A stretch of DNA of 64,000 bases, taken from the NCBI GenBank assembly GCA_025054835.1, contig JANWZQ010000134.1:1-64000 (forward strand). Reading direction: 5' to 3'. The translations under genes were made by a program, and so were the position numbers. Below are positions 1-64,000 of the stretch, piece after piece; the first letter of the stretch is position 1; the number at the start of each line of letters is the position of its first letter. This DNA comes from Chthonomonadaceae bacterium. GTDB lineage: Bacteria > Armatimonadota > Chthonomonadetes > Chthonomonadales > Chthonomonadaceae. The notes under the pieces are model-generated. The model searched no databases, had not been told where the DNA came from, and was given only the letters and a program-made list of their open reading frames with translations.

Positions 1-1315
1 GGTCAGCTGTCAGTTGCCAGAGGCGCTCGCGGTTGCGCCGGGTCACCGGAAAGTCCAGGGCCAGCGAGTAGCCATCGACGGCGTGGGACAGCAGGAATCG
101 GTCGCGGCGGTGGCGTTTGAGCACGCCCAGGTAAGGGACAATGCCCCGTTGCTGGCACAACGCCAGCTGCGTCGCGAAACACTGCTCAGCGCGCTCTGCG
201 GGCACAAAGCTCTGGAACTGGATCAGACCACCCGGTTTGTATACCCACTTCCAGTCGGGCACGTAATCCAGCAGGAACGCAAAGCCTGCGTGTGACTGCC
301 AGTAGGTTCTGTGATGGCCCAGGGTCGCGCCCGCCAGATATTTGGCCCCATTGATCAGACGCATGCCGGGATTGTGAACAAAAGGTTTCATCAGGCGCCA
401 CATCACCGACTTCGGGATCAGACCGAACAGTGTGTCCGGTAGTTCCTGACACTCCACGCGCAGAGACTGCGCTGGCGCCGGATCTTCATCTTCCTGCAGG
501 TAGCGTGCCTCGTGTATCTGGCCACGTCCCAGATGGGTGCCGCGGGCGAAGCAATCGATCCACGCAACCAGGTAGTCTGCCGAGCTCAGACGGTCCTCGA
601 AAGCCTGCAGGATCTCTGTGAGGTTGCGCCCGGCGAATGCGCGTACTTCCAGATAGCCGCTGTACACCCGCTTCATCTGCAGGGTCAGACGCGTGAAGCA
701 CCCGAGCATGCCCAGGCCACCAATGGCTGCATAGAACAGGTCGGCATTCTGGTCCGGACTGCAGGTCAGCACGGTGCCGGATGGGAGCAGCAGGTCGAAC
801 TCTCGCACATGTTCCCCGATCGGCCCCATTTTCCAGTTGTTCTTCCCATGGAAGTTCATGCCTGCTGCTCCCCCCATGGTCACGAACATCGTGCCGGAAA
901 CGACCGGGGGCCACCACCCATCTCCAATCACGTACTGCCAGAGTTGCCGTAATGTCACGCCCGGCTCCACACAGATCACACCGGTCTCCGGATCCCACTC
1001 CAGGATCCGGTTCATACGGGTGAGATCGAGGCAGATCTGCTCAGCATTGAGCGCAGCGTCTCCGTAGCTGCGCCCACCGCCACGGAGTCCGACCGTGAGC
1101 CCGTGCTGACGAGCAATGTCGAAGACGGCGCGAATGCCCGCAATGGTTGAAGGGCGAAACACGTACGACATCACGCGCCGGTTCATTCCCCACGCCTCTA
1201 CCGGTTCCAGGTGATCGGCAGGTAGCGCGGGGCCGTACATGCGTGTTGCCGGAAGCAGGGATGTCGGTGCGGACAGATCAGAAGGAGCTTCAGACACTGC
1301 AGTGCGCTCCATCAT
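1..1315 (-). CDS. FAD-binding oxidase, DprE1-like (C-terminus off window)
   Basis: This frame opens at ATG 1315 and runs off the left edge, giving 438 residues without a stop. The FAD-binding fold is shown by RGGGRSYGD (residues 78-86) and MGGAAGMNFHGKNN (147-160). The later part resembles mycobacterial DprE1, the flavin oxidase that starts 2-prime epimerisation of decaprenylphosphoryl-ribose: compare GGLIQFQSFVP and GYSLALDFP with DprE1 GFLQYQFVIP and GWNICVDFP. The place of the benzothiazinone-reactive Cys387 is Ala (about residue 419). The next gene upstream is a DprE2-like reductase, 36 bases away. Family assignment is fairly sure. The lipid-linked sugar substrate is inferred, and another polyprenyl or alditol substrate is possible. 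The start could also be the second ATG at 1312. Confidence 0.85.
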   Translation of the reverse strand, partial: MMERTAVSEAPSDLSAPTSLLPATRMYGPALPADHLEPVEAWGMNRRVMSYVFRPSTIAGIRAVFDIARQHGLTVGLRGGGRSYGDAALNAEQICLDLTRMNRILEWDPETGVICVEPGVTLRQLWQYVIGDGWWPPVVSGTMFVTMGGAAGMNFHGKNNWKMGPIGEHVREFDLLLPSGTVLTCSPDQNADLFYAAIGGLGMLGCFTRLTLQMKRVYSGYLEVRAFAGRNLTEILQAFEDRLSSADYLVAWIDCFARGTHLGRGQIHEARYLQEDEDPAPAQSLRVECQELPDTLFGLIPKSVMWRLMKPFVHNPGMRLINGAKYLAGATLGHHRTYWQSHAGFAFLLDYVPDWKWVYKPGGLIQFQSFVPAERAEQCFATQLALCQQRGIVPYLGVLKRHRRDRFLLSHAVDGYSLALDFPVTRRNRERLWQLTAD

Positions 1316-1351
1316 CGTGAGGCGCGTGAGAGAAGAACACAGGTGTGCCGT

Positions 1352-2110
1352 TCATCGGATCACATTCTGTCGCTGGAACAGGAACGACGGGATGTGCCGG
1401 ATGACAAACATGATGACGCGCCAGATCCCCGGCACGTAGACGGTGTGCGCGCGTCGGCGCGCAGCCCGGAGGATCGCCCGGGCAGCCCGCTCTGCAGAGA
1501 TCATCAGAGGAAGACCTTCCAGCCCACGGGTCATCGGCGTGTCAACAGGACCCGGCTTCACAGTGACCACCGACACGCCGAACCGGCCAACTCGATTGCG
1601 CAACGCTTCCAGATAGGTGTTCAATCCGGATTTGGTCGCAGCGTAAACCGGAAAGCTGCGCCGCCCCCGATCCCCGGCGACCGAGGAGATCCCGATGATG
1701 GAGCCACCTCCAGCGCGCGCAAAACGTTGCGCCGCCTCGTTGAGCCAGGCAATCGCCCCCAGCAAATTGACCTCCACGGTCAATCGGTCTTTCTCAAAGT
1801 TATACTCGTCCTCGGCAAGCCGTGGCATAACACCGGCAGAGTAGATCACCAGATCTAACCCCCCCAGATCGCGTGCAATTTGCTGGAACAGGGCGGGAGT
1901 ACAGGCGTACTCGCGGACGTCATGCACATAGAAGCGCGCCAGGGACTTTTGCGCCCCGGCGTTGATCTCGCCAGCGATACGCTCCAGTTCCTCGGCACGG
2001 CGTGCTACCAGTGCAACCTGACATCCCTCACGCGCCAGCTGTCGTGCCAGAGCCTCGCCGATGCCAGAAGACGCGCCAACGATCAGTGCACGTTCCCAGG
2101 CTGGTCCCAT
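1352..2110 (-). CDS. Short-chain dehydrogenase/reductase, DprE2-like
   Basis: This is a 252-residue classical SDR. The NAD(P)-binding motif GASSGIG lies at 12-18, and the catalytic Ser143, Tyr156 and Lys160 are present (ISSVAG, YAATKSG). The C-terminus has RVIMFVIRHIPSFLF, close to the membrane-associated tail of DprE2 (RYVMMVLRHIP), the keto-reductase that acts after DprE1. The adjacent gene downstream is the DprE1-like oxidase, so the two probably perform an oxidation-reduction epimerisation of a polyprenyl-phosphate sugar at the membrane. GAGGAG sits six bases before ATG 2110. General SDR assignment is certain. The epimerase role is inferred from the pairing and the tail. Confidence 0.88.
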   Translation of the reverse strand: MGPAWERALIVGASSGIGEALARQLAREGCQVALVARRAEELERIAGEINAGAQKSLARFYVHDVREYACTPALFQQIARDLGGLDLVIYSAGVMPRLAEDEYNFEKDRLTVEVNLLGAIAWLNEAAQRFARAGGGSIIGISSVAGDRGRRSFPVYAATKSGLNTYLEALRNRVGRFGVSVVTVKPGPVDTPMTRGLEGLPLMISAERAARAILRAARRRAHTVYVPGIWRVIMFVIRHIPSFLFQRQNVIR

Positions 2111-2154
2111 GGTGCGCTCCTCTGCATGTGCAGGACGGCCTATTGTACCCCATG

Positions 2155-3072
2155 CTACTGACGCAGGCGCGGATCGAGTGCGTCGCGCAGGGCATCACCG
2201 AGGAAGTTGAACGCCATCACTGTCAATGCCAGCGCGAGGCCCGGGTAGACCAGCAGCATGGGGTGTGAGTGCATATAAGGAAGCGCCTCGAAGATCATCC
2301 GGCCCCACGAGGCGAACGGCGGAGGGACGCCGAGGCCCAGAAAAGAGAGAGTGGCTTCTGCCAGGATCAACCCGGCTACGTCCTGTGTGACCTGTACAAT
2401 CACAGGGCCAAGCAGGTTGGGTAGCAGGTGACGCCGCAGGATCATCGTATCCCGGACGCCGATGGCCCGTGCTGCCTCGACAAATTCTCTCTCTCTCAGG
2501 GCAAGCGCCTGCCCGCGCACCAGGCGGGCCATTCCCGGCCATGCGACCAGTCCAAGCGAGGCGAACAGTGTCAGAAAGATCAACCATGCGGGCACGGCAG
2601 TGCCACCCGAGCGCACGATCGCCGAGAGCAGGATGGCAAACAAAAGGTCGGGGAATGCGAACATCACGTCCGTGGCGCGCATCAGGAGCAGGTCCGTACG
2701 CCCGCCCCGGTACCCTGCGATCAGGCCCAGCGTGATACCGATGGAGGCGGAGATCAGGACCACGACCAGCGAAACGGTCAGAGAAACCCGCGCACCGTGC
2801 AGCAGACGACTCAACAGATCTCTTCCCAGATGATCCGTGCCCAGCAGGTGGCGTGCATCCGGGGGAGCAGGGAGAGACGCGTAGCGACGCGTGTCCTGGA
2901 ACGCGTAGTCGTAAGGGGCCAGCACATCCGCGAGGAGCGCGATGAGCGCCAGCGCGCTGACGTAGAGCAGGCAGACCAGAGCGACGCGATGGTGACGCAG
3001 GCGTCGCCAGAATGCAGATGACGGGTTGACTGGCTCCCGGAGAGCAGTCATGCCCGGGGAAGAGCCACTCAT
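2155..3072 (-). CDS. Peptide/nickel-type ABC transporter permease (DppC/OppC)
   Basis: This 305-residue inner-membrane permease has an N-terminal OppC-type segment, LLGTDHLGRDLLSRLLHGAR, several hydrophobic helices, and the EAA coupling loop EFVEAARAIGVRD near residue 195 that docks the ATPase. It pairs with the DppB-type permease and the solute-binding lipoprotein upstream. GGGAG stands five bases before ATG 3072. No DppD/DppF ATPase gene follows; the next genes are the DprE-like pair. The substrate is probably oligopeptide, but this subfamily also carries nickel, sugars and siderophore-like ligands. Confidence 0.93.
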   Translation of the reverse strand: MSGSSPGMTALREPVNPSSAFWRRLRHHRVALVCLLYVSALALIALLADVLAPYDYAFQDTRRYASLPAPPDARHLLGTDHLGRDLLSRLLHGARVSLTVSLVVVLISASIGITLGLIAGYRGGRTDLLLMRATDVMFAFPDLLFAILLSAIVRSGGTAVPAWLIFLTLFASLGLVAWPGMARLVRGQALALREREFVEAARAIGVRDTMILRRHLLPNLLGPVIVQVTQDVAGLILAEATLSFLGLGVPPPFASWGRMIFEALPYMHSHPMLLVYPGLALALTVMAFNFLGDALRDALDPRLRQ

Positions 3073-3136
3073 GGCGTCTCCCTGTCAGGGTGTTTGCGGC
3101 AGCCGGCGTCGCGTTGCAGACAGGAGCGTGTAGACC

Positions 3137-4120
3137 TCATGCGCCTGCCTCCCGACTGCGCACGCGCGGGTCTACAAACCCGTAGAGAATATCGACGGTC
3201 AGGTTGATCAGAATGTAGACTGTGGCGGCCAGCAACGCCATGCCCTGTATAACCGGATAGTCGCGCTTCAGAACCGAGTTGATGCTCTCGAAACCGATAC
3301 CTGGCACCTGAAACAACGTTTCCACAATGAACGATCCAGAGAGCAGTAGACCGAAGTTCGTGCCTACCACGGTGAGGACCGGTAGCAGGGCGTTCTTGAG
3401 CGCGTGCCGACGCACTGCCTGCGCGCGCGAGAAACCCTTGGCGATGGCGGTGCGCAGGTAGTCCTGCCGGAGGGTATCCAGCAGGGAGGAGCGCATGAAA
3501 CGGGCGATCAACGCCGCGGAGCGCGCCCCGAGCGTGACCGTTGGGAGCACCATATCCGTGTAGAATGGCGTTGGCAACCCGATCAGGAAGATCTGGTTCT
3601 GCGCGTCCTTCCACCCGCTGACTGGCAACCAGTTCAGGCGCACCGCCAGTGCCAGCATCAACAGAGGTCCCAGCACAATACTGGGCACGGAGACGAGCAT
3701 CACCACGAGGGCCATGGTGATACGGTCGAACAGCGTGTTGTGATACAACGCCGCCAGAATGCCCGCAGGAATGCCCAGTCCCAGCGCGAACAGAAGCGCC
3801 TGTACTGCCAGCTGCGCGGTCACAGGGAAGCTGGTCACGATCAGGCGGGAGATCGGCAGCCCGGCGCTGGAGAAAGAGGTCCCGAAATCCCCGCGCGTCA
3901 CGATGCCCTGGAGGTACTGAAGATACTGGATCAGGATCGGCCGATCCAGTCCGTACTCATGCCGGATGCGTGCCCTGGTTTCCGGTGTAGCCTTCTCGCC
4001 TGCGATGATATCCACAGGGTCCGAGGGGGCGAGGCGCGCAATAACAAATGTGAGGAAAGAGATGACGATCAACGTGGGCACTGCCAGCGCGAGCCGTTTG
4101 AGGACGAACGCAAGTATCAT
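3137..4120 (-). CDS. Peptide/nickel-type ABC transporter permease (DppB/OppB)
   Basis: This 327-residue permease begins with the typical DppB first helix (MILAFVLKRLALAVPTLIVI) and contains the EAA loop DYLRTAIAKGFSRAQAVRRH in the C-terminal half. The start at ATG 4120 is chosen because it overlaps the stop of the binding-protein gene as ATGA and leaves a normal N-terminus. A longer frame reaching 4231 would only add a non-hydrophobic shadow. It forms the membrane channel with the DppC-type permease 64 bases downstream. Confidence 0.93.
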   Translation of the reverse strand: MILAFVLKRLALAVPTLIVISFLTFVIARLAPSDPVDIIAGEKATPETRARIRHEYGLDRPILIQYLQYLQGIVTRGDFGTSFSSAGLPISRLIVTSFPVTAQLAVQALLFALGLGIPAGILAALYHNTLFDRITMALVVMLVSVPSIVLGPLLMLALAVRLNWLPVSGWKDAQNQIFLIGLPTPFYTDMVLPTVTLGARSAALIARFMRSSLLDTLRQDYLRTAIAKGFSRAQAVRRHALKNALLPVLTVVGTNFGLLLSGSFIVETLFQVPGIGFESINSVLKRDYPVIQGMALLAATVYILINLTVDILYGFVDPRVRSREAGA

Positions 4121-5784
4121 GGTGTGACCGTGGTGGTAGTGTGCGGCAGGTGCCCGGCCAGGCTCTCGCGCAGGTTGCGGACGCGAGAACGCACCAGTTC
4201 GAGATCTCTCTGGAAGTACAGCGGGACCCATGGCGCGTCGTCTACTGCGATCTGCTCCGCGCGCCGGTAGAGCGCCATGCGTTTCTCCGGGTCGCTCTCA
4301 ACGTCGGCCGCATCGCAGAGGCGGTCGAACTCCGGGTTGCTGTACCCCACACCGTTCTCGGGGTGCGACTCGCGCCCCTGCGCGTCACGCACACTGGTGT
4401 GCAACAGGGTGCTCAGGAAATTCTGCGGATCCAGATAGTCCGCTCCCCAGCGCAGATGAGAGAAGGGCATTGTTTTATTGCTCCGCTCACGCAGGAACTG
4501 CCCCCACTCCATGGGGCGCAACTGCACGGTAATATTAAGGTTCCGCTTTAGCTGTTCCGCGACGACCTCGGCAGTCTGACTGACCTGCGGCAGGTCCTGT
4601 CGGAACGAGAGAGTCAGTTCGGGGAAGCCTTTACCGTCGGGATATCCAGCCTGCGCAAGCAACTCCCGGGCCTTTTGCGGGTTGTAAGGGATCGGGCGCA
4701 CTTCGGGGTTGTGTCCGGGTACTCCGGGGGGAATGATCCCGTTTGCCTTATCGGCCTGTCCTTTCAGGGCGACCCGGATCACCTCATCTCTGTCAACAGC
4801 GTGCGCGAATGCCAGACGGACGCGCTTATCTTTGAATGGTGATCCCTCCGGCGCCTGATTCAGGGCAAGATACCAGATGGCAGCACGCGGGAACGATTTC
4901 AGGTCGGCCCTGAGCTTCGGATCGTTGTTGATCCGCTCCAGATCCCGGGGCGATACGTCGACGATATCCAGCTCACCGGCCTCGTATTTGTTCAGCCGTG
5001 TGATACCCTCTTTGATAATGGGGCGCACAATGCCGTCCAGCCGCGGGCGTCCCCCATGGTAGTCCGGATTGGCAACCAGCGACACCTGATAGCCACGCCG
5101 GAACTCGCCCAGTTTGAATGGCCCGGTACCTACCATGTTGGTTTCATCGATATCACCGCGCGGGTGCTTCTCGACTTCCTCACGACAGACCACGTAGCTG
5201 CAGGGGTAGGTCATATTGCCCAGCCAGTAGGGGCGGGGGCGATCTATCTCGATCTGCAGGGTATGGGGGGCCACTACCCGCACGCCACGGATGCTGCGCG
5301 CTTTTCCTGAAAGCACCTCGTCAACGCCCACGATGTCCTTCAGGTAATTCGGAGCCGTCGGCGAGGCCAGCGTCGGGTTACAGGCGCGCTCCAGACTGTA
5401 CTTGAAATCCTCCGCGGTCATCTCTCTGCCGTTGTGGAACTTCACGCCGCTTTTGAGGTAGAAGGTGTAGATTTTGCCATCGGGGCTCACCTCCCAGCGC
5501 TCGGCAAGATTGCCCGCGATCTCGTTCCTCTCGTTCCAGCTGACCAGTCCTTCAAAGACCTGTTGCAGCAGGTCGATGGTCGTACCATCCTCTACTTTCG
5601 CCGGATCGAGCGTGGTGGGCTCTGTGGTCAGCGCATAGCGCAACACGTTGCCGCCTGTGTTGCCTGCAGGGGCTCCCGGGGGCCCGTTGTGCAGGTGTTT
5701 GCCGGTTGTGCAACCGTTGGCAAAGACACAGATCCAGAGGCTCAGGAAGAGCGCCAAACACCGGTAGCGGGTGCACGCGTGCAT
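4117..5784 (-). CDS. ABC transporter substrate-binding lipoprotein (SBP family 5)
   Basis: From ATG 5784 the product is about 555 residues. It starts with a lipoprotein signal ending in the lipobox FANGC, followed by a Gly/Pro/Asn-rich linker and an SBP_bac_5 domain (TTEPTTLDPAKVEDGTT, then WEVSPDGKIYTFYLKSGVKF). Such proteins capture peptides or related solutes outside the inner membrane and deliver them to DppBC-like permeases, which are encoded immediately downstream with an ATGA overlap. An in-frame GTG at 5826 would add 14 polar residues before the signal and is less likely. The gene is first in its operon. Confidence 0.93.
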   Translation of the reverse strand: MHACTRYRCLALFLSLWICVFANGCTTGKHLHNGPPGAPAGNTGGNVLRYALTTEPTTLDPAKVEDGTTIDLLQQVFEGLVSWNERNEIAGNLAERWEVSPDGKIYTFYLKSGVKFHNGREMTAEDFKYSLERACNPTLASPTAPNYLKDIVGVDEVLSGKARSIRGVRVVAPHTLQIEIDRPRPYWLGNMTYPCSYVVCREEVEKHPRGDIDETNMVGTGPFKLGEFRRGYQVSLVANPDYHGGRPRLDGIVRPIIKEGITRLNKYEAGELDIVDVSPRDLERINNDPKLRADLKSFPRAAIWYLALNQAPEGSPFKDKRVRLAFAHAVDRDEVIRVALKGQADKANGIIPPGVPGHNPEVRPIPYNPQKARELLAQAGYPDGKGFPELTLSFRQDLPQVSQTAEVVAEQLKRNLNITVQLRPMEWGQFLRERSNKTMPFSHLRWGADYLDPQNFLSTLLHTSVRDAQGRESHPENGVGYSNPEFDRLCDAADVESDPEKRMALYRRAEQIAVDDAPWVPLYFQRDLELVRSRVRNLRESLAGHLPHTTTTVTP

Positions 5785-5882
5785 GTGCTGGAGGGCTCCT
5801 TCGATGACGGGGGTTGCAGGAAGCACGGTTGCCTGTAGCTTCCTGCGTCGACACCATTATAGCACAGGGATGGCCGCAACAC

Positions 5883-7493
5883 TCACGGGCGAGGCGTGCG
5901 GGAGGAAGCTGGCACCTGGCGCTTGCGCGAGGCGTTCAGGTAATCCGCCATCCATCCGGCGATCGGCTCAATCTCAAACGAAGGCCAGCCGCCTGTGTCG
6001 CCACTCTGGAACAGGGTGATCCCGACAACGTAGGAGTCGCGCCTCAACTCGGAGTCCAGCCATCGGAGCCAGTTCTTGAAGTCCTCCGCGGTGCCCCGCG
6101 CCTGCCATCCCGAGGTCTGCGGGTTGCCGTCTCGATCGACCCCACCTTCCGACAGGATGAGTGGCAGATTGGCCAGATCCGGATGTCTGCGACGGAGGAA
6201 ATCGTAGAACTGCCGATAGCGCAGGGAGAACCAGTACTCCACTCCCGGGTCAGTGGTGTATTCGATTGTGTAGGAGTGGTAACTCCACGCCCCGCTGGCC
6301 GCTTTTGCCGCGCGCAACGCCGGGACAAACGCTTCCAGACGCGCTTCTATCTCCTGTGGAGTGCCCGGCGGATTGCCGACCGCGATGGAGCCCACACAGG
6401 GCCGGAACCCGTTCTGCCCGATCACACGGGCCAGTTCTGCGCTGAATCGGCCGTACCAGACTGCATCTTCCAGAGTTTCCCATGTGGGCGTGCTGTCTCC
6501 CTCATTAGGGCCTTCCACGTAGTCGATGAGCCGGCGCTCTTCCGGGGGCAGGGCGTTGATGGGCGGAGCCAGCACCGTGTTCCAGAAGTCGCGTGCGCTG
6601 GCCTCCGGGTTATCGCTACGAGTGTAGCGTTTGCGGGTGAAGATCCGCAGGAGCGTCTGGCCGTTGGGGTAGCGTGTTTTGTAGTCACGCAGAGCCTCCC
6701 GCATGTCCGCGCCGAGGTCGAGAATTTTGAGGACCCGTGGGCCTGCAGCAACGATCTGGCGTGCGCCGTTCGTGTAGCGGGCAATCAGGTGAATACTCAG
6801 GCGGCTCTGTGAGAGCGCAGGCGGGGGGGGCTGCGGGGGTTGTACGGTGACCTGCACGGCAGCAGTGCGCTCCGACTCGGTCTCCCGCACCGTGACCTGC
6901 GCACTGCCGGGCGATACCGCGGTCAGCTTTCCGTCGGCCGCAACCGTCACAACAGCCGGGCTGGACGACTCGAACCGGAGGCTGGTGGGCAGGATCAGCA
7001 CCAGATTGCCCCGGTTGTCTCTGGGGGCAACAGCCAGCGTGATGGTCTCTCCAACCTGCAGTGTGGCCTCAGACGGGGTCACTTCCAGACGTTCGATCGT
7101 GCTCTGCATGGTGATGGAGAAAGTGGTTTCCCGGCCATCCTCGATATCGATCTCTGTGGACGCGGTGGCCTGCGGGGTGCCCCGGGCCCCGGGTTCCGGG
7201 AAGGCAGTGGCCGTTGCGGTCAACCTGCCGACCGGAAGCGGGTCGAACACCACGGTAGCAGTGCCGCCCTGCTCGGGCCTCTGGAGCGTCTGGCTCTCTA
7301 CCGGGCGTCCGCTCTGGGCGATGTCGATCCGGATGCTCTGTGCTGCCGCCGGGATCAAACGGGACGGAGGAGGCCACACCACAGTGATGACAGCCCGGCC
7401 GCTTCCAGAAGGGCTCGAAGGCGCCTGTGCGCTTCCCTGACCGCAGCCGTACAGCACGAGCAACAGAAGGGGGACAAGGGGCCATGCTCTCAT
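5883..7493 (-). CDS. Lipoprotein with Ig-like (BIG2) domain and clan GH-A glycosidase domain
   Basis: This 536-residue protein has a lipoprotein signal (LLLVLYGC, Cys17). Next come a domain of beta strands (about 33-130), a BIG2-type Ig-like domain (about 135-217: LEVTPSEATLQVGE, AVSPGSAQVTV), a Pro linker and a TIM-barrel-like region. VEGPNEGD places a Glu at 331 directly after Asn, the acid/base pattern of clan GH-A. LILSEGG places Glu449 as probable nucleophile. It is therefore probably a surface-anchored glycoside hydrolase, but the family and substrate are not recognisable by eye. Its ATG overlaps the stop of the upstream lipoprotein gene, so the two are translationally coupled. Confidence 0.78.
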   Translation of the reverse strand: MRAWPLVPLLLLVLYGCGQGSAQAPSSPSGSGRAVITVVWPPPSRLIPAAAQSIRIDIAQSGRPVESQTLQRPEQGGTATVVFDPLPVGRLTATATAFPEPGARGTPQATASTEIDIEDGRETTFSITMQSTIERLEVTPSEATLQVGETITLAVAPRDNRGNLVLILPTSLRFESSSPAVVTVAADGKLTAVSPGSAQVTVRETESERTAAVQVTVQPPQPPPPALSQSRLSIHLIARYTNGARQIVAAGPRVLKILDLGADMREALRDYKTRYPNGQTLLRIFTRKRYTRSDNPEASARDFWNTVLAPPINALPPEERRLIDYVEGPNEGDSTPTWETLEDAVWYGRFSAELARVIGQNGFRPCVGSIAVGNPPGTPQEIEARLEAFVPALRAAKAASGAWSYHSYTIEYTTDPGVEYWFSLRYRQFYDFLRRRHPDLANLPLILSEGGVDRDGNPQTSGWQARGTAEDFKNWLRWLDSELRRDSYVVGITLFQSGDTGGWPSFEIEPIAGWMADYLNASRKRQVPASSRTPRP

Positions 7494-8134
7494 TGCACGG
7501 TACCTCCTGCGCTACCGGCCAGTACCCGGATTTCTGCGGTGTCTCGCTTGCTCGGATCGGCGTTGCTGATGGCGATCACATGAAAGACACCGCGCCGGCG
7601 TGGTGGCGTGTAGAGGCCGGAAGGAGTGATGCTGCCTCCCTCCGGACCCTCCTGCACCTGATAGGTCACGGACGGATCCTCCGCGTTCTGCACCACGGCG
7701 CTGAATTGCTGGGTCTGGTTGATGGTCAGCGTGGCTGTTCGGGGTGTAATGGTAACACGAACCGGCGGAACAACCGTGATCTGCGCGGTTGCAGAGCGTG
7801 TGGGAAAGGGGACGCTGGCCACGGTGACCGTATCGGGGCCCGGTGTGTCCGGTGCGGTATAGACGCCCCCGGTCGTGATGCTCCCGCGTTGCGCGCTCCA
7901 CCGGACAGAGAGATCCGTGGTGCCCAGAACCTCCGCACGGAACGTCAGGCTCTGACCCGTGACGACCCGCGCCTGTTGCGGGGAGATCAGGACATTCACC
8001 GCCGGGGGGGGCACACCGCTTGCCGACAGGTTCTGATTCGATGCGGTACTCGGTGATCCCCCGCCGCCACCGCAACCGGGCAGCAGCAGAGCCAGCACGG
8101 CACAGATCGCTTTGAGAACACGCAGCGGCCGCAT
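7490..8134 (-). CDS. Ig-like domain lipoprotein
   Basis: This 214-residue lipoprotein starts at ATG 8134. AAGGTG stands six bases upstream, while the GTG at 8164 has its SD too close. The signal ends in LLLPGC, followed by a run of Gly and a Ser/Asn-rich linker. Two similar Ig-like repeats follow: RWSAQRGSITTGGVYTAP and YQVQEGPEGGSITPSGLYTPP share the G-S-I-T-x-x-G-x-Y-T-x-P ending typical of bacterial surface adhesion modules. No catalytic motif is visible. The ATGA overlap with the glycosidase lipoprotein suggests the two work together at the cell surface. Confidence 0.78.
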   Translation of the reverse strand: MRPLRVLKAICAVLALLLPGCGGGGGSPSTASNQNLSASGVPPPAVNVLISPQQARVVTGQSLTFRAEVLGTTDLSVRWSAQRGSITTGGVYTAPDTPGPDTVTVASVPFPTRSATAQITVVPPVRVTITPRTATLTINQTQQFSAVVQNAEDPSVTYQVQEGPEGGSITPSGLYTPPRRRGVFHVIAISNADPSKRDTAEIRVLAGSAGGTVQ

Positions 8135-8222
8135 CCCGTTCACCTTACCTTCCAGAGAAATCACGCTCCTTTATTTTCCCGGAGCGCGTGGCGGAGTCCT
8201 GCGTGGTTCGTGTTGCTATGCG

Positions 8223-9767
8223 CTACAGGCCAGGTGTTTCCGGGAGACGCCCCTGGTAGGGCAGCAACGAGCGCGCTTCGGCAGCGATCAACCTTTCAAA
8301 GCGCTCCCGCCGCTTCGTGTCGCCGTACGTGCGCAGGTGATGGGCCAGAACAACGCTTTTGCCCAGGCGGACGAAGCGCAGCAGACGGGCATGGTTCACT
8401 TCCGCTTCTTCGCGCTTCGCCTGAAGCTGCGCGAGTTCCTCGGCGGCTGCAAGCAGGTCTCGGTACTCGGGCTCCTGTGCGTTGCGTGTCAGAAATTCCA
8501 CGGCCTCCCGACGGGCACGCCGGTAGGCCTCTGCCTTTCTGTCTGCGTCCTTCAGCGCGGGCCACCGTTGCAGCAGGAATCGGCGGCTTTCCCGGCGCAG
8601 GGTGCGGAAGCGACTGTCAGCGCGGCGCACTTCCGCGGCATGGTCTTTACTGTTGCCCGCCTGTACTTCCTGAAAGGCCCTGAGCAATCGGTCTTCACCC
8701 GTGCGCCCCAGGCTCTGAGAAAGAGTTTCCAGGGCGTAACGTTGCGCAGGGGTTGCCCACTGGAGCACATCGCGATACGGGGTCTGGAACACCGCTTCGT
8801 CGGGGAGAGTGACAAATCGGCGCAGATAGACATCCGAAGTACAGACCGGGACATCGATGGAGGCGTCATGGGCCAGTGTGTAGCAGAAGGCCTCGTCCAT
8901 GCCGATCCGGCCGTCCCGGTTGTAGTCGACCCCGGTGACCCTGCGCCCCACGCGATCACGGCCTGTCAGGGCTGCGAAGAAATAGGAGGTGAAATCCCGG
9001 TACTCCGCCTCGTTCAAAGCGGAGGTGCATCCAGCGGCCACCCGCTCTTTAATAGCAGCGAAGAACCCGGTAAAATCGCGCTCCACCGGCTCCTTCTGCG
9101 GGTCTCCATCTTCGAAAAGGAGATTGGCGAATGCCCCGGAGTAGCACTGCACCATAACCAGCGTGACTGGAATGGAGGCGGGCAGCTTCTGGATCTGTGC
9201 GGCCAGCTCACGCACAGAGAGACGTTCCCGGTCGCCCCAGAGATCCATCACGTTGTCATCGAAATCCCGTGATCCCGGGCTGCCGTGCCCGGTGAAGTAG
9301 AGGAAAAGAGGGCGGGGCGTGGCTGTCAGCTCGATGAGCAGCCGGTCGAACGAACGCGCAATCTCGGCCCGGTTGGCCGCGCCGTCGGGCTTCGCGCCAA
9401 GGTTTGGCCTGCGGTAGAGTTGCGGGGCCCTCTCGCTACCCTCACCGCCTTCTAACAGCAGGTGCAACAACCGTTCCCCTGCAGGGAGTTTGCGGACATC
9501 CTCTTCATACAGAACCGTTGGGTTATCCGGATTGCCGTCCGCAAAGAGGATTGTCCGCTCCGTGCCCCGGGGCAGGAGGCGACACAGGTAACGTACATTA
9601 CTCTCGATAGCAACCTGATTGTTCTGCAGGTCCGGCCCGCCACCTACGATCAACACACGCAGCAGCGGTATGCGGGATAGATCCGCCTGCGTGGCAGGGA
9701 CGCGCAACGCGCCCAGTACGCACAGGCCAATCAGGGCGATCTTTAAACGCTGGGATCGAAGAAACAC
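8223..9767 (-). CDS. Caspase-like (clan CD) cysteine peptidase with EF-hand
   Basis: This exported 514-residue protein starts at GTG 9767 (GGAG six bases before) and has a signal peptide of about 28 residues. FLYFTGHGSPG puts His161 and VTLVMVQCYSGAF puts Cys208 in the order and sequence setting of the clan CD caspase/legumain dyad. DYNRDGRIGMDE (281-292) is a complete canonical EF-hand loop, with Asp1, Asn3, Asp5, Gly6, Ile8 and Glu12. This suggests calcium binding next to the protease core, as in calcium-dependent metacaspases. The C-terminal 150 residues are charged and helical, probably coiled coil. The target is unknown. Family assignment is from motifs only. Confidence 0.72.
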   Translation of the reverse strand: MFLRSQRLKIALIGLCVLGALRVPATQADLSRIPLLRVLIVGGGPDLQNNQVAIESNVRYLCRLLPRGTERTILFADGNPDNPTVLYEEDVRKLPAGERLLHLLLEGGEGSERAPQLYRRPNLGAKPDGAANRAEIARSFDRLLIELTATPRPLFLYFTGHGSPGSRDFDDNVMDLWGDRERLSVRELAAQIQKLPASIPVTLVMVQCYSGAFANLLFEDGDPQKEPVERDFTGFFAAIKERVAAGCTSALNEAEYRDFTSYFFAALTGRDRVGRRVTGVDYNRDGRIGMDEAFCYTLAHDASIDVPVCTSDVYLRRFVTLPDEAVFQTPYRDVLQWATPAQRYALETLSQSLGRTGEDRLLRAFQEVQAGNSKDHAAEVRRADSRFRTLRRESRRFLLQRWPALKDADRKAEAYRRARREAVEFLTRNAQEPEYRDLLAAAEELAQLQAKREEAEVNHARLLRFVRLGKSVVLAHHLRTYGDTKRRERFERLIAAEARSLLPYQGRLPETPGL

Positions 9768-9787
9768 GCCGGGCTCCGTCCTGAGAA

Positions 9788-10912
9788 TTATCGACTGTCG
9801 TTTCTGCCTGATACCTGTGAAGACGGTCGGCTAGCGGAATGGTTACCGGTTTTTGCCGTCGTCGGGTCCGCGATCATGGGCTCAATCTCTATCGGGTGCA
9901 GGATGTGCGGGGTGCCGCGCGCGGTTGCCAGATCGGCACCGGAGTGCGCGCGTTCCTGCGCGGCCCGGAAGCTCCGTCGCACAAATTCATAGTCGGCTGC
10001 AACCTCGGCTCCCAGTAGCAGGATCGCCATCGAGTAGTAGATCCAGACCACCAGAATCACCACGCTCCCGAGCGAACCGTACAGGCGATCGTAACTGTTG
10101 ACGTAGATGAGTGAGAAGCTGAACAGCACCTTGCTGGCCTGCCAGAGCAGTGCGGCAACGCTGGCTCCCAGAATGGCCGCTTTCCACGGGATGGTGCGGG
10201 CAGGCAGGTACCGGTAGATCTGCACGAACAGCATGGTGGTCAGGATCACCGGTACCGCGCCCAGACCAATACGCAACAGGGTGGTCTCCACATTGCCGGG
10301 CAGGAAGGGAATGTGCTGGGTTTCCAGATACGCGAAGAAAGCGGAGCTGGCAAGATCCGCACTCAGGAGCAACAGAGCGAACAATGTGACACCGATGGCA
10401 GTCAGCCGTTGCTGGAACCACGGGCGGGTCTCCGGCACGTTCCAGATGATGTTCATCACCGGTTGCATGGAGAGGAACGTCTGATGTGCGGTGAAGAGCA
10501 ATCCCAGAAGGCCGAAAGTGCCAATGAGCCGTTTGTCGTTGATGATGCGTCGGAGCAACTCCTTGAGCAGGGGAGGATCCACAGGGACGTAGCTTTTCAG
10601 TGCGACCAGTACATCGTTAAGCGCCGATTCGGAACTGCCCATGAAGAAGCCCAGCACGGAGATACCGACTGCCAGCAGGGGCACTACCGAAAGAAGCGCA
10701 CTGAAGGCGCAGGCACCGGCAAGCAGACCACACTGATGGGTGTTGTAGGCATCGGTGATACGCCTGAGGTAGCAGTAGATGCGACGTGGCACACTGCGCT
10801 TGCGAGTAGGACGCTCGCCACATCCCGAGAGGACTATCAGACGACGCTCCAACCGTTTCCATGACCAGAACCGACGTCGGGCGCGCGTTCTGTATGCCGT
10901 CTGATCTGCCAA
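9788..10912 (-). CDS. YihY/BrkB family membrane protein
   Basis: This 374-residue integral membrane protein is of the YihY/BrkB (formerly wrongly called RNase BN) family. Signature regions include GLLAGACAFSALLSVVPLLA at the first helix, SMQPVMNIIWNVPETRPW in the middle, and GSLGSVVILVVWIYYSMAIL near the end. The function of the family is not settled; transport has been proposed. The frame starts with TTG 10912 and no other good start lies before the first helix. The Arg-rich N-terminus and the roughly 40-residue polar C-terminal tail are cytoplasmic by the positive-inside rule. Confidence 0.88.
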   Translation of the reverse strand: MADQTAYRTRARRRFWSWKRLERRLIVLSGCGERPTRKRSVPRRIYCYLRRITDAYNTHQCGLLAGACAFSALLSVVPLLAVGISVLGFFMGSSESALNDVLVALKSYVPVDPPLLKELLRRIINDKRLIGTFGLLGLLFTAHQTFLSMQPVMNIIWNVPETRPWFQQRLTAIGVTLFALLLLSADLASSAFFAYLETQHIPFLPGNVETTLLRIGLGAVPVILTTMLFVQIYRYLPARTIPWKAAILGASVAALLWQASKVLFSFSLIYVNSYDRLYGSLGSVVILVVWIYYSMAILLLGAEVAADYEFVRRSFRAAQERAHSGADLATARGTPHILHPIEIEPMIADPTTAKTGNHSASRPSSQVSGRNDSR

Positions 10913-10929
10913 AGGCGTTCGTGTTCCCT

Positions 10930-11550
10930 TCAGGTAGCTACCTGAAACAGGCGTTGCAGATACGTCACAGCTTCCGCCAGAGCCTTGCCACGATGGCTGA
11001 TCCGATGTTTCTCCTCCGGGGGCAGTTCGGCCATATGCCGGCCCAGCTCCGGGAGGTAGAAGATCGGATCATAGCCAAACCCGAAAGAGCCGCGCATGGT
11101 CCGGGCGATACGTCCCTCGCACGCTCCCTGACATGCGAACATCTGTCCCTCCGGCGTGGCGATGACCACCGCACAGACGAAGCGAGCGGATCGTTGCTCC
11201 TCGGGCACATCGCGCATCATTTCCAGGATCCGCGCCATTTTAACCTCGAAAGGGGTCCCGGCACCGAGAAAGCGGTGCGAGCGTACGCCGGGCTGACCCC
11301 CGAGCGCGTCGATGACCAGACCGCCATCGTCGGCAATGGCGGTCAGCCGGGTATGTCGGGCGGTTGCTGCGGCCTTCAGGTGTGCATTCTCCAGAAAGGT
11401 TTCCCCGGTCTCTTCCACCTCAGGCATGTCGGGAAACGCGGACAGTGGGACGAAATCCAGTCCGGGTAGCGCGGCCGTCAGGATCTGGGCCATCTCACCG
11501 CCCTTTTTGACATTGGTCGTGGCGATCACCACAGTGCGTTCCGGATCCAC
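10930..11550 (-). CDS. rdgB: XTP/dITP diphosphatase (RdgB/HAM1)
   Basis: This 206-residue nucleoside triphosphate pyrophosphatase removes XTP, ITP and dITP from the nucleotide pool. Family landmarks are ATTNVKKGGE at the N-terminus, ETGETFLENAHLKA, IADDGGLVIDALGGQPGV and GFGYDPIFYLPELG; the RISHRGKAL end is also typical. The start is GTG 11550 with AGGAGG four bases before. It follows rph by 22 bases, the usual rph-rdgB pairing. Confidence 0.95.
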   Translation of the reverse strand: MDPERTVVIATTNVKKGGEMAQILTAALPGLDFVPLSAFPDMPEVEETGETFLENAHLKAAATARHTRLTAIADDGGLVIDALGGQPGVRSHRFLGAGTPFEVKMARILEMMRDVPEEQRSARFVCAVVIATPEGQMFACQGACEGRIARTMRGSFGFGYDPIFYLPELGRHMAELPPEEKHRISHRGKALAEAVTYLQRLFQVAT

Positions 11551-11572
11551 GGAGCCTCCTCAGGAACAGGGG

Positions 11573-12298
11573 TTACAGAATGCCCTCCAGCGCGATGCGT
11601 TGCAGGCGAAACAGCTCGTCCAGACCGATCTGGGCCAGATCCAGCAGGCGACACAGACGCGCCCGATCGAACGGTTGTTGCTCTCCGGTGCCCTGCACCT
11701 CGATGTAGCGCCCTTTGTCGGTGGCTACCACGTTCATGTCCACCAGACATCGTGAGTCCTCGGCGTACGCCAGATCCAGCAACTCGTCGGAGCCAACCAC
11801 CCCGACACTGACCGCAGCAACCTGCCCGAGGAGTGGCATCCGGTTGATGGCACCGGTTTCCACCAGATAGTGACACGCCTCGGCGAGAGCCACAAAGGCC
11901 CCGGTGATCGCGGCGCATCGAGTGCCGCCATCTGCCTGCAGCACGTCACAGTCCAGCCAGATGGTGCGTTCGCCCAGTACCGGGAGCTCCACCACCGTGC
12001 GCAGGCTCCGCCCGATCAGTCTCTGGATTTCCACCGTGCGCCCGCTGGGTCCGGTTCTGTTCTCCCGGGGGGTGCGTACGCTCGTGGAGCGCGGCAACAT
12101 GCTGTATTCGGCGGTGACCCACCCCAGCTGACCTTCCTGCTTCCGGAATGTCGGGAGCTTGTCTTCCACCGAGGCCGTGCAGATCACCCGGGTGTTCCCC
12201 ATCTCGATCAGGCACGATCCTTCGGCGTTGGGCATGAAGCCGCGGGTCAGGCGCGTCACACGCATCTGATGACTGCCGCGTCCATCTGGTCTTGGCAT
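11573..12298 (-). CDS. rph: Ribonuclease PH
   Basis: This 241-residue phosphorolytic 3-prime exoribonuclease trims tRNA ends. It begins [11 protein letters not shown], contains the substrate-binding run [11 protein letters not shown], and the conserved [20 protein letters not shown] in the centre. Length is normal for the family. GGGAG stands nine bases before ATG 12298. It is cotranscribed with rdgB immediately downstream. Confidence 0.96.
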
Positions 12299-12382
12299 AC
12301 CGGTGTTCTCCCCTCTCTGACAATCTCTTTGAGCGGGGCAACCGTTCCACAGAGCCCTGACGATTTCCTGCCATGACGCGTT

Positions 12383-13669
12383 TCATGGAGTGGCACTGCG
12401 GAAAACGAGTGCCGCGTTGATGCCCCCGAATCCGAAGGAGTTGGAGAGCACAGTTCGCAGCTGCGCCGATCGTCCCCGGTGTGGCACGCAATCCAGGTCA
12501 CACTCCGGGTCCGGATGATCCAGATTGACGGTGGGCGGGATCCATCCATGATGCAGGGCGAGGCAGCAGATGGCCGCTTCCATGGCACCCGTGGCGCCGA
12601 GCGCATGGCCGTGCATGGCCTTGGTGCTGCTCACGGGTACATTCCGGGCGACCTCTTCACCCAGAGCGCGCTTCAGGGCATACGTCTCTGTGACGTCATT
12701 GAGACGGGTGGAGGATCCGTGCGCGTTCACGTAGTCCAGCTCTTCTGGAGCGACCTGCGCGGACTGCAGGGCGAGGCGAATGCATCGGGCGGCGCTCCCG
12801 GCGTCCGGGCGTGGCATGGTCATGTGATGCGCGTCCATGGTGGCGGCAAACCCGCAGAGCTCGGCATAAATGCGCGCTCCGCGACGCAGGGCACGCTCTC
12901 GCTCTTCCAGAAGCAGCACGGCCGCTCCCTCTCCCATGACAAAACCGTCCCGATCCCGGTCGAAAGGGCGACAGGCGCGTTCCGGCTCTGCATTGCGTCT
13001 GGAGAGCGCGCCAATGAAGGTGAACGCGCCGAAGCAGAGCGGGGCGAGTGGAGCCTCGGCGCCGCCGGCCAGCATGACGTCGGCATCCTTGCGGCGGATC
13101 GCGTGCCACGCATTGCCAATAGCGATTGCACCCGAAGCGCAGGAATCTGCGTTGGAGGAGCTGAAACCGGTCAATCCGAGCAGGATCGAGGCATTGCAGG
13201 CACCCGCCCCCACAAACATTTGCAGAGCCAGAACGGGACTGACTGCGCGCGGACCCCGATCCAGAAAAGCCGCATGTTGCCCTTCCGCCCATCCTGCTCC
13301 CCCCAGTGCACTGCCCAGACACACCCCGATCCGGGATCGATCCTCGGTGGAGAGATCGATCCCGGCGTCGCGCACAGCCTGCAGGCACGCCACCACAGCG
13401 TACTGGCTGCAGGGATCCAGTCGCCGACGCGTGCGCTGGTCCAGATAGTCCGCGGGGTCAAAATCATTGACCTGCGCGGCAATGTGACAGGAGAACGGAG
13501 TCGGGTCGAAGCGGGTGATGCGTTGCACCGCCGAACGCTCTTGCAGAACGCCCGACCATAAACCTTCCGGGCCGCTTCCGATAGGGGTAATCGCCCCGAT
13601 GCCTGTGACGACAACCCTCCGGGCGGGGAGACTATCCGTGTGACATGTTGTCGTCTGCGCGAGCGCCAT
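12383..13669 (-). CDS. Beta-ketoacyl-ACP synthase II-like (FabF family)
   Basis: From ATG 13669 this is a 428-residue decarboxylating ketosynthase. The triad is complete: Cys177 in NADSCASGA, His317 in VNAHGSST and His355 in KAMHGHALGATG, with Lys350. The sequence around the nucleophile (NADSCASG) differs from the common TACATS of housekeeping FabF, so this may be a specialised ketosynthase. It overlaps by 38 bases the end of an SRPBCC/cyclase-like gene, a partner common in type II polyketide or modified fatty-acid systems. No acyl carrier protein or chain-length factor lies nearby. An N-terminal extension to 13735 is rejected because it is Arg-rich shadow sequence. Confidence 0.9.
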   Translation of the reverse strand: MALAQTTTCHTDSLPARRVVVTGIGAITPIGSGPEGLWSGVLQERSAVQRITRFDPTPFSCHIAAQVNDFDPADYLDQRTRRRLDPCSQYAVVACLQAVRDAGIDLSTEDRSRIGVCLGSALGGAGWAEGQHAAFLDRGPRAVSPVLALQMFVGAGACNASILLGLTGFSSSNADSCASGAIAIGNAWHAIRRKDADVMLAGGAEAPLAPLCFGAFTFIGALSRRNAEPERACRPFDRDRDGFVMGEGAAVLLLEERERALRRGARIYAELCGFAATMDAHHMTMPRPDAGSAARCIRLALQSAQVAPEELDYVNAHGSSTRLNDVTETYALKRALGEEVARNVPVSSTKAMHGHALGATGAMEAAICCLALHHGWIPPTVNLDHPDPECDLDCVPHRGRSAQLRTVLSNSFGFGGINAALVFRSATP

Positions 13670-14147
13670 GAAGTTCCGTCGCTCTCTCTTCCGCCTCAAC
13701 AATCGCCTGGAAGCGGCGCAGGGTCTGACCGGCAATGTGGTGGACGAACAGCTGTCCTACCACGTGATGAGCGAACCATGGACCCAGCAGGGGGATCGGG
13801 TAGTCCAGCCAGTGCGCGATCGTGACTTCTGCGCCATCCGGGCGGGGCACGATCCGCCACTCCACGCGCATGCCACGTGTGATCCCACCGATATGCTCAA
13901 AGGTGATACGCCCTGCTTCCGGGAACAGTTCCTGCCGTGCCCGCCATCGGCAGGGGATGCGCCACCCGAAATCGCGATAGGCCCCGAAATCGGCGATTTT
14001 ATGACGCTCGGAGTGTTCCAGCACGCGCATACGCCAGTAGTGAGGCAGCAGGCGCGGCCAGTCCTGGAGGTTGGAAGCCAGCTCGAAAACACGGCGGCAG
14101 ACGCGTTCAGGATCTCCACGGATGGAAACAGTGTTCTCAATGTACAT
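13632..14147 (-). CDS. SRPBCC-fold protein (polyketide cyclase/aromatase-like)
   Basis: This 171-residue protein has START/SRPBCC character. It begins with a strand and IRGDPERVCRRVFELASNL, followed by DWPRLLPHYWRMRVLEHS and alternating strands, and ends in a long helix (GQTLRRFQAIVEAEERA). Such domains bind hydrophobic ligands, and relatives include polyketide cyclases and CoQ-binding proteins. Its end overlaps the ketosynthase start by 38 bases, so the two are translationally coupled and probably act on the same acyl chain. The catalytic role is inferred. Confidence 0.78.
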   Translation of the reverse strand: MYIENTVSIRGDPERVCRRVFELASNLQDWPRLLPHYWRMRVLEHSERHKIADFGAYRDFGWRIPCRWRARQELFPEAGRITFEHIGGITRGMRVEWRIVPRPDGAEVTIAHWLDYPIPLLGPWFAHHVVGQLFVHHIAGQTLRRFQAIVEAEERATELHGARADDNMSHG

Positions 14148-14165
14148 GGTCAGTACGAGAGCGTT

Positions 14166-15290
14166 TCAGACGCACAGCTGATCCGGATTCAGGCCCTGCA
14201 GTTCTGGCAGGACGAACAGGCCGTCTTTGCGCACCAGCACATCGTCGAAGTAGATCTCGCCGCCACCGAACTCCGGTCGCTGGATGCAGACCATGTCCCA
14301 GTGGATCTGAGAGCGGTTGCCGTTGTCGGCCTCCTCATAGGCCTGGCCGGGAGTCAGGTGGAAACTCCCGGCGATTTTCTCGTCGAATAGAATGTCTTTC
14401 ATGGGCCGCAGGATGTGCGGATGGAAAGCCAGAGACCACTCGCCCACATAGCGCGCGCCCTCATCTGCGTCCAGAATTTCGTTCAGCTTCGGCGTGTCAT
14501 TGCCCGCAGTCGCCTCCACGATGCGGCCATCGCGGAACACAAGCCGGACGTTCTGGAACACCGTGCCACGGTAAAGTGTCTCACAGTTGAACTGGATAAC
14601 ACCGTTGACCGAGTCGCGAATGGGGCAGGTGAAGATCTCACCGTCCGGAATGTTGGCCTCACCGGCGCAGGGAACAGAGGGAATGCCTTTCTTGTGAAAC
14701 GTCAGGTCGGTTCCCGGCCCGACGATCCGTACCCGGTCTGTGCGGTCCATCAACGCATGCAGGGGTTTCATCGCTTCCGCCATGCGCGCATAGTCCACTC
14801 CGATGCAGGCGCGGAAGTAGAAGTCCTCAAAAGCCTCTGTGCTCATACCGGCAGCCTGCGCCATGCTAGCATTGGGCCACCGCAACACCACCCAGCGGGT
14901 CTTTCGAACGCGGATCTCTCCGTGTACCGTTTTCCAGACGAGTCGTTCATACAGCGCCATCCGATCCCCGGGCACGTCGCTCATCTCGCTGATATTCTGC
15001 GTACCACGGACGCCAATGTAGCACTGCATCGCTTCCATGCGCGCGCGTTCCACCTCCCCGAGCAATTGCATCTGTGCCTCGCTGGCCGTCTGGTAGAGGG
15101 CACGCAGGACTTCCGTCTGGTAGGTGCTGACCAGAGGGATCCCTCCGGCCTCATGCACCGTACGGAGAAGCGCAGTCGTGAAAGCGGGCGGAACATCAAA
15201 CGTCTCAATCAGGGTTTTATCGCCCGGCTGAACTTTGATGGAGTGCCGGGTCAGCACGCGGGCCAGTTCCGCGTAACGCGGGTCTTTCAT
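14166..15290 (-). CDS. M29-family metallo-aminopeptidase
   Basis: This 374-residue thermophilic-type aminopeptidase (AmpS/AmpT, M29) releases N-terminal residues in the cytoplasm. Metal and catalytic positions are visible: GEANIPDGE (Glu211, Glu218), GEWSL (Glu284), FHLT (His311) and SQIHWDM (His330, Asp332). The N-terminal portion carries the M29 substrate domain pattern (VQPGDKTLIE). GGAGG lies nine bases before ATG 15290. It is 18 bases upstream of the SRPBCC gene, so operon membership is possible but functionally unexplained. Confidence 0.93.
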   Translation of the reverse strand: MKDPRYAELARVLTRHSIKVQPGDKTLIETFDVPPAFTTALLRTVHEAGGIPLVSTYQTEVLRALYQTASEAQMQLLGEVERARMEAMQCYIGVRGTQNISEMSDVPGDRMALYERLVWKTVHGEIRVRKTRWVVLRWPNASMAQAAGMSTEAFEDFYFRACIGVDYARMAEAMKPLHALMDRTDRVRIVGPGTDLTFHKKGIPSVPCAGEANIPDGEIFTCPIRDSVNGVIQFNCETLYRGTVFQNVRLVFRDGRIVEATAGNDTPKLNEILDADEGARYVGEWSLAFHPHILRPMKDILFDEKIAGSFHLTPGQAYEEADNGNRSQIHWDMVCIQRPEFGGGEIYFDDVLVRKDGLFVLPELQGLNPDQLCV

Positions 15291-15362
15291 CCTGAGAAAC
15301 CTCCAGAGATGCTGAGATGGTTCCTCTGTTGCCGACCGGAGAGTGTTTTTCCTGCCCGATCG

Positions 15363-16055
15363 CTACCAGAATTTCCACTGACCCGTTGTGATCACATAGA
15401 GGCCCAGGGCCAGATTGGTCACACTGTGTGCGGCGATGCAGGAGAACAGGCTCCGCGTCGCGCGGAGCAGACCGGCGTATGTTGCGCCACAGAGAAGAGC
15501 TGCGAGCCATTCCGGGTGCGCCAGACCGAACGCCACGGTCACCACACCGAAAGCCGTTGCGCTGAACTGCCCCATCGGTACCCGGCGAAAGTCCTCCGCG
15601 GTGATGTAGCGCAGAAGAAAGGAGCGCCAGAACAGCTCTTCCATAACCGGAACCATGATCACCAGCCCGAAGAACCGGAGGGTCAGAAACAGACCGCGTT
15701 GCACCGGGTCTGCGATCGCCGTGAACGGGTCGTACCCGATCCGCTTGCTGGAGAAGGGCAGGGGAGGCGTGAACCGGTCGACGCCAATCCATAGGACGAA
15801 AACGAGCAGGCCAACGATCACTGCCGCCGGCAACGTCCGGAAGTCCGCACGGATATCCTGTTGCCACACAGGACGAAAGACGAGCAGGGTTGCGGTAACC
15901 AGCAACACTTTGCCCGTGTAAATCGACACGTAGTGCGCGGGAAGGTTCGGCTCTACAAGGGCCGTAATGCACAGGAAAAGCGCCATCGGTGTGACGTATC
16001 CTGCCCACGGGGGCAGTTCTGTGCGAGACGAGTTCTGCAGTGAGTGGGGGGGCAT
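15363..16055 (-). CDS. CPBP-family intramembrane metalloprotease (CAAX protease-related)
   Basis: This protein of about 230 residues has seven to eight hydrophobic segments. VPVMEELFWRSFLLR carries the EExxxR metal-binding motif of CPBP/Abi proteases, with VTVAFGLAHPEW supplying the second-motif His and AAHSVTNLALG the third. It resembles the CAAX-prenyl-protease-related subgroup often found near exosortases, but no exosortase is in this window. The ATG at 16055 is preferred because GAGGA sits seven bases upstream; the GTG three bases before it is the alternative. Target unknown. Confidence 0.85.
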   Translation of the reverse strand: MPPHSLQNSSRTELPPWAGYVTPMALFLCITALVEPNLPAHYVSIYTGKVLLVTATLLVFRPVWQQDIRADFRTLPAAVIVGLLVFVLWIGVDRFTPPLPFSSKRIGYDPFTAIADPVQRGLFLTLRFFGLVIMVPVMEELFWRSFLLRYITAEDFRRVPMGQFSATAFGVVTVAFGLAHPEWLAALLCGATYAGLLRATRSLFSCIAAHSVTNLALGLYVITTGQWKFW

Positions 16056-16157
16056 CACTCTGTCCTCAGGGATTGTTATGGGAATTATCGGTCAGGTCTG
16101 CGTTCTTCATGCCGGTCGGGCTCTCCTGTTAGAGACAGAGAAAACGTGAGGCATCAG

Positions 16158-16176
16158 GGTATAACTGCAGTATACC
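16158..16176. promoter_or_regulatory. Inverted repeat in divergent intergenic region
   Basis: GGTATA and TATACC form a perfect six-base inverted repeat around ACTGCAG, in the 215-base region between the divergent CPBP protease and ADP-ribosylglycohydrolase-like genes. It could be an operator. Neither strand shows a good minus-35 box at the right distance, so I do not call it a promoter. Confidence 0.35.
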
Positions 16177-16270
16177 GGGGGCATGGCCGGCATAACGATC
16201 GGACTGTTCTGGCAACCCGGAACAGGGACAACGCGTAGTGATTGTCAGGGCGTGCGGGAGTATCAACAAC

Positions 16271-17206
16271 ATGCAGCTGGCGAACACGCCCGAACCAACA
16301 ACGAGACGAAGAGATCGTTTCCGCGGCGTTCTGGTAGGTCTGGCTGTGGGGGACGCACTGGGGGTTCCAACAGCCTTCCAGCCTCCCCAACCGGAGGAAC
16401 AACGCGTTGCGGAAATGATCGGTGGCGGCTGGCAACAGCGGGCACCCGGCGAATGGACTGAGAACACAGAAACCACCCTCTGTGTGGTCGAGAGCCTGCT
16501 GAACAGAGCCGTTTTCGACCCGGACGATATCGCGCGCCGTCTCGTGTCCTGGATGCGGTCCGGAGCCCGGGATATCAGTGTGCACACCCGGCATGTACTC
16601 ACCTGTATCGAACAGGGGATGCCCTGGGAACAGGCAAGCCGCGCGGCGCGAGCGCTTGAGCCGGGGCAGGCGTCCAGTGACGCGCTCGTACGGTGCGCTC
16701 CACTGGCCCTGTTTTTCGCGCACAGCCCGGAGTACGTTGCTGGGCTGTCACCAGTTCTCGCGCGGATCACGCATACACATCCCGATTGTGAGCAGGCGTG
16801 TGTGTGCCTGAGTGTAGCGCTGGTGCACCTGCTGATGGGCAAGCACAGGCTCGAAGCAGTGCAGGAAGGGGAGCTGGCCTGTGCGGATGCCCCTCAGGAG
16901 CTGCGTGAGCGCGTGCGCAGGGCCGGGCAACTTCCTCTGGAAACGGCTCCTACCGGTCACGTGCTGGACACGATGGAAGTCGCGTTCTGGTCGCTTCTGA
17001 ATACCACCACGCTCGAGGAGGCGCTGGTCTCTGTGGTCAACCGAGGAGGCGATGCCAGCGCCTCGGGAGCAACCACAGGCGCGCTTGTCGGGGCCTGCTA
17101 CGGGTACACCGCAATACCCTCCCGATGGGTACAGTCGCTCAAAGACGTCGGGCGACTGCTGGACTACGCGGATCGGTTGTTTGACCTGGCAACGCATTTC
17201 ACCTGA
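16271..17206 (+). CDS. ADP-ribosylglycohydrolase-like protein, probable pseudoenzyme
   Basis: This 311-residue protein clearly has the DraG/ADP-ribosylglycohydrolase fold: FRGVLVGLAVGDALG at 17-31, ALVRCAPLAL, and a late NRGGDxxxSGATTGALVGA. The residues that bind the dinuclear metal are mostly lost: TDDT is TENT (63-66), THTD is THTH (167-170) and DTDT is DASA (261-264). The paralogue at 20386-21444 keeps nearly all of them (SDDT for TDDT). It therefore probably binds ADP-ribose or a partner without hydrolysing it. ATG 16271 has GGGAG ten bases before; a GTG at 16238 lacks an SD. An ankyrin gene follows after 15 bases, with the SD overlapping this stop codon. Confidence 0.87.
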   Translation: MQLANTPEPTTRRRDRFRGVLVGLAVGDALGVPTAFQPPQPEEQRVAEMIGGGWQQRAPGEWTENTETTLCVVESLLNRAVFDPDDIARRLVSWMRSGARDISVHTRHVLTCIEQGMPWEQASRAARALEPGQASSDALVRCAPLALFFAHSPEYVAGLSPVLARITHTHPDCEQACVCLSVALVHLLMGKHRLEAVQEGELACADAPQELRERVRRAGQLPLETAPTGHVLDTMEVAFWSLLNTTTLEEALVSVVNRGGDASASGATTGALVGACYGYTAIPSRWVQSLKDVGRLLDYADRLFDLATHFT

Positions 17207-17221
17207 GGAGGACCCCTGCAA

Positions 17222-18667
17222 ATGGCCCGGTCTGCGCCAGTAAGACAACGACTGGACCCTGTCGCTGTGGGCATCGTGGTTGCAGCATTTGCGCTGGCCG
17301 CGGGAGTGATCCTTCTATCGCGCCCACGCGCACATGCCGACAACCCTCTGTTTCAGGCGATCATGGCGCGCGACATACGCACCGTACAGCAGCTGGCTCG
17401 CTCGAGCGCTAACCTTAACGCGCGCAGGAAGGCGGATCGGGCTACTCCACTCATCGTAGCAGTCAATAGCGATGAGGCCATAGCGCGCGCCTTGCTGGAC
17501 AGCGGTGCCGACGTGAACGCTGCTGACATAGACGGTGAGACCCCGTTGCTCAAAGTGATGGACGCACTCCAGCAAAACCTGTCGCAGGGCTCTTTCTCCC
17601 TGATCACGCGCGTGACTCCGGATCCCGCGCGCTACCTCTCACTCGTCCGATTGCTGATCGAGCGGGGCGCCAATGTGAACGCCGTCAACAACAGCGGGGT
17701 AACCCCTCTGATCCGTGCCGTGCAGACGCGGCGCGAGGACGTGGTCGGTGTGTTGTTGCAAGCACGCGCCGATCCGAACCAGAACACCGGCGCGGGTGAG
17801 GCCTACTCCCGGATCGAGGGAGGGAACGCCCTCTGTTATGCGGCGGAATATGGCCTGGTAGGCGTCTTGAAACTGCTGGTGCAGGCCGGAGGACATGTGG
17901 ACATCCGCAACGGCAAGGGAGCGACACCGTTGACTGTCGCTGCACGGTGGGGACGGGTGGACTGCGTGCGCTACCTGTTGCAGCAGGGGGCCGACCCGAA
18001 TGCCCGCACCCTTTCCGGTGAGACCCCGCTGATGTTTGCCGTTTGTGCCGACCCGAACACTCAGAACGCGTGTGTGTGCGCTCTGCTGGAGCATGGTGCC
18101 CGGGTCAATGACGTGAACGCGGAGGGCGAGACCCCGTTGATCCTGGCCGCCCAGTATGGCACTCTGGAGACCGTGCGCGCTTTGCTGGAACGAGGCGCAT
18201 CGGTCAACCAGGCCCGTTTCGGGAAGATGAAGCCCGTGGCCTTCTCCGTAGGGCGCAGGGTTTCCGATCTGTCCGACCGTTCCGAGAGATCAATCCCGGC
18301 GTCCGCTGGCGCCCGACCAGCTGTCCTGAATGGCTCGCTCTACTTCTCATTCGCCGGAGATACCGCGCTCGCCTACGCCGCCATGTTCAATCGCACGGGT
18401 GTGATCCAGATCCTTCTGGAGCATGGTGCGCGCGTCAACACCGCGAACGAGCGGGGGCAGACCCCGTTGCATGTCGCAGCGATCCATGGCGCGGTGGACG
18501 CCGCGCGCTTGCTGGTGAAACACGGTGCGCGCACCGATCTGCGCACCCGGAGCGGGGAGACAGCATGGCAGATCGCCCGGCGTGCCGGCGACACGCAGCT
18601 GATTGCCGTGCTGGAACGCCCCCGGGTACATCGCGCTATTCCGGTGAGGCCGGTGCGGAGGGAGTGA
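17222..18667 (+). CDS. Membrane-anchored ankyrin-repeat protein
   Basis: This 481-residue protein has one N-terminal membrane helix (residues about 14-33, VAVGIVVAAFALAAGVILL) after a basic start, so the repeats should face outward. About ten ankyrin repeats follow, with the usual G-x-TPL and LL-x-x-GADVN turns (for example GETPLILAAQYG, LLEHGARVN). An insert at about 340-380 (a Ser/Arg-rich stretch) interrupts the array. Ankyrin arrays dock partner proteins. The tight spacing behind the ADP-ribosylglycohydrolase-like gene points to that protein as a partner, though the two may be on different sides of the membrane. GAGGAGG lies about 11 bases before ATG. The last 32 bases overlap the convergent retropepsin gene. 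Confidence 0.88.
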   Translation: MARSAPVRQRLDPVAVGIVVAAFALAAGVILLSRPRAHADNPLFQAIMARDIRTVQQLARSSANLNARRKADRATPLIVAVNSDEAIARALLDSGADVNAADIDGETPLLKVMDALQQNLSQGSFSLITRVTPDPARYLSLVRLLIERGANVNAVNNSGVTPLIRAVQTRREDVVGVLLQARADPNQNTGAGEAYSRIEGGNALCYAAEYGLVGVLKLLVQAGGHVDIRNGKGATPLTVAARWGRVDCVRYLLQQGADPNARTLSGETPLMFAVCADPNTQNACVCALLEHGARVNDVNAEGETPLILAAQYGTLETVRALLERGASVNQARFGKMKPVAFSVGRRVSDLSDRSERSIPASAGARPAVLNGSLYFSFAGDTALAYAAMFNRTGVIQILLEHGARVNTANERGQTPLHVAAIHGAVDAARLLVKHGARTDLRTRSGETAWQIARRAGDTQLIAVLERPRVHRAIPVRPVRRE

Positions 18668-19625
18668 ACGCAATCCGCCCGCGCTCAAAATGGATCGTCA
18701 CCCGGAAGCGCCGCAGAAAGTCCATACCCAGCACCCCCAGTGCTCGGTCGAACCCGGCAGGCGCGTCAGCAGCAACGAACACTGCACGGATATCTGTTGC
18801 CTCAGCCTTTCCCACGCTGATGCGTGGCACAACGATCAGGCATGCCCGGGCCTCCTGTCCCCGCCCGCGTGTGATCGGGAAAGTCTGCAGGGGTGTTTGC
18901 TTCAACCGCTCTGCAACCGCAGTGGGGATCAATGTGGTGACCGTGCCTGTGTCTACCAGGGCGTCAAACCGACCACCCCCCGGCACGGAGGCTTTCACCC
19001 AGATCCGTCCGTTACGGTTTGAGAAAGGCACAGTCACAGTGCCCGGTTCTGCGGGCAGAGGCGCCTTCGGGGGGCTCAGAACAATGGTCTGATTGGCGAA
19101 ATCGAACGTTACCTGAAACGCCGAGAGGAAGGGCGTGCCCAGCCACCCGGCAGGCGCATCTGGATGCGGACGGGGAGAGAGCAGGGCAAAAACGTCCGTC
19201 AGTACCACGCCTACGTCGGAAAACGTGATGTTGCCCAGCCGCAACGACTGGATCTGCGCCTCCGTTGCGCTTGTTGTGGCGTCGAGCGCGTGCACGCGGA
19301 ACTGCCGGGTGGTCGCCTGTAGTTGCCATCGAGCGTACATCTCCGGCATCACGGCATTGGCGTTCAGGCCCGTACTGACGGCGAATCGCTCCGTGTGCAT
19401 GCCGTTGACGGTAGCCTGCACAACCGGGACGCCGTACCATAGAGTGTAGGGAAAGCTGGTCGGTAGCAGGGCGCTTGCGGGGATCGTGACGGCCCGGGGT
19501 TGATAAACGGGGCCTGCACCGGGCACCCCAGCCTGATGCGATCCGATCGGGGCAGACGTGCCAGCCAGCATGATCAGAGCAGTCAACGCATAACCGGTCA
19601 GGGGGCACCGCGCACCTGTCCTCAT
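18636..19625 (-). CDS. Bilobed retropepsin-like aspartic protease, one lobe degenerate
   Basis: This exported 329-residue protein (hydrophobic segment near 10-22) holds two copies of the retropepsin fold. The second copy has the active motif FDALVDTGTVTTLIP (DTG at 225-227) and the psi-loop partner LGMDFLRRF (299-307). The first has the matching FAVSTGLNANAVMPE with STG (84-86) in place of DTG, then GWLGTPFLSAF (160-170). Retroviral-type proteases need two aspartates, usually one per monomer, so this chain could work only as a dimer through its second lobe, or not at all. Its ATG overlaps the aroQ stop (ATGA). Substrate unknown. Confidence 0.82.
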   Translation of the reverse strand: MRTGARCPLTGYALTALIMLAGTSAPIGSHQAGVPGAGPVYQPRAVTIPASALLPTSFPYTLWYGVPVVQATVNGMHTERFAVSTGLNANAVMPEMYARWQLQATTRQFRVHALDATTSATEAQIQSLRLGNITFSDVGVVLTDVFALLSPRPHPDAPAGWLGTPFLSAFQVTFDFANQTIVLSPPKAPLPAEPGTVTVPFSNRNGRIWVKASVPGGGRFDALVDTGTVTTLIPTAVAERLKQTPLQTFPITRGRGQEARACLIVVPRISVGKAEATDIRAVFVAADAPAGFDRALGVLGMDFLRRFRVTIHFERGRIAFTPSAPASPE

Positions 19626-20068
19626 CGATAGCTCTGTTCCACCAGGTACTTCAGGGCGTCCAGCGCCAGCAGGTAGCCGTTAGGCCCCAGCCCCACGATC
19701 TGTCCTGCCACGACCGGCGAGATCACCGAGTGGCGCCGGAATTCCTCGCGTGCGTGCACGTTGGAGATATGCACTTCGATGGTGGGGAGGCGCACTGCGG
19801 TGAGCGCGTCGCGAATGGCGATGCTGTAGTGTGTGTAGGCCCCCGGGTTGATGATGATGCCACTGGCCCAGTGACGCGCGTCCTGGATCGCATCCACGAT
19901 TTCGCCCTCATGATTGGACTGGAAGATCCGCACTTCCATCTCCAGAGCGGCCGCACGTTGTTTGATCCGGCGGTTGATCTCATCAAAAGTGTCTCTGCCG
20001 TAGAAGTCAGTCTCCCGTGAGCCGAGCAGGTTCAGATTGGGGTCATGGATCAAGGATACTCGCAACAT
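19622..20068 (-). CDS. aroQ: Type II 3-dehydroquinate dehydratase
   Basis: This 148-residue shikimate-pathway enzyme converts 3-dehydroquinate to 3-dehydroshikimate. It shows DPNLNLLGSRE with the lid Tyr in DFYGRDTFDEIN, FQSNHEGEIVDAIQDA, IIINPGAYTHYSIAIRDAL and EVHISNVHAREEFRRHSVIS, all standard. The usual GPNLN is DPNLN here. GAGGA stands six bases before ATG 20068. It lies downstream of the Trm112-like gene and is coupled to the retropepsin gene by a four-base overlap. Confidence 0.95.
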   Translation of the reverse strand: MLRVSLIHDPNLNLLGSRETDFYGRDTFDEINRRIKQRAAALEMEVRIFQSNHEGEIVDAIQDARHWASGIIINPGAYTHYSIAIRDALTAVRLPTIEVHISNVHAREEFRRHSVISPVVAGQIVGLGPNGYLLALDALKYLVEQSYR

Positions 20069-20097
20069 AGTGCTTCCTCAGGAACATGATGCAAGAG

Positions 20098-20337
20098 CTA
20101 GCGAGGCGCGCTGCCGGGGGGGATCTCCGGGTTCAGCACCGTGGCCTCCTCCACCAGAAGGATCGGGATGCCGTCCCGAATGGGGTATGCGTAGCGTCCG
20201 CACGTGCAGATCAGGGCGTCACGGGTCTCGTTCAGGCGTACTGGCAGGCGCTCCGGACACCCGGGGCAGGCCAGGATCTCAAGAAACCAGTCTTCCAGCG
20301 GCTGGGGCGGCGGATTCTCGATTGGGGGCGTACTCAT
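20098..20337 (-). CDS. Trm112-like small zinc-ribbon protein
   Basis: This 79-residue protein has two cysteine pairs (LACPGCPERL and ICTCGRYAYPI) followed by IRDGIPILLVEEA, the Trm112/YcaR pattern. Trm112 proteins activate methyltransferases; bacterial members often stand alone and their partners are not known. The second pair is CTC rather than the common CxxC, and the first is CPGC. A strong AAGGAG lies eight bases before ATG. It is 29 bases ahead of aroQ. Confidence 0.88.
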   Translation of the reverse strand: MSTPPIENPPPQPLEDWFLEILACPGCPERLPVRLNETRDALICTCGRYAYPIRDGIPILLVEEATVLNPEIPPGSAPR

Positions 20338-20385
20338 GCTCGCAACTCCTTATCTGAGACAACAGGGTAAAACAGAAGGAAACGC

Positions 20386-21444
20386 CTAATATGGCGGTAG
20401 CAGACGCCGGATGCCGTGCAACAGCACGGCCGTCAGAAACAGGGCGTTACGCGGCACCTGTGCGGGGCGAAACCAGGGCAATGCGGCTCCTGGAGTTTCG
20501 CTCACGACGACTTCCGCCAGACGCTCGCACAGGTGTTCCATCCAGTGTACTGTGCGCGGCCATTCCCGGATAGCGCACACCCAGTCCGCAGGGATCCCGG
20601 CAGGGCCGGTGCCCGCGCCAGCAACGGCACCTGCGATCGCTCCGGTCGTGTCGGTGTCGCCTCCACAGTGTATCGCGGAGAGAACAGCTGTGCGCAGGTC
20701 GTTACAGTGCCGCAGGACGGCATGGAGTGCCACGGGCACCGTATGGTAGACGTACCCGGTAACCCCACGCTTCAGGCCCAGTGATGCGGCAAATTCCCGG
20801 GTCTCTTGATTCTGATCTACGCTTGCCAGCACTCGATCAATCAGAGCAAGCAACGCATCCGCCCTGTCGAGGGACAGCGAGGCGAGCGTGTCGCGCAGAA
20901 ATGCCGGCGATAGCCGGCCGGTGGCATTCAGGTGCGCGGCCACGGCCACAACCACAGCACCGTGAAACGCCTCCGGGTCTGTGTGTGTGATCCGGGTGGC
21001 AGCACGCGTTAGATGGAGCAGGCGCTCGGGATCGCTACCGTAGCAGACGCCGATCAGCGCGCTCCGCATTGCCGGACCGTTCCCTGCAGAAAACACGCCA
21101 CTCCGTGTCGGTGGAATGCCAAGGCATAGTTTACCCGTTGCGCGCAGAGTTGCCCACCCGATGCCCGGAGGGCCACTCAGAAGCCACAGGCGCAGTTCGT
21201 GGGCCAGGTGCTGTGTGAAGCGAGACACCTCACCGGCCGACACGATCAGAGATTGTGCTACCATGCAGGCATGTTCCGTGTCGTCGGAGACCATGGCCCG
21301 GCCCGGAAGAAGGCGCGGGCGTTCCAGCACCGGATAGAGTTTGCGCTGACGGGCCGGCGAGAGCCCTTCGACGATCAGACCCATGGCGTCACCGACGGCT
21401 GTTCCGAGCAGGCAACCATGGATTGTCTGCCTCATTTCGGGCAT
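20386..21444 (-). CDS. ADP-ribosylglycohydrolase family protein (canonical active site)
   Basis: This 352-residue DraG-type hydrolase removes ADP-ribose from modified molecules with two Mg ions. Ligand motifs are complete or nearly so: SDDTEHA (53-59), GNGPAMR (121-127), THTDPEA (153-159) and GGDTDTTGAIAGA (261-273). A hydrophobic C-terminal tail (ALFLTAVLLHGIRRLL) may touch the membrane. ATG 21444 is chosen because AGGAGG sits seven bases before it. The start overlaps the end of the glycosyltransferase gene by 13 bases, so translation is probably coupled. Its place in a sugar-metabolism operon is unusual for a regulatory hydrolase and may mean a nucleotide-sugar-like substrate. Confidence 0.9.
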   Translation of the reverse strand: MPEMRQTIHGCLLGTAVGDAMGLIVEGLSPARQRKLYPVLERPRLLPGRAMVSDDTEHACMVAQSLIVSAGEVSRFTQHLAHELRLWLLSGPPGIGWATLRATGKLCLGIPPTRSGVFSAGNGPAMRSALIGVCYGSDPERLLHLTRAATRITHTDPEAFHGAVVVAVAAHLNATGRLSPAFLRDTLASLSLDRADALLALIDRVLASVDQNQETREFAASLGLKRGVTGYVYHTVPVALHAVLRHCNDLRTAVLSAIHCGGDTDTTGAIAGAVAGAGTGPAGIPADWVCAIREWPRTVHWMEHLCERLAEVVVSETPGAALPWFRPAQVPRNALFLTAVLLHGIRRLLPPY

Positions 21445-22568
21445 GCCGCGGCCTCCTGATATACCTGCAATGTGGCACGTGCCGTCTGCTCCCAGGAAAA
21501 CATGGCTGCCCGCATCGGTCCACGAGTGCGCAGTTCCTGCTGCAGGTCCGTGTCGGTCAGGACCCGGTGGAGCGCGTCGGTCCAGGCCATGCTGTCGTGC
21601 GGGGAGATCAGAAGGGCAGCATCGCCCAGCACTTCGGGCATGGCCGGTGCGCTGGAGGCGACCACGGGGGCTCCGCAAGCCAGTGCCTCCAGTGGAGGAA
21701 ACCCGAAGCCCTCATACAGTGAGGGAAACGCGAAGGCTGCGCAGGCCTGGTAGAGAACAGGCAGATCTGTATCCGGCACGTACCCGGGAAAGACCAGCGC
21801 CTCTGCCGCCTCCGTGCCCCCCTTGCGTTCTGCCGCTGCCCGCAACGCCTTCTGCCCGCTGCCCCATCCCATCTTTCCTGCGAAGACCAGTACGTGTGGG
21901 ATCCGGGCACGCCGTTTCAAACAGCCGAATGCCTCGGCCAGCAGGGGCAGGTTCTTCCGGGGCTGGATCACGCCGACAGCCAGAAGGAAGGGCACGGATA
22001 TGCCCAGCCGCTCCGCCACCTGTCTGTGTGCCGCTCCCGGCGAGAGCTCCATGCCGTAACCCTCTGGCAGGCCCAGTGGTGTGGCAATCACTTTCTCCGG
22101 CGGAATGCGGTACGTACGCAGGATGTCCCGGCGGGAGCTCTCTGAGATTGCGATCACGCGCGCCGCCCGGCGCATGGATACCGGTACCGTCAGGTTGAGC
22201 AGCAAGCGGTGTTTCAGAGGAAACCAGTGCGGAAAGAGCCGGAACGAGATGTCGTGAACCGACGTGACGACGGGACAGGGACAGAAAGGGGGAGCCGTAT
22301 ACTGGACATGCAGCACTGTGGCACGGTCTTCCCGGACAGCGCGTGGCAGGACCCGCAGGGCCCAGATCCGGTCGTTCGGTGCGGGCAGAGTGCGCAGGAT
22401 CACGTTGGGAGCCGGTGGCAGTTCATCCTCCGGGAGAGGCAGGCGTGTGTAGAGAAGAAATTCATGCGGGAGATCCAGCTGGAGCAGGGCACGGATCAAC
22501 CCGCGCCAGTAGGTGCGGTCGCCGGTGTACCGGCCAGTCAGAGGGCGAGCATCAATGGCAATGCGCAT
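21432..22568 (-). CDS. Glycosyltransferase family 4
   Basis: This 378-residue GT-B enzyme starts MRIAIDARPLTG at ATG 22568, overlapping the upstream GT4 gene by 17 bases. The N-terminal domain has LHVQYTAPPFCPCPVVTSVHDISF. The C-terminal nucleotide-sugar site has LLAVGVIQPRKNLPLLAEAF, FAFPSLYEGFGFPPLEALAC with the E-x7-E pair, and SSAPAMPEVLGDAALL. It transfers a sugar from an NDP donor, probably in exopolysaccharide or glycolipid synthesis with its neighbour. Acceptor unknown. A longer upstream frame would duplicate the neighbouring gene out of frame and is rejected. Confidence 0.92.
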   Translation of the reverse strand: MRIAIDARPLTGRYTGDRTYWRGLIRALLQLDLPHEFLLYTRLPLPEDELPPAPNVILRTLPAPNDRIWALRVLPRAVREDRATVLHVQYTAPPFCPCPVVTSVHDISFRLFPHWFPLKHRLLLNLTVPVSMRRAARVIAISESSRRDILRTYRIPPEKVIATPLGLPEGYGMELSPGAAHRQVAERLGISVPFLLAVGVIQPRKNLPLLAEAFGCLKRRARIPHVLVFAGKMGWGSGQKALRAAAERKGGTEAAEALVFPGYVPDTDLPVLYQACAAFAFPSLYEGFGFPPLEALACGAPVVASSAPAMPEVLGDAALLISPHDSMAWTDALHRVLTDTDLQQELRTRGPMRAAMFSWEQTARATLQVYQEAAACPK

Positions 22569-23706
22569 GGTCCGATTCTGCGAGGAGGCGTCGGTAGACT
22601 GCGACTGTCTCCTGTGCCATCCGGGCGTAGGAGTGGCTCCGGGCGTAGGCAAGGGCTGCCTGCTGCAACGCCATGCGCTCGGCCACGTTCTCCCGGAGTG
22701 TCCGCAGCTGACGCGCCAGATCCTGCGCATCGCCCGCGCGAAACAGGCGGAGCGGTGTCGGGGAGGCCGCAGCGATCTCGCGATGTGGCGGGATGTCCGA
22801 CGCCACCACCGCCCGGCCGTAAGCAAGCAGGTTCGCCAGCGACCCGGATCCGGAAGTCTGCGTATAGGGGGCGATGCCTGCATCGGTAGCTGCCATCACC
22901 CACGGGATCTCATCCACAGGCAGATAGCCCGTGATCCGCACGCGATCGGTCAGATTGTGTTGCGCGATTGTCGCTTTCAGACGCGCCACGTAGTCGGTGC
23001 GGTCGTCCGGATGCCGATCCCCGGCCAGTAGCAGCAGGGTGTCCGGAGGCATCGCTGCCAGCGCTTCCAGGGCGAGCGCGTGTCCTTTCTTGGCCGACAG
23101 GAACCCGAAGAGCGTGACGACGAAGCGGCCCTGACATTCCAGACGCTGTCTGGCCGTCTGCGCGTCGGGCAGAGCGCAGGGTGGGGGCGTGCCGTGCGGG
23201 ATCCGGGTGATCCGGTCCGCAGGGATCCCGAGCGCCTGCAGGGATTGCGCATCCTGTTCGGTGTGCACAATACAGGCACGGATCGCGGGGTGGAGAAAGT
23301 TCTGCCGGTTAGCCAGCGCGACCAGATGGCGGGTCAGCGCGGATCGCTGCGCCTCTGGCGACACGATCTCATGGACGGTCAACACCAGAGGAACGCGCAG
23401 GGCTGCGTAGAAGGCGCGCGCATGATTTCGATGTGGCGCGACCCCGCCGAAGAAGAAGTACTGGTGCTGTACGTGCGCAATGTCGCCGGTGTTCATCGCC
23501 CTGCCAAGCGCGTGGTAGCGGCGCTCTTCCGGGGCGTAGCGCAGGACGGAGCGGGCCAGCCCCCACGGCGTTTCCATGGGATCCGGGGAAACCGTCGCGA
23601 TCTCCGTGATGTCCGGTATGTTGCGCAGGTGTGCAAGGAGCAGATCCGTGTAGTCGCGAATGCCACACCGTGCACGACGTTGTGGCGCGAACATAGTTAT
23701 CCGCAT
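22552..23706 (-). CDS. Glycosyltransferase family 4
   Basis: This 384-residue GT-B enzyme starts MRITMFAPQRRARCGIRDY, with the N-terminal donor-domain loop GIRDYTDLLL typical of bacterial GT4 proteins. It has a C-terminal site VTLFGFLSAKKGHALALEAL and APYTQTSGSGSLANLLAYG. ATG 23706 directly follows the pfkB stop (one base between). The usual E-x7-E is not obvious in the donor site (TSGSGSLANLLAYGRA), so nucleotide-sugar handling may differ. It probably works with the next GT4 on one glycan. Confidence 0.9.
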   Translation of the reverse strand: MRITMFAPQRRARCGIRDYTDLLLAHLRNIPDITEIATVSPDPMETPWGLARSVLRYAPEERRYHALGRAMNTGDIAHVQHQYFFFGGVAPHRNHARAFYAALRVPLVLTVHEIVSPEAQRSALTRHLVALANRQNFLHPAIRACIVHTEQDAQSLQALGIPADRITRIPHGTPPPCALPDAQTARQRLECQGRFVVTLFGFLSAKKGHALALEALAAMPPDTLLLLAGDRHPDDRTDYVARLKATIAQHNLTDRVRITGYLPVDEIPWVMAATDAGIAPYTQTSGSGSLANLLAYGRAVVASDIPPHREIAAASPTPLRLFRAGDAQDLARQLRTLRENVAERMALQQAALAYARSHSYARMAQETVAVYRRLLAESDHAHCH

Positions 23707-23707
23707 G

Positions 23708-24649
23708 CTAGGGCTCGAACTGCTGCAGGAACGCCTCGGTCTCCTCGAAGCTGCGCACGCCGGTAGTGGCGCCCAGGGCAGTGACACAGCAGGCGCCCAC
23801 CGCATTGCCGAATCGCAGGCAGCGTTCCAGATCCCAGTCACGCACGAGGCCAGCAAGGAACCCGGCCAGAAAAGCGTCGCCGGCACCCAGCGCATCTACC
23901 GCCTGCACCGGGAGGGCAGGCACGCGGATCTCGGTGCCATCTACCGTGCGCAGGTAGGCGCCCTGCGCCCCCATTTTGATCCCAACAGTGCGAGCCCCCC
24001 GGTCCTGCAGGTATCGGGCGATCTCTGCAGGCGCCTCTCGCCCTCCTGCCAGCATGCGCGCCTCCTCATAACTGGGCATCAGGTAGTCCACGTGCGGCAG
24101 GCAGGGGCCGACAACATCCAGCCATCGGCCCTGCGAGTCCCACACAGTGTCCAGAGCGGTAATGACTCCGGCCTCCTGTGCCTGCTGCAACAAGCGCACC
24201 GTGGGCTCTCCATCGAGGGCAGGCATGACCAGCGCGCCGGCGATGTCCACAATCTTGCTGGCGCGCACGCGGTCCAGGTCAATATCCTCGTAGCGCAGAG
24301 TGGCATTGGCGCCGAGATAGTGCAGGAACGTGCGCTCCCCGTCGCTGTGGCCGAGCACCATGGTGGCCGATGTTGCCGCCTGACTGTCGCGGGCAACACC
24401 TCCCGCATCGATCCCATGCTGCTCCAGTCTGCGAACGAGGAAGTCGCCAAAACCGTCGTTACCTACCTTACCGATAACCGCCGTCTGCACGCCCAGTTTG
24501 GCCAGACTGATGCCAGTATTGGCCGCGTTTCCTCCCGTGTGCAGTTCGATCCGGTCCAGGAGGGCGAGTTTGCCGCGTTCCGGGAAGTGATCGACCGGCT
24601 TGCCCACAACATCCGCGACCAGTATGCCAATGCATGTTACTTCCGGCAC
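23708..24649 (-). CDS. PfkB-family carbohydrate kinase
   Basis: This 313-residue ribokinase-fold enzyme phosphorylates a sugar or nucleoside with ATP. It shows the first signature in HTGGNAANTGISLAKLG, the hinge GKVGNDGFGDFLVRRL, and the second signature DALGAGDAFLAGFLAGL, whose Asp is the catalytic base. Substrate cannot be read from the sequence. It opens an operon with two GT4 genes and the ADP-ribosylglycohydrolase, so an activated-sugar precursor is plausible. The start is GTG 24649, with AGGAGG eight bases before. Confidence 0.93.
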   Translation of the reverse strand: MPEVTCIGILVADVVGKPVDHFPERGKLALLDRIELHTGGNAANTGISLAKLGVQTAVIGKVGNDGFGDFLVRRLEQHGIDAGGVARDSQAATSATMVLGHSDGERTFLHYLGANATLRYEDIDLDRVRASKIVDIAGALVMPALDGEPTVRLLQQAQEAGVITALDTVWDSQGRWLDVVGPCLPHVDYLMPSYEEARMLAGGREAPAEIARYLQDRGARTVGIKMGAQGAYLRTVDGTEIRVPALPVQAVDALGAGDAFLAGFLAGLVRDWDLERCLRFGNAVGACCVTALGATTGVRSFEETEAFLQQFEP

Positions 24650-24689
24650 GTCAGGATCCTCCTCACCGTACTGTCAGGCATTTGATATT

Positions 24690-25487
24690 TCAGATACGCA
24701 AGCGGAACGCCTCATCCGGCACCACAGGCTCGTTGCGTGGCACACGTACGAGCCCGTACTGGATCCACAGAGCCCGGCTGGCTGTGGTCGCGGGCACGAA
24801 CAGGGCTCCGGGCCAGAGCAAGAGGGCCAGCATTCCAGTGAATGCCAGCACAGCCGCCAGTAGAAGCAGAACAGTCAGCAGACCCAGTGTGTAAAATGGG
24901 CGTGCCAGGGTCAGGTAGAATGCTCGACGCATCACCGGGCTCAGGCAGCGCCGTCCGCCATGCATTTCTCCCGCAGCCTGTGCGGCAAGCAGGGGAGCGT
25001 GGTGGCAGGCCATCATGAACCAGAAAAGTAATGCGTACAGGCAGCAGGTGCCGCCAGCAATCCCGAAGAGCCCGCCCCGGTGTGCATAGAACACGATGCC
25101 GTTCAGCAGTACGAACAGAACAATCAGGTGTACCAGGCTGAGTTGCAACATGGGGTACCAGAGGCGCAATCCCTCCCGCCAGAACCCGGCATAACAGACA
25201 GATTCCTGCACGCCTATACGATGGGCCATGGCGCACGCGCCACCAGCGGGCAGGCTCACCGCCACAACCAGCAGAGCCAGTCCGGCAAATCGGTCTGCTG
25301 TCGGGGGCAGAGCCCGGGGCAGGAGCGGTAGCATGGAAAGCGTGGCACACACCAGAAGAGAACCGGTCAGGCCCATGGCGACCATCAGTCCGAGATGATC
25401 CCATACGGCCTGCAGTCCCTGCCAGAGCGCTCTCTGCAGGTTCGCCGGTGGGCCGGCGATCGGGGCCATAATACTGTCACGGCTCAT
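24690..25487 (-). CDS. Polytopic membrane protein, function unknown
   Basis: This protein of about 265 residues has five to six hydrophobic segments (for example GLMVAMGLTGSLLVCATLSML and LHLIVLFVLLNGIVFY-like stretches) and a short polar end. Several Cys and His occur (YAGFWREGL, MMACHHAPLL). I recognise no family. The start at ATG 25487 (MSRDSIMAPI) is preferred because a frame extending to 25595 would run through the flagellar operon terminator. It lies 41 bases before the pfkB operon, on the same strand. Confidence 0.72.
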   Translation of the reverse strand: MSRDSIMAPIAGPPANLQRALWQGLQAVWDHLGLMVAMGLTGSLLVCATLSMLPLLPRALPPTADRFAGLALLVVAVSLPAGGACAMAHRIGVQESVCYAGFWREGLRLWYPMLQLSLVHLIVLFVLLNGIVFYAHRGGLFGIAGGTCCLYALLFWFMMACHHAPLLAAQAAGEMHGGRRCLSPVMRRAFYLTLARPFYTLGLLTVLLLLAAVLAFTGMLALLLWPGALFVPATTASRALWIQYGLVRVPRNEPVVPDEAFRLRI

Positions 25488-25585
25488 GGTAGGCCTATGC
25501 TTCGCGCATGCATCGAAGAATTCCTGCTCCGGACTGGCTCCGGTTCCGGGGAGCAGGCGCGTGGTATTTCCTGCGTGGCGTAACG

Positions 25586-25617
25586 AAAAAAGCACGGCAG
25601 GAATGTGTCTGCCGTGC
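25586..25617 (-). terminator. Rho-independent terminator closing the flagellar operon
   Basis: A perfect nine-base stem (GCACGGCAG with CTGCCGTGC, eight-base loop) is followed on the minus strand by six T residues. It lies just after the fliL stop codon and before the unrelated membrane-protein gene. Confidence 0.9.
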
Positions 25618-25639
25618 AGTGCATCCCGGGGTAACGTGA

Positions 25640-26218
25640 CTACTGAGTAGCGAAAGCCGAGAAATAGATCTTGCCCGCAATGGGCTCTTCTTCCTCTTCA
25701 ACAGCCTCGTTGACTGCCTGCAAAAGCTCGCGCTTCAACTGCTCGCGTCCTCCGGGCGTGGACAGGTCTTTCAACGTCTTGGAGGTCAGCACCGACAGGA
25801 TCGCATCCCGTATCGGGTGCACATGGTGCTTGACTTTCTCTTCCGAGAGCCCTTTACGGAGCCCGAGCGCGATGGTGGCGCGCAGATAGTGATCGCCGCC
25901 ACCGCTCAGATTGACCATGAACTCATCAAGAGCCATGGCATGCCCGACTTCAATCTCTTCTTCCTCTTCTTCGGAAGTCTCATCCTCGTGCGCGTCGTGC
26001 TTCTTGCCGTGCCCGTGCTCCTTGCTCCGCTCTTTACTCTCTTTGTGAGCTTTGGACTTACGGGTCTTCTTCGTCTTCTCTTTCTCCGCGGGCTTGCTCC
26101 CCATCACGCTCTTGCCGACAAAAAGCGCCACAACGAGCAGCACCACGCCGATAATCATCGGGAGAGGTAACTTCTTCTTTTTCTTCTCGCCGTTTTCTTG
26201 CGTTGCATTCGCGGACAT
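25640..26218 (-). CDS. fliL: Flagellar basal body-associated protein FliL
   Basis: This 192-residue FliL has a basic N-terminus (EKKKKKLPLP), one membrane helix (about 20-40, MIIGVVLLVVALFVG) and a periplasmic C-terminal domain (MALDEFMVNL, HYLRATIALGL, IRDAILSVLTSKTLKDL, IYFSAFATQ) that rings the stator units. The linker between them is unusually charged: a Lys/His-rich block (about 47-75) followed by a Glu run (about 80-90). It is the last gene of the flagellar operon, before a strong terminator. Confidence 0.93.
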   Translation of the reverse strand: MSANATQENGEKKKKKLPLPMIIGVVLLVVALFVGKSVMGSKPAEKEKTKKTRKSKAHKESKERSKEHGHGKKHDAHEDETSEEEEEEIEVGHAMALDEFMVNLSGGGDHYLRATIALGLRKGLSEEKVKHHVHPIRDAILSVLTSKTLKDLSTPGGREQLKRELLQAVNEAVEEEEEPIAGKIYFSAFATQ

Positions 26219-26268
26219 CTTTCTTCACCCTGCGCTTTCTGTGCGGACTTGGTGCCGTGAAGGAGGCA

Positions 26269-27093
26269 TCACGGTCCGCCGGAAGTGGGCCGGTCAGGCG
26301 CTGCAGCGTCGGGGTCAGGGTTTACCAGAATGCGCTGGACTTCTGCCTGTCGCGCCGCGTCCGCCTGCCGTTGCGCCTCCGATTTGACAATCACGATATC
26401 CACGCGCCGATTGCGTGCGCGGTTGTTCTCATCGGTGTTTGCAACGAGAGGCCGGGTGTCGGCGTATCCTGCCGCGATAAAGCGTTGTCGACGCAGGCCC
26501 ATTCGCTCTGTGAAGTAGCGAAGCACTGTGCCGGCGCGCATGGTCGAGAGCTCCCAGTTCGAAGGGAACTGCGCGGTGCGGATCGGCAGGTCGCAGGTAT
26601 GTCCTTCGATCTGTATCTGGTTGGGCAGAGGACGAATGACCTGCGCCACGCGTCGGAGCAAGGGCTCCACTTCCGGGCGCAGTCCGGCCTGACCTCTGCG
26701 GAACAACAGGTCGTCGGATACGAGCGAAATCACAAGCCCCCGTTCGTCGGAGCGCACTCCGACTTTGCCTCTCAGGTTCTGTTGTTCCACAAAACTCCCC
26801 AGATTTCTCATAGCCTGTTCATACTCCCGGTGCTCCCGGGCATTCAGGGAGCCAAACGACGTGACGTGCTGGCCGCCTCCATTCAGAATGTGAGGGCCGG
26901 ACAGGCGCTCGGCACCAAATCCGCTGCGCACCGAGCGAACCAGCTGGGTGAATTTCCCCCGGCTGACCACGGACATGGAATAGAGTAACAGGAAGAACGC
27001 CGTCAGCAGGGTGATCATGTCGGCGTAGGTGAGAAGCCAGCGCTCGAGATTATGCGGTTCTCTGGTTTCTGGAAACTGACGCGTGCGAGACAT
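26269..27093 (-). CDS. motB: Flagellar motor stator protein MotB (OmpA-like C-terminus)
   Basis: This 274-residue stator subunit has the N-terminal helix WLLTYADMITLLTAFFLLLY with the proton-accepting Asp in YADM. A plug region and a C-terminal OmpA-like peptidoglycan-binding domain follow (IEGHTCDLPIR, NWELSTMRAGTVLRYF, YADTRPLVANTDENNRARNRRVDI). The proline that usually follows the helix Asp is absent nearby, and I cannot judge from sequence whether the motor uses protons or sodium. It starts seven bases after motA. Confidence 0.94.
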   Translation of the reverse strand: MSRTRQFPETREPHNLERWLLTYADMITLLTAFFLLLYSMSVVSRGKFTQLVRSVRSGFGAERLSGPHILNGGGQHVTSFGSLNAREHREYEQAMRNLGSFVEQQNLRGKVGVRSDERGLVISLVSDDLLFRRGQAGLRPEVEPLLRRVAQVIRPLPNQIQIEGHTCDLPIRTAQFPSNWELSTMRAGTVLRYFTERMGLRRQRFIAAGYADTRPLVANTDENNRARNRRVDIVIVKSEAQRQADAARQAEVQRILVNPDPDAAAPDRPTSGGP

Positions 27094-27100
27094 GATGGTA

Positions 27101-27892
27101 TTACCGGTTGAACGCGGTACGGCCCGGTCGGGTTACCTGACTGCGCAGGGGAGGCGCCAGAAAAGCCTTGAGCTTTTCCTCGACCAGACGCGGATTATCT
27201 CCCGCCTGAATGGCCAGGATCCCTTCCAGCATGACTTCCCGGGCGAGCACCTCTTCGGCGGAGCGCGCCCTGAGCTTATTGGCAATCGGCAGGAAAATCA
27301 GGTTGGCCGAGGAGACCCCGTAGAGTGTGGCCACAAAGGCGCTGGCGATCAGAGGCCCCATGGCATCCGGGTTGCTCAGATTGGCCAGCATGTGCACCAG
27401 TCCCATGACGGTGCCAATGATGCCCAGAGTGGGGGCGAAGCCCCCCATCGTTGTAAAGAGGGACTCCCCGGATCTGTGACGTGCCTGCAGGAAGTGGATG
27501 TCGGTCGAAAGGATGTCGCGTAACAGTTCCGGGTCAGTGCCGTCCACCGCCAGGCGTAACCCGCGTTGCAGGAATTCATCGTCAATCCGGTTGGCCTCCG
27601 CTTCCAGAGCCAGCATCCCTTCGCGACGGGCGCGTTCAGCCAGGTAGACCAGCAAAGTGATCACCTCGAGCAGATCCAGAGGGCGCTCCGTGAACGCCTT
27701 GCGCAGCACCGCAGGAATGCCGAGGATCTGGTTCATACGGAAGCTGGAGATCGAGGCGCCCAGAGTGCCGCCGAACACGATCAGCGCTGCCGGAACGTTG
27801 ATCAGCGACTGTACCTCGCCCCCCTCCATCAGCAGAGCACCGATCAGTGCCCCCCATGCAAGGAGCAAACCGATAATCGTCGCCAGATCCAT
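27101..27892 (-). CDS. motA: Flagellar motor stator protein MotA
   Basis: This 263-residue stator subunit has four membrane helices: ATIIGLLLAWGALIGALL at the start, INVPAALIVFGGTLGASI, then after a cytoplasmic loop (LLEVITLLVYLAERARREGMLALE), GGFAPTLGIIGTVMGLVHML and AFVATLYGVSSANLIFLPIA. Conserved motor-interaction charges sit in the cytoplasmic loop. It torques the rotor with MotB, encoded directly downstream. GGAGGAA lies ten bases before ATG 27892. Confidence 0.95.
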   Translation of the reverse strand: MDLATIIGLLLAWGALIGALLMEGGEVQSLINVPAALIVFGGTLGASISSFRMNQILGIPAVLRKAFTERPLDLLEVITLLVYLAERARREGMLALEAEANRIDDEFLQRGLRLAVDGTDPELLRDILSTDIHFLQARHRSGESLFTTMGGFAPTLGIIGTVMGLVHMLANLSNPDAMGPLIASAFVATLYGVSSANLIFLPIANKLRARSAEEVLAREVMLEGILAIQAGDNPRLVEEKLKAFLAPPLRSQVTRPGRTAFNR

Positions 27893-27899
27893 AACGACG

Positions 27900-28118
27900 C
27901 TATTCCTCCTTCTCTTCGTCCTCGCAGCGGAGCCGGACCGGACCGACTTCCCGGCGATAGGCGATCACCCGACGGACGACCTCCTCTGCCGTCTCACGTA
28001 CCAGAACCTTCCTGCCCGTAGTCATGGTGATGACGGTGTCCGGGGTACGTTCAATGAACTCGATCAGGTCGGCATTGAGGATCAGTTCCGAGTGATTGAG
28101 ACGCGTGACTTTAATCAT
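27900..28118 (-). CDS. flbD: FlbD family flagellar protein
   Basis: This 72-residue small protein matches FlbD: MIKVTRLNHSELILNADLIE, then VITMTTGRKVLVRETAEEVVRR. Its role in motility is not well defined in Gram-positives and related lineages (it is not the Caulobacter FlbD regulator). The acidic tail (CEDEEKEE) is a local feature. It lies between flgE and motA, as in many flagellar operons. Confidence 0.92.
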   Translation of the reverse strand: MIKVTRLNHSELILNADLIEFIERTPDTVITMTTGRKVLVRETAEEVVRRVIAYRREVGPVRLRCEDEEKEE

Positions 28119-28146
28119 GAGATCTGGTACGGAGGTCTTACGGGCG

Positions 28147-28172
28147 CGGGGGCGGCCTGAGGCCTGCCCCCG
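28147..28172 (-). promoter_or_regulatory. GC-rich hairpin between flgE and flbD
   Basis: CGGGGGC pairs with GCCCCCG across a GGCCT/AGGCC inner region, giving a very stable RNA stem in the 72-base flgE-flbD gap. No T tract follows on the minus strand. It is more likely an mRNA stability or partial-termination element than a full terminator. Confidence 0.5.
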
Positions 28173-28190
28173 GTGGATATGCTATGCTGG

Positions 28191-29861
28191 CTACCGCTTG
28201 AGGTTGATCACATCTTGAAGCAGATCGTCTACCAGCGTGATGATGCGCGTATTCGCCTGAAAACCGCGCTGCGTGATAATCAGGTTCGTGAACTCATTGG
28301 ACAGATCTACGTTGGACATCTCGACAAAGCCCGTGGTGATCTTGCCCCGACCTCCTGTGTTCGGTGTGCCAACCTGCGCCAGGCCCGAGTTGCCCGACTC
28401 CCGGAACAGGTTCTGCCCCATTTTCTCCAGGCCAGACGGGTTAGTGAACGTGGCAACAGCCACGCGCCCCAGCACACGGGACTGCCCGTTGGAGAAGATG
28501 CCTGTGATCAGCCCTTCCGGCGAGACAGAGAAAGTCTGGAGAGTACCGAAAGCGGCACCATCCTGCACGGTTGCGGCCACGCTCGAAGTTCCTGCCAGTT
28601 GCGTGATCGCGCCGAAGTCCACTTTCACATCGAAGGGAGCAGCTCCATTAACCGGTGTAATGGTGATGGACTGCTGGGTCTTGTTCAGCAACTGCCCCGC
28701 ACTGTCGAAGTAAAGGGGGAGCTGGGGCGGGGTGGTACCGCTCTGCCCGACAATGGCCCCGTTGACTTTCGCCACCCAGTCCCATCGGCTGGTAGCCCCG
28801 CCGGGTGGGGGTGGCACTGTGCCCACAAGGCGGCGCGTGAAGGTGAACTGCACCAGATGCGCAAATCCCAGTTCGTCGAAGACTCGCAGTGAGGTGTTCC
28901 ACACCGGAGGGGCGCCGCCAATGCCATCCGTCACCGCAGCGTAGGATACCGTGCCGGAAGAGAGGTTCGTCAGGCCTGAGACGTTCAGAGACAGGTTAAA
29001 GTCAGGCGCGCCCCCGGAGCCTGTCACGGTTACTGATGCAGGGACAGTGCTGCTAATGAACGCGCCGGTCGTCATGTTGAAGACAATTTGATGAGGGGAG
29101 CCGGGGATATCGCCGCCATCAACATTGATCGTGATGTCCCATCGGCGTTGACCGGGCACCGGCGTGTTGTTCGCGGGATTGCTCAATGTGAACTTGATCG
29201 GGTGCGCGTTGCCCAGCGCGTCGTAAGCGGTTGTGTTGATCACAATATCTGGAGGCGTGCTGGTGGCTGTGATGTTACCGATCAGGTTGCTATAGGTGCT
29301 CACCAGAGCCGCACCGGCGTTCAGGTTGCCCTCCATCTGGGTGAACGTGGTCTGGCTAACCGAGGTAAGCGTGCCGATCGGCACTTTCAGCACGCTGGCC
29401 GCGTTGATCGGCTGACTCTCGTCGATCACTCCTTTCTCATCGGCAAGATACCCCAGTAACTTCACGCCGTTGGCCGGATTGACCAGGACTCCGTTACTGT
29501 CCAGGTCAAACGAACCATCGCGCGTGTAGTAGACGTTGCTACCACTGCTGACAAGGAAGAACCCGTTACCCTGAATGGCCAGATCCGTTGGCTTGCCAGT
29601 TGTCTGCAGGTTTCCCTGTGTCTGCAGCGTATCTACAGCACCCAGGGCAACCCCCAGTCCAACCTGGGAAGGGTTCAATCCGCCAATCTCGTTGCTGGGG
29701 CGAGCCGAGGCGCGCAGTGTCTGCGATAGCTGATCCTGAAACGTCACGCGTCCGGCTTTGAAGCCGATGGTGTTCAGGTTCGCGATGTTGTTACCGGTGA
29801 CGCTCAGACGCGTCTGATGCACCTGGAGTCCGCTGACTCCAGAAAACATGGCTTGAAGCAT
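28191..29861 (-). CDS. flgE: Flagellar hook protein FlgE
   Basis: This 556-residue hook protein begins MLQAMFSGVSGLQVHQTRL and has the rod/hook N-terminal motif NNIANLNTIGFK. The central D1/D2 beta region begins around LAIQGNGFFLV. The C-terminus is NLIITQRGFQANTRIITLVD, which closes the coiled pair with the N-terminus. It is longer than E. coli FlgE (402) because of central beta repeats. It is polymerised outside the cell with FlgD capping and FliK length control, both encoded upstream. Confidence 0.94.
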   Translation of the reverse strand: MLQAMFSGVSGLQVHQTRLSVTGNNIANLNTIGFKAGRVTFQDQLSQTLRASARPSNEIGGLNPSQVGLGVALGAVDTLQTQGNLQTTGKPTDLAIQGNGFFLVSSGSNVYYTRDGSFDLDSNGVLVNPANGVKLLGYLADEKGVIDESQPINAASVLKVPIGTLTSVSQTTFTQMEGNLNAGAALVSTYSNLIGNITATSTPPDIVINTTAYDALGNAHPIKFTLSNPANNTPVPGQRRWDITINVDGGDIPGSPHQIVFNMTTGAFISSTVPASVTVTGSGGAPDFNLSLNVSGLTNLSSGTVSYAAVTDGIGGAPPVWNTSLRVFDELGFAHLVQFTFTRRLVGTVPPPPGGATSRWDWVAKVNGAIVGQSGTTPPQLPLYFDSAGQLLNKTQQSITITPVNGAAPFDVKVDFGAITQLAGTSSVAATVQDGAAFGTLQTFSVSPEGLITGIFSNGQSRVLGRVAVATFTNPSGLEKMGQNLFRESGNSGLAQVGTPNTGGRGKITTGFVEMSNVDLSNEFTNLIITQRGFQANTRIITLVDDLLQDVINLKR

Positions 29862-30027
29862 GCGTTCTCACGACCTCCGTTCGACATTCTGGCGGCTACC
29901 ACCCTGCGGAGTATTCACGGACAGGGTGATGCCTGCCTGGATTCCAGACGATCTCTCCTCGATCATTCGGAGAGAGGGCAGGCCTCCGCGTTCGCAGAGG
30001 GAACGGCGGTCCGGCCTGCGATGCGCG

Positions 30028-30447
30028 TTATGCGATGACGGCGCTATCGATGTTGGTGAACACGTTCTGGCGCAGGTGCTCCTTATCAACCACGGTCACC
30101 ACCGTGCGGTTCTTAATGCTGACGACCATGGCCAGATCATCCATCAGGATCAAGGCATCGCGCGATCCCTTGTCGGCGGCCTTTGCGACGGCGCCGTTCA
30201 GGCGTTGCAGATGACTCTCCTGCAGATGGATCTGCCGGGACTGCAGACGGGTCTGCGCGTGCGCCGAGAAGCGTACTGGCGTGCTACGCCCTGCGCCCGG
30301 CGTCTGTCCCGTTTCTGCAAGCCCCTGACGGGCGCGCAGGATCTCGGCAAACGAGGGAGATGCCTCCTGCGTGCTTGCAGAGTGTGCAGAGGGCTCAGAT
30401 GGCCTCGGGACCTCCGGGATGTGGTAGATGCGCAGCGTATCGGCCAT
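30028..30447 (-). CDS. TIGR02530-type flagellar operon protein
   Basis: This 139-residue protein has a disordered Ser/Pro/Gln N-terminus and a conserved end: VRFSAHAQTRLQSRQIHL, KAADKGSRDALILMDDLAMV, VSIKNRTVVTVV and VFTNIDSAVI, the pattern of the flagellar operon protein family called flg_new. These occur between flgD and flgE in many bacteria, and their job is unknown. AGGAGG sits 11 bases before ATG. The gene is followed by a 166-base gap before flgE, which holds an SD for flgE but no other gene I can support. Confidence 0.9.
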   Translation of the reverse strand: MADTLRIYHIPEVPRPSEPSAHSASTQEASPSFAEILRARQGLAETGQTPGAGRSTPVRFSAHAQTRLQSRQIHLQESHLQRLNGAVAKAADKGSRDALILMDDLAMVVSIKNRTVVTVVDKEHLRQNVFTNIDSAVIA

Positions 30448-30465
30448 AGGGTATTCCGCCTCCTG

Positions 30466-30864
30466 TTAACCCTGGCGCACGGAAGAGACCTCGTTCAGGG
30501 ATACTTCGTGCTCCTGACCTTCAATGCTGAGGAAAATGCCCTGGCTATCCCAGCGCACTCCGTTCACCTTGCCGGTGATCAGCACGGGCAGACCATCGCG
30601 TGTCACAAAGGCTTCGACTCGTTTCCCCAGAAGACTGGATGCCTGCAACCGTGTCTGGCTGTTGTAGATGTTGTTGACGCCTTCCACGGTGGCGAACTGG
30701 GCCATTTGCGCCAGAAAGTCTTCCTGATCCATGGGATTCAGGGGGTCCTGATTGGTCAGCTGGGTCACCAGGAGTTTCAGAAACTCGTGCTGGCCCAGCG
30801 CCCGGTTCTGTGTCTGAAACAGATCCTGCGGCACGTTGGCGGAACCGATCGCGTTGGTTTGCAT
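30466..30864 (-). CDS. flgD: Flagellar hook assembly protein FlgD
   Basis: This 132-residue hook cap protein has the FlgD N-terminal core: GQHEFLKLLVTQLTNQDPL, MAQFATVEGVNNI and SSLLGKRVEAFV. It lacks the Ig-like C-terminal domain of E. coli FlgD (231 residues), as in the shorter Gram-positive forms. It scaffolds hook growth beneath FlgE. GGAG lies seven bases before ATG 30864. It is 12 bases after fliK. Confidence 0.93.
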   Translation of the reverse strand: MQTNAIGSANVPQDLFQTQNRALGQHEFLKLLVTQLTNQDPLNPMDQEDFLAQMAQFATVEGVNNIYNSQTRLQASSLLGKRVEAFVTRDGLPVLITGKVNGVRWDSQGIFLSIEGQEHEVSLNEVSSVRQG

Positions 30865-30876
30865 GATGTTTCTCCT

Positions 30877-32523
30877 TCAGACTCGAAAGTCCAGTCGCGT
30901 CAGCGTGCGCAGTGCTTCCACAGCAGATGCGCTCACTGCGGCGGAGATCTCACTGGCTGGCTCATCCGGGAAGTGCACGGAAGACAGTGTTGCAGCAGAG
31001 GGACGTTCCTGAGGCGAGGCGAACTGGCCAGCGAAATGGAAGCCCTCTCTGTGTGGTCCTTGCTGGCCCACGTTCACATCCAGAGTTGTCAGCCGCAGGC
31101 CACGTTGTTCCAGAGCGGCGCGCAACTGCTCCCTGCCGCTCTCAATCGCCTGCTGTGCAGAAGCCGTCTCCGCAGTGATCCGGGCGATGATCTCCTCGCC
31201 CAGACTGGTCACGCGGATCTGCAGGGTCCCCAGGCTCTCCGGCTGCAGTTGCACGAGGATCCCGCCACGCAATCCGGCAAGATGCACGCTCTGCAGGTGC
31301 CGTGTGACCTGCGCAATGACCTCCATGCGTTCCACGGTTGTCGCGGAGGGCCGTGTCGTATGCAGGAGCCCGGAATGGTTCTCCGCTTTCTGCGAACTGG
31401 ACGATGGGAGCGTCGGTCCTGCCACAGGAGGCTCTCCCGGTTCGGCAAGAACCCTCGCCGCTGTGTTCCCGGAACGCCCTGTTGCCGCTGACCTGTCTGA
31501 CTCCGGCACGCGTGACAGCTCAGTAGGTCCTCTCCGATCCCGTTGCTCGATTTCGGCGGGTTCGCATACATGGCCCGGCTGAGAAACCTGTGCCCTGCAC
31601 GAAGGACCTGCAATCTCACCCGGCAGTCCTTCGACCGGGGTGTGTGTGGTACTCTCTGCTGCTTTCGGGGGGCCGGCTACCTCCGGTACACCCCCCGGTG
31701 GCACGGGCATCGATCCGGACTGCGCTTCCGACACAGGGATGTACGGCAGGCCTGTCACCTGCTCTGATTTGCTCTCATGTGGAACTGATGTGACGTACGA
31801 TGCTGGCGCGCTCTGCCAGTATTCCTGCAAATGGAGTTGTGCAGGGTACTCTGCGGCCTGGAGCGCCTTCCCTGTGAACGCCGCGTTCGGATACGTGAGC
31901 GCTGGACTGGAGGCGGGGTTGTGGTCCTGCACAGGGGGGGCTGCTCCACCTGAGAGGTGCACAAAACGAGGTCCGACAGCTGGCGCCAGTATTGATGATG
32001 CGTCGTCCACCGGGGATGGCAAGGATTGATTCTGCGGAGGAGTGCGCTCTGCTCCCGACGCGCCGGGGAAAGGCACGTACGGGTCCACAGAGACGTTCGG
32101 GGATGTCTGTGCGGAAGCGCGTCCTGGTGGGAACAGGGGAGCCGCACCGGGAGTGTGCGCCCATGGAAGGGTGGCCGGTAAGGTCTCCGGGGACTGCAGG
32201 GTTCCGGGCGCCGGATTCTGCCCTGCTTGGGCATCGAGGGGCAGCAGAACCATGCCGGGAAGCCACATGGGCACGGGGGCACTCAGGACTGCCAGCACAC
32301 CTGCGGCGATCGGGCCTGCCGGCGCACTGTCATCTGGAGTGTCCGGGGCTTGCGGTAGTTCCCCGGGGTTTGCAGGGGCGATTGTGCCATCTGTCGTCGG
32401 CGCGGATCGCCATGCCTGAGAGAAGACCGTTGCGAAAGCGCCATCCGGGGATGCCGATGGAGTAGAGTCTGTTGTGACGGTTGTAGGTGTCGGACCGGGT
32501 TGGGCAGGTGGGGGTAGGATCAC
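30877..32523 (-). CDS. fliK: Flagellar hook-length control protein FliK
   Basis: This protein of about 548 residues has a low-complexity Pro/Ala/Ser/Gly-rich N-terminal ruler (about 1-400) and a C-terminal domain (VERMEVIAQVTRHLQSVHL, LQPESLGTLQIRVTSLGEEI, TASAQQAIESGREQLRAAL, LRLTTLDVNVGQ) that matches Flg_hook. It measures hook length and switches the export gate. GTG 32523 is preferred: a very strong SD (AAGGAGGTGATG) sits eight bases before it. Earlier in-frame starts overlap that SD. Confidence 0.9.
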   Translation of the reverse strand: MILPPPAQPGPTPTTVTTDSTPSASPDGAFATVFSQAWRSAPTTDGTIAPANPGELPQAPDTPDDSAPAGPIAAGVLAVLSAPVPMWLPGMVLLPLDAQAGQNPAPGTLQSPETLPATLPWAHTPGAAPLFPPGRASAQTSPNVSVDPYVPFPGASGAERTPPQNQSLPSPVDDASSILAPAVGPRFVHLSGGAAPPVQDHNPASSPALTYPNAAFTGKALQAAEYPAQLHLQEYWQSAPASYVTSVPHESKSEQVTGLPYIPVSEAQSGSMPVPPGGVPEVAGPPKAAESTTHTPVEGLPGEIAGPSCRAQVSQPGHVCEPAEIEQRDRRGPTELSRVPESDRSAATGRSGNTAARVLAEPGEPPVAGPTLPSSSSQKAENHSGLLHTTRPSATTVERMEVIAQVTRHLQSVHLAGLRGGILVQLQPESLGTLQIRVTSLGEEIIARITAETASAQQAIESGREQLRAALEQRGLRLTTLDVNVGQQGPHREGFHFAGQFASPQERPSAATLSSVHFPDEPASEISAAVSASAVEALRTLTRLDFRV

Positions 32524-32638
32524 ACGCATCACCTCCTTTTCTGTGAGTCCAACCCGTTCCTATTCTCGGTATGCGGCCGGGGATTCCGTACGTCAATTTG
32601 CCTGCAATCGAGAGAGCAGAGGAAGCCAGCAAAAGAAA

Positions 32639-32666
32639 GTCCCCACCAGGGATGCTGGTTGGGGAC
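32639..32666 (-). terminator. Rho-independent terminator of the 63-residue gene
   Basis: On the minus strand, GTCCCC plus ACCAG pair with CTGGT plus GGGGAC (one bulged T, five-base loop), followed by a T-rich tail. It lies just downstream of the small gene at 32700-32891 and before fliK, so the two are separate transcription units. Confidence 0.8.
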
Positions 32667-32699
32667 ATGGACTGAAGGCTATGAAATTGCATTCCGGTG

Positions 32700-32891
32700 T
32701 CACGCTGTGCTTCTACGACGATCCTCTGCAGGTTCAGGGAGTATGGTGCGCAGAACGCGCTTGCGGCGCTCCTGCTGCGGGGTATCCAGAGCGGGCTCCA
32801 CTTCGGCCTTCTGTGATGTTGTACCGGGAATCGCGTAACGCCGAAAGATCCGATCCCACCGCTCCGAGCGGTCTGCAGGCATCATCCCCAT
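32700..32891 (-). CDS. Small 63-residue protein of unknown function
   Basis: A 63-codon gene (MGMMPADRSERWDRIFRRYA at its start) is supported by a full AGGAGG, seven bases before ATG 32891. A hairpin terminator follows it. The product is highly charged, with an Arg-rich end (RRKRVLRTI, EDRRRSTA) and a central Gln/Glu/Pro stretch. No signal peptide, membrane helix or known domain is visible. It is divergent from aspS. It may be an RNA- or protein-binding factor or a regulator of the adjacent flagellar operon, but I see no direct evidence of function. Confidence 0.7.
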   Translation of the reverse strand: MGMMPADRSERWDRIFRRYAIPGTTSQKAEVEPALDTPQQERRKRVLRTILPEPAEDRRRSTA

Positions 32892-32988
32892 GGCAGTACC
32901 TCCTGGTAGCCGACCGTATCCGGTGCATTCACCCGGAGAGACGAAACGTCGGCGTGTCGGGTTTCATTGCGCAGGTGTTTCCAGCATA

Positions 32989-33018
32989 GACAGAGAGCGA
33001 TCAAATCGGTTAGAATCT
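32989..33018 (+). promoter_or_regulatory. Candidate sigma-70-type promoter for aspS
   Basis: TAGACA (five of six to the minus-35 consensus) is separated by 18 bases from TAGAAT (five of six to minus-10). It lies about 108 bases before the aspS start, in the 235-base region between divergent genes. Confidence 0.55.
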
Positions 33019-33126
33019 AGGTCCCGCAACATTAGAGCAGCGCGACAGATGCGCCTGAGCGGGGTACAGAGGCCTGCGCGTATCCGCGGAACGGAAATGG
33101 CGAGACGATCAGGAGGACGAGAGAGA

Positions 33127-34920
33127 GTGAGCGACTGGAAACGCAGCATCTACTGCGGTGAGTTGCGCCCGGAGCATGTGGGTCAGGAAGTGATGCTGAA
33201 CGGCGGGGTACACCGCCATCGGACGTTCGGCGACCTGGTCTTCGTTGACCTGCGTGATCGGACCGGACTGGTGCAGGTTGTGGTAGATCGCAATCGTGTT
33301 CCCGACCTCATTGCTCTGGCCAATAGCCTCCGAAGCGAGTACGTTCTGGCCGTCCGGGGCACGGTGGAGCGTCGGCAGCCCGGGACAGAGAACCCGGGGC
33401 TGGCGACGGGTACCGTTGAGGTCGCTGCGTCCGACATTCAGGTCCTGAACACGGCGCGTCTGCTACCGTTTCAGCTGGCGGATGAGGCCGGCATGCAGCA
33501 GGTGGATGAGACCCTGCGCGTCAAGTACCGCTATCTCGATCTGCGTCGCCCCCGCATGTACCGCATGCTGGAGTTGCGGCACAGGGCCGTCAAGCTAATC
33601 CGGGACTACCTGAGCGACCGGGGTTTTCTGGAGATTGAAACGCCTATCTTCACCAAATCCACACCGGAAGGTGCGCGGGACTATCTGGTTCCCTATCGGC
33701 TGGAGCCCGGCAAATTCTACGCCCTGCCGCAGTCGCCCCAGCAGTACAAACAGTTGCTGATGGTGGCCGGCGTCGAGCGTTACTTCCAGATCGCCCGGTG
33801 CTTCCGGGACGAGGCGCAGCGGGCCGACCGACAACCCGAGTTCACCCAGCTGGACGTGGAGATGTCGTTTGTGACTCAGGAGGACGTGCTGGAGCTCATC
33901 GAGGGAGTGACCACCTACGTGGTGGAACAGTTGAGCGACAAGCAGATGCTCAGGCCCTTTCCCCGTCTCACCTACGACGAGGCCATGCGTCGCTTCGGCA
34001 ATGACAAGCCCGATCTACGCTTCGGTCTGGAACTGGTGGACCTGAGCGATGCCTTGCGGGGCAGTGAGTTCGGTGTGTTTCAAGCAGCCCTGCAGGCCGG
34101 TGGACAGGTACGTGCGGTGCGCTATCCCGGGGGGGCAGCCCTGTCACGCAAGGAGGTGGATGTACTCACCGAGTTCTGCAAGGAGTTCGGCGCAAAGGGT
34201 CTGGCGACCATTGCGGTCAACGAGTTACACCCTCAGGGCGTCAAATCCGCGATCGCCAGATTTCTGAGCGAAACGCAAATCCAGCAGGTGCTTGATGTCT
34301 GCGAGTCACAGGTCGGCGATCTGATCTGCATCGTGGCGGATCCGAAACCTGCCGTGGTAGCCAGCGTGCTCTCGCGTCTGCGTCTGGAGATCGGACGCCG
34401 TCTGGGCCTGCGTGATCCCGGTAAGCTCTACTTCTGCTTCATCACAGACTTTCCACTGGTGCAGTGGAACGAGGAAGAAGGGCGCTGGGAGGCAGAGCAT
34501 CATCCCTTCACCAGTCCCTACCCGGATCATCTGCCCTACTTCGATACGGATCCTTCAAAGATCCGCGCACAGTGTTACGATCTCGTCTGCAACGGGCAGG
34601 AGTCGGCCTCCGGGAGCATCCGGATCCATCAGGCGGATGTGCAGGCCCGGGTGTTTGATCTGCTGGGCATTCCTGCGGAGAAACAGCAGGAGCGGTTCGG
34701 CCACATGCTGGAGGCTTTTTCCTACGGTGCCCCGCCACACGGAGGCTTTGCCGCGGGTATCGACCGTCTCATCATGAATTTGCTGGATGAGGCCAACATC
34801 CGTGAGGTGATGGCGTTCCCCAAGATGGGGCTGGGCTACGACCCGATGATGGATGCACCGTCCTTCGTAGAGGAGGCGCAACTGCAGGAGCTGGGCCTGC
34901 GGATCGTGCCGCATCGATGA
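33127..34920 (+). CDS. aspS: Aspartyl-tRNA synthetase
   Basis: This 597-residue class II synthetase starts at GTG 33127, with AGGAGG ten bases before (ATG 33097 would add ten residues). Order: N-terminal OB-fold anticodon domain (to about 110), class II core with motif 2 ARCFRDEAQRADRQPEFTQ, the GAD insert, and motif 3 GFAAGIDRLIMNLL. Length and order are those of bacterial AspRS. It charges tRNA-Asp, and may also charge tRNA-Asn if the organism lacks AsnRS and uses GatCAB, which this window cannot show. Confidence 0.95.
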   Translation: MSDWKRSIYCGELRPEHVGQEVMLNGGVHRHRTFGDLVFVDLRDRTGLVQVVVDRNRVPDLIALANSLRSEYVLAVRGTVERRQPGTENPGLATGTVEVAASDIQVLNTARLLPFQLADEAGMQQVDETLRVKYRYLDLRRPRMYRMLELRHRAVKLIRDYLSDRGFLEIETPIFTKSTPEGARDYLVPYRLEPGKFYALPQSPQQYKQLLMVAGVERYFQIARCFRDEAQRADRQPEFTQLDVEMSFVTQEDVLELIEGVTTYVVEQLSDKQMLRPFPRLTYDEAMRRFGNDKPDLRFGLELVDLSDALRGSEFGVFQAALQAGGQVRAVRYPGGAALSRKEVDVLTEFCKEFGAKGLATIAVNELHPQGVKSAIARFLSETQIQQVLDVCESQVGDLICIVADPKPAVVASVLSRLRLEIGRRLGLRDPGKLYFCFITDFPLVQWNEEEGRWEAEHHPFTSPYPDHLPYFDTDPSKIRAQCYDLVCNGQESASGSIRIHQADVQARVFDLLGIPAEKQQERFGHMLEAFSYGAPPHGGFAAGIDRLIMNLLDEANIREVMAFPKMGLGYDPMMDAPSFVEEAQLQELGLRIVPHR

Positions 34921-34928
34921 TCCGGGGG

Positions 34929-35744
34929 TTATGCGCCCACCGCGGAGTACTGCCGGATGCCTGCCGCCCACAGCACGCGCAACAGGGTCAGGGCAACGAT
35001 CAGCCAGAACACCTGCAGGGCGAAGCCGGGCAGGACCTGATCCGGAGGCACCTGGCCCAGAAAGAGCTCAACCGGGAAGGCTCCCATGCTCCGGAACGGC
35101 GCCAGTGCAGCAACACTCGCCAGCCAGCCGGGGAGCAGAGCGATCGGGGCAATGCGCCCTGCCAGAAAAGCGTCGAGCGTGAAGTAGAGCTGGTTGATCG
35201 CCTCCACGCGTGTGGTCCAGAAGGCGATCACAGCCAGACTGTACTGAAAAACGTAACGGATCACGGCCGCCAGAGCGAGTGCCGGGATCCCCAGCAGGAA
35301 CTGTTGCCAGGAGCGCGGAGGAGTGGGAGCCAGAAGAAAGAACAGGAGCCCCCACACGGGAAGCAACATCGCGCTGGTGATGAGCTTGTATCCGATGTTG
35401 TAGGAGGCGTCCAGATGGATCGGATGGATCGGCTTGAGCAGGCGTGGCGAGAGCTGTCCATCCCGGACGCGCCATGCGAATTCAAACGCCTCCCACGACA
35501 TGGTCAGGTGACTGACAATCATAAACACCAGAAAGTAAGCCGCAAAGTCGGACCGGGAGAATTGCGCTCCGGACGCGCTGGCGATCTGCCCGCCCTGTGC
35601 TGCAGTGGCGGCGGACCAGACTGCCAGTGAGATAAGGGGGCCCACGAATCCCCAGACGGCCCAGATCAACACCGCAAAACGGTACTGCAGCATCGTTGCG
35701 ATGGCCACTTTCAGGTGGGCACGATACACATCAAGCCAGTACAT
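34929..35744 (-). CDS. ABC-2 type exporter permease (DUF990-like)
   Basis: This protein of about 271 residues has six hydrophobic segments (AVLIWAVWGFVGPLISLAVWS; YFLVFMIVSHLTMSW; FFLLAPTPPRSW region) and matches the ABC-2 subgroup often called DUF990, which export or channel sugars or lipids. ATG 35744 (MYWLDVYRAH) is preferred; it overlaps the ATPase gene by 14 bases. Many DUF990 systems have two permeases, and I see only one here. Substrate unknown. Confidence 0.82.
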   Translation of the reverse strand: MYWLDVYRAHLKVAIATMLQYRFAVLIWAVWGFVGPLISLAVWSAATAAQGGQIASASGAQFSRSDFAAYFLVFMIVSHLTMSWEAFEFAWRVRDGQLSPRLLKPIHPIHLDASYNIGYKLITSAMLLPVWGLLFFLLAPTPPRSWQQFLLGIPALALAAVIRYVFQYSLAVIAFWTTRVEAINQLYFTLDAFLAGRIAPIALLPGWLASVAALAPFRSMGAFPVELFLGQVPPDQVLPGFALQVFWLIVALTLLRVLWAAGIRQYSAVGA

Positions 35745-36753
35745 GCGGCAGTCCTTCTCCCGCATCGAGCGTGCGTCCGTGGAAGATCTGCTCGATGACC
35801 TCTTCGATGGGCGGATCCGAAACGGTCAGGTCGGTCACGGGCAGGTCAGTCAGCAGGCGGGCGACCACGCCTGCTGTCTCAGACCGGGGAAGGCGCAGCG
35901 TGACTTTGGCTCCGTTGCGTTCTACCACGGTGCCATACTTCTCTGCATGTGCCGCTTCCTCCGGGCTTTCCAGGTCCAGCGTCACCAACTTGAACGGGGC
36001 GATGCGGTCGGACAGGGTGGTGAGGTCCCCGTCATAGAGCAACTGGCCTTTGTTGATGACGATCACCCGGCGGCAGAGGGCAGTGACGTCCGCCATATAG
36101 TGACTGGTGAGCAGCACTGTAGCGCCGTGTCGGCGATTATGCTCCGCGACGAACTGGCGAATGCGCCCCTGCATGGTCACGTCCACGCCCAGTGTGGGCT
36201 CGTCCAGAAAGAGCACAGAAGGTCGGTGCAGCAGAGAAGCCGCTAGCTCGCACTTCATGCGCTCCCCCAGTGAGAGGCCGCGCACCGGCTTCTTGAGAAG
36301 TGGCTCCAGATCCAGCAGGGCGATCAGTTCATCCAGTGTCTCACGAAATTGCTTCTCCGGGATCTGGTAGACTGCTTGATTGACCAGGAAAGAGTCCATC
36401 GCCGGGATATCCCAGACCAGCTGGGAGCGATTGCCCAGCACATAGCTGAGCTGGCGCAGGTAGCCCGGGTTGCGGTGCCAGGGCACAAAGCCGAGCACCC
36501 GGGCCTCGCCGCTGGTGGGGAAGAGCAATCCGGACAGCATCTTCAACGTGGTGGTTTTGCCGGCGCCGTTGGGCCCGAGGAATCCGACAATCTCGCCAGG
36601 CATGACACGGAAGCTGATGCCCCGTACGGCTTCGACCTCCCGATACCTGCGGCGGAACAGACTGCGTACCGAAGCAGCCGCGCCCGCTTCGCGCTCATGC
36701 ACGCGGTACACCTTACGCAATTGATCCACAACAATATGGGGCTGTTCCGACAT
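35731..36753 (-). CDS. ABC transporter ATP-binding protein (ABC-2 exporter)
   Basis: This 340-residue ATPase has Walker A GPNGAGKTTT, signature LSLGERMK, Walker B SVLFLDEPTLGVD and the H-loop SHY. A long C-terminal extension follows. It powers the DUF990-type permease encoded by the overlapping downstream gene. The ABC signature reads LSLGER rather than LSGGQ, as in several export ATPases. SD weak; ATG 36753 is the first in frame. Confidence 0.92.
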   Translation of the reverse strand: MSEQPHIVVDQLRKVYRVHEREAGAAASVRSLFRRRYREVEAVRGISFRVMPGEIVGFLGPNGAGKTTTLKMLSGLLFPTSGEARVLGFVPWHRNPGYLRQLSYVLGNRSQLVWDIPAMDSFLVNQAVYQIPEKQFRETLDELIALLDLEPLLKKPVRGLSLGERMKCELAASLLHRPSVLFLDEPTLGVDVTMQGRIRQFVAEHNRRHGATVLLTSHYMADVTALCRRVIVINKGQLLYDGDLTTLSDRIAPFKLVTLDLESPEEAAHAEKYGTVVERNGAKVTLRLPRSETAGVVARLLTDLPVTDLTVSDPPIEEVIEQIFHGRTLDAGEGLPHVLA

Positions 36754-36831
36754 GATGCATCGTTCTCTGGCGCCCTGATGGCGCTCTGTTCTTGACCTGC
36801 TCCGTGATCAGAAGCCCGGCAGAAAGATAGC

Positions 36832-37392
36832 ATGAAGCAAGAAGTTCAGGACCTTACCATTAGGCCTGCTACCGAGGCCGACCTGCCTGCTATCCTCGAG
36901 ATCTACAACGAGGCGATCGTGAATTCCACCGCAACAGCGGACGAGGACCCGCAGAACCTGGAGCAGCGCGCAGACTGGTTCCGGGCCCGACAGGAAGCCG
37001 GGTACCCGGTGTTTGTCGCAGAGGGCGCGGGCGCGGTGATTGGATGGAGTGCGCTCAGCGCGTTCAGGCCGCATTCCGGCTACCGTTTCACCGCGGAAGT
37101 CTCGGTCTACATTGCCGCCGGGCATCGAGGCCGCGGGATCGGAGCGCGTCTGCTGGCTGCACTGATCGACGCGGCGCGTTCCCGGGGGTTGCACACGCTG
37201 GTTTCTGTCATCGACGGCAGCAACATGGCCAGCGTGCGATTGCACCGGCGCTTCGGCTTTCAACTGGCAGGCAACGTGCGGCAGGCCTACCACAAATTCG
37301 GTCGCTGGCACGACGCGGTATATCTGCAACTGCTGCTGGATCCAGAGGAACCGGGGCCCGGGCCAGCATACGGCCAGGTTGGCGATCGGTGA
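36832..37392 (+). CDS. GNAT family acetyltransferase (phosphinothricin-type)
   Basis: This 186-residue acyltransferase resembles PAT/MnaT: IRPATEADLPAILEIYNEAI, then EVSVYIAAGHRGRGIGARLL carrying the acetyl-CoA pyrophosphate loop, GLHTLVSVIDGSNMASVRLH and GRWHDAVYLQL. It probably N-acetylates a small amine; phosphinothricin itself is not implied. Its last 106 bases overlap the NTF2-like gene on the other strand, encoding a Gly/Pro tail (EEPGPGPAYGQVG). Confidence 0.9.
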   Translation: MKQEVQDLTIRPATEADLPAILEIYNEAIVNSTATADEDPQNLEQRADWFRARQEAGYPVFVAEGAGAVIGWSALSAFRPHSGYRFTAEVSVYIAAGHRGRGIGARLLAALIDAARSRGLHTLVSVIDGSNMASVRLHRRFGFQLAGNVRQAYHKFGRWHDAVYLQLLLDPEEPGPGPAYGQVGDR

Positions 37393-37793
37393 AAGTGGGC
37401 CATCTTCCATGCACCGTTCTGCCGGACAAAGACCCGGGTCTCGTTGCAGGCTTTCCACACGGGCGCATCGTTCTCCATGCAGGTCATGAGGCGTGTGTAC
37501 GTCACAATACCGGTGTCGCCGTACACCTGCACATGCGGGGTCAGCATGTCGAAGCGGATCGGCCGGGCATTTGGATTGTGTTCCGCCTGACGGATCAGGG
37601 AGAGATGGAACTCCAGTCCATCGATCCGGTACGGGCAGACATCCTCGAAGCAAGTCAGATCCGGCAGAGAGAGTTGCGCGTAGGTAGTCGCGTCCCCGGT
37701 GTCGATGGCGTGCAGCAACCGCCACGTGATGGCGAGTAACTCGCGCTGGGTGGGGTCGAACCGTCCGGCTTCCAGAATAGCGTTCTCAATCAT
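37287..37793 (-). CDS. CaMKII association-domain (NTF2-fold) protein
   Basis: This 168-residue protein matches the CaMKII-association domain of the NTF2 fold: LLAITWRLLHAIDTGDATTY, LPDLTCFEDV, LEFHLSLIRQ and the end NETRVFVRQNGAWKMAHFHRS. These form oligomers and can bind ligands or scaffolds. The conserved part ends near residue 138; the final 30 residues (Ser/Gly-rich) are encoded in the overlap with the GNAT gene. The start touches the GH18 stop (one-base overlap), suggesting an operon with the exported glycosidase downstream. Confidence 0.82.
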   Translation of the reverse strand: MIENAILEAGRFDPTQRELLAITWRLLHAIDTGDATTYAQLSLPDLTCFEDVCPYRIDGLEFHLSLIRQAEHNPNARPIRFDMLTPHVQVYGDTGIVTYTRLMTCMENDAPVWKACNETRVFVRQNGAWKMAHFHRSPTWPYAGPGPGSSGSSSSCRYTASCQRPNLW

Positions 37794-38773
37794 CAGTCGT
37801 CCCTCCCCTGTTTTCCTGCAGTGGTTCTGGCCTCCTGATAGATGGCGCGCAGGAGCGAGGTCGCATCCCGCGTGTCCTGTCCTAGCTCCCAGAACATGAT
37901 GCCCCGCAATCCTTTCTCGCGGCAGTAGCGCACCTTGGCGCGTACGGTCTGAAGACCGTTGAAATAGAAGTCCCCCGCTTCGTCGTCCTCTGGATCAGGC
38001 TGGAACTGCGCCACGATCTCTGCGTAGGCGAGGGTCTGATGCCAGTCCTTGAGACTCCGCCCGTAGAAGGGCAGTCCGGGGCAGAGTTTGTTGGCAGGCA
38101 CGCCCGCCTTCAGGAAGTCTGTTACGTCCTTCTGCATTTGCGCCAGAGTGGAGTGTTTCCCCGGATGATCGTAGGACATCACCTGCACCCGGTCCGCAGC
38201 GGCATAGCCCGCCCGGTCCAGATGCTGGACCCGCGCCAGTGTCACCGAAACGAACAGCCGGTGAAGACGGAACACTCGTTTGACCCCGACAACCAGCGCA
38301 CCGTAGGCGGCCGCTTCCTCCGCGTTCGCAGGGTGCTCCCAGTCGAAGTCCACACCATCAAAACCGTTCTGCGTGCAGAAGTGCGCGAGGTTCCGGGCGA
38401 GCCTCTCCCGACTCACCGGGTTGGTTGCCGCCCGGGCAAAACCAGCAGAACGCTCCCATCCCCCAACCGCAATCAAAATGCGCCCTGGAAAGACGGCCCG
38501 GATCTGCCGCAGCCGTTCGAGCGCGTCCGGTCCGCAACGCTCTGTGTTCAGGCTCCCATCGGGCGCGGGCTCAATAGAGAAATAGATCAGGTCGGTCAGA
38601 GGACGCAATGCAGGGAGTGGCACCTGCTTGAGACGCCAGTCTGGCAGATAACCAATGATCTCCAGCATCGGTCCCGGTTGTGTATGGACCGGCACGCGGC
38701 CCTGCCCGGAGGCCAGTGAGGTAGCGCACAGGGCCATGAGCAGAGCTGCCACGCAGCCCGAAAACGCGCGCAT
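37793..38773 (-). CDS. Secreted glycoside hydrolase family 18 (chitinase-like)
   Basis: This 326-residue exported protein starts MRAFSGCVAALLMALCATSL (signal peptide), with GGAG six bases before ATG 38773. The GH18 catalytic motif is DGVDFDWEHP (Asp139, Asp142, Asp144, Glu146), on a TIM barrel; ILIAVGGWERSAGF is the other conserved strand. GH18 enzymes act on beta-1,4-GlcNAc polymers by substrate-assisted catalysis. This one is short with no binding module, so it may attack peptidoglycan or short chitooligosaccharides. Longer frames upstream lack an SD. Confidence 0.9.
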   Translation of the reverse strand: MRAFSGCVAALLMALCATSLASGQGRVPVHTQPGPMLEIIGYLPDWRLKQVPLPALRPLTDLIYFSIEPAPDGSLNTERCGPDALERLRQIRAVFPGRILIAVGGWERSAGFARAATNPVSRERLARNLAHFCTQNGFDGVDFDWEHPANAEEAAAYGALVVGVKRVFRLHRLFVSVTLARVQHLDRAGYAAADRVQVMSYDHPGKHSTLAQMQKDVTDFLKAGVPANKLCPGLPFYGRSLKDWHQTLAYAEIVAQFQPDPEDDEAGDFYFNGLQTVRAKVRYCREKGLRGIMFWELGQDTRDATSLLRAIYQEARTTAGKQGRDD

Positions 38774-38875
38774 TTCGGTCTCCATTGCAGAAAATGCGGA
38801 TTGTATCGCTGTGGCAGGTATCATGAAAGTCACCGGAAGTTGAAGCGGGAATTCTGAAAGCGTCTCGCGCTCTAT

Positions 38876-38924
38876 TGTACCTGCACACGCGCCATGTGCG
38901 CTCCCCTCTATCCCGGCAGGTACA
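38876..38924. repeat. Nine-base perfect inverted repeat between divergent genes
   Basis: TGTACCTGC (38876-38884) and GCAGGTACA (38916-38924) are perfect inverted arms with a 31-base spacer. They sit in the 246-base region between the GH18 gene and the third ADP-ribosylglycohydrolase gene. It may be an operator or an RNA stem. Confidence 0.5.
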
Positions 38925-39019
38925 GGGGACTGCCAGGGGTGAGGTGCCAGAACGATGCAGACAGCGGTGTGTCGTATGTGCCGCGCTTTGCACGCTCCCC
39001 TGAAGAGGAGTGAAGTGGA

Positions 39020-41116
39020 ATGGGCTTTCCATCGGACTACGTATCCCGCGTCTACGCGGGAGTGCTGGGCAAAATCATCGGCGTTTATCTCGGCAGGCCT
39101 TTCGAAGGGTGGACGTACGAGCGGATCACAGATGCGCTTGGCGAGGTCTGGTACTACGTGCACGAGCGTCTGGGAAAGCCCCTCGTAGTTACTGACGATG
39201 ACATCTCCGGCACTTTCACATTTCTGCGCGCTCTGGCGGATTACGACGCTGATCCGGACCTGACTCCGGAACAGATCGGGCAGACATGGCTCAACTACAT
39301 CGTGGAGGATCGGGCGATCCTCTGGTGGGGCGGGATGGGGATGTCGACAGAGCACACGGCCTACTTGCGCTTGAAGCAGGGGATCAAGGCGCCCCTGAGC
39401 GGCGCGATGGCGACCAACAGCCGGGTCGTGGCCGAGCAGATCGGCGCGCAGATCTTCATCGACGGGTGGGGGATGATCTGTCCCGGCGATCCGGAACGCG
39501 CTGCCAGTTTCGCGCGCCGTGCCGCCAGCGTCTCACACGACGGCGAAGCGATCTACGCCGCGCAGGTGATCGCCGCGATGGAGGCGCAGGCGTTCGTCTG
39601 TGCTGAGATCCCGGAGCTAATCGACACTGCACTCGCGTTGATCCCCCCCGATGCGCTGATCGCTCGCCTGATCCGCGATGTCCGTCAGTGGCACAGCGAG
39701 GCTCCGGGGGACTGGCGCCGCACGCGAGAACTGGTGGCCGCACATTACGGGTACGATCGCTACGGGGGGAACTGCCATGTGGTGCCCAATCACGCGCTCA
39801 TTCATCTGGCCCTGTGGCACGGGGAGGGCGATTTCCAGAAGTCGCTCATGATTGTAAACACCTGCGGATGGGATACCGATTGTAACTCCGGTAATGTGGG
39901 ATGTCTGCTCGGTATCCTGCGTGGCCTCGAGGGGATTATGGCCGGGCCGGACTGGAGGGGGCCGGTAGCCGATCGGCTCTACCTTCCCACTGCGGACGGA
40001 GGACGATGCATCACCGATGCCGTTCGGGAGACTTATGAGATCGTGAATCTCGCCCGGCAGCTGGCCGGCGAGCCGCCGTTACGTCCCAAAGAGGGAGCGC
40101 GGTTTCACTTCACATTGCCCGGCTCGGTACAGGGCTTTCAACCGGACGAGCATCCGGAAGCGCGCGGAGTGGCTAGCGTGTGTCATGGATCCCTGCCGGG
40201 GGATCCCTCCCATCCCGCACTGTGTATCTGCTACACGCATCTGGCCCGGGGGCGTGTGGCGCGCGTGGCCACCCGAACGTTCCTCCCTCCAGAGGCTGTG
40301 AAAATGCCGGGGTATGCGGTGCTCGCCTGCCCGACCCTCTACCCCGGTCAGACAGTACGGGCGCGTGTGGTCAGCACGGATAGCGTGGACTGCCGCCTCT
40401 ATGTGCGCTTCTACGATGCACAGGACACACTGGAGGGGTATGTCGGCAGTCCGCCTGTTTCCCTGTCACCGCGTCAGGTGCACCGGTTCGAATGGCGTGT
40501 ACCGGACATCCCGGGAGGACCGATTGCCGAGGCAGGGATCGAGCTGGCTTCAGACACAGGGGGCTCGGGCACGCTGTACCTGGACTACCTCACATGGGAC
40601 GGGATCCCGGAGGTTACATTCACACGCCGGGAGGGGCGCATATGGCGTCGGGCGTGGGTAGACGCCGTGGACAGCTGGTTGGAATGGGGAGAGCCCTTCC
40701 GGCTGGTGCAGAACGAGGGGACCGGCTTGCTCATCCAGGGGACACGGGAATGGGACGACTATGAGGTGAGTGCGGATGTCACACCGCACATGGTCGCGGC
40801 AGCAGGGCTTGCAGGGCGTGTGCAGGGATTGCGACGCTACTATGCACTCCTGCTCTGTCGGGACAATCGCGCGCGTCTGGTCAAGGCGCTGGATGGGGAC
40901 AATGTACTGGGCGAGGCCGAATTCCCATGGGAATTCGGGCTGACATACCAGATGTCTCTGCGTCTGCTCGGCACGCGCATCCAGGCGTACGTCGATGGGC
41001 AACTCCTGTTCGATGTAGAAGACACTGTGCGCCCGTTAACTGGAGGAGCGGTCGCGCTGGTCTGTACGGAGGGGCGAACCGCCACCCAGGCTGTAACCGT
41101 CAGGCCAGTAGCCTGA
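39020..41116 (+). CDS. ADP-ribosylglycohydrolase-like protein fused to beta-sandwich domain
   Basis: This 698-residue protein has an N-terminal ADP-ribosylglycohydrolase domain: YAGVLGKIIGVYLGRP, VVTDDDISGTFTF (TDDD at 58-61), and NTCGWDTDCNSGNVGCLLGI (about 280-299) with the DTD metal ligands, ending near 345. The rest (about 360-698) has no catalytic motif but reads as one or two beta-sandwich domains: TREWDDYEVSADVTPHMV, RVQGLRRYYALLLCRDN, and LRLLGTRIQAYVDGQLLFDV, which resembles laminin-G or DUF1080 folds that bind carbohydrate. ATG 39020 has GAGGAG before it. The substrate could be a nucleoside-linked or N-glycosidic sugar. Confidence 0.85.
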   Translation: MGFPSDYVSRVYAGVLGKIIGVYLGRPFEGWTYERITDALGEVWYYVHERLGKPLVVTDDDISGTFTFLRALADYDADPDLTPEQIGQTWLNYIVEDRAILWWGGMGMSTEHTAYLRLKQGIKAPLSGAMATNSRVVAEQIGAQIFIDGWGMICPGDPERAASFARRAASVSHDGEAIYAAQVIAAMEAQAFVCAEIPELIDTALALIPPDALIARLIRDVRQWHSEAPGDWRRTRELVAAHYGYDRYGGNCHVVPNHALIHLALWHGEGDFQKSLMIVNTCGWDTDCNSGNVGCLLGILRGLEGIMAGPDWRGPVADRLYLPTADGGRCITDAVRETYEIVNLARQLAGEPPLRPKEGARFHFTLPGSVQGFQPDEHPEARGVASVCHGSLPGDPSHPALCICYTHLARGRVARVATRTFLPPEAVKMPGYAVLACPTLYPGQTVRARVVSTDSVDCRLYVRFYDAQDTLEGYVGSPPVSLSPRQVHRFEWRVPDIPGGPIAEAGIELASDTGGSGTLYLDYLTWDGIPEVTFTRREGRIWRRAWVDAVDSWLEWGEPFRLVQNEGTGLLIQGTREWDDYEVSADVTPHMVAAAGLAGRVQGLRRYYALLLCRDNRARLVKALDGDNVLGEAEFPWEFGLTYQMSLRLLGTRIQAYVDGQLLFDVEDTVRPLTGGAVALVCTEGRTATQAVTVRPVA

Positions 41117-41143
41117 TGTCACTGAGCACAACGGAGAGAACCA

Positions 41144-41746
41144 TTGGGAGACCGTTCTGAGGGGCGAACCGCCCGCATCGAACGACAGACCACAGAAACA
41201 CAGATCGTTCTGTCCCTGGATCTGGATGGGCAGGGGCAGGCGGATATACAGACCGGGATCGGATTCCTGGATCATATGCTGACCCTGCTCACCCGGCACG
41301 CCCTGCTCGATCTGACCGTGCGCGCTACAGGTGATCTGCATGTGGACGCGCACCATACCGTGGAGGATGTCGGGATCTGTCTGGGCCGGGCGTTGACCGC
41401 GGCACTCGGCGACCGGGCCGGTATTCAACGGTACGGGCACATGACTCTGCCAATGGATGAGGCGCTTGTCTCGGCTACCATCGATCTGAGCGGGCGCCCC
41501 TTCTTTGTGTGGCAGGGAGAGCTGCCCCGTGAGCACCTCGGCGCGTTCCCCTCGGAGTTGACGCAAGACTTCTGGCATGCGGTCGCAGTAAACGCAGGAA
41601 TGAATCTGCACATCCAGTGTCACTATGGACGGAACACGCATCACCTGATCGAGGGAACGTTCAAAGCGTTTGCCCGTGCGTTGAGGCAGGCGGTGGCAAT
41701 CGACCCGCGCATGAGCGGCGTTCCCTCGACAAAGGGAGTCCTGTAA
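41144..41746 (+). CDS. hisB: Imidazoleglycerol-phosphate dehydratase
   Basis: This 200-residue histidine-biosynthesis enzyme dehydrates imidazoleglycerol phosphate. Signatures: [30 protein letters not shown] (metal His pair) and a second half [17 protein letters not shown]. It uses TTG 41144 as start, with GGAGAG five to six bases before. No other his gene lies nearby, so hisB is separated from its pathway. It follows the fused ADP-ribosylglycohydrolase by 27 bases. Confidence 0.95.
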
Positions 41747-41834
41747 TGGGTCTGAACCGGGCACAGTCCGGTATTTCTGTTCGTAGATTGTGCGTGAAAG
41801 GCCCGGATGTCGGGTTGCGGGCGGAGGATGTGAT

Positions 41835-42617
41835 GTGAAACGGGTGACATGGCGGGTTGCCGCCGCATCGGTGTGTGGCACGGCCCATGAGCGGGCAGGG
41901 ATGCCCTGTCAGGATGCGTGCGGGTGGCGTTTACTCCCCGGAGGCGTGCTTCTGGCTGCAGTTGCCGATGGTGCCGGTTCTGCCACTCTGGCGGAGGTCG
42001 GGGCACAGATCGCCGTGCAGACGGCTCTGAGCGCTCTGACACAGGCGGCCAGAACGTACTCCGGGGCACTGTCGGTGGCCGCGACAGAGGAGTGGATCCG
42101 CAGAAGTGTCATGGCAACCCGGGAGGCTGTTCAGACCGAGGCTGCCGTACAGGCCACTCCAGAGCGCGAGTTCGCGTGCACGTTGATCGCTCTGGTGGCC
42201 ACGCCGCGCTTTGTGATAGCTGCGCAGATCGGGGATGGCGCGACGGTGGTGCAGGATGCCTCCGGGGGGATGAGCACGCTGACCGCTCCCAACGAGGAGG
42301 GGTACATCAACGAGACACACTTTCTTACCGATCCGGATGCTATGGCGCATCTGCATGTGCACTGCTGTGAAAGCAGGATCACTGCCGTGGCCGCTCTGAC
42401 CGATGGTCTGCAACGTCTGGCCCTGAAGTTGCCCGAAGCGCAACCCCATCGGCCCTTCTTCGAACCGCTTTTCCGTTTTGTGGCGGAGAGTGACTCCAGC
42501 ATGGCAGAGACCCGGTTGTCCGCCCTGTTGCGTTCTCCGCGCATCACGCAGCGCGCTGATGACGATCTGACGCTGTTGCTGGCAACACATGCCGGTGTTG
42601 CTGTGTCTCCAGAATAG
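41835..42617 (+). CDS. PP2C-type protein phosphatase
   Basis: This protein of about 260 residues is of the PP2C_2 group. Metal-binding aspartates are in VADGAGS (43-49), IGDGATVV, ALTDGLQRL and DDDLTLLLA. It starts at GTG 41835, with GGAGG about six bases upstream; a frame reaching 41790 lacks an SD. It dephosphorylates Ser/Thr-type phosphate in the cytoplasm. PP2C_2 proteins often sit with a Ser/Thr kinase and a VWA protein, but none is adjacent here, so its partner is unknown. Confidence 0.88.
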   Translation: MKRVTWRVAAASVCGTAHERAGMPCQDACGWRLLPGGVLLAAVADGAGSATLAEVGAQIAVQTALSALTQAARTYSGALSVAATEEWIRRSVMATREAVQTEAAVQATPEREFACTLIALVATPRFVIAAQIGDGATVVQDASGGMSTLTAPNEEGYINETHFLTDPDAMAHLHVHCCESRITAVAALTDGLQRLALKLPEAQPHRPFFEPLFRFVAESDSSMAETRLSALLRSPRITQRADDDLTLLLATHAGVAVSPE

Positions 42618-42761
42618 TTCTGTGCCGCACAACCTCCCTGCGTTACCCTGTGAGCGCAAATTTTAACGGCCCGGGCAGGAGATCCGCACACCGAGGGGGA
42701 AAAAGACAGCAAACGTGCAGAAGGGTGCTACTGGCACTCTGCACTGGCAGGAGAAACGGCC

Positions 42762-43451
42762 ATGCCCCCCCGCAGCAGAATGTTCGCCGGGTTCACTCTG
42801 GTGGAACTTCTGGTTGTTGTTGCCGTCATTGCCATGCTGGCTGGCCTGTTGTTCCCGGTTCTGGCTGTTGCGCGGGGCCGGGCACGCGCAACCACCTGCG
42901 TTTCCAACCTGCGTCAGGCCGGAGTCGCCTTCTCCATGTATCTGCAGGACTACGATGGGTACTACCCGGTTGCCGTTGACCCTGCGGATCGGGATACCCC
43001 CCAGATCTGGGACGCCTTTCCCGCGTTTCGTGCCGAGATACCCTATCTGCCATGGCTCCATGAGGTGTTGCAACCCTACGTCCGATCGAAAGAAATTTTT
43101 CATTGCCCCTCCGACACGGGTATCCTGATAGAAGACTTCACCGCTCTGTATCTGGGAGCAGAGCCCAGTAGCTATCAGAAGTACGGGACCAGCTACCTGT
43201 ATCGTACCGAGCACGCAGTACGACGGATGCACGAAGCGGCCATCCAGAGCCCGGCCCGTGTCAATCTGTACATGGATGGTTCAGGTATCTGGCATGGTAG
43301 CGGTCCGTCAGACCGGAGTATCGGGGTAGAGCGATGGCACCGGGACAACCCGGAACTGCACGGCAGGCGTTTTCACACGTTGCATGGTGACTATCATGTG
43401 AAAAGCCTGACGTTCCTGCAGTTGCAAGCGCTCTGGGACGCCCCATTGTAA
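42762..43451 (+). CDS. Type IV pseudopilin, prepilin-type N-terminus
   Basis: This 229-residue protein has the leader cleavage site MFAGFTLVELLVVVAVIAML (cut after Gly, Phe methylated), followed by a helix and LLFPVLAVARGRARATTC. The body (SNLRQAGVAFSMYLQDYDGYYP) is typical of the DUF1559-like pseudopilins common in Planctomycetes and Armatimonadota. It ends with GDYHVKSLTFLQL, matching the H-x-DG tail loosely. It likely belongs to a type II/IV secretion or pilus apparatus whose other genes are elsewhere. AGGAG lies eight bases before ATG. Confidence 0.88.
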   Translation: MPPRSRMFAGFTLVELLVVVAVIAMLAGLLFPVLAVARGRARATTCVSNLRQAGVAFSMYLQDYDGYYPVAVDPADRDTPQIWDAFPAFRAEIPYLPWLHEVLQPYVRSKEIFHCPSDTGILIEDFTALYLGAEPSSYQKYGTSYLYRTEHAVRRMHEAAIQSPARVNLYMDGSGIWHGSGPSDRSIGVERWHRDNPELHGRRFHTLHGDYHVKSLTFLQLQALWDAPL

Positions 43452-43503
43452 TGTAACTCACACGATCGTTGTAACAGACCAAAGGCATTTGAGGAGAAAG
43501 ATA

Positions 43504-44682
43504 ATGGAAGCAGCTGGCCCCAGCCCGTCACAGGATGCAACCCGCACCGTCGCGGAAACACTGGCAGTCGAAGAGAGTGGACAGACAGAGAAACCCGGCG
43601 AGCGCAGTGCGGTGGAACTGCAGATTGCGTCGCCTTTGAAGAACGCGGAGACGTTTGAGACGTACTGCCATCACGTGCAGGCGCGTCTGGCAGAGCATGC
43701 ATTGCGACGCAGGCATTTTCTGCAGAACGCGCACGAGCGTCTGACGCAGCTGTTGCATGCGGCGCGCGCTGTGGAGGACCATGCGCTCTACCAGGAGCTC
43801 TGGCAGGTGCGTCTGGCCACACGTGAGCTCCTGGAGTCCCTGCGGCATCTCTCGCCAGCAGGGAACGGACTGCATGGCTCCGGGCCACAGGGGGGCACAG
43901 CGCCCTACCATCCCAACGGATACCGTGGCAGTGTACTGGAAGCGCCGACCTCCCGTGCGGAAATGAGCGCGAACGCACCGTTGCTCACACAACCTCCCCT
44001 CCAGGCCGTCGTGGGCGCCCCACCCCGGCTACCCCGTCGTCCCCTCCGACCTCTGGATGACATTGAAGCCGATGCCCGGAAGATTCTGGAGCGTATCGAA
44101 GAGTGGAAAGTGAAATATCCTCTGCTCTCCGAACAGGGAGCGCTCTGCGTGCCCAACTGCCTGCGCATGCGCGCACTGGCCTGCCGTCTGCGCCGTCTGG
44201 AGGAAGAAGCAGGGGACACCGAGGTCGCCGCGGTGACAGAGGCCATGGACACGTTGATCGCGTTGCTGGATGCGGCCGGCGACGAGGAATACACCATTGC
44301 ACTGGACGATGAGCTCTCGCCAGGGCCAACGGCGTTCCAATGGGGCGAACTCGCTGATCGCTACGAAGAGATGGCGCGGGCACAGGAGGCTTTTGAGTGG
44401 TGGATGGAGCACCGGGCAGTCCTGAGCATGGATCTGGTTCAACCCATTGCAGAGGCAATTGCTGCAGTGCAGCAACGGTTCAACCGGCTGCTCTTCCGTA
44501 TCGGTGCACGCGACCCATATCAGCAGCGGTTGTTCGACAGTCTGCGCCTCTGGGCTCGTGAGGCGCAGTGCTACCTGTACAGCCTGCGTCCCAAGGTGCC
44601 CATCGCAGAGTTGATCGACCGGGCTGCCACTCTGGAAGAGGCGCTCCGGCGTGCGGTCGAGGCAGTGAGTGCGACGCCCTGA
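43504..44682 (+). CDS. Hypothetical helical protein, unknown function
   Basis: This 392-residue protein starts at ATG 43504, with GAGGAG seven bases before. It has a polar Ser/Glu/Thr N-terminus (about 1-60), a coiled-coil-like block (about 70-125: HHVQARLAEHALRRRHFLQ), a Pro/Gly linker (about 130-190), and an all-helical C-terminal part (about 200-392) rich in Arg/Glu/Leu. No signal, membrane helix or recognised motif is seen. It lies 52 bases after the pseudopilin gene and 54 before argG. Codon use and the SD support it as real. Confidence 0.7.
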   Translation: MEAAGPSPSQDATRTVAETLAVEESGQTEKPGERSAVELQIASPLKNAETFETYCHHVQARLAEHALRRRHFLQNAHERLTQLLHAARAVEDHALYQELWQVRLATRELLESLRHLSPAGNGLHGSGPQGGTAPYHPNGYRGSVLEAPTSRAEMSANAPLLTQPPLQAVVGAPPRLPRRPLRPLDDIEADARKILERIEEWKVKYPLLSEQGALCVPNCLRMRALACRLRRLEEEAGDTEVAAVTEAMDTLIALLDAAGDEEYTIALDDELSPGPTAFQWGELADRYEEMARAQEAFEWWMEHRAVLSMDLVQPIAEAIAAVQQRFNRLLFRIGARDPYQQRLFDSLRLWAREAQCYLYSLRPKVPIAELIDRAATLEEALRRAVEAVSATP

Positions 44683-44736
44683 GTGGCCAGAGAGCGTCGC
44701 GCCTCTCAATTCACAGATTGATCGGAAGCCTGTCGC

Positions 44737-46029
44737 ATGAGAAAGATTATCCTGGTTTACTCCGGGGGACTGGACACTTCGGTGTGCATCCCCCTGATGC
44801 GCGAAGAGTACGGTTTTGATCACGTCATTACGGTCACAGTGGATGTCGGACAACCCGCAGCGGATATCCGGCAGGCCGAAGAGCGCGCGCGTGCGCTGGG
44901 GGCCGAGCACTACACGGTGGACGCAAAAGCCCTCTTCGTCGAACACTTCTGCTGGCCTGCCGTGCGCGCCAACGGTGACTATCAGGGTTACCCGATCTCT
45001 ACCAGTATCGCCCGGCCACTGATTGCGCTCATGGCCGTGGAAAAAGCCCGGGAACTGGGTGTCAATGCGTTCGGGCACGGATGTACTGGCAAGGGCAACG
45101 ACCAGTTCCGTCTGGAGTACATCCTGCGTACGTTGATGCCGGACGCTCAGATCGTCGCTCCGATGCGCGAGGGGCGGCGGCTGCCGGATGGGCGGCGTGA
45201 GCCGTGGACCCGGAGCGAGGAGATCGAGTACGCCAGTGCGCATGGTCTCAACATCCCGCAGACGAAGGAGCGCATCTGGTCGGTGGATGAGAACCTGTGG
45301 GGACGCAGCATCGAGGGAGGGCGTCTGGAAGACCCGGATTACGCGCCCCCGGAAGAAATCTTTCAGTGGACACGCAGCCTGGCAGACACGCCGGCAGAGC
45401 CCCGGATCCTCACGCTGACCTTCGAGAACGGTGTGCCGGTGGCCATCGATCATCGGCACATGAGCCCTGTGGAACTTGTAACGACTCTCAACCGGATCGC
45501 AGGCGAGCATGGTGTGGGCCGGATCGATATCATGGAAGACCGGATGCTCGGGCTGAAGGTGCGGGAGAACTACGAATGCCCCGCAGCCGTCACGATCCTG
45601 ACAGCGCACCGTGCGCTGGAAGCACTGGTCTGCACGCAGAGCGAGCTCAAATTCAAGGCGATGGTGGATCGTGAGTGGGGCGAGCTGGCCTATCGGGGAC
45701 TGTGGCTGGATCCGCTCAAAGAGGCTCTGGAGGCCTTCATCAATACGATACAGAAGCGCGTGGTAGGCACCGTGACTCTGCGTCTGGCTCGGGGCAACGT
45801 GACTGTGATCGGCCGGCGCAGCGAGGCTGCGCTCTACAGTGAGGATCTGGCCTCGTTCGACAGTAAAACCTTCGATCAATCCGAGGCACTGGGGATCGTC
45901 AAAACGCACGGGATGCAGTCCCGTCTCTTCTGGCATCTGCGTCAGCAGGGCAAAATTCCGGGGTCCGGGGTTTCCGGCCTCCCGCTTCTGACGGCATCTG
46001 CTCCCGCAGAGGAAGTCCCGTATGCGTAA
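44737..46029 (+). CDS. argG: Argininosuccinate synthase
   Basis: This 430-residue enzyme joins citrulline and aspartate with ATP, the penultimate step to arginine. The ATP loop IILVYSGGLDTSVCI is at the start, with HGCTGKGNDQFRLEY, YASAHGLNIP and ENLWGRSIEGGRLEDP, all standard for ArgG. It overlaps argH by eight bases, so the two are coupled. GGAAG stands eight bases before ATG. Confidence 0.97.
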   Translation: MRKIILVYSGGLDTSVCIPLMREEYGFDHVITVTVDVGQPAADIRQAEERARALGAEHYTVDAKALFVEHFCWPAVRANGDYQGYPISTSIARPLIALMAVEKARELGVNAFGHGCTGKGNDQFRLEYILRTLMPDAQIVAPMREGRRLPDGRREPWTRSEEIEYASAHGLNIPQTKERIWSVDENLWGRSIEGGRLEDPDYAPPEEIFQWTRSLADTPAEPRILTLTFENGVPVAIDHRHMSPVELVTTLNRIAGEHGVGRIDIMEDRMLGLKVRENYECPAAVTILTAHRALEALVCTQSELKFKAMVDREWGELAYRGLWLDPLKEALEAFINTIQKRVVGTVTLRLARGNVTVIGRRSEAALYSEDLASFDSKTFDQSEALGIVKTHGMQSRLFWHLRQQGKIPGSGVSGLPLLTASAPAEEVPYA

Positions 46030-47410
46030 GCTCTGGGGAGGCCGTTTTGATGGGGAGACCGATGCGCTGATCCTGCGTTTGAACAACTCCCTTCCTTTTG
46101 ACAGGCGGCTCTGGCGTCAGGATATCGAGGGCAGTATCGCGCACGCAACCATGCTCGGGGCTACTGGCATCCTGTCCCCGCAGGAGGCTGATCAGATCGT
46201 TGCGGGCCTGCAGACATTGCGCGCGGATCTGGAGGCCGGGCAGGTGGAGTTGCCGGAAGACGCGGAGGATGTGCATGCGGCGGTGGAATCCCTGCTACGT
46301 GAACGGATCGGGCCGATTGCGGGAAAGTTGCACACGGCTCGTAGCCGCAACGATCAGGTCGCTACGGATGTGCGCCTCTACCTGCGTGCGGAATGTGATG
46401 CGCTCGTTGCGGAGATCCGGCAGTTGCAGGAGACATTGCTCGACGTCGCGGCACAGCACTTCGAGACGGTGATGCCCGGGTACACACACCTGCAACATGC
46501 GCAACCGGTCGTGCTGGCACATCACCTGCTGGCCTACTTCTGGATGCTGAGTCGTGATGTGGAGCGCCTGAGCGCGTGCCGCGGGCGAGTCAATCGCTTG
46601 CCATTGGGGGCGGCCGCGCTTGCCGGAACCGGCTTCCCGATCGACCGAGAGCACGTAGCCCGACAGCTGCAGTTCGACATGTTACTGGAGAATAGTCTCG
46701 ACGCGGTTTCTGATCGAGACTTCATCGCGGAATTTCTGGCCTGTGCGGCTATTCTAATGATGCACCTCTCCCGACTTGCCGAGGAGATCGTCCTGTGGAA
46801 CAGTCCGGAGTTCGGCTTTGTTATTCTGGATGACTCGGTGACGACCGGTAGCAGCATCATGCCGCAGAAGAAGAATCCCGATGTAGCCGAACTGGTGCGT
46901 GGCAAAACCGGTAGAGTTTATGGCAATCTCACCGCAATTCTCACAGTGCTCAAAGGCCTCCCACTGGCGTACAATAAGGATCTGCAGGAGGATAAAGAGC
47001 CTCTGTTTGACACAGTCGACACCCTGCATCTGGTGCTTCCGGCCCTTCGGAAGACGCTGGCCTCGGCGCGCTTTCAGGTAGAACGCATGCGCGAGGCGAC
47101 TGCAGGCGATTTCTCCACAGCGACCGATCTCGCAGACTATCTCGTGCGACAGGGCATGACCTTTCGAGAAGCTCATGAGGTTGTCGGAAGGATCGTGCGT
47201 CACTGCATCGCGCACCACCTGACCCTGGAGACTCTGGACGTCCCGACCCTGCAGGCTCTGTGCCCGACGCTCGCAGATAGGGCATCGGAGGTACAGGCGA
47301 TTCTCTCGGTGCAGGCGAGCGTGCAATCCCGTCAGGTACGCGGAGGTACCGCGCCGCAATCCGTGCGAGTGCAGTGGCAGGTAGCACGTGACAGTCTTGC
47401 GGGTACATAG
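46022..47410 (+). CDS. argH: Argininosuccinate lyase
   Basis: This 462-residue fumarase-superfamily lyase cleaves argininosuccinate to arginine and fumarate. It opens KLWGGRF, and contains DVHAAVESLL, TARSRNDQVATDVRLYLR, MPGYTHLQHAQPV with the catalytic His, and the signature GSSIMPQKKNPDVAELVRG. Normal length. GAGGA lies eight bases before its ATG, inside the argG end. Confidence 0.97.
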   Translation: MRKLWGGRFDGETDALILRLNNSLPFDRRLWRQDIEGSIAHATMLGATGILSPQEADQIVAGLQTLRADLEAGQVELPEDAEDVHAAVESLLRERIGPIAGKLHTARSRNDQVATDVRLYLRAECDALVAEIRQLQETLLDVAAQHFETVMPGYTHLQHAQPVVLAHHLLAYFWMLSRDVERLSACRGRVNRLPLGAAALAGTGFPIDREHVARQLQFDMLLENSLDAVSDRDFIAEFLACAAILMMHLSRLAEEIVLWNSPEFGFVILDDSVTTGSSIMPQKKNPDVAELVRGKTGRVYGNLTAILTVLKGLPLAYNKDLQEDKEPLFDTVDTLHLVLPALRKTLASARFQVERMREATAGDFSTATDLADYLVRQGMTFREAHEVVGRIVRHCIAHHLTLETLDVPTLQALCPTLADRASEVQAILSVQASVQSRQVRGGTAPQSVRVQWQVARDSLAGT

Positions 47411-47586
47411 GGCGCTTGGCATATATTTTGCATGGAGCAGGGCAAGATCCGGTTGCAACACGCCGGGAGACGTGTGCTCCGCTCCCCTTGCAAGCGGTGC
47501 CTCTGTGTTGCTGCGTGGTATCCTTCCTCTCCGCCGACAGGATGTTGCCGGAGGAGCGCGAAGTTGCCGGGAAGAAAGCTACCCTG

Positions 47587-48807
47587 ATGAGAGTCGCCAT
47601 CGTACATGAGCGGTTGGATGTGGTGGGAGGAGCTGAGCGGGTAGTGCTGGCTCTGCATCGCATCTACCCGCAAGCGCCCGTCTACACAAGCTTTGTAGAC
47701 CGGGAAGGGCTGGCGCGTGACGGGGACCTGCACCCGGAATTTCAACGCATGGAGATCCGAACCTCCTTCATGCAACGCCTGCCCCGCTGGATGAAACGCC
47801 GCAGCGACCGCTTGCTGCCTCTGTACATGTTCGCGTTTCAGGGGTTTGATCTCTCCGAATACGATGTGGTGATCTCTTCGAGTTATGTGGCGGCCAAAAG
47901 TGTGCTGACTTCGGCGGAGACCTGCCATATCTGTTTCTGCCATACGCCCATGCGCTACGCGTGGGAAATGTTCCCGCAGTACATCGGCAGTATGCGCAAC
48001 CCGTTCACCCGGGGGGCCGCGCACCTCTTTCTGCAGTACTTCCGGATATGGGATCTGCAAACGGCTTACAATGTCAACTACTTTATCAGCACTTCTGATG
48101 TGGTGCGCCGGCGGATCCGCAAGCACTACGGCCGCGACAGCTATGTGATCCATCCCCCTGTGGAGACCCATCGCTTCCGGGTGAGCAGCGCGCCAAAAGA
48201 CTACTATGTGGCCATCTCCCGTCTGGTTCCCTACAAGCGGATCGACCTGGCTGTGGAGGCTTTTAATCGGCTGGGGCGGAAGCTGGTAGTGATCGGGGAT
48301 GGGCGCGACTTTGCGCGCATCCGGGCGCAGGCGGGGCCGAACATAGCGGTTCTGGGGTGGCAGCCAGATGCTGTGGTTGCGCAGTATCTGAGCGAGGCAC
48401 GGGCGCTCATCTTCCCGGGCGAGGAGGACTTTGGCATACTGCCCGTTGAGGCGCAGGCTGCAGGAACGCCGGTGATTGCCTTCGGGCGTGGAGGAGCGCT
48501 CGAGACGGTGGTGCATGGTCGGACCGGCCTGTTCTTCCCGGAACAGAAAGCCGAGGCGCTCATGGAAGCTGTGCGCCAGTTCGAATGCCTGACATGGGAT
48601 CGTCAGGCCATTGCGGAACACGCCCGGCAGTTCGATGAGGCGGTCTTCCAGAGGAAGATCCAGCAGTACGTCGAGCAGTGTTACCGCGAGTTTCGTGCAG
48701 ACCGTCGTGTGTTGCCCCCTCTGGCTCAGGATAGCCCGGCATTTGCGCTGGAAGCAGACGATCTGGCAATTGCGGCTGCGCATGTAGAGCAGTCACGCAT
48801 AGGATAA
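47587..48807 (+). CDS. Glycosyltransferase family 4 (GT-B)
   Basis: This 406-residue enzyme starts MRVAIVHERLDVVGGAERV, the N-terminal glycine loop of GT4 proteins that make O-antigen or exopolysaccharide. VVISSSYVAAKSVLTS, CHTPMRYAWEMFPQYIG, and the C-terminal SRLVPYKRIDLAVEAFNRL, FPGEEDFGILPVEAQAAG and GGALETVVHGRTG identify donor binding. A 176-base gap separates it from argH; I see no gene there, only a possible AT-rich promoter segment around TATATT. Confidence 0.9.
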   Translation: MRVAIVHERLDVVGGAERVVLALHRIYPQAPVYTSFVDREGLARDGDLHPEFQRMEIRTSFMQRLPRWMKRRSDRLLPLYMFAFQGFDLSEYDVVISSSYVAAKSVLTSAETCHICFCHTPMRYAWEMFPQYIGSMRNPFTRGAAHLFLQYFRIWDLQTAYNVNYFISTSDVVRRRIRKHYGRDSYVIHPPVETHRFRVSSAPKDYYVAISRLVPYKRIDLAVEAFNRLGRKLVVIGDGRDFARIRAQAGPNIAVLGWQPDAVVAQYLSEARALIFPGEEDFGILPVEAQAAGTPVIAFGRGGALETVVHGRTGLFFPEQKAEALMEAVRQFECLTWDRQAIAEHARQFDEAVFQRKIQQYVEQCYREFRADRRVLPPLAQDSPAFALEADDLAIAAAHVEQSRIG

Positions 48808-48835
48808 CGCCTGTGCTCTGCAGGAGGTGCGGGTG

Positions 48836-49966
48836 TCAGGTGAGCAGCGTGTCCAGATGTCGGGCGAGAAATGTGTCGACGATGGCCCGGTCGAATTGCG
48901 TTCCAGCACCGGATTGCAGACGACAGCAGGCCTCTTCACGCGAGAAACGCCGCCGGTAGACCCGATCAGAAGTCATCACCTCGAATGCATCGGCTACTGC
49001 AATGACCCGGGAGAGCAAGGGAATGTTGTCTCCCTGCAACCCGGAAGGGTACCCGGAGCCGTCCACGCGTTCGTGGTGATGCCGGACCACTTCGGCCACG
49101 TAGGCCAGTTCTTCCACGTGCCCGACGATTTCCGCCCCTTTCTCTGGGTGCTTGCGGATTTCCGCCCACTCTTCTTCTGTCAAAGGCCCCGGCTTGTGCA
49201 GGATGAAGTCCGGGATGCCGATCTTCCCCACATCATGCACCTGAGCTGCGATTTCCAGGTGCCGTAACTCCTCCTCGGGCAATCCCATCGCCTGCCCGAG
49301 ATTGACTGCCAGATGTGTGACACGCCGGGAGTGCTCGGCAGTGTAGGGCTCTTTTGCCTCGACCGCCGCGGTCAGGACTTTCACCGTATTGAACTTCAGG
49401 GTGTAGTCTCTGCGAACGCGATCGAAGCGCAACAGGGCATGCCGCTCCAGGTTACGCTCCACAATCAAGGGGACGTCCTCGATACTGAAAGGCTTGGCAA
49501 GGAAATCCGAGGCACCACAGCGGATCGCAGTACGCAGGAGCTCACGATCTCTCAGGGCTGTTAGCAGCACGATCGGGATGTGCGGATACGCTTGCGAGAC
49601 ATGTGCGGTCAACTCCAGACCATTCATGCCGGACATCATCATGTCCGAGATGATCAGGTCAAAGGAGGCAAATCGCAACATTTCCCATGCTACTTCCGCG
49701 GAGGGGGCAGTGAAGACCTGGTAGTGGTACCGGCGCAGGATGCGCTCCATGATGTCGCGGATCCAATCATCATCGTCGACAATCAGAATGCGCTTCTGGT
49801 CCGACGACAGATAACAGGGGGACAGTTCAGACCGGGACGATTGCAATGATGGGGCGTGAACAGCACAGGCCGACGGGCTCTGGTCATGGTCGCAGGACAC
49901 GTACGAGTGTCCGGACGCCCCCTTACCCGAAGGCACATCGCCGGGAGAGGCTGCTGAAAACATCAT
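48836..49966 (-). CDS. Response regulator with HD-GYP domain
   Basis: This 376-residue protein has a receiver domain (about 57-175; ILIVDDDDW, phospho-Asp108 in IISDMMMSGM, Lys158) and an HD-GYP domain (about 190-370). The latter has metal ligands HDVGKIGIPD (His244, Asp245, Lys248) and HHHERVDGSGYPSGL with the GYP signature. HD-GYP proteins hydrolyse cyclic di-GMP, affecting motility and surface growth, which fits the flagellar genes. The 55-residue N-terminus before the receiver is polar and without motif. It has its own strong promoter upstream. Confidence 0.93.
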   Translation of the reverse strand: MMFSAASPGDVPSGKGASGHSYVSCDHDQSPSACAVHAPSLQSSRSELSPCYLSSDQKRILIVDDDDWIRDIMERILRRYHYQVFTAPSAEVAWEMLRFASFDLIISDMMMSGMNGLELTAHVSQAYPHIPIVLLTALRDRELLRTAIRCGASDFLAKPFSIEDVPLIVERNLERHALLRFDRVRRDYTLKFNTVKVLTAAVEAKEPYTAEHSRRVTHLAVNLGQAMGLPEEELRHLEIAAQVHDVGKIGIPDFILHKPGPLTEEEWAEIRKHPEKGAEIVGHVEELAYVAEVVRHHHERVDGSGYPSGLQGDNIPLLSRVIAVADAFEVMTSDRVYRRRFSREEACCRLQSGAGTQFDRAIVDTFLARHLDTLLT

Positions 49967-50006
49967 GATATCTCCCTCGGGACATAAGGGATGAGTAGCG
50001 AAGAAA

Positions 50007-50028
50007 GTACCCCTGGGGAAGGGGGTAC
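50007..50028. promoter_or_regulatory. Inverted repeat at the HD-GYP transcription start
   Basis: GTACCCC (50007-50013) and GGGGTAC (50022-50028) are perfect seven-base arms with an eight-base loop. They start eight bases past the minus-10 box of the HD-GYP promoter, so the repeat covers about +1 to +22. It could be an operator or an mRNA stem. Confidence 0.5.
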
Positions 50029-50035
50029 ACTGCGC

Positions 50036-50064
50036 ATTTTACCAGTATTCTGCCTGCCTGTCAA
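50036..50064 (-). promoter_or_regulatory. Sigma-70-type promoter for the HD-GYP gene
   Basis: Read on the minus strand, TTGACA (perfect minus-35, 50059-50064) is 17 bases from TAAAAT (50036-50041, one mismatch to minus-10). It is about 70 bases upstream of the HD-GYP start. Confidence 0.8.
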
Positions 50065-50164
50065 GAGAAGATGAAGAATTTTAGTAAAAATTTTAGCGAA
50101 TGGCAGTGCGCTTTTGAACCGTGTGCGCCTGTTCTATGTTGCCGGTCGGGCGTGCTGCGGAGCC

Positions 50165-50193
50165 TTGACACCCTGTGTGTGGCCCGATATACT
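50165..50193 (+). promoter_or_regulatory. Sigma-70-type promoter for parB
   Basis: TTGACA (50165-50170) is 17 bases from TATACT (50188-50193). Perfect minus-35 and five of six minus-10. It is about 85 bases before the likely parB start, divergent from the HD-GYP promoter. Confidence 0.8.
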
Positions 50194-50279
50194 TATGCAC
50201 GTCCGTGTTCAACCTCCCCGGTACCTCCACCTACCTGTGAGGACCGCAATCTACCATGCATCCTGCTTCTGGAGGCGCA

Positions 50280-51191
50280 GTGTCGTTGAACGTGCAACTC
50301 ATCCCGATCGCACACATTGTGGAAGATCCCGAGCAACCCCGCAAGCAACTGGACGAGGAGAGCCTGCGCGGGCTGGCGGACAGCATCCGGCAACATGGCC
50401 TGCTCAACCCGATTACTGTTACCCCGCTTCCAGATGCGCGTCGGTACCGCATCGTTACCGGCGAGAGGCGATGGCGCGCTGCACAGATGGCACGCCTGGA
50501 GACCATTCCCTGTATCGTACGCGAGGTAGACGCTGATGCGCGTCTGACCGAGCAGCTGATCGAGAATTTACAGCGGGAGGACCTGCAGCCTCTGGAGAAA
50601 GCCCGGGCCATCCAGCATGTCAGGCAATCATTGAACCTGACCAATCGTGAGGTAGCCCGCCGGCTCGGGCTTTCCGAACGGACCATCAGCGAATGGCTGG
50701 GTCTGCTGGACCTGCCAGAGGAGATCGGCGTGGCTGTCGTCTCCAGCCCGAACCGCCCCGCCAACGGACAGATCACCGGGAAGCATGCCCGCCATTTGCG
50801 ACAGTTGAACGAGAACCCGGAGTTGCAGTCCGCAGTCGTCGAGCGGATCCGTGAGGAGCATCTCACGTCCGAGGCGACCGCCAATCTGGTACGTGCGCTC
50901 AAGCAACGTCCAGATCGGGCACAGGAGATCCTGGACACGCCAGCAGAACATCTGCTGCGCTTCTTCCGGGACATGCCTGGAACAGGATCCGAGGAGGCAC
51001 GGGTGGAGGGGGCTTCCATGCCTTTCTGCCCCGTCGCACAACGCGTTCTGGAATTTCGCCCGGTGCTCGAAGAAGTGAACGTGGAGTCGCTGTCACATCC
51101 CGAGTTGCGTCAGCTGGAGGATGCTCTGACCGCGCTACAGATGACGGTTCGCGAGTTACTGACGCGCTGCAAATCGCGTCTGGAGGCGTGA
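50280..51191 (+). CDS. ParB/Spo0J family DNA-binding protein (orphan)
   Basis: This 303-residue ParB has the CTP-binding/nuclease-like N-terminus (IVEDPEQPRKQLDEESLRGL, SIRQHGLLNPITV, GERRWRAAQMA) and the ENLQRE motif. A helix-turn-helix (NREVARRLGLSERTISEWLG) binds parS-like sites, and a C-terminal dimerisation tail follows. No parA is adjacent, unlike typical chromosomal parAB, so it may be a Noc-like or plasmid-derived regulator. Start: GTG 50280 has GGAGG four bases before; ATG 50256 (eight more residues) is the alternative. It is followed by a DUF1444-like gene after 28 bases. Confidence 0.88.
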   Translation: MSLNVQLIPIAHIVEDPEQPRKQLDEESLRGLADSIRQHGLLNPITVTPLPDARRYRIVTGERRWRAAQMARLETIPCIVREVDADARLTEQLIENLQREDLQPLEKARAIQHVRQSLNLTNREVARRLGLSERTISEWLGLLDLPEEIGVAVVSSPNRPANGQITGKHARHLRQLNENPELQSAVVERIREEHLTSEATANLVRALKQRPDRAQEILDTPAEHLLRFFRDMPGTGSEEARVEGASMPFCPVAQRVLEFRPVLEEVNVESLSHPELRQLEDALTALQMTVRELLTRCKSRLEA

Positions 51192-51219
51192 TCGAGAGCA
51201 CACGGAAGAGGTGTCCATC

Positions 51220-52278
51220 GTGAACCTGTTTGGTCTCTTTGGCCGGAGCAAACCCGTTTCTTTTGAACAGTTTCGTGACATGGTGCGTCAGGCTGTACGG
51301 CGCAGCGCCCCTCATGTCACGGTGGAGGCCCATCCCAATGGTTTCACCCTCCGGTGGGAAGGCCGGATGCCGGTCACCTGCAATCTGCGCAACCTCTACG
51401 CGTCTTACGTGAAATCGCCTGATCAGAAAGACGCGCTCATTCAGAACTGGCTGGACTCGCTGATCACGGAGGTACCCGAACATACGTGGGTGGATGCACG
51501 CCCTACGTTGCGCCCGATGCTGCGCAACCTGCGTTACGTCGAGCAGGCGCGTGCCTCGCTGGCACGCATGAACCCGCCGGATGAGCTTCCTGCCCAGCAC
51601 TTCGCAGGTGATCTGTACGTGACCGCGGTCCGTGAGGTAGGGCGTACGCTCACCGGTGTCACCCGGCTGCAGCTAGAGACCTGGGAAGTGGACTTTGATA
51701 CGGCGTTGCACGAGGCGCTCAATAACATGGGCATGATGAGTTTTCCACAATCGGGCAATGCGCTCCTGTCCGGGACAACAGCACGGCGCAAGGAGGCTGC
51801 TGCTGGTGAGGAAGTAGGGCTGGTGTTTCAGGGAGATCATCTTACCGCTACATGGTTTCTGCTGGAGCGCTTCCGGGATCACCTGGCGCTGCGCTTGCAG
51901 AGCGACTACATTGTGTCGGTGCCAAATCGGAACCGGCTTATTGCGGTACGCGCCGACGAGCCGGGGTTGATCGCCTCGGTGATGCAGGGTAACCGCAACT
52001 ACGAGCGGCAACCGTACCCGCTCACTGCGCAGTGCTTCTACGTGGACGTCAGTGCGACTGGCGGACGGGTATCGGTGTATCAACCGGGGATGCACCCGTC
52101 GCCGTCCGATCCAATCAGCATGCCGGATCGGCGTGGGCAGGCCCCTGTAGCACCCGAGGCACCGGCGCCCGTTGCGTCGCGCCCGGGACCAATTGACTTC
52201 TCGAAGTGGGGGTTAACCGAAAGCACCGAGGACGTAGTATCCGAAATCACGCCGTGGAACCGGGGAGGATCGCTGTGA
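51220..52278 (+). CDS. DUF1444-like protein
   Basis: This 352-residue protein resembles the DUF1444/YtpQ family: FRDMVRQAVRR, RNLYASYVKSPDQKDALIQ, then AGDLYVTAVREVGRTLTGV and FDTALHEALNNM. Function of the family is not known. The C-terminal 50 residues are Pro/Ala-rich. GTG 51220 is chosen because AGAGGTG lies six bases before; a GTG at 51211 overlaps that SD. Its stop overlaps trpD (GTGA), so it is the first gene of a trpDCF transcript. Confidence 0.75.
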   Translation: MNLFGLFGRSKPVSFEQFRDMVRQAVRRSAPHVTVEAHPNGFTLRWEGRMPVTCNLRNLYASYVKSPDQKDALIQNWLDSLITEVPEHTWVDARPTLRPMLRNLRYVEQARASLARMNPPDELPAQHFAGDLYVTAVREVGRTLTGVTRLQLETWEVDFDTALHEALNNMGMMSFPQSGNALLSGTTARRKEAAAGEEVGLVFQGDHLTATWFLLERFRDHLALRLQSDYIVSVPNRNRLIAVRADEPGLIASVMQGNRNYERQPYPLTAQCFYVDVSATGGRVSVYQPGMHPSPSDPISMPDRRGQAPVAPEAPAPVASRPGPIDFSKWGLTESTEDVVSEITPWNRGGSL

Positions 52279-53324
52279 GCATGGGGCCGCAGGAGGCGAT
52301 CCGGAGAGTAACCGCCGGGGGCTCGTTAACGCGCGAGGAGGCCGAACAGGTTGCCAGCGCGCTCATGCAAGGTCAGGCAACCCCCGCTCAGATTGGTGCG
52401 TTGCTGGTCGCCCTGCGGATGAAAGGGGAGACCGTGGAAGAGGTAGCCGGTTTCGCCGCGGCAATGCGCCAGCATGTGGTACCGGTGCGAACGCTGCGAC
52501 AACCGTTGATCGATACCTGTGGCACCGGAGGCAGTACGTTCCGGGTGTTCAATGTGTCGACAGCGGCAGCGTTTGTAACCGCGGCCGCAGGGCTGGCAGT
52601 TGCCAAGCACGGCAATCGCAGGGTCACCGGGATATGTGGGAGCGCCGATGTACTGGAGGCTCTGGGTGTGACGATTGACCTTGACCCGCCATCCTGCGCC
52701 GCGTGCATCGATGCCGTGGGCATCGGATTCCTGTTCGCGCCCAACCATCATCCGGCTCTCAAGCATGTCGGGGGGCCCAGACGCGAAATCGGAGTGCGTT
52801 CGCTATTCAATCTGCTGGGGCCGCTCACCAACCCGGCAGGGGCTTCCCGCCAGGTGATGGGAGTGTACGAGGCTTCTGCCTGTCGTCTTGCCTGCGGCGC
52901 TCTGCAACGTCTGGGTTGTGAACGAGCCATCGTGGTGCATGCTGCCATCGGGCTGGACGAGATCGCAACCATTGGGGAAACCTCTGTATGCGAGTTGCGT
53001 GGGGGGGAAATCCTGGAGTACACGTTGACGCCGGAGCGTCTGGGGCTGCAGGGTGCGGATCCACATCCAGCAGATCTGGCTCCTGCAGACACGCCTGCGG
53101 GCAACGCGATGCTGATGCGTGAAGTGTTATCGGGCAAAGCAGAGACGCAGGCACAGAAAGCGCGCCGGGATCTGGTCGCAGTCAACGCGGCTGCAGCCCT
53201 GCGTGTGGGCGATCTGGTGGAGGATTGGCCCGAGGCCGTGCAGAGGGCACAGCGAATTCTGGCTACCGGCGCCGCACGGGACGTACTGGAGCAGTTGATC
53301 GCTTTTCAGAGGGCATCATCATGA
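52275..53324 (+). CDS. trpD: Anthranilate phosphoribosyltransferase
   Basis: This 349-residue enzyme adds phosphoribose to anthranilate (second step of tryptophan synthesis). It shows the PRPP motif DTCGTGGSTFRVFNVST, AVAKHGNRRVTGICGSADVLEALG, GIGFLFAPNHHPAL and the NLLGPLTNPA stretch. GTG 52275 overlaps the DUF1444-like stop, with GGAGG six bases before. It is coupled to trpC by an ATGA overlap. Confidence 0.96.
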   Translation: MSMGPQEAIRRVTAGGSLTREEAEQVASALMQGQATPAQIGALLVALRMKGETVEEVAGFAAAMRQHVVPVRTLRQPLIDTCGTGGSTFRVFNVSTAAAFVTAAAGLAVAKHGNRRVTGICGSADVLEALGVTIDLDPPSCAACIDAVGIGFLFAPNHHPALKHVGGPRREIGVRSLFNLLGPLTNPAGASRQVMGVYEASACRLACGALQRLGCERAIVVHAAIGLDEIATIGETSVCELRGGEILEYTLTPERLGLQGADPHPADLAPADTPAGNAMLMREVLSGKAETQAQKARRDLVAVNAAAALRVGDLVEDWPEAVQRAQRILATGAARDVLEQLIAFQRASS

Positions 53325-54127
53325 GCATGCTGTCCGAAATACTGGCTGCCAAGCGCACAGAGGTCGCGCACAGGAAGGAGCACACACCCCACGCGGTGAT
53401 GCAGGAGCGTCTGATGGAGGCTCCTGCGGCCCGTGATTTCTGTGCCGCGTTGCAACGTTCCGGAACAGTTGCACTGATCGCCGAGATCAAAAAAGCCTCG
53501 CCTTCCAGAGGGGTCCTCCGGGCGGACTTCGATCCGGTAGAGATCGCGCGGATCTACGAGGCAAACGGCGCGGCGTGCCTCTCGGTGCTGACCGATGAGC
53601 CCTACTTTCAGGGGCGACTGGAGTATCTGAGCCTGGTACGCGATGCAGTATCGCTGCCCCTGCTGCGCAAGGATTTCATCATTGATCCATGGCAGATTGC
53701 TGAGAGCCGTGCCGCAGGCGCCGATGCGGTGCTGTTGATCGTAGCCGCACTGGCGCCCCGGGACCTGCATACGCTGATACGCCTCACTGCAGACTACGGG
53801 ATGGCCGCGCTTGTCGAGGTACACAACGCGGAAGAGATGGAGCAGGCACTGGCTGCAGGAGCGCAACTGATCGGGATCAACAACCGCGACCTGCACACGT
53901 TTCGGACCTCGTTGAAGGTCACGCTGGATCTGCTGCAGAAGTTCCCACCGGTATCAGGCCGGATCGTTGTGAGCGAGAGCGGGATTTTTGGAGCTGATGA
54001 CGTACGCCGTCTGGGCGAGGCGGGCGTGCAGGCGGTGCTGGTCGGAGAGGCACTGATGCGGGAAGCAGATATCGGAGCGAAAGTACGCGAACTGGCCGGC
54101 CAGAGCTCCCCGGCAGTAACAGGATAA
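53321..54127 (+). CDS. trpC: Indole-3-glycerol-phosphate synthase
   Basis: This 268-residue TIM barrel closes the indole ring of CdRP. Signatures: ALIAEIKKASPSRGVLRADFDP with catalytic Lys, ACLSVLTDEPYFQGRLEYL, LLRKDFIIDPWQIAESRAAG, LVEVHNAEEMEQAL and GINNRDLHTFRTSL, then VSESGIFGADDVRRL. The longer in-frame start at 53225 is rejected because ATG 53321 couples to trpD. It is four bases ahead of trpF. Confidence 0.97.
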   Translation: MSMLSEILAAKRTEVAHRKEHTPHAVMQERLMEAPAARDFCAALQRSGTVALIAEIKKASPSRGVLRADFDPVEIARIYEANGAACLSVLTDEPYFQGRLEYLSLVRDAVSLPLLRKDFIIDPWQIAESRAAGADAVLLIVAALAPRDLHTLIRLTADYGMAALVEVHNAEEMEQALAAGAQLIGINNRDLHTFRTSLKVTLDLLQKFPPVSGRIVVSESGIFGADDVRRLGEAGVQAVLVGEALMREADIGAKVRELAGQSSPAVTG

Positions 54128-54131
54128 CGCT

Positions 54132-54785
54132 ATGCGAACCCGGATCAAAGTCTGCGGCATCACCCGGGAAGAGGACGCCCGGGTTGCGATCGAGGCAGGT
54201 GCAGATGCGCTGGGCTTCGTGCTGGTGCCCGAATCTCCGCGGTACTACGCCCTGGAACGGGGATCACCGGCAAGATGGTGTCTGCCTCCGTTTGTGACCT
54301 GTGTGGCTGTTTGCCGGCGTGTGGAGGACCTGCCGGAACCATTTGCCCGGGACTTTCCGGTGTTGCAGTTTTATGACCTGCCATCGAACGGACACCTGTG
54401 TGCCGATGGGCACACTCTGGTCTACGCGGTCCGTATGCAAAATCAGGAGCGCCTGGAGGCTTCCATGGAGGTGCTCGACCGCCTTGCTGCCGTGAGGGGG
54501 CGGTGCCCGATACGGGCGCTGGTGCTGGATACGTACCATCCGGAGCGCCTGGGCGGCAGCGGGCAGGCCTTCGACTGGGACCTGGCCGTGGAAGTGCGCC
54601 GTCGGTGTGGCCTGCCGGTAATTCTTGCTGGGGGATTGAACCCGGAGAATGTGGGCGAGGCAGTGCGCCGGGTGCGTCCCTATGGCGTCGATGTGTCCAG
54701 TGGCGTGGAGGTTCTTCCGGGACAGAAGGATCCGGGGAAGATCCGGGCTTTCATTCAGGCAGTGCGCCAGGCCGATCACATATAA
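54132..54785 (+). CDS. trpF: Phosphoribosylanthranilate isomerase
   Basis: This 217-residue TIM barrel performs the Amadori rearrangement between TrpD and TrpC. It opens IKVCGITREEDARVAIEAGADALGFV with the catalytic Cys in KVCGIT, and later GGLNPENVGEAVRRVRPYGVDVSSGVE. The middle is less typical, but the length is normal. The trp set here is D-C-F; trpE, trpG, trpA and trpB must lie elsewhere. Confidence 0.95.
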   Translation: MRTRIKVCGITREEDARVAIEAGADALGFVLVPESPRYYALERGSPARWCLPPFVTCVAVCRRVEDLPEPFARDFPVLQFYDLPSNGHLCADGHTLVYAVRMQNQERLEASMEVLDRLAAVRGRCPIRALVLDTYHPERLGGSGQAFDWDLAVEVRRRCGLPVILAGGLNPENVGEAVRRVRPYGVDVSSGVEVLPGQKDPGKIRAFIQAVRQADHI

Positions 54786-54837
54786 CGGTGACATGTGCCC
54801 GGCCGGGACCCCGGTTCATGCGCAGGGAGACAGGTTT

Positions 54838-55371
54838 ATGGGACTCCGGGTGACAGGCGTTTTGCTGGCCCTGTTAACGCTCTCCGTGAGCGCACGTGCG
54901 CAGCAGGTGACGGGAGCCTGGACGGTGCGCGCCGGCTACTATCTGGGCAACCAGTTCTCGATCGGCGCGAGACAGGGACAGCTGGAAGGATTGGTGATAG
55001 GGATTGATGCGCCGCTGGTGCGGCGCATTCCGTTTGCCGGGGCGCTGTCGCTCTCCGTGGATGTGGCCCTCGGGGGAACAACACGCTCCGGTGAGGACTC
55101 CGATGGCAACATCTACCGGTTTCTTCTCACGCTACGCCGCGAGATCGGGAGTACCCCCTACTACGCTGGCTTTGGTCTGGGATACGCGTTCACGGACAGT
55201 CGCGGTAACCAGTTCCCGGATGTCCGCCGATTTGCCACGCAATATCTTCTCGGGTATCGCTTTCCGGTAGGAGTACAGGGGCGATTACAACCCGTGCTGG
55301 AGGTGAGTTTTCAGGAAGGGGGCGATAACCGATTGAACGGGTGGATGTTCCAGGCAGGGGTGCGCTTCTGA
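54838..55371 (+). CDS. Outer-membrane beta-barrel protein
   Basis: This 177-residue exported protein (signal MGLRVTGVLLALLTLSVSARA) has alternating short strands (AGYYLGNQFSIGARQGQLEG, YYAGFGLGYAFTD, YLLGYRFPVG) and ends MFQAGVRF, the C-terminal Phe preferred by the BAM machinery. It supports a diderm envelope. Pore or ligand unknown; small size and eight or so strands recall OmpA-like or PagL-type barrels. ATG 54838 has GGGAGA before it. It comes after trpF and before the HEAT-repeat protein. Confidence 0.75.
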   Translation: MGLRVTGVLLALLTLSVSARAQQVTGAWTVRAGYYLGNQFSIGARQGQLEGLVIGIDAPLVRRIPFAGALSLSVDVALGGTTRSGEDSDGNIYRFLLTLRREIGSTPYYAGFGLGYAFTDSRGNQFPDVRRFATQYLLGYRFPVGVQGRLQPVLEVSFQEGGDNRLNGWMFQAGVRF

Positions 55372-55372
55372 G

Positions 55373-56494
55373 ATGTCGGAGCCAGCACATAGCGAGAGGA
55401 ACAGAAATCTGACCGATACGTGGATTAACCGGGTCCGCCGGTTGTGCCAGCGTGTCTCCAGAAGAAGCAAGGTGCATCAAATCGCCATGAAGCACCTGCA
55501 GGGAGCACCCCTTACTGTGGAAGAAGTCCGGACCCTGGAGCTGACAGCCCGGGAGCTCTCCGGGTTTCGCATCCATGAGCAGGAGCTAGCGATAGCCTTG
55601 CTGGCGGACATTTCGCTGAGCGAGGAGCAACAGGCCTCCGTGAAGGCGTTGTTCATGGACATACTGAACGCGAAGCAGTGGAAAGATAACCTGTCGCTCT
55701 TCCTGATGCGGCTGGTACTCCTGGGATTGATCTTCGGCTGGATCACCTTTCTGCTCACCGCTGATAGCGTCCTGGCGCAGATCTTTGGAGTGTCCTTGCT
55801 GGCCTGGGGATATCTGCCGTTCTACCCATTGCACGCCGCATGGGAGGACCGGAAGCTGAACCGTCTGCGCGCAGAGGTGATGCGCGCCTGTGGCCAGCTG
55901 CGACTGCTCTCGATGCTGGATGCTGTGGCGGATGGCGTCTTCTACGCTGCGGGATTGCAACAGACGCTGGGGTGCCGGAAAGTGCGTGAGGCGGCAATAC
56001 AGGCCCTGCCGGAAATGCTTGCGGCGCTGACCCCGGAGCACTACGGCCAGCTGCCTGCCGGAACGACGCCGGCACTCTGTCGGGTGCTGTATCATCCGGA
56101 TAACAGGCTGGTGGCGCTGGCCCTGGACGCGCTGGGAAAGGTCGGTGATGGACGCGCCGTTGCACCGGTAGAACAGATGGTGCGGCGAGGACGCACACCG
56201 GAACTGCGGGCAGAGGCGGAACGGATCCTTCCAGTGCTGCAGGAGCGCAAACGTCAGGAGGAGGCACATTCCTCGCTGTTACGGCCTTCAGGCGTGCCGG
56301 CCGATACACCGGATGTGCTGCTGCGGCCGGCAGCAGCACAATCCCATGTGGATCCAGAGACACTCCTCAGAACAGTAGAGACAGCGGGAGAACACGTTCG
56401 AACAGAGGTAACCATTGGAAACGCAACAGTTAGTCGCGGGGATACTGTGTCTATTTCTGGCAACCATGACAGCAAGGGGCACTGCGCAGGATGA
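55373..56494 (+). CDS. Membrane protein with HEAT-like repeats, function unknown
   Basis: This 373-residue protein has a polar N-terminal part (about 1-100), two membrane helices (about 107-130, LSLFLMRLVLLGLIFGWI; and about 135-155) and a helical repeat region (about 165-300: RVLYHPDNRLVALALDALGKVG, DGRAVAPVEQMVRR) like HEAT/PBS lyase repeats. The last 70 residues are polar. No catalytic motif. Its ATG follows the beta-barrel stop by one base, so they are cotranscribed. The end overlaps the ChaN-like gene by 80 bases. Confidence 0.72.
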   Translation: MSEPAHSERNRNLTDTWINRVRRLCQRVSRRSKVHQIAMKHLQGAPLTVEEVRTLELTARELSGFRIHEQELAIALLADISLSEEQQASVKALFMDILNAKQWKDNLSLFLMRLVLLGLIFGWITFLLTADSVLAQIFGVSLLAWGYLPFYPLHAAWEDRKLNRLRAEVMRACGQLRLLSMLDAVADGVFYAAGLQQTLGCRKVREAAIQALPEMLAALTPEHYGQLPAGTTPALCRVLYHPDNRLVALALDALGKVGDGRAVAPVEQMVRRGRTPELRAEAERILPVLQERKRQEEAHSSLLRPSGVPADTPDVLLRPAAAQSHVDPETLLRTVETAGEHVRTEVTIGNATVSRGDTVSISGNHDSKGHCAG

Positions 56495-57350
56495 ACGTGC
56501 CGGCGACGAGGGCTACGTGATCCTGACTGCCGGGGGGATCACGACGTTCGACGCGATGGCCGAGGCATTGAGCCAGGCAGATGTGGTGTTCCTCGGCGAG
56601 CAACACGATCATGCGCTCGGGCACCGTCTGGAGCTGGAAATCCTCAGGGCGCTGCATGCGCGCAGGCCCCGGATAGCGCTGTCCATGGAGATGTTCGAGC
56701 GGGACGTACAGATTGTCCTGGACGAGTATCTGGCAGGACATATCACAGAGAGTGCCTTTCTGCAGGCGGCCCGCCCGTGGTCCAACTACCGAACAGACTA
56801 TCGCCCTCTGGTGGAGTTCTGTCGGGAGCAACGCCTGCCTGTGATTGCGGCCAATGCGCCACGCCGCTACGTCAACATAGTGAGCCGGAAGGGGCAGGAG
56901 GCTCTCATGGCACTGCCAAAAGCCTCCCGGGAATGGCTGCCGGAACTGCCGTACGCGATGGATGTACCGGCCGCATACGCACGTCAGCTGGAGCAGATCT
57001 TTCGCGGACATGGCTCCGGCGATGCAACCGGTACTGCAGGGGGAACAGGACCTTCCACAGAGTACATGAAGCAAGCGCAGGGGTTGTGGGACGAGACCAT
57101 GAAGGACTCCATCCTGCGGTTTCTGCGCCGGCACCGGGGCTGGCTTGTTCTGCAGATCAACGGTGCAATGCACAGCGACTCCGGGTTCGGAATTGTGGAT
57201 CGATTGCGCCGCGCTGCGCCGCGTTTGAAGGTCGCTGTGGTGAGCATACGACCGGATGCACAGTTCCCCGCGGTAGATGCCCGCAAGTATGCTGATATCG
57301 GGGACTTTGTGGTCGTCACGCGCGAGGGACCCCGACGGACGCCACAGTGA
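56415..57350 (+). CDS. ChaN-like (Cofac_haem_bdg) exported protein
   Basis: This 311-residue protein begins with a signal-like helix ([19 protein letters not shown]) and has the ChaN/Tiki-type domain: [56 protein letters not shown] and [19 protein letters not shown]. Some relatives bind haem, others may be metalloproteases. TTG 56415 is used, with AGAGGT five bases before; ATG 56466 would lose the signal. The start lies inside the preceding gene. Confidence 0.82.
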
Positions 57351-57402
57351 CAGGGCTCTCTGTACCGGGCGCAACAGGGAGGATTGATAGAGGATCTGGG
57401 TG

Positions 57403-57433
57403 GGCGCGGCACACGGGCTGCGCCTTCATTTTC
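57403..57433 (+). promoter_or_regulatory. Terminator-like hairpin in the phosphoketolase leader
   Basis: GGCGCGGC (57403-57410) pairs with GCTGCGCC (57417-57424, one G-T wobble) over a six-base loop, followed by TTCATTTTC. It lies 22 bases before the phosphoketolase start and could act as an attenuator or as a weak terminator of the ChaN transcript. Confidence 0.55.
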
Positions 57434-57454
57434 AGACAGGAAGGAACAGGGAAC

Positions 57455-59836
57455 ATGGCAGTTGTGGACTGGAGGTCGCGCGCTCCTCTGACCGCAGAGG
57501 AGCAACGACGGATGCACGCGTACTGGCGCGCAGCAAACTACCTGTCGGTCGGTCAGATCTATCTGATGGAAAACCCCCTGCTACGGGAACCGTTGAAGCT
57601 GGAGCATGTCAAGCCCCGTCTGCTGGGACACTGGGGGACCACACCGGGGCTCAACTTCATCTATGTGCACCTGAACCGGGTGATCAAGAAATACGACCTG
57701 AACATGATCTACATCACCGGCCCCGGGCATGGTGGCCCCGCGCTGGTCGCCAATACCTATCTCGAGGGAACCTACAGTGAGCTGTATCCCGATGTCTCGC
57801 AGGATGTAGAAGGGCTGGATCGTCTGTTCACACAGTTCTCCTTTCCGGGGGGTATTCCCAGCCATGTGGCGGCAGAGATCCCGGGATCCATTCACGAGGG
57901 GGGGGAGCTCGGCTATGCGCTGGCGCACGCCTACGGCGCCGTGTTCGATAACCCGGATCTGATTGCGGCCTGCGTGATTGGCGATGGAGAGGCAGAGACC
58001 GGACCGCTGGCGGCGAGCTGGCATTCCAACAAGTTCCTCAACCCGATGCATGACGGCGCAGTACTGCCGATCCTGCATCTGAACGGATACAAGATCGCCA
58101 ATCCCACAGTGCTGGCTCGCTTGAGACGTGAGGAGCTGGAGAGCCTTCTGATCGGCTACGGACATCATCCCTACTTCGTGGAGGGAGAGGATCCGGAGGT
58201 GCTACACCCCTGGATGGCGGCTACTCTGGACGTGGTCATCGAAGAGATCCATACAATCCAGCGGGAAGCGCGAGAGAACGGAAAGCGGGAGCGCCCGCAA
58301 TGGCCCATGATCGTGCTGCGCACCCCGAAAGGATGGACCGGCCCCCGGGAGGTGGATGGGAAGCCCAATGAAGGAAGCTGGCGATCGCACCAGGTGCCTC
58401 TGTCCGGTCTGGCAAAGAACCCGGAGCATCTGGCGCAACTGGAGGCGTGGCTGAAGAGCTACCACCCTGAAGAGCTGTTTGACGCGCAAGGGCGATTACG
58501 GCCCGAACTGGCGGCATTGGCTCCGCAGGGAGAGCGGCGCATGGGGGCAAATCCGCACGCCAACGGCGGGATCCTGCTGCGAGATCTGAAGCTGCCCGAT
58601 TTCCGCGACTATGCGGTGGACGTGCCCCGGCCCGGCACGACATACGCCGAGGCGACGCGCATCATGGGAGCTTACCTGAGAGACGTGATCCGGCGCAATG
58701 AGGACCAGCGAAACTTCCGGCTCTTTGGTCCGGACGAGACTGAGTCGAATCGTCTGGGAGCGGTGTTCGAAGCCACCGATCGCACATGGATGGCAGAGTA
58801 TGAACCGACCGATGAGCACCTGTCACCGGATGGTCGGGTCATGGAGGTACTGAGCGAGCATCTCTGTCAGGGATGGCTGGAGGGGTACCTGCTCACCGGG
58901 CGACACGGTTTCTTCTCCTGCTACGAGGCGTTCATTCATATTGTGGACTCGATGTTCAATCAGCACGCCAAGTGGTTGAAAGTGTCCCGTCAGATCCCAT
59001 GGCGGCGCCCCATCGCGTCGTTGAACTATCTACTTACCTCGCACGTCTGGCGGCAGGACCACAACGGGTTCTCGCATCAGGATCCCGGGTTCATTGATCA
59101 TGTGGTGAACAAGAAAGCGGAGATCATCCGGGTGTATCTGCCTCCGGACGCGAACACGCTACTGAGTGTGACCGATCACTGCCTGCGGAGTCGGAACTAC
59201 GTCAATGTGATTGTGGCGGGCAAGCAACCGGCCCTGCAGTACCTGAATATGGACGCAGCCATCACGCACTGCGAGAAAGGCATCGGGCTCTGGTCCTGGG
59301 CGAGCAACGATCAGGGCAGTGATCCGGATGTGGTGATGGCCTGTGCCGGGGATATTCCCACCATGGAGACGCTGGCAGCGGTGGACATCCTGCGGCAGAA
59401 GTTTCCGGAACTCAAAGTGCGCGTGATCAACGTGGTGGACCTGATGACACTGCAGTCCGCTACCGAACACCCGCACGGCCTGAGTGACAGGGATTTCGAT
59501 AACCTGTTCACGGTGAACAAACCGATCCTCTTTGCGTTTCACGGCTACCCGTGGTTAATCCATCGCCTGACATATCGGCGTACGAACCACGGCAACCTGC
59601 ATGTGCGTGGCTACAAGGAAGAGGGTACCACCACAACCCCCTTCGATATGGTGGTGCGCAACGATCTGGACCGGTTCCATCTGGTGATGGACGTGATCGA
59701 GCGCGTTCCCGGTCTGGGGCAGAGAGCGGCACATGTGAAGCAGGAGATGCAGGATCGGCGGATCGCGCACCGGGAGTATATCTGCAAGTACGGGGACGAC
59801 ATGCCGGAGATCCGCGACTGGCAGTGGCCCTACTAG
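57455..59836 (+). CDS. Phosphoketolase (xylulose 5-phosphate/fructose 6-phosphate)
   Basis: This 793-residue ThDP enzyme splits xylulose 5-P (and perhaps fructose 6-P) to acetyl phosphate plus glyceraldehyde 3-P (or erythrose 4-P). It begins [17 protein letters not shown] and has the ThDP site [35 protein letters not shown], and a C-terminal transketolase region [10 protein letters not shown]. Length is standard. ATG 57455 is preferred over the shadow extension to 57347. It offers a carbon-saving glycolytic bypass in an organism with many sugar hydrolases. A hairpin lies in its leader and a terminator follows its stop. Confidence 0.95.
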
Positions 59837-59854
59837 CCTGCAAACGGCAGGGCG

Positions 59855-59903
59855 CGGGTGTCCTCCTGCGGGTGTCCTCCTGTGGATCGCTGGAGGACAC
59901 CCG
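59855..59903. terminator. Bidirectional terminator with duplicated 5-prime arm
   Basis: CGGGTGTCCTCC occurs twice (59855-59866, 59869-59880) and its perfect complement once (59892-59903), so either copy can form a 12-base stem. It lies between the convergent phosphoketolase and ChbG deacetylase genes and is followed by TTGTGCTT on the plus strand. Confidence 0.75.
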
Positions 59904-59909
59904 TTGTGC

Positions 59910-60881
59910 TTATGGCGTGGAAGCAGCCTCCGGTTTGTATGCAAGCTTCATCAAATCGCGGTAGCCAATAAGCTTGATGCCGAGTGAGTCGATGAGCTCA
60001 CGGGTCTTCGGGTCGGTGAGAATGAGGTACTCGTGGTAGCGCGCACGCCAGGAATTGGTGATGTTGCGGATCTCTTCGTCATCCAGGGCAAGATGCACGA
60101 TCACTTCGGTGACGCCCGGCTTGAGGTTACGGAAGAGATTGTAGAAAAATTCCCGGCGCGCCTCCAGGGTGTCTCCGCGCACGGTCTCGTGCAGGGTATC
60201 GAGAAACACATACCCCCGGGGAGTTAACTCCCGCTCCAGCTTCTCTGCGTCGAAGCCAAGCAAACGGGCCTGTGCTATTCGCTCGGGCGTTGCGCGCATC
60301 AACATGGGCAGGAGACCGAACTCCTTTGCGACTCTGGTGTATACGTGGATGAAGGGGCCGGTGAACAAAGTACCCATGTGCGAGTCAACATGGGTGGGAC
60401 GAATGCCGAAATCCAGTGCGCGCTGGATCTGGGCGCGGATCTCCTTCTCCACTTCAGCCGGTGTGGCGTTCCTGACCACGTCCTCCACGGAACGGTGCAG
60501 GAATCCCTCACGGTCCAGCAGGCCGGGCACCTCCGTGATGGCCGTTACGGGCCTCCAGCGGTAGTACCGCCATTCGCTGGTCAGTGTGAGGTGCAGGCCG
60601 AAGTCAGCCTCCGGGTGTTCCCGGCAGTAGGCCGCGATCTCTGGCATCCAGGGGCAGGGCACCATGATGCTGGCACTGGTGACCACGCCCTTCTCCATGG
60701 CCTGAATGGTGGCGCGGTTCACCGAGTGGCACATGCCCGCATCGTCTGCATGGATGATCAGCAACCTGTCGGTTGCTTTATAACCGAGGCGCTCGGCCAG
60801 TGTTCGAGAGACCTGCTGGGCCGGGAGATGGGGACTGATCCCGATGAGCCCGCAGAGAACGATGCACAGCAGAGGTTTCAT
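59910..60881 (-). CDS. ChbG/YdjC-type carbohydrate deacetylase, exported
   Basis: This 323-residue protein has a signal peptide (KPLLCIVLCGLIGISPHLPA) and a YdjC/ChbG domain. LLIIHADDAGMCHSVNRA gives the catalytic Asp pair, FGLHLTLTSEWRYY the metal His, and RPTHVDSHMGTLF the second His. These remove acetyl groups from chitooligosaccharides or similar sugars. Cytoplasmic ChbG is usual, so an exported form is a variation. GAGGA is ten bases before ATG. Confidence 0.9.
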   Translation of the reverse strand: MKPLLCIVLCGLIGISPHLPAQQVSRTLAERLGYKATDRLLIIHADDAGMCHSVNRATIQAMEKGVVTSASIMVPCPWMPEIAAYCREHPEADFGLHLTLTSEWRYYRWRPVTAITEVPGLLDREGFLHRSVEDVVRNATPAEVEKEIRAQIQRALDFGIRPTHVDSHMGTLFTGPFIHVYTRVAKEFGLLPMLMRATPERIAQARLLGFDAEKLERELTPRGYVFLDTLHETVRGDTLEARREFFYNLFRNLKPGVTEVIVHLALDDEEIRNITNSWRARYHEYLILTDPKTRELIDSLGIKLIGYRDLMKLAYKPEAASTP

Positions 60882-60922
60882 ATGGACAGCTTCCTCGTAA
60901 CGTGGCTTGAATCTACACAGGG

Positions 60923-61660
60923 TTACAACCGGTGACGGTCTTCATAGACGCCCTGTGGGAACCGGTCCAGAGGCAGACCTGCAGGCAGGTAGTGCCATGC
61001 GGTACGGTAGCTGGCTCTGCCACTGTGGTTGGGGCGTGCACCGTGAAGCAGATTGGCCGAAAAGAGCACGGCGGTTCCGGGGGGGCAGACGACGTCAACG
61101 GCATGCGAGTCGTCGACCTCCGACCACGCGCCGTGCGCGTAGACGCCCTGACCGGCAACGTGCGGTACGATCTCCCCGGAACGATGACTGCCGGGTAGCA
61201 CGCGCAGGCAACCGTTGTCTGTATCCGCGCCATGCAGGTAAATGGCGCAACTGACGATCCGATCCGTGCGGGTACCGAAGTAAAAGTTGTCCTGATGCCA
61301 TCCAGTGGATGTGGCACCGGCCTCACGCATCGGGAAGAACTTGGTGCCGAACACTTCCAGTTCCGGGCCCAGCAAGGTCTGCACGGCGTCCAGTATCGCG
61401 GGCTCGCGCGCAAGAGCTAGAAGGCGCGGTTCTATCACACAGACCCCCTGCACCTTGTGCAAACGCCCGGGAATCGAGTGGCCACTGGCGTCTGGCGCGA
61501 GATGGAATCCTGCTGCGCTAACCGTCATGCGGGTGCCCCGTGCAACGAGCGCGTCCAGCAAGGCGATGTAGCTGGCAATTCGTTCCGTCGGGAGCACCGC
61601 TGACAGAACGGTGTAGCCCTGCGCATGGAAGTGTTCTACCTGTTCGGGTGAGAGCGGCAT
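60923..61660 (-). CDS. Phytanoyl-CoA dioxygenase (PhyH) family protein
   Basis: This 245-residue Fe(II)/2-oxoglutarate oxygenase has the metal triad in STGWHQDNFYF (His and Asp) and NLLHGARPNHS (distal His). CLRVLPGSHRSG is the family loop, and SGRASYRTAWHY carries the 2-oxoglutarate Arg. Substrate unknown; bacterial members hydroxylate diverse small molecules. It lies 18 bases after the GH4 gene and 41 before the ChbG gene, so it may belong to a carbohydrate-use operon. Confidence 0.9.
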   Translation of the reverse strand: MPLSPEQVEHFHAQGYTVLSAVLPTERIASYIALLDALVARGTRMTVSAAGFHLAPDASGHSIPGRLHKVQGVCVIEPRLLALAREPAILDAVQTLLGPELEVFGTKFFPMREAGATSTGWHQDNFYFGTRTDRIVSCAIYLHGADTDNGCLRVLPGSHRSGEIVPHVAGQGVYAHGAWSEVDDSHAVDVVCPPGTAVLFSANLLHGARPNHSGRASYRTAWHYLPAGLPLDRFPQGVYEDRHRL

Positions 61661-61678
61661 CGGGTTGCTTCCGGGAGT

Positions 61679-62977
61679 TCAGTGCAGGGGTGGGATGTAG
61701 TCGCCATGGGCTGCAATGAGCTCGTCAACCAGCGCCCAGATCTCATCCAGAGTGAGTTCTGCGGCGGTGTGCGGATCGAGCATAGCAGCGTGATAGACGT
61801 GCTCCCGCTTGCCTGTCAGGGCCGCTTCTACCGTGAGGGCCTGCACGTTCACGTTGGTCTGGATGATTGCGGCCAGTTGCGGGGGCAGAGGGCCAACCCG
61901 GGTTGGCTGTAGACCGTTCTTGTCGACCAGAACAGGCAGCTCCACGCAGCATCCCTCGGGCAGGTTGGTGATCAGCCCGCGGTTTTCGACATTGCCGTAG
62001 ATGACACGGGGGATGCCAGTCTCCATGGAGTGAATGATGAGAGAGCCATACTCGTGGCTGCGGCGCACCTCGACCGGCGCATCGCTTTCAAACTGCTCCT
62101 TCATGCGGTGCCATCCGGCAATCTGGTCCTCGCAACGGCGAATGTATTCATCCAGCGGCACGTTGTAACGCTCGATCAGGTCCGGGCGGTCGCGTCGGAT
62201 GAAGTAGGGGCAGTACTCGGCAAAGTGTTCCGAGCTCTCGGTGACAAAGTAACCCAGGCGCTGAAGCATCTCGTAGCGCACGCGGTTCCAATCGGGAATA
62301 CGCCCCTCGGCAATGACCTGCCGGATGCGCGGGTAGAGGTCTTCCCCGTTGCGCTCAAACCGGAGATAGAAGGCCATGTGGTTGATGCCTGCGCAGAGGT
62401 AGTTGATCTCCTCAACGGGGACGTCGATGTCGCGGGCCAGCTGCTCGGCTGTTCCCTGCACACTGTGGCAGAGCCCGACAATAGGCACACGGGAGCGGCG
62501 ATAGCAGGCCCATGTGTTCATACACATCGGGTTGACGTAGTTGAGAAAGACGATATTGTCTGCGCTGACCTCTTCCATGTCCCGGCACATCTCCAGCATG
62601 ACCGGGATGGTGCGCAGAGCGCGCATGATGCCCCCGATGCCGAGCGTATCTGCGATGGTCTGGCGCAGACCGTACTTCTTCGGGATCTCGAAGTCGAGCA
62701 CAGTGGCAGGTCTGTACCCGCCGATCTGGACCATGTTAATGGCGTAGTTGGCTCCATCCAGTGCCGCGCGTCGGTCCGTGTGCACTGTAATGGTGGGATG
62801 TGCGCCTACAGCCTGCGCCACCTTATGCGCAACGATCTCGGAGGTTCGCAAGCGCTCTGGATCGATATCCATCAGAGCGATATGGCTTTCAGCCAGTTCC
62901 GGGAAAGAGAGGATGTCTCCCAGCAGGTTTTTGGCAAATACGGTGCTCCCGGCGCCAATGAAAGTGATCTTGGGCAT
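61679..62977 (-). CDS. Glycoside hydrolase family 4 (alpha-galactosidase/glucosidase type)
   Basis: This 432-residue NAD- and Mn-dependent hydrolase opens with the Rossmann motif [20 protein letters not shown]. It has [43 protein letters not shown] (catalytic Cys/His with metal) and [16 protein letters not shown]. It cleaves alpha-glycosides by a redox-elimination mechanism. The CHS motif matches the alpha-galactosidase/alpha-glucuronidase subgroup more than 6-phospho-glucosidases. AAGGA is nine bases before ATG. Confidence 0.94.
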
Positions 62978-63052
62978 GCGGGTGGTTCCTTTCGCTCACA
63001 GTGGCATAGCGCGAAAAGTTTCTTCAGGTGCCGGGGAGGTTCCTGCCTCATT

Positions 63053-63802
63053 TCACCCGGTGATCGGTGGGAAGTGGATGGAGGGATGATTCGGTGCGAG
63101 CCACCGCAGGAGGAAGAAAGAGAGTGCCGAGGAGGGGATGGGGAGGAAAATCGCCGCCGGGTAGAGCCACCGGGGGACCTCACGGCGCGGGTAGGGGGTG
63201 GTGAAGCAGTACGCCGGGATGTAGACCATCAGGCCATAAACGAAGATCCAGAGGGCGAAGTTCAGGGCCTGTTGCGGGCCGCCAAAGAGGATCTCGTTAC
63301 AGAGCCCGGTGAGACCGTACAGAAGGAAGACGGCGAACGGGCGAAAGTGATAGCGCGTGAGCAGACCGGCCCAGACCGCGAACTGCGGGATGAACGCCAC
63401 GACACTGTGCAGGGCAATCACGTCCAGATAGTTGGTGGAAGCAGTGATGTAGGCCTGCCCGATTGCAACGCCGAAGAGGGGCGCGAGATTGGTCATCAGG
63501 GTTGTGACGGCTTCTTCCGCGCAGGCAAGCAGGGTAGCCAGAACGACAAAGCCGATGCCGGGAGGCACCGGTAGTCGCTGCATGCGGGCACAGAAGGCGT
63601 TGCGGAAGTGGAACATGAGGCTCCCGCCGAGGAGGATCCAGAGCAGGATCAGGCCCCAGCTCATCAACAGGATAGCGCGCAGAACCGGACGCTGCCAGAC
63701 AGCGACCGTGATCAACATAGTGACGGTCAGCATCCAGATCAGGAGCACGATGACTATCGCCCGGGGCCATGAGCGGGCAGAACGTGCTGCAGGGGGTGTC
63801 AT
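63053..63802 (-). CDS. Polytopic membrane protein, function unknown
   Basis: This protein of about 249 residues from ATG 63802 has about seven hydrophobic segments (AIVIVLLIWMLTVTMLITVAV; ILLMSWGLILLWILLGGSLM; GFVVLATLLACAEEAVTTL; FALWIFVYGLMVYIPAYCF). An EE pair in ACAEEAVTTL and a His in FAVFLLYG-adjacent loops recall CPBP-type proteases, but no full motif is present. The start leaves five bases after the upstream gene's stop; a GTG-type start at 63838 would overlap it. Confidence 0.7.
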   Translation of the reverse strand: MTPPAARSARSWPRAIVIVLLIWMLTVTMLITVAVWQRPVLRAILLMSWGLILLWILLGGSLMFHFRNAFCARMQRLPVPPGIGFVVLATLLACAEEAVTTLMTNLAPLFGVAIGQAYITASTNYLDVIALHSVVAFIPQFAVWAGLLTRYHFRPFAVFLLYGLTGLCNEILFGGPQQALNFALWIFVYGLMVYIPAYCFTTPYPRREVPRWLYPAAIFLPIPSSALSFFLLRWLAPNHPSIHFPPITG

Positions 63803-63807
63803 GGAGG

Positions 63808-64000
63808 TCAGTCTTCCGGAAGCAAGGGCAGACGCCACTGGCGGGTGTCAGCCTGTTCCAATCGAGGGTGCAGATGGGGCACAAGGGCGTCCTGCAGGCG
63901 CGCCGCGGCACGCTCGCGGAAAGAGGGTGATGGAGCCACCGGGGGAATTGCAGCACGCAACAGGTTGCGCGTTTGCTCCAGCGTGCGGGCCTCGAAAGCG
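63808..64000 (-). CDS. C-terminal end of a gene cut by the right edge
   Basis: The last 63 codons of a minus-strand gene are visible, ending LPLLPED and a TGA at 63808-63810. The fragment (LEQTRNLLRAAIPPVAPSPS, FRERAAARLQDALVPHLHP) reads like the C-terminal tail of bacterial anti-sigma or zinc-finger membrane regulators, which often have IPPVAPxPxFRER before a soluble end, but the main domains are outside the window. It is five bases ahead of the downstream membrane-protein gene. Confidence 0.55.
   Translation of the reverse strand, partial: AFEARTLEQTRNLLRAAIPPVAPSPSFRERAAARLQDALVPHLHPRLEQADTRQWRLPLLPED

Follow-up and report, generated by a model that had tools for sequence, protein, structure and literature searches.

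A conserved EF-type loop in a putatively exported, C13-like clan CD peptidase family of Armatimonadota

What kind of peptidase is encoded at positions 8223..9767 (minus strand) of the window, the whole 64,000-nucleotide stretch of DNA analyzed here, and does the EF-type loop in its sequence serve as a calcium site? The first-pass annotation had described the product as an exported, metacaspase-like protease with a canonical EF-hand. Several clan CD enzymes are known to use calcium as a cofactor, and the bacterial secreted enzymes clostripain (C11) and gingipain (C25) of this clan are associated with Ca2+ (PMC4357240).

The gene consists of a single open frame of 514 codons, which starts with GTG and, stop codon included, runs from 9767 to 8223. 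A putative Shine-Dalgarno sequence, GGAG (9774..9777, minus strand), lies 6 bases upstream of the start codon, and the BrkB-family gene that precedes it on the same strand ends with its stop at 9788. When the source genome was searched, a single copy of the gene was found. Residues 1-28 (9684..9767; all features of the protein are on the minus strand) resemble a signal peptide, being basic at first, then hydrophobic (IALIGLCVLGAL) and ending in PATQA. As a hydrophobic stretch of the signal-peptide type opens every aligned full-length member of the family, export is likely, as had been proposed.

Within the translation of this frame, a catalytic-type His161 was located in FTGHG (9285..9287), a catalytic-type Cys208 in VMVQCYSG (9144..9146) and a 12-residue EF-type loop, DYNRDGRIGMDE, at D281-E292 (8892..8927), all three where the first-pass annotation had placed them. 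A conserved helix is predicted ahead of the loop at residues 256-268 (YRDFTSYFFAALT; 8964..9002), and an exit helix is predicted at residues 290-300 (MDEAFCYTLAH; 8868..8900), both from secondary structure of low confidence. The C-terminal tail (residues 331-500; 8268..8777) was predicted to be helical, again in line with the earlier description, and its pLDDT was about 60-90 over residues 331-490 (moderate to good confidence).

Relatives were collected by protein and profile searches. The protein search found the gene in 26 of 61 genomes, and the profile search of Armatimonadota found relatives in 57 of 291 genomes, six of these 57 being represented by distant C13-type proteins (the L062-L067 group). 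Named relatives come from Armatimonadetes and Chthonomonas metagenome assemblies. No relatives were found on the viral contigs searched, and the single weak match among plasmids was judged meaningless.

The relatives that keep the dyad invariant share roughly 37-56 % identity. When 22 full-length members were aligned, His161, Gln207, Cys208, D281, G286 and E292 were invariant; counting all sequences that cover each position, the catalytic-type His is conserved in 25/25 and the Cys in 24/24. A second Cys, Cys247 in AAGCT (9027-9029), is likewise invariant wherever sequences cover that position. Loss of the EF-hand in close homologues was looked for, and the loop was retained: D1, G6 and E12 are present in all 25 sequences that cover it, and position 5 is D or N and position 13 Ala in the same 25. 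Position 3 is N or D in 22 of them and Arg in the other three, all of which belong to one genus and have an intact dyad. The mean majority fraction among the aligned members was 0.81 for the loop, compared with 0.84 for the Cys strand and 0.46 for the tail, so that the loop is conserved about on par with the best-kept core parts of the protein.

Further relatives (L068-L075) also retain the loop, and the spacing from Cys to loop is 73 residues where measured (74 in L076). The middle part of the tail (residues 379-451) is mostly absent from several relatives. Since more distant relatives that have lost most of the helical tail still have the loop, the loop belongs to the catalytic portion and not to the tail. 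Judged from the alignment, the tail does not define the family.

When the window protein was compared with the Pfam and NCBIfam models, none reached its cut-off. Peptidase_C13 (PF01650) was among the nearest, with 13.5 bits against a gathering cut-off of 22.8, and relatives of the same family score narrowly above this cut-off (24.6 and 24.1 bits, and 23.5 bits for L084). Peptidase C14 (PF00656) did not match the window protein, and among the relatives its best E-value was 0.0049, none being over the cut-off. The NCBIfam model NF047832 (caspase_w_EACC1) left the window protein unmatched and gave weak matches in 19 of 22 family members, the relatives tested scoring about 20 bits against a cut-off of 140 bits. 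No C11 model matched the family, and C25 was matched weakly in single relatives (E-values of 0.015 and 0.066, below the cut-off).

The family profile also retrieves the distant Armatimonadota group L062-L067, in which five aligned members match C13 (best E-value 1.6e-11). Profile-profile comparison, in which part of the similarity is due to selection (the family profile itself had retrieved this C13-type group, and the C14 group had been chosen for its loops), gave a probability of 99.1 (E-value 1.5e-18) for the C13-type group, with His, Cys and the EF-type loops in register, and 97.0 (E-value 9.3e-11) for the loop-bearing C14 group, with the dyad in register and the loops colinear. For this reason the comparison was repeated with the EF region removed. 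The C13-type group then reached 97.9 (E-value 5.3e-13) and the C14 group 96.2 (E-value 2.5e-9), the catalytic residues still being aligned, and reversed and column-shuffled control templates gave probabilities of 0.2 or less. Conservation, profile alignment and these negative controls identify an ordered dyad, His in an HG motif and then Cys, that is homologous to the dyad of known clan CD members. By profile homology the window family belongs firmly to clan CD, which supports the caspase-like cysteine peptidase proposed at first, and by the same measure a C13-like assignment is a better fit than C14.

The motifs can be set beside those of the known families. Like the bacterial and archaeal Peptidase C13 proteins (legumain family), the window protein has an HG motif followed by a QC motif; it differs from them in its long helical tail and in the spacer that precedes the loop. 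Legumain itself cleaves after Asn/Asp and is activated by acid. The C13 group of Armatimonadota shares with it a helix ending in AALTG, the EF-type loop and the exit helix. Prokaryotic C14 caspase homologs (orthocaspases; PF00656 and NF047832) have the same HG...C order as the window family, and a subset of them resembles the window protein in carrying an EF-type loop, immediately after an 'FT..L..GL.G' helix. The context of the Cys differs, being QC[YFH]SG in the window family and DACHSG in the C14 orthocaspases.

Metacaspases (C14B) have in common with the window family the clan CD dyad and a connection with calcium. They bind Ca2+ through acidic p20 residues and the p10 280-loop (PMC4357240, PMC5756287), whereas the p10 calcium motif D(X)QTSAD is absent from the translation of the window protein. 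The metacaspase models did not fit either, and the best profile affinity is with C13 (legumain-type); the metacaspase-like identity put forward at first was thus not supported. Sequence searches of the PDB with the family gave no significant match, and a profile search listed Metacaspase-4 at an E-value of 0.93. PADLOC returned a weak 'caspase' match (E-value 0.03) that lacked a defence context.

The loop itself has ligand-type residues at positions 1, 3, 5 and 12 and Gly at position 6, as an EF-hand loop should. The protein contains a single match to the strict 12-residue pattern, which was found in 0.2 % of 20,000 residue shuffles. The PROSITE-style strict pattern, which includes a hydrophobic residue 13, was not matched, as residue 13 is Ala; the 12-residue part alone fits. 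No Pfam EF-hand model was over the cut-off in the family, and none matched the window protein. The word 'canonical' used in the first-pass annotation is therefore apt for the 12-residue loop and does not extend to residue 13 or to the Pfam models. Judged by its ligand-type residues, the loop is likely to bind calcium in the window family.

In caspases, the strand of the catalytic Cys is followed by a segment that enters the small-subunit half of the fold, where helices alpha4 and alpha5 are found. By analogy, the conserved FTSYFFAALTG helix of the window protein, its loop and its EAFCYTL helix can be matched to such an alpha4-loop-alpha5 unit, which suggests that the loop is a helix-loop-helix inside the catalytic fold and not an added regulatory domain. 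The secondary structure predicted around the loop is compatible with helix-loop-helix at low confidence. Structure models were built from an alignment of the window protein and three near-identical relatives, and their mean pLDDT was 52 when the full protein was modelled and 40 when the catalytic part was taken by itself; in these low-confidence models the order of strands and helices agrees with a caspase-type fold, and the dyad and the loop are not placeable. When both models were searched with Foldseek, no match was obtained at an E-value of 0.001 or better, and the weak matches include legumain, GPI transamidase, C11 and caspase-1.

The first-pass annotation regarded the combination of peptidase and EF-hand as unusual, and proteins with the same order of C14 or C13 peptidase and EF-type loop were sought. 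They were found in Armatimonadota, Actinomycetota and an archaeon. In the C13-type Armatimonadota group, DANGNGKVSIVE and similar loops follow the helix ending in AALTG, and a clear Pfam C13 protein from another Armatimonadota genome (42.3 bits) carries DTNGDGKISVRE. In the archaeal protein WP_015313957.1 of Methanomethylovorans hollandica, which is plasmid-borne and annotated as a C13 family peptidase, DTNSDGRISATE lies downstream of the QC motif. Plasmid C14 proteins have loops in the same setting, DLDGDGNITLDE in Nonomuraea and DRDGDGWISVSD in Streptomyces; NF047832 matches the Nonomuraea protein at 6 to 221 and so spans its loop at 200-211. The breadth outside Armatimonadota comes from a few plasmid records.

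We also analyzed 90 C14-type frames of Armatimonadota, which are the higher-scoring matches and not a random sample. A canonical loop was found in seven of them, each time directly behind the 'FT..L..GL.G' helix, and nowhere else in their 40,802 residues. Other C14 proteins have broken or degenerate versions of the loop at the equivalent place. An EF-hand motif has been listed in seven archaeal orthocaspases (PMC6426788). By sequence, the combination of C13 or C14 peptidase and EF-type loop keeps recurring, although the open literature searched has little to say about it, and the description as unusual could not be upheld.

The genes around the locus and some relatives offer further observations. 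Upstream on the same strand (9788-14147, minus) stands a run of BrkB/YihY family, Ham1 family, RNase PH, beta-ketoacyl synthase and polyketide cyclase/lipid transport family genes, followed by an M29-family metallopeptidase gene at 14166-15290 (minus; E-value 1.4e-50). On the other side, two adjacent lipoprotein-like genes (5883-8164, minus) have bacterial Ig-like (Big_2) matches over the cut-off and separate the peptidase gene from an oligopeptide-transport-type gene cluster. This pair was not seen beside the relatives examined, and none of the window's other neighbour genes recurs there, so that no conserved operon was found. In one Armatimonadota relative (L072:1740-3965, plus strand), the window-type peptidase frame runs on into a BSP metallopeptidase domain (PF04450, E-value 2.1e-17), and two protease domains may be fused there. 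The C14 caspase-domain protein at L094:58-2247 (plus strand), with similar frames in L088 and L092, has an EF-type loop and a match over the cut-off to the S-layer homology (SLH) domain, which suggests that proteins of this type are cell-surface caspase homologs.

From the computed ORF, its conservation, its homology and the colinear dyad and loop, we consider it probable that the window protein is an exported clan CD cysteine endopeptidase whose fold is stabilized by one Ca2+ in the EF-type loop, the ion being a structural cofactor. The signal peptide would be cleaved on export, after which the enzyme would use His161 and Cys208 as its catalytic dyad to cut peptide bonds of proteins outside the cytoplasm. 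The loop, which would connect the counterparts of the small-subunit helices alpha4 and alpha5 of caspases, would hold one Ca2+, and the bound ion would pin both helices and so stabilize the substrate-side half of the exported enzyme. An extracellular setting fits the signal-peptide-like N-termini, the relative with the BSP domain and the SLH-bearing C14 relative. A search of the open literature gave no report of activity or calcium for the window family.

Calcium could instead act as a switch, in line with the calcium regulation suggested by the first-pass annotation: the precursor would be inactive inside the cell, where calcium is low, and Ca2+ binding to the EF-type loop would activate it after export. 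The strong conservation of the loop would suit such a protease, as would its location, in the half of the fold responsible for the shape of the substrate pocket in caspases. Metacaspases are in fact activated by Ca2+, at other sites (PMC4357240, PMC5756287). Several points make a switch unlikely, however: the loop is single and unpaired, export by itself would already keep the enzyme away from targets in the cytoplasm, calcium is as a rule abundant outside cells, and MaOC1, the one biochemically characterized prokaryotic orthocaspase, is reported to be Ca2+-independent (PMC8283722, PMC5756287). The genus with Arg at position 3 also pairs its degraded site with an intact dyad; as the site is not indispensable, this genus counts against the structural ion as well, and so does MaOC1.

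The same Arg, together with the Ala that every member has at position 13, the absence of a Pfam EF-hand model above the cut-off and the degenerate versions found at the same place in related C14 proteins, would fit a loop that had lost Ca2+ binding in the window family and retained its EF-like sequence to serve as a turn and as a helix cap. We give this a rather smaller chance than the switch, as ligand-type side chains occupy positions 1, 3, 5 and 12 in 22/25 sequences, with D1, G6 and E12 invariant. It is most improbable that the protein is inactive as a peptidase and serves as an exported scaffold or binding protein of caspase-type fold. Bacteria do have pseudo-orthocaspases (PMC6426788), and for the window protein no substrate or partner is known and no conserved neighbour gene was found; but the published pseudo-variants carry Tyr and Ser in place of the catalytic residues, whereas His and Cys are invariant across this divergent family.

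A wider proposal can be made, though we hold it to be doubtful: a Ca2+ site of the EF type, placed where alpha4 joins alpha5, may be an old feature common to the prokaryotic C13- and C14-type clan CD peptidases that some lineages retained and others lost, with the window family as its best-conserved example. If so, many prokaryotic enzymes would bind calcium at a site unlike that of the metacaspases, and the view that prokaryotic orthocaspases make no use of calcium because p10 is missing from them would be contradicted. Published work links calcium in this protease group to the metacaspase p10 sites, yet the EF-type loop recurs in C13 and C14 catalytic folds. The C13-like branch of the window protein, so far found only in Armatimonadota, adds an unnamed and well-conserved branch to this large group of proteases, and it offers a clean test case for asking whether prokaryotic clan CD peptidases in general have an overlooked calcium site in the EF-type loop that they share.
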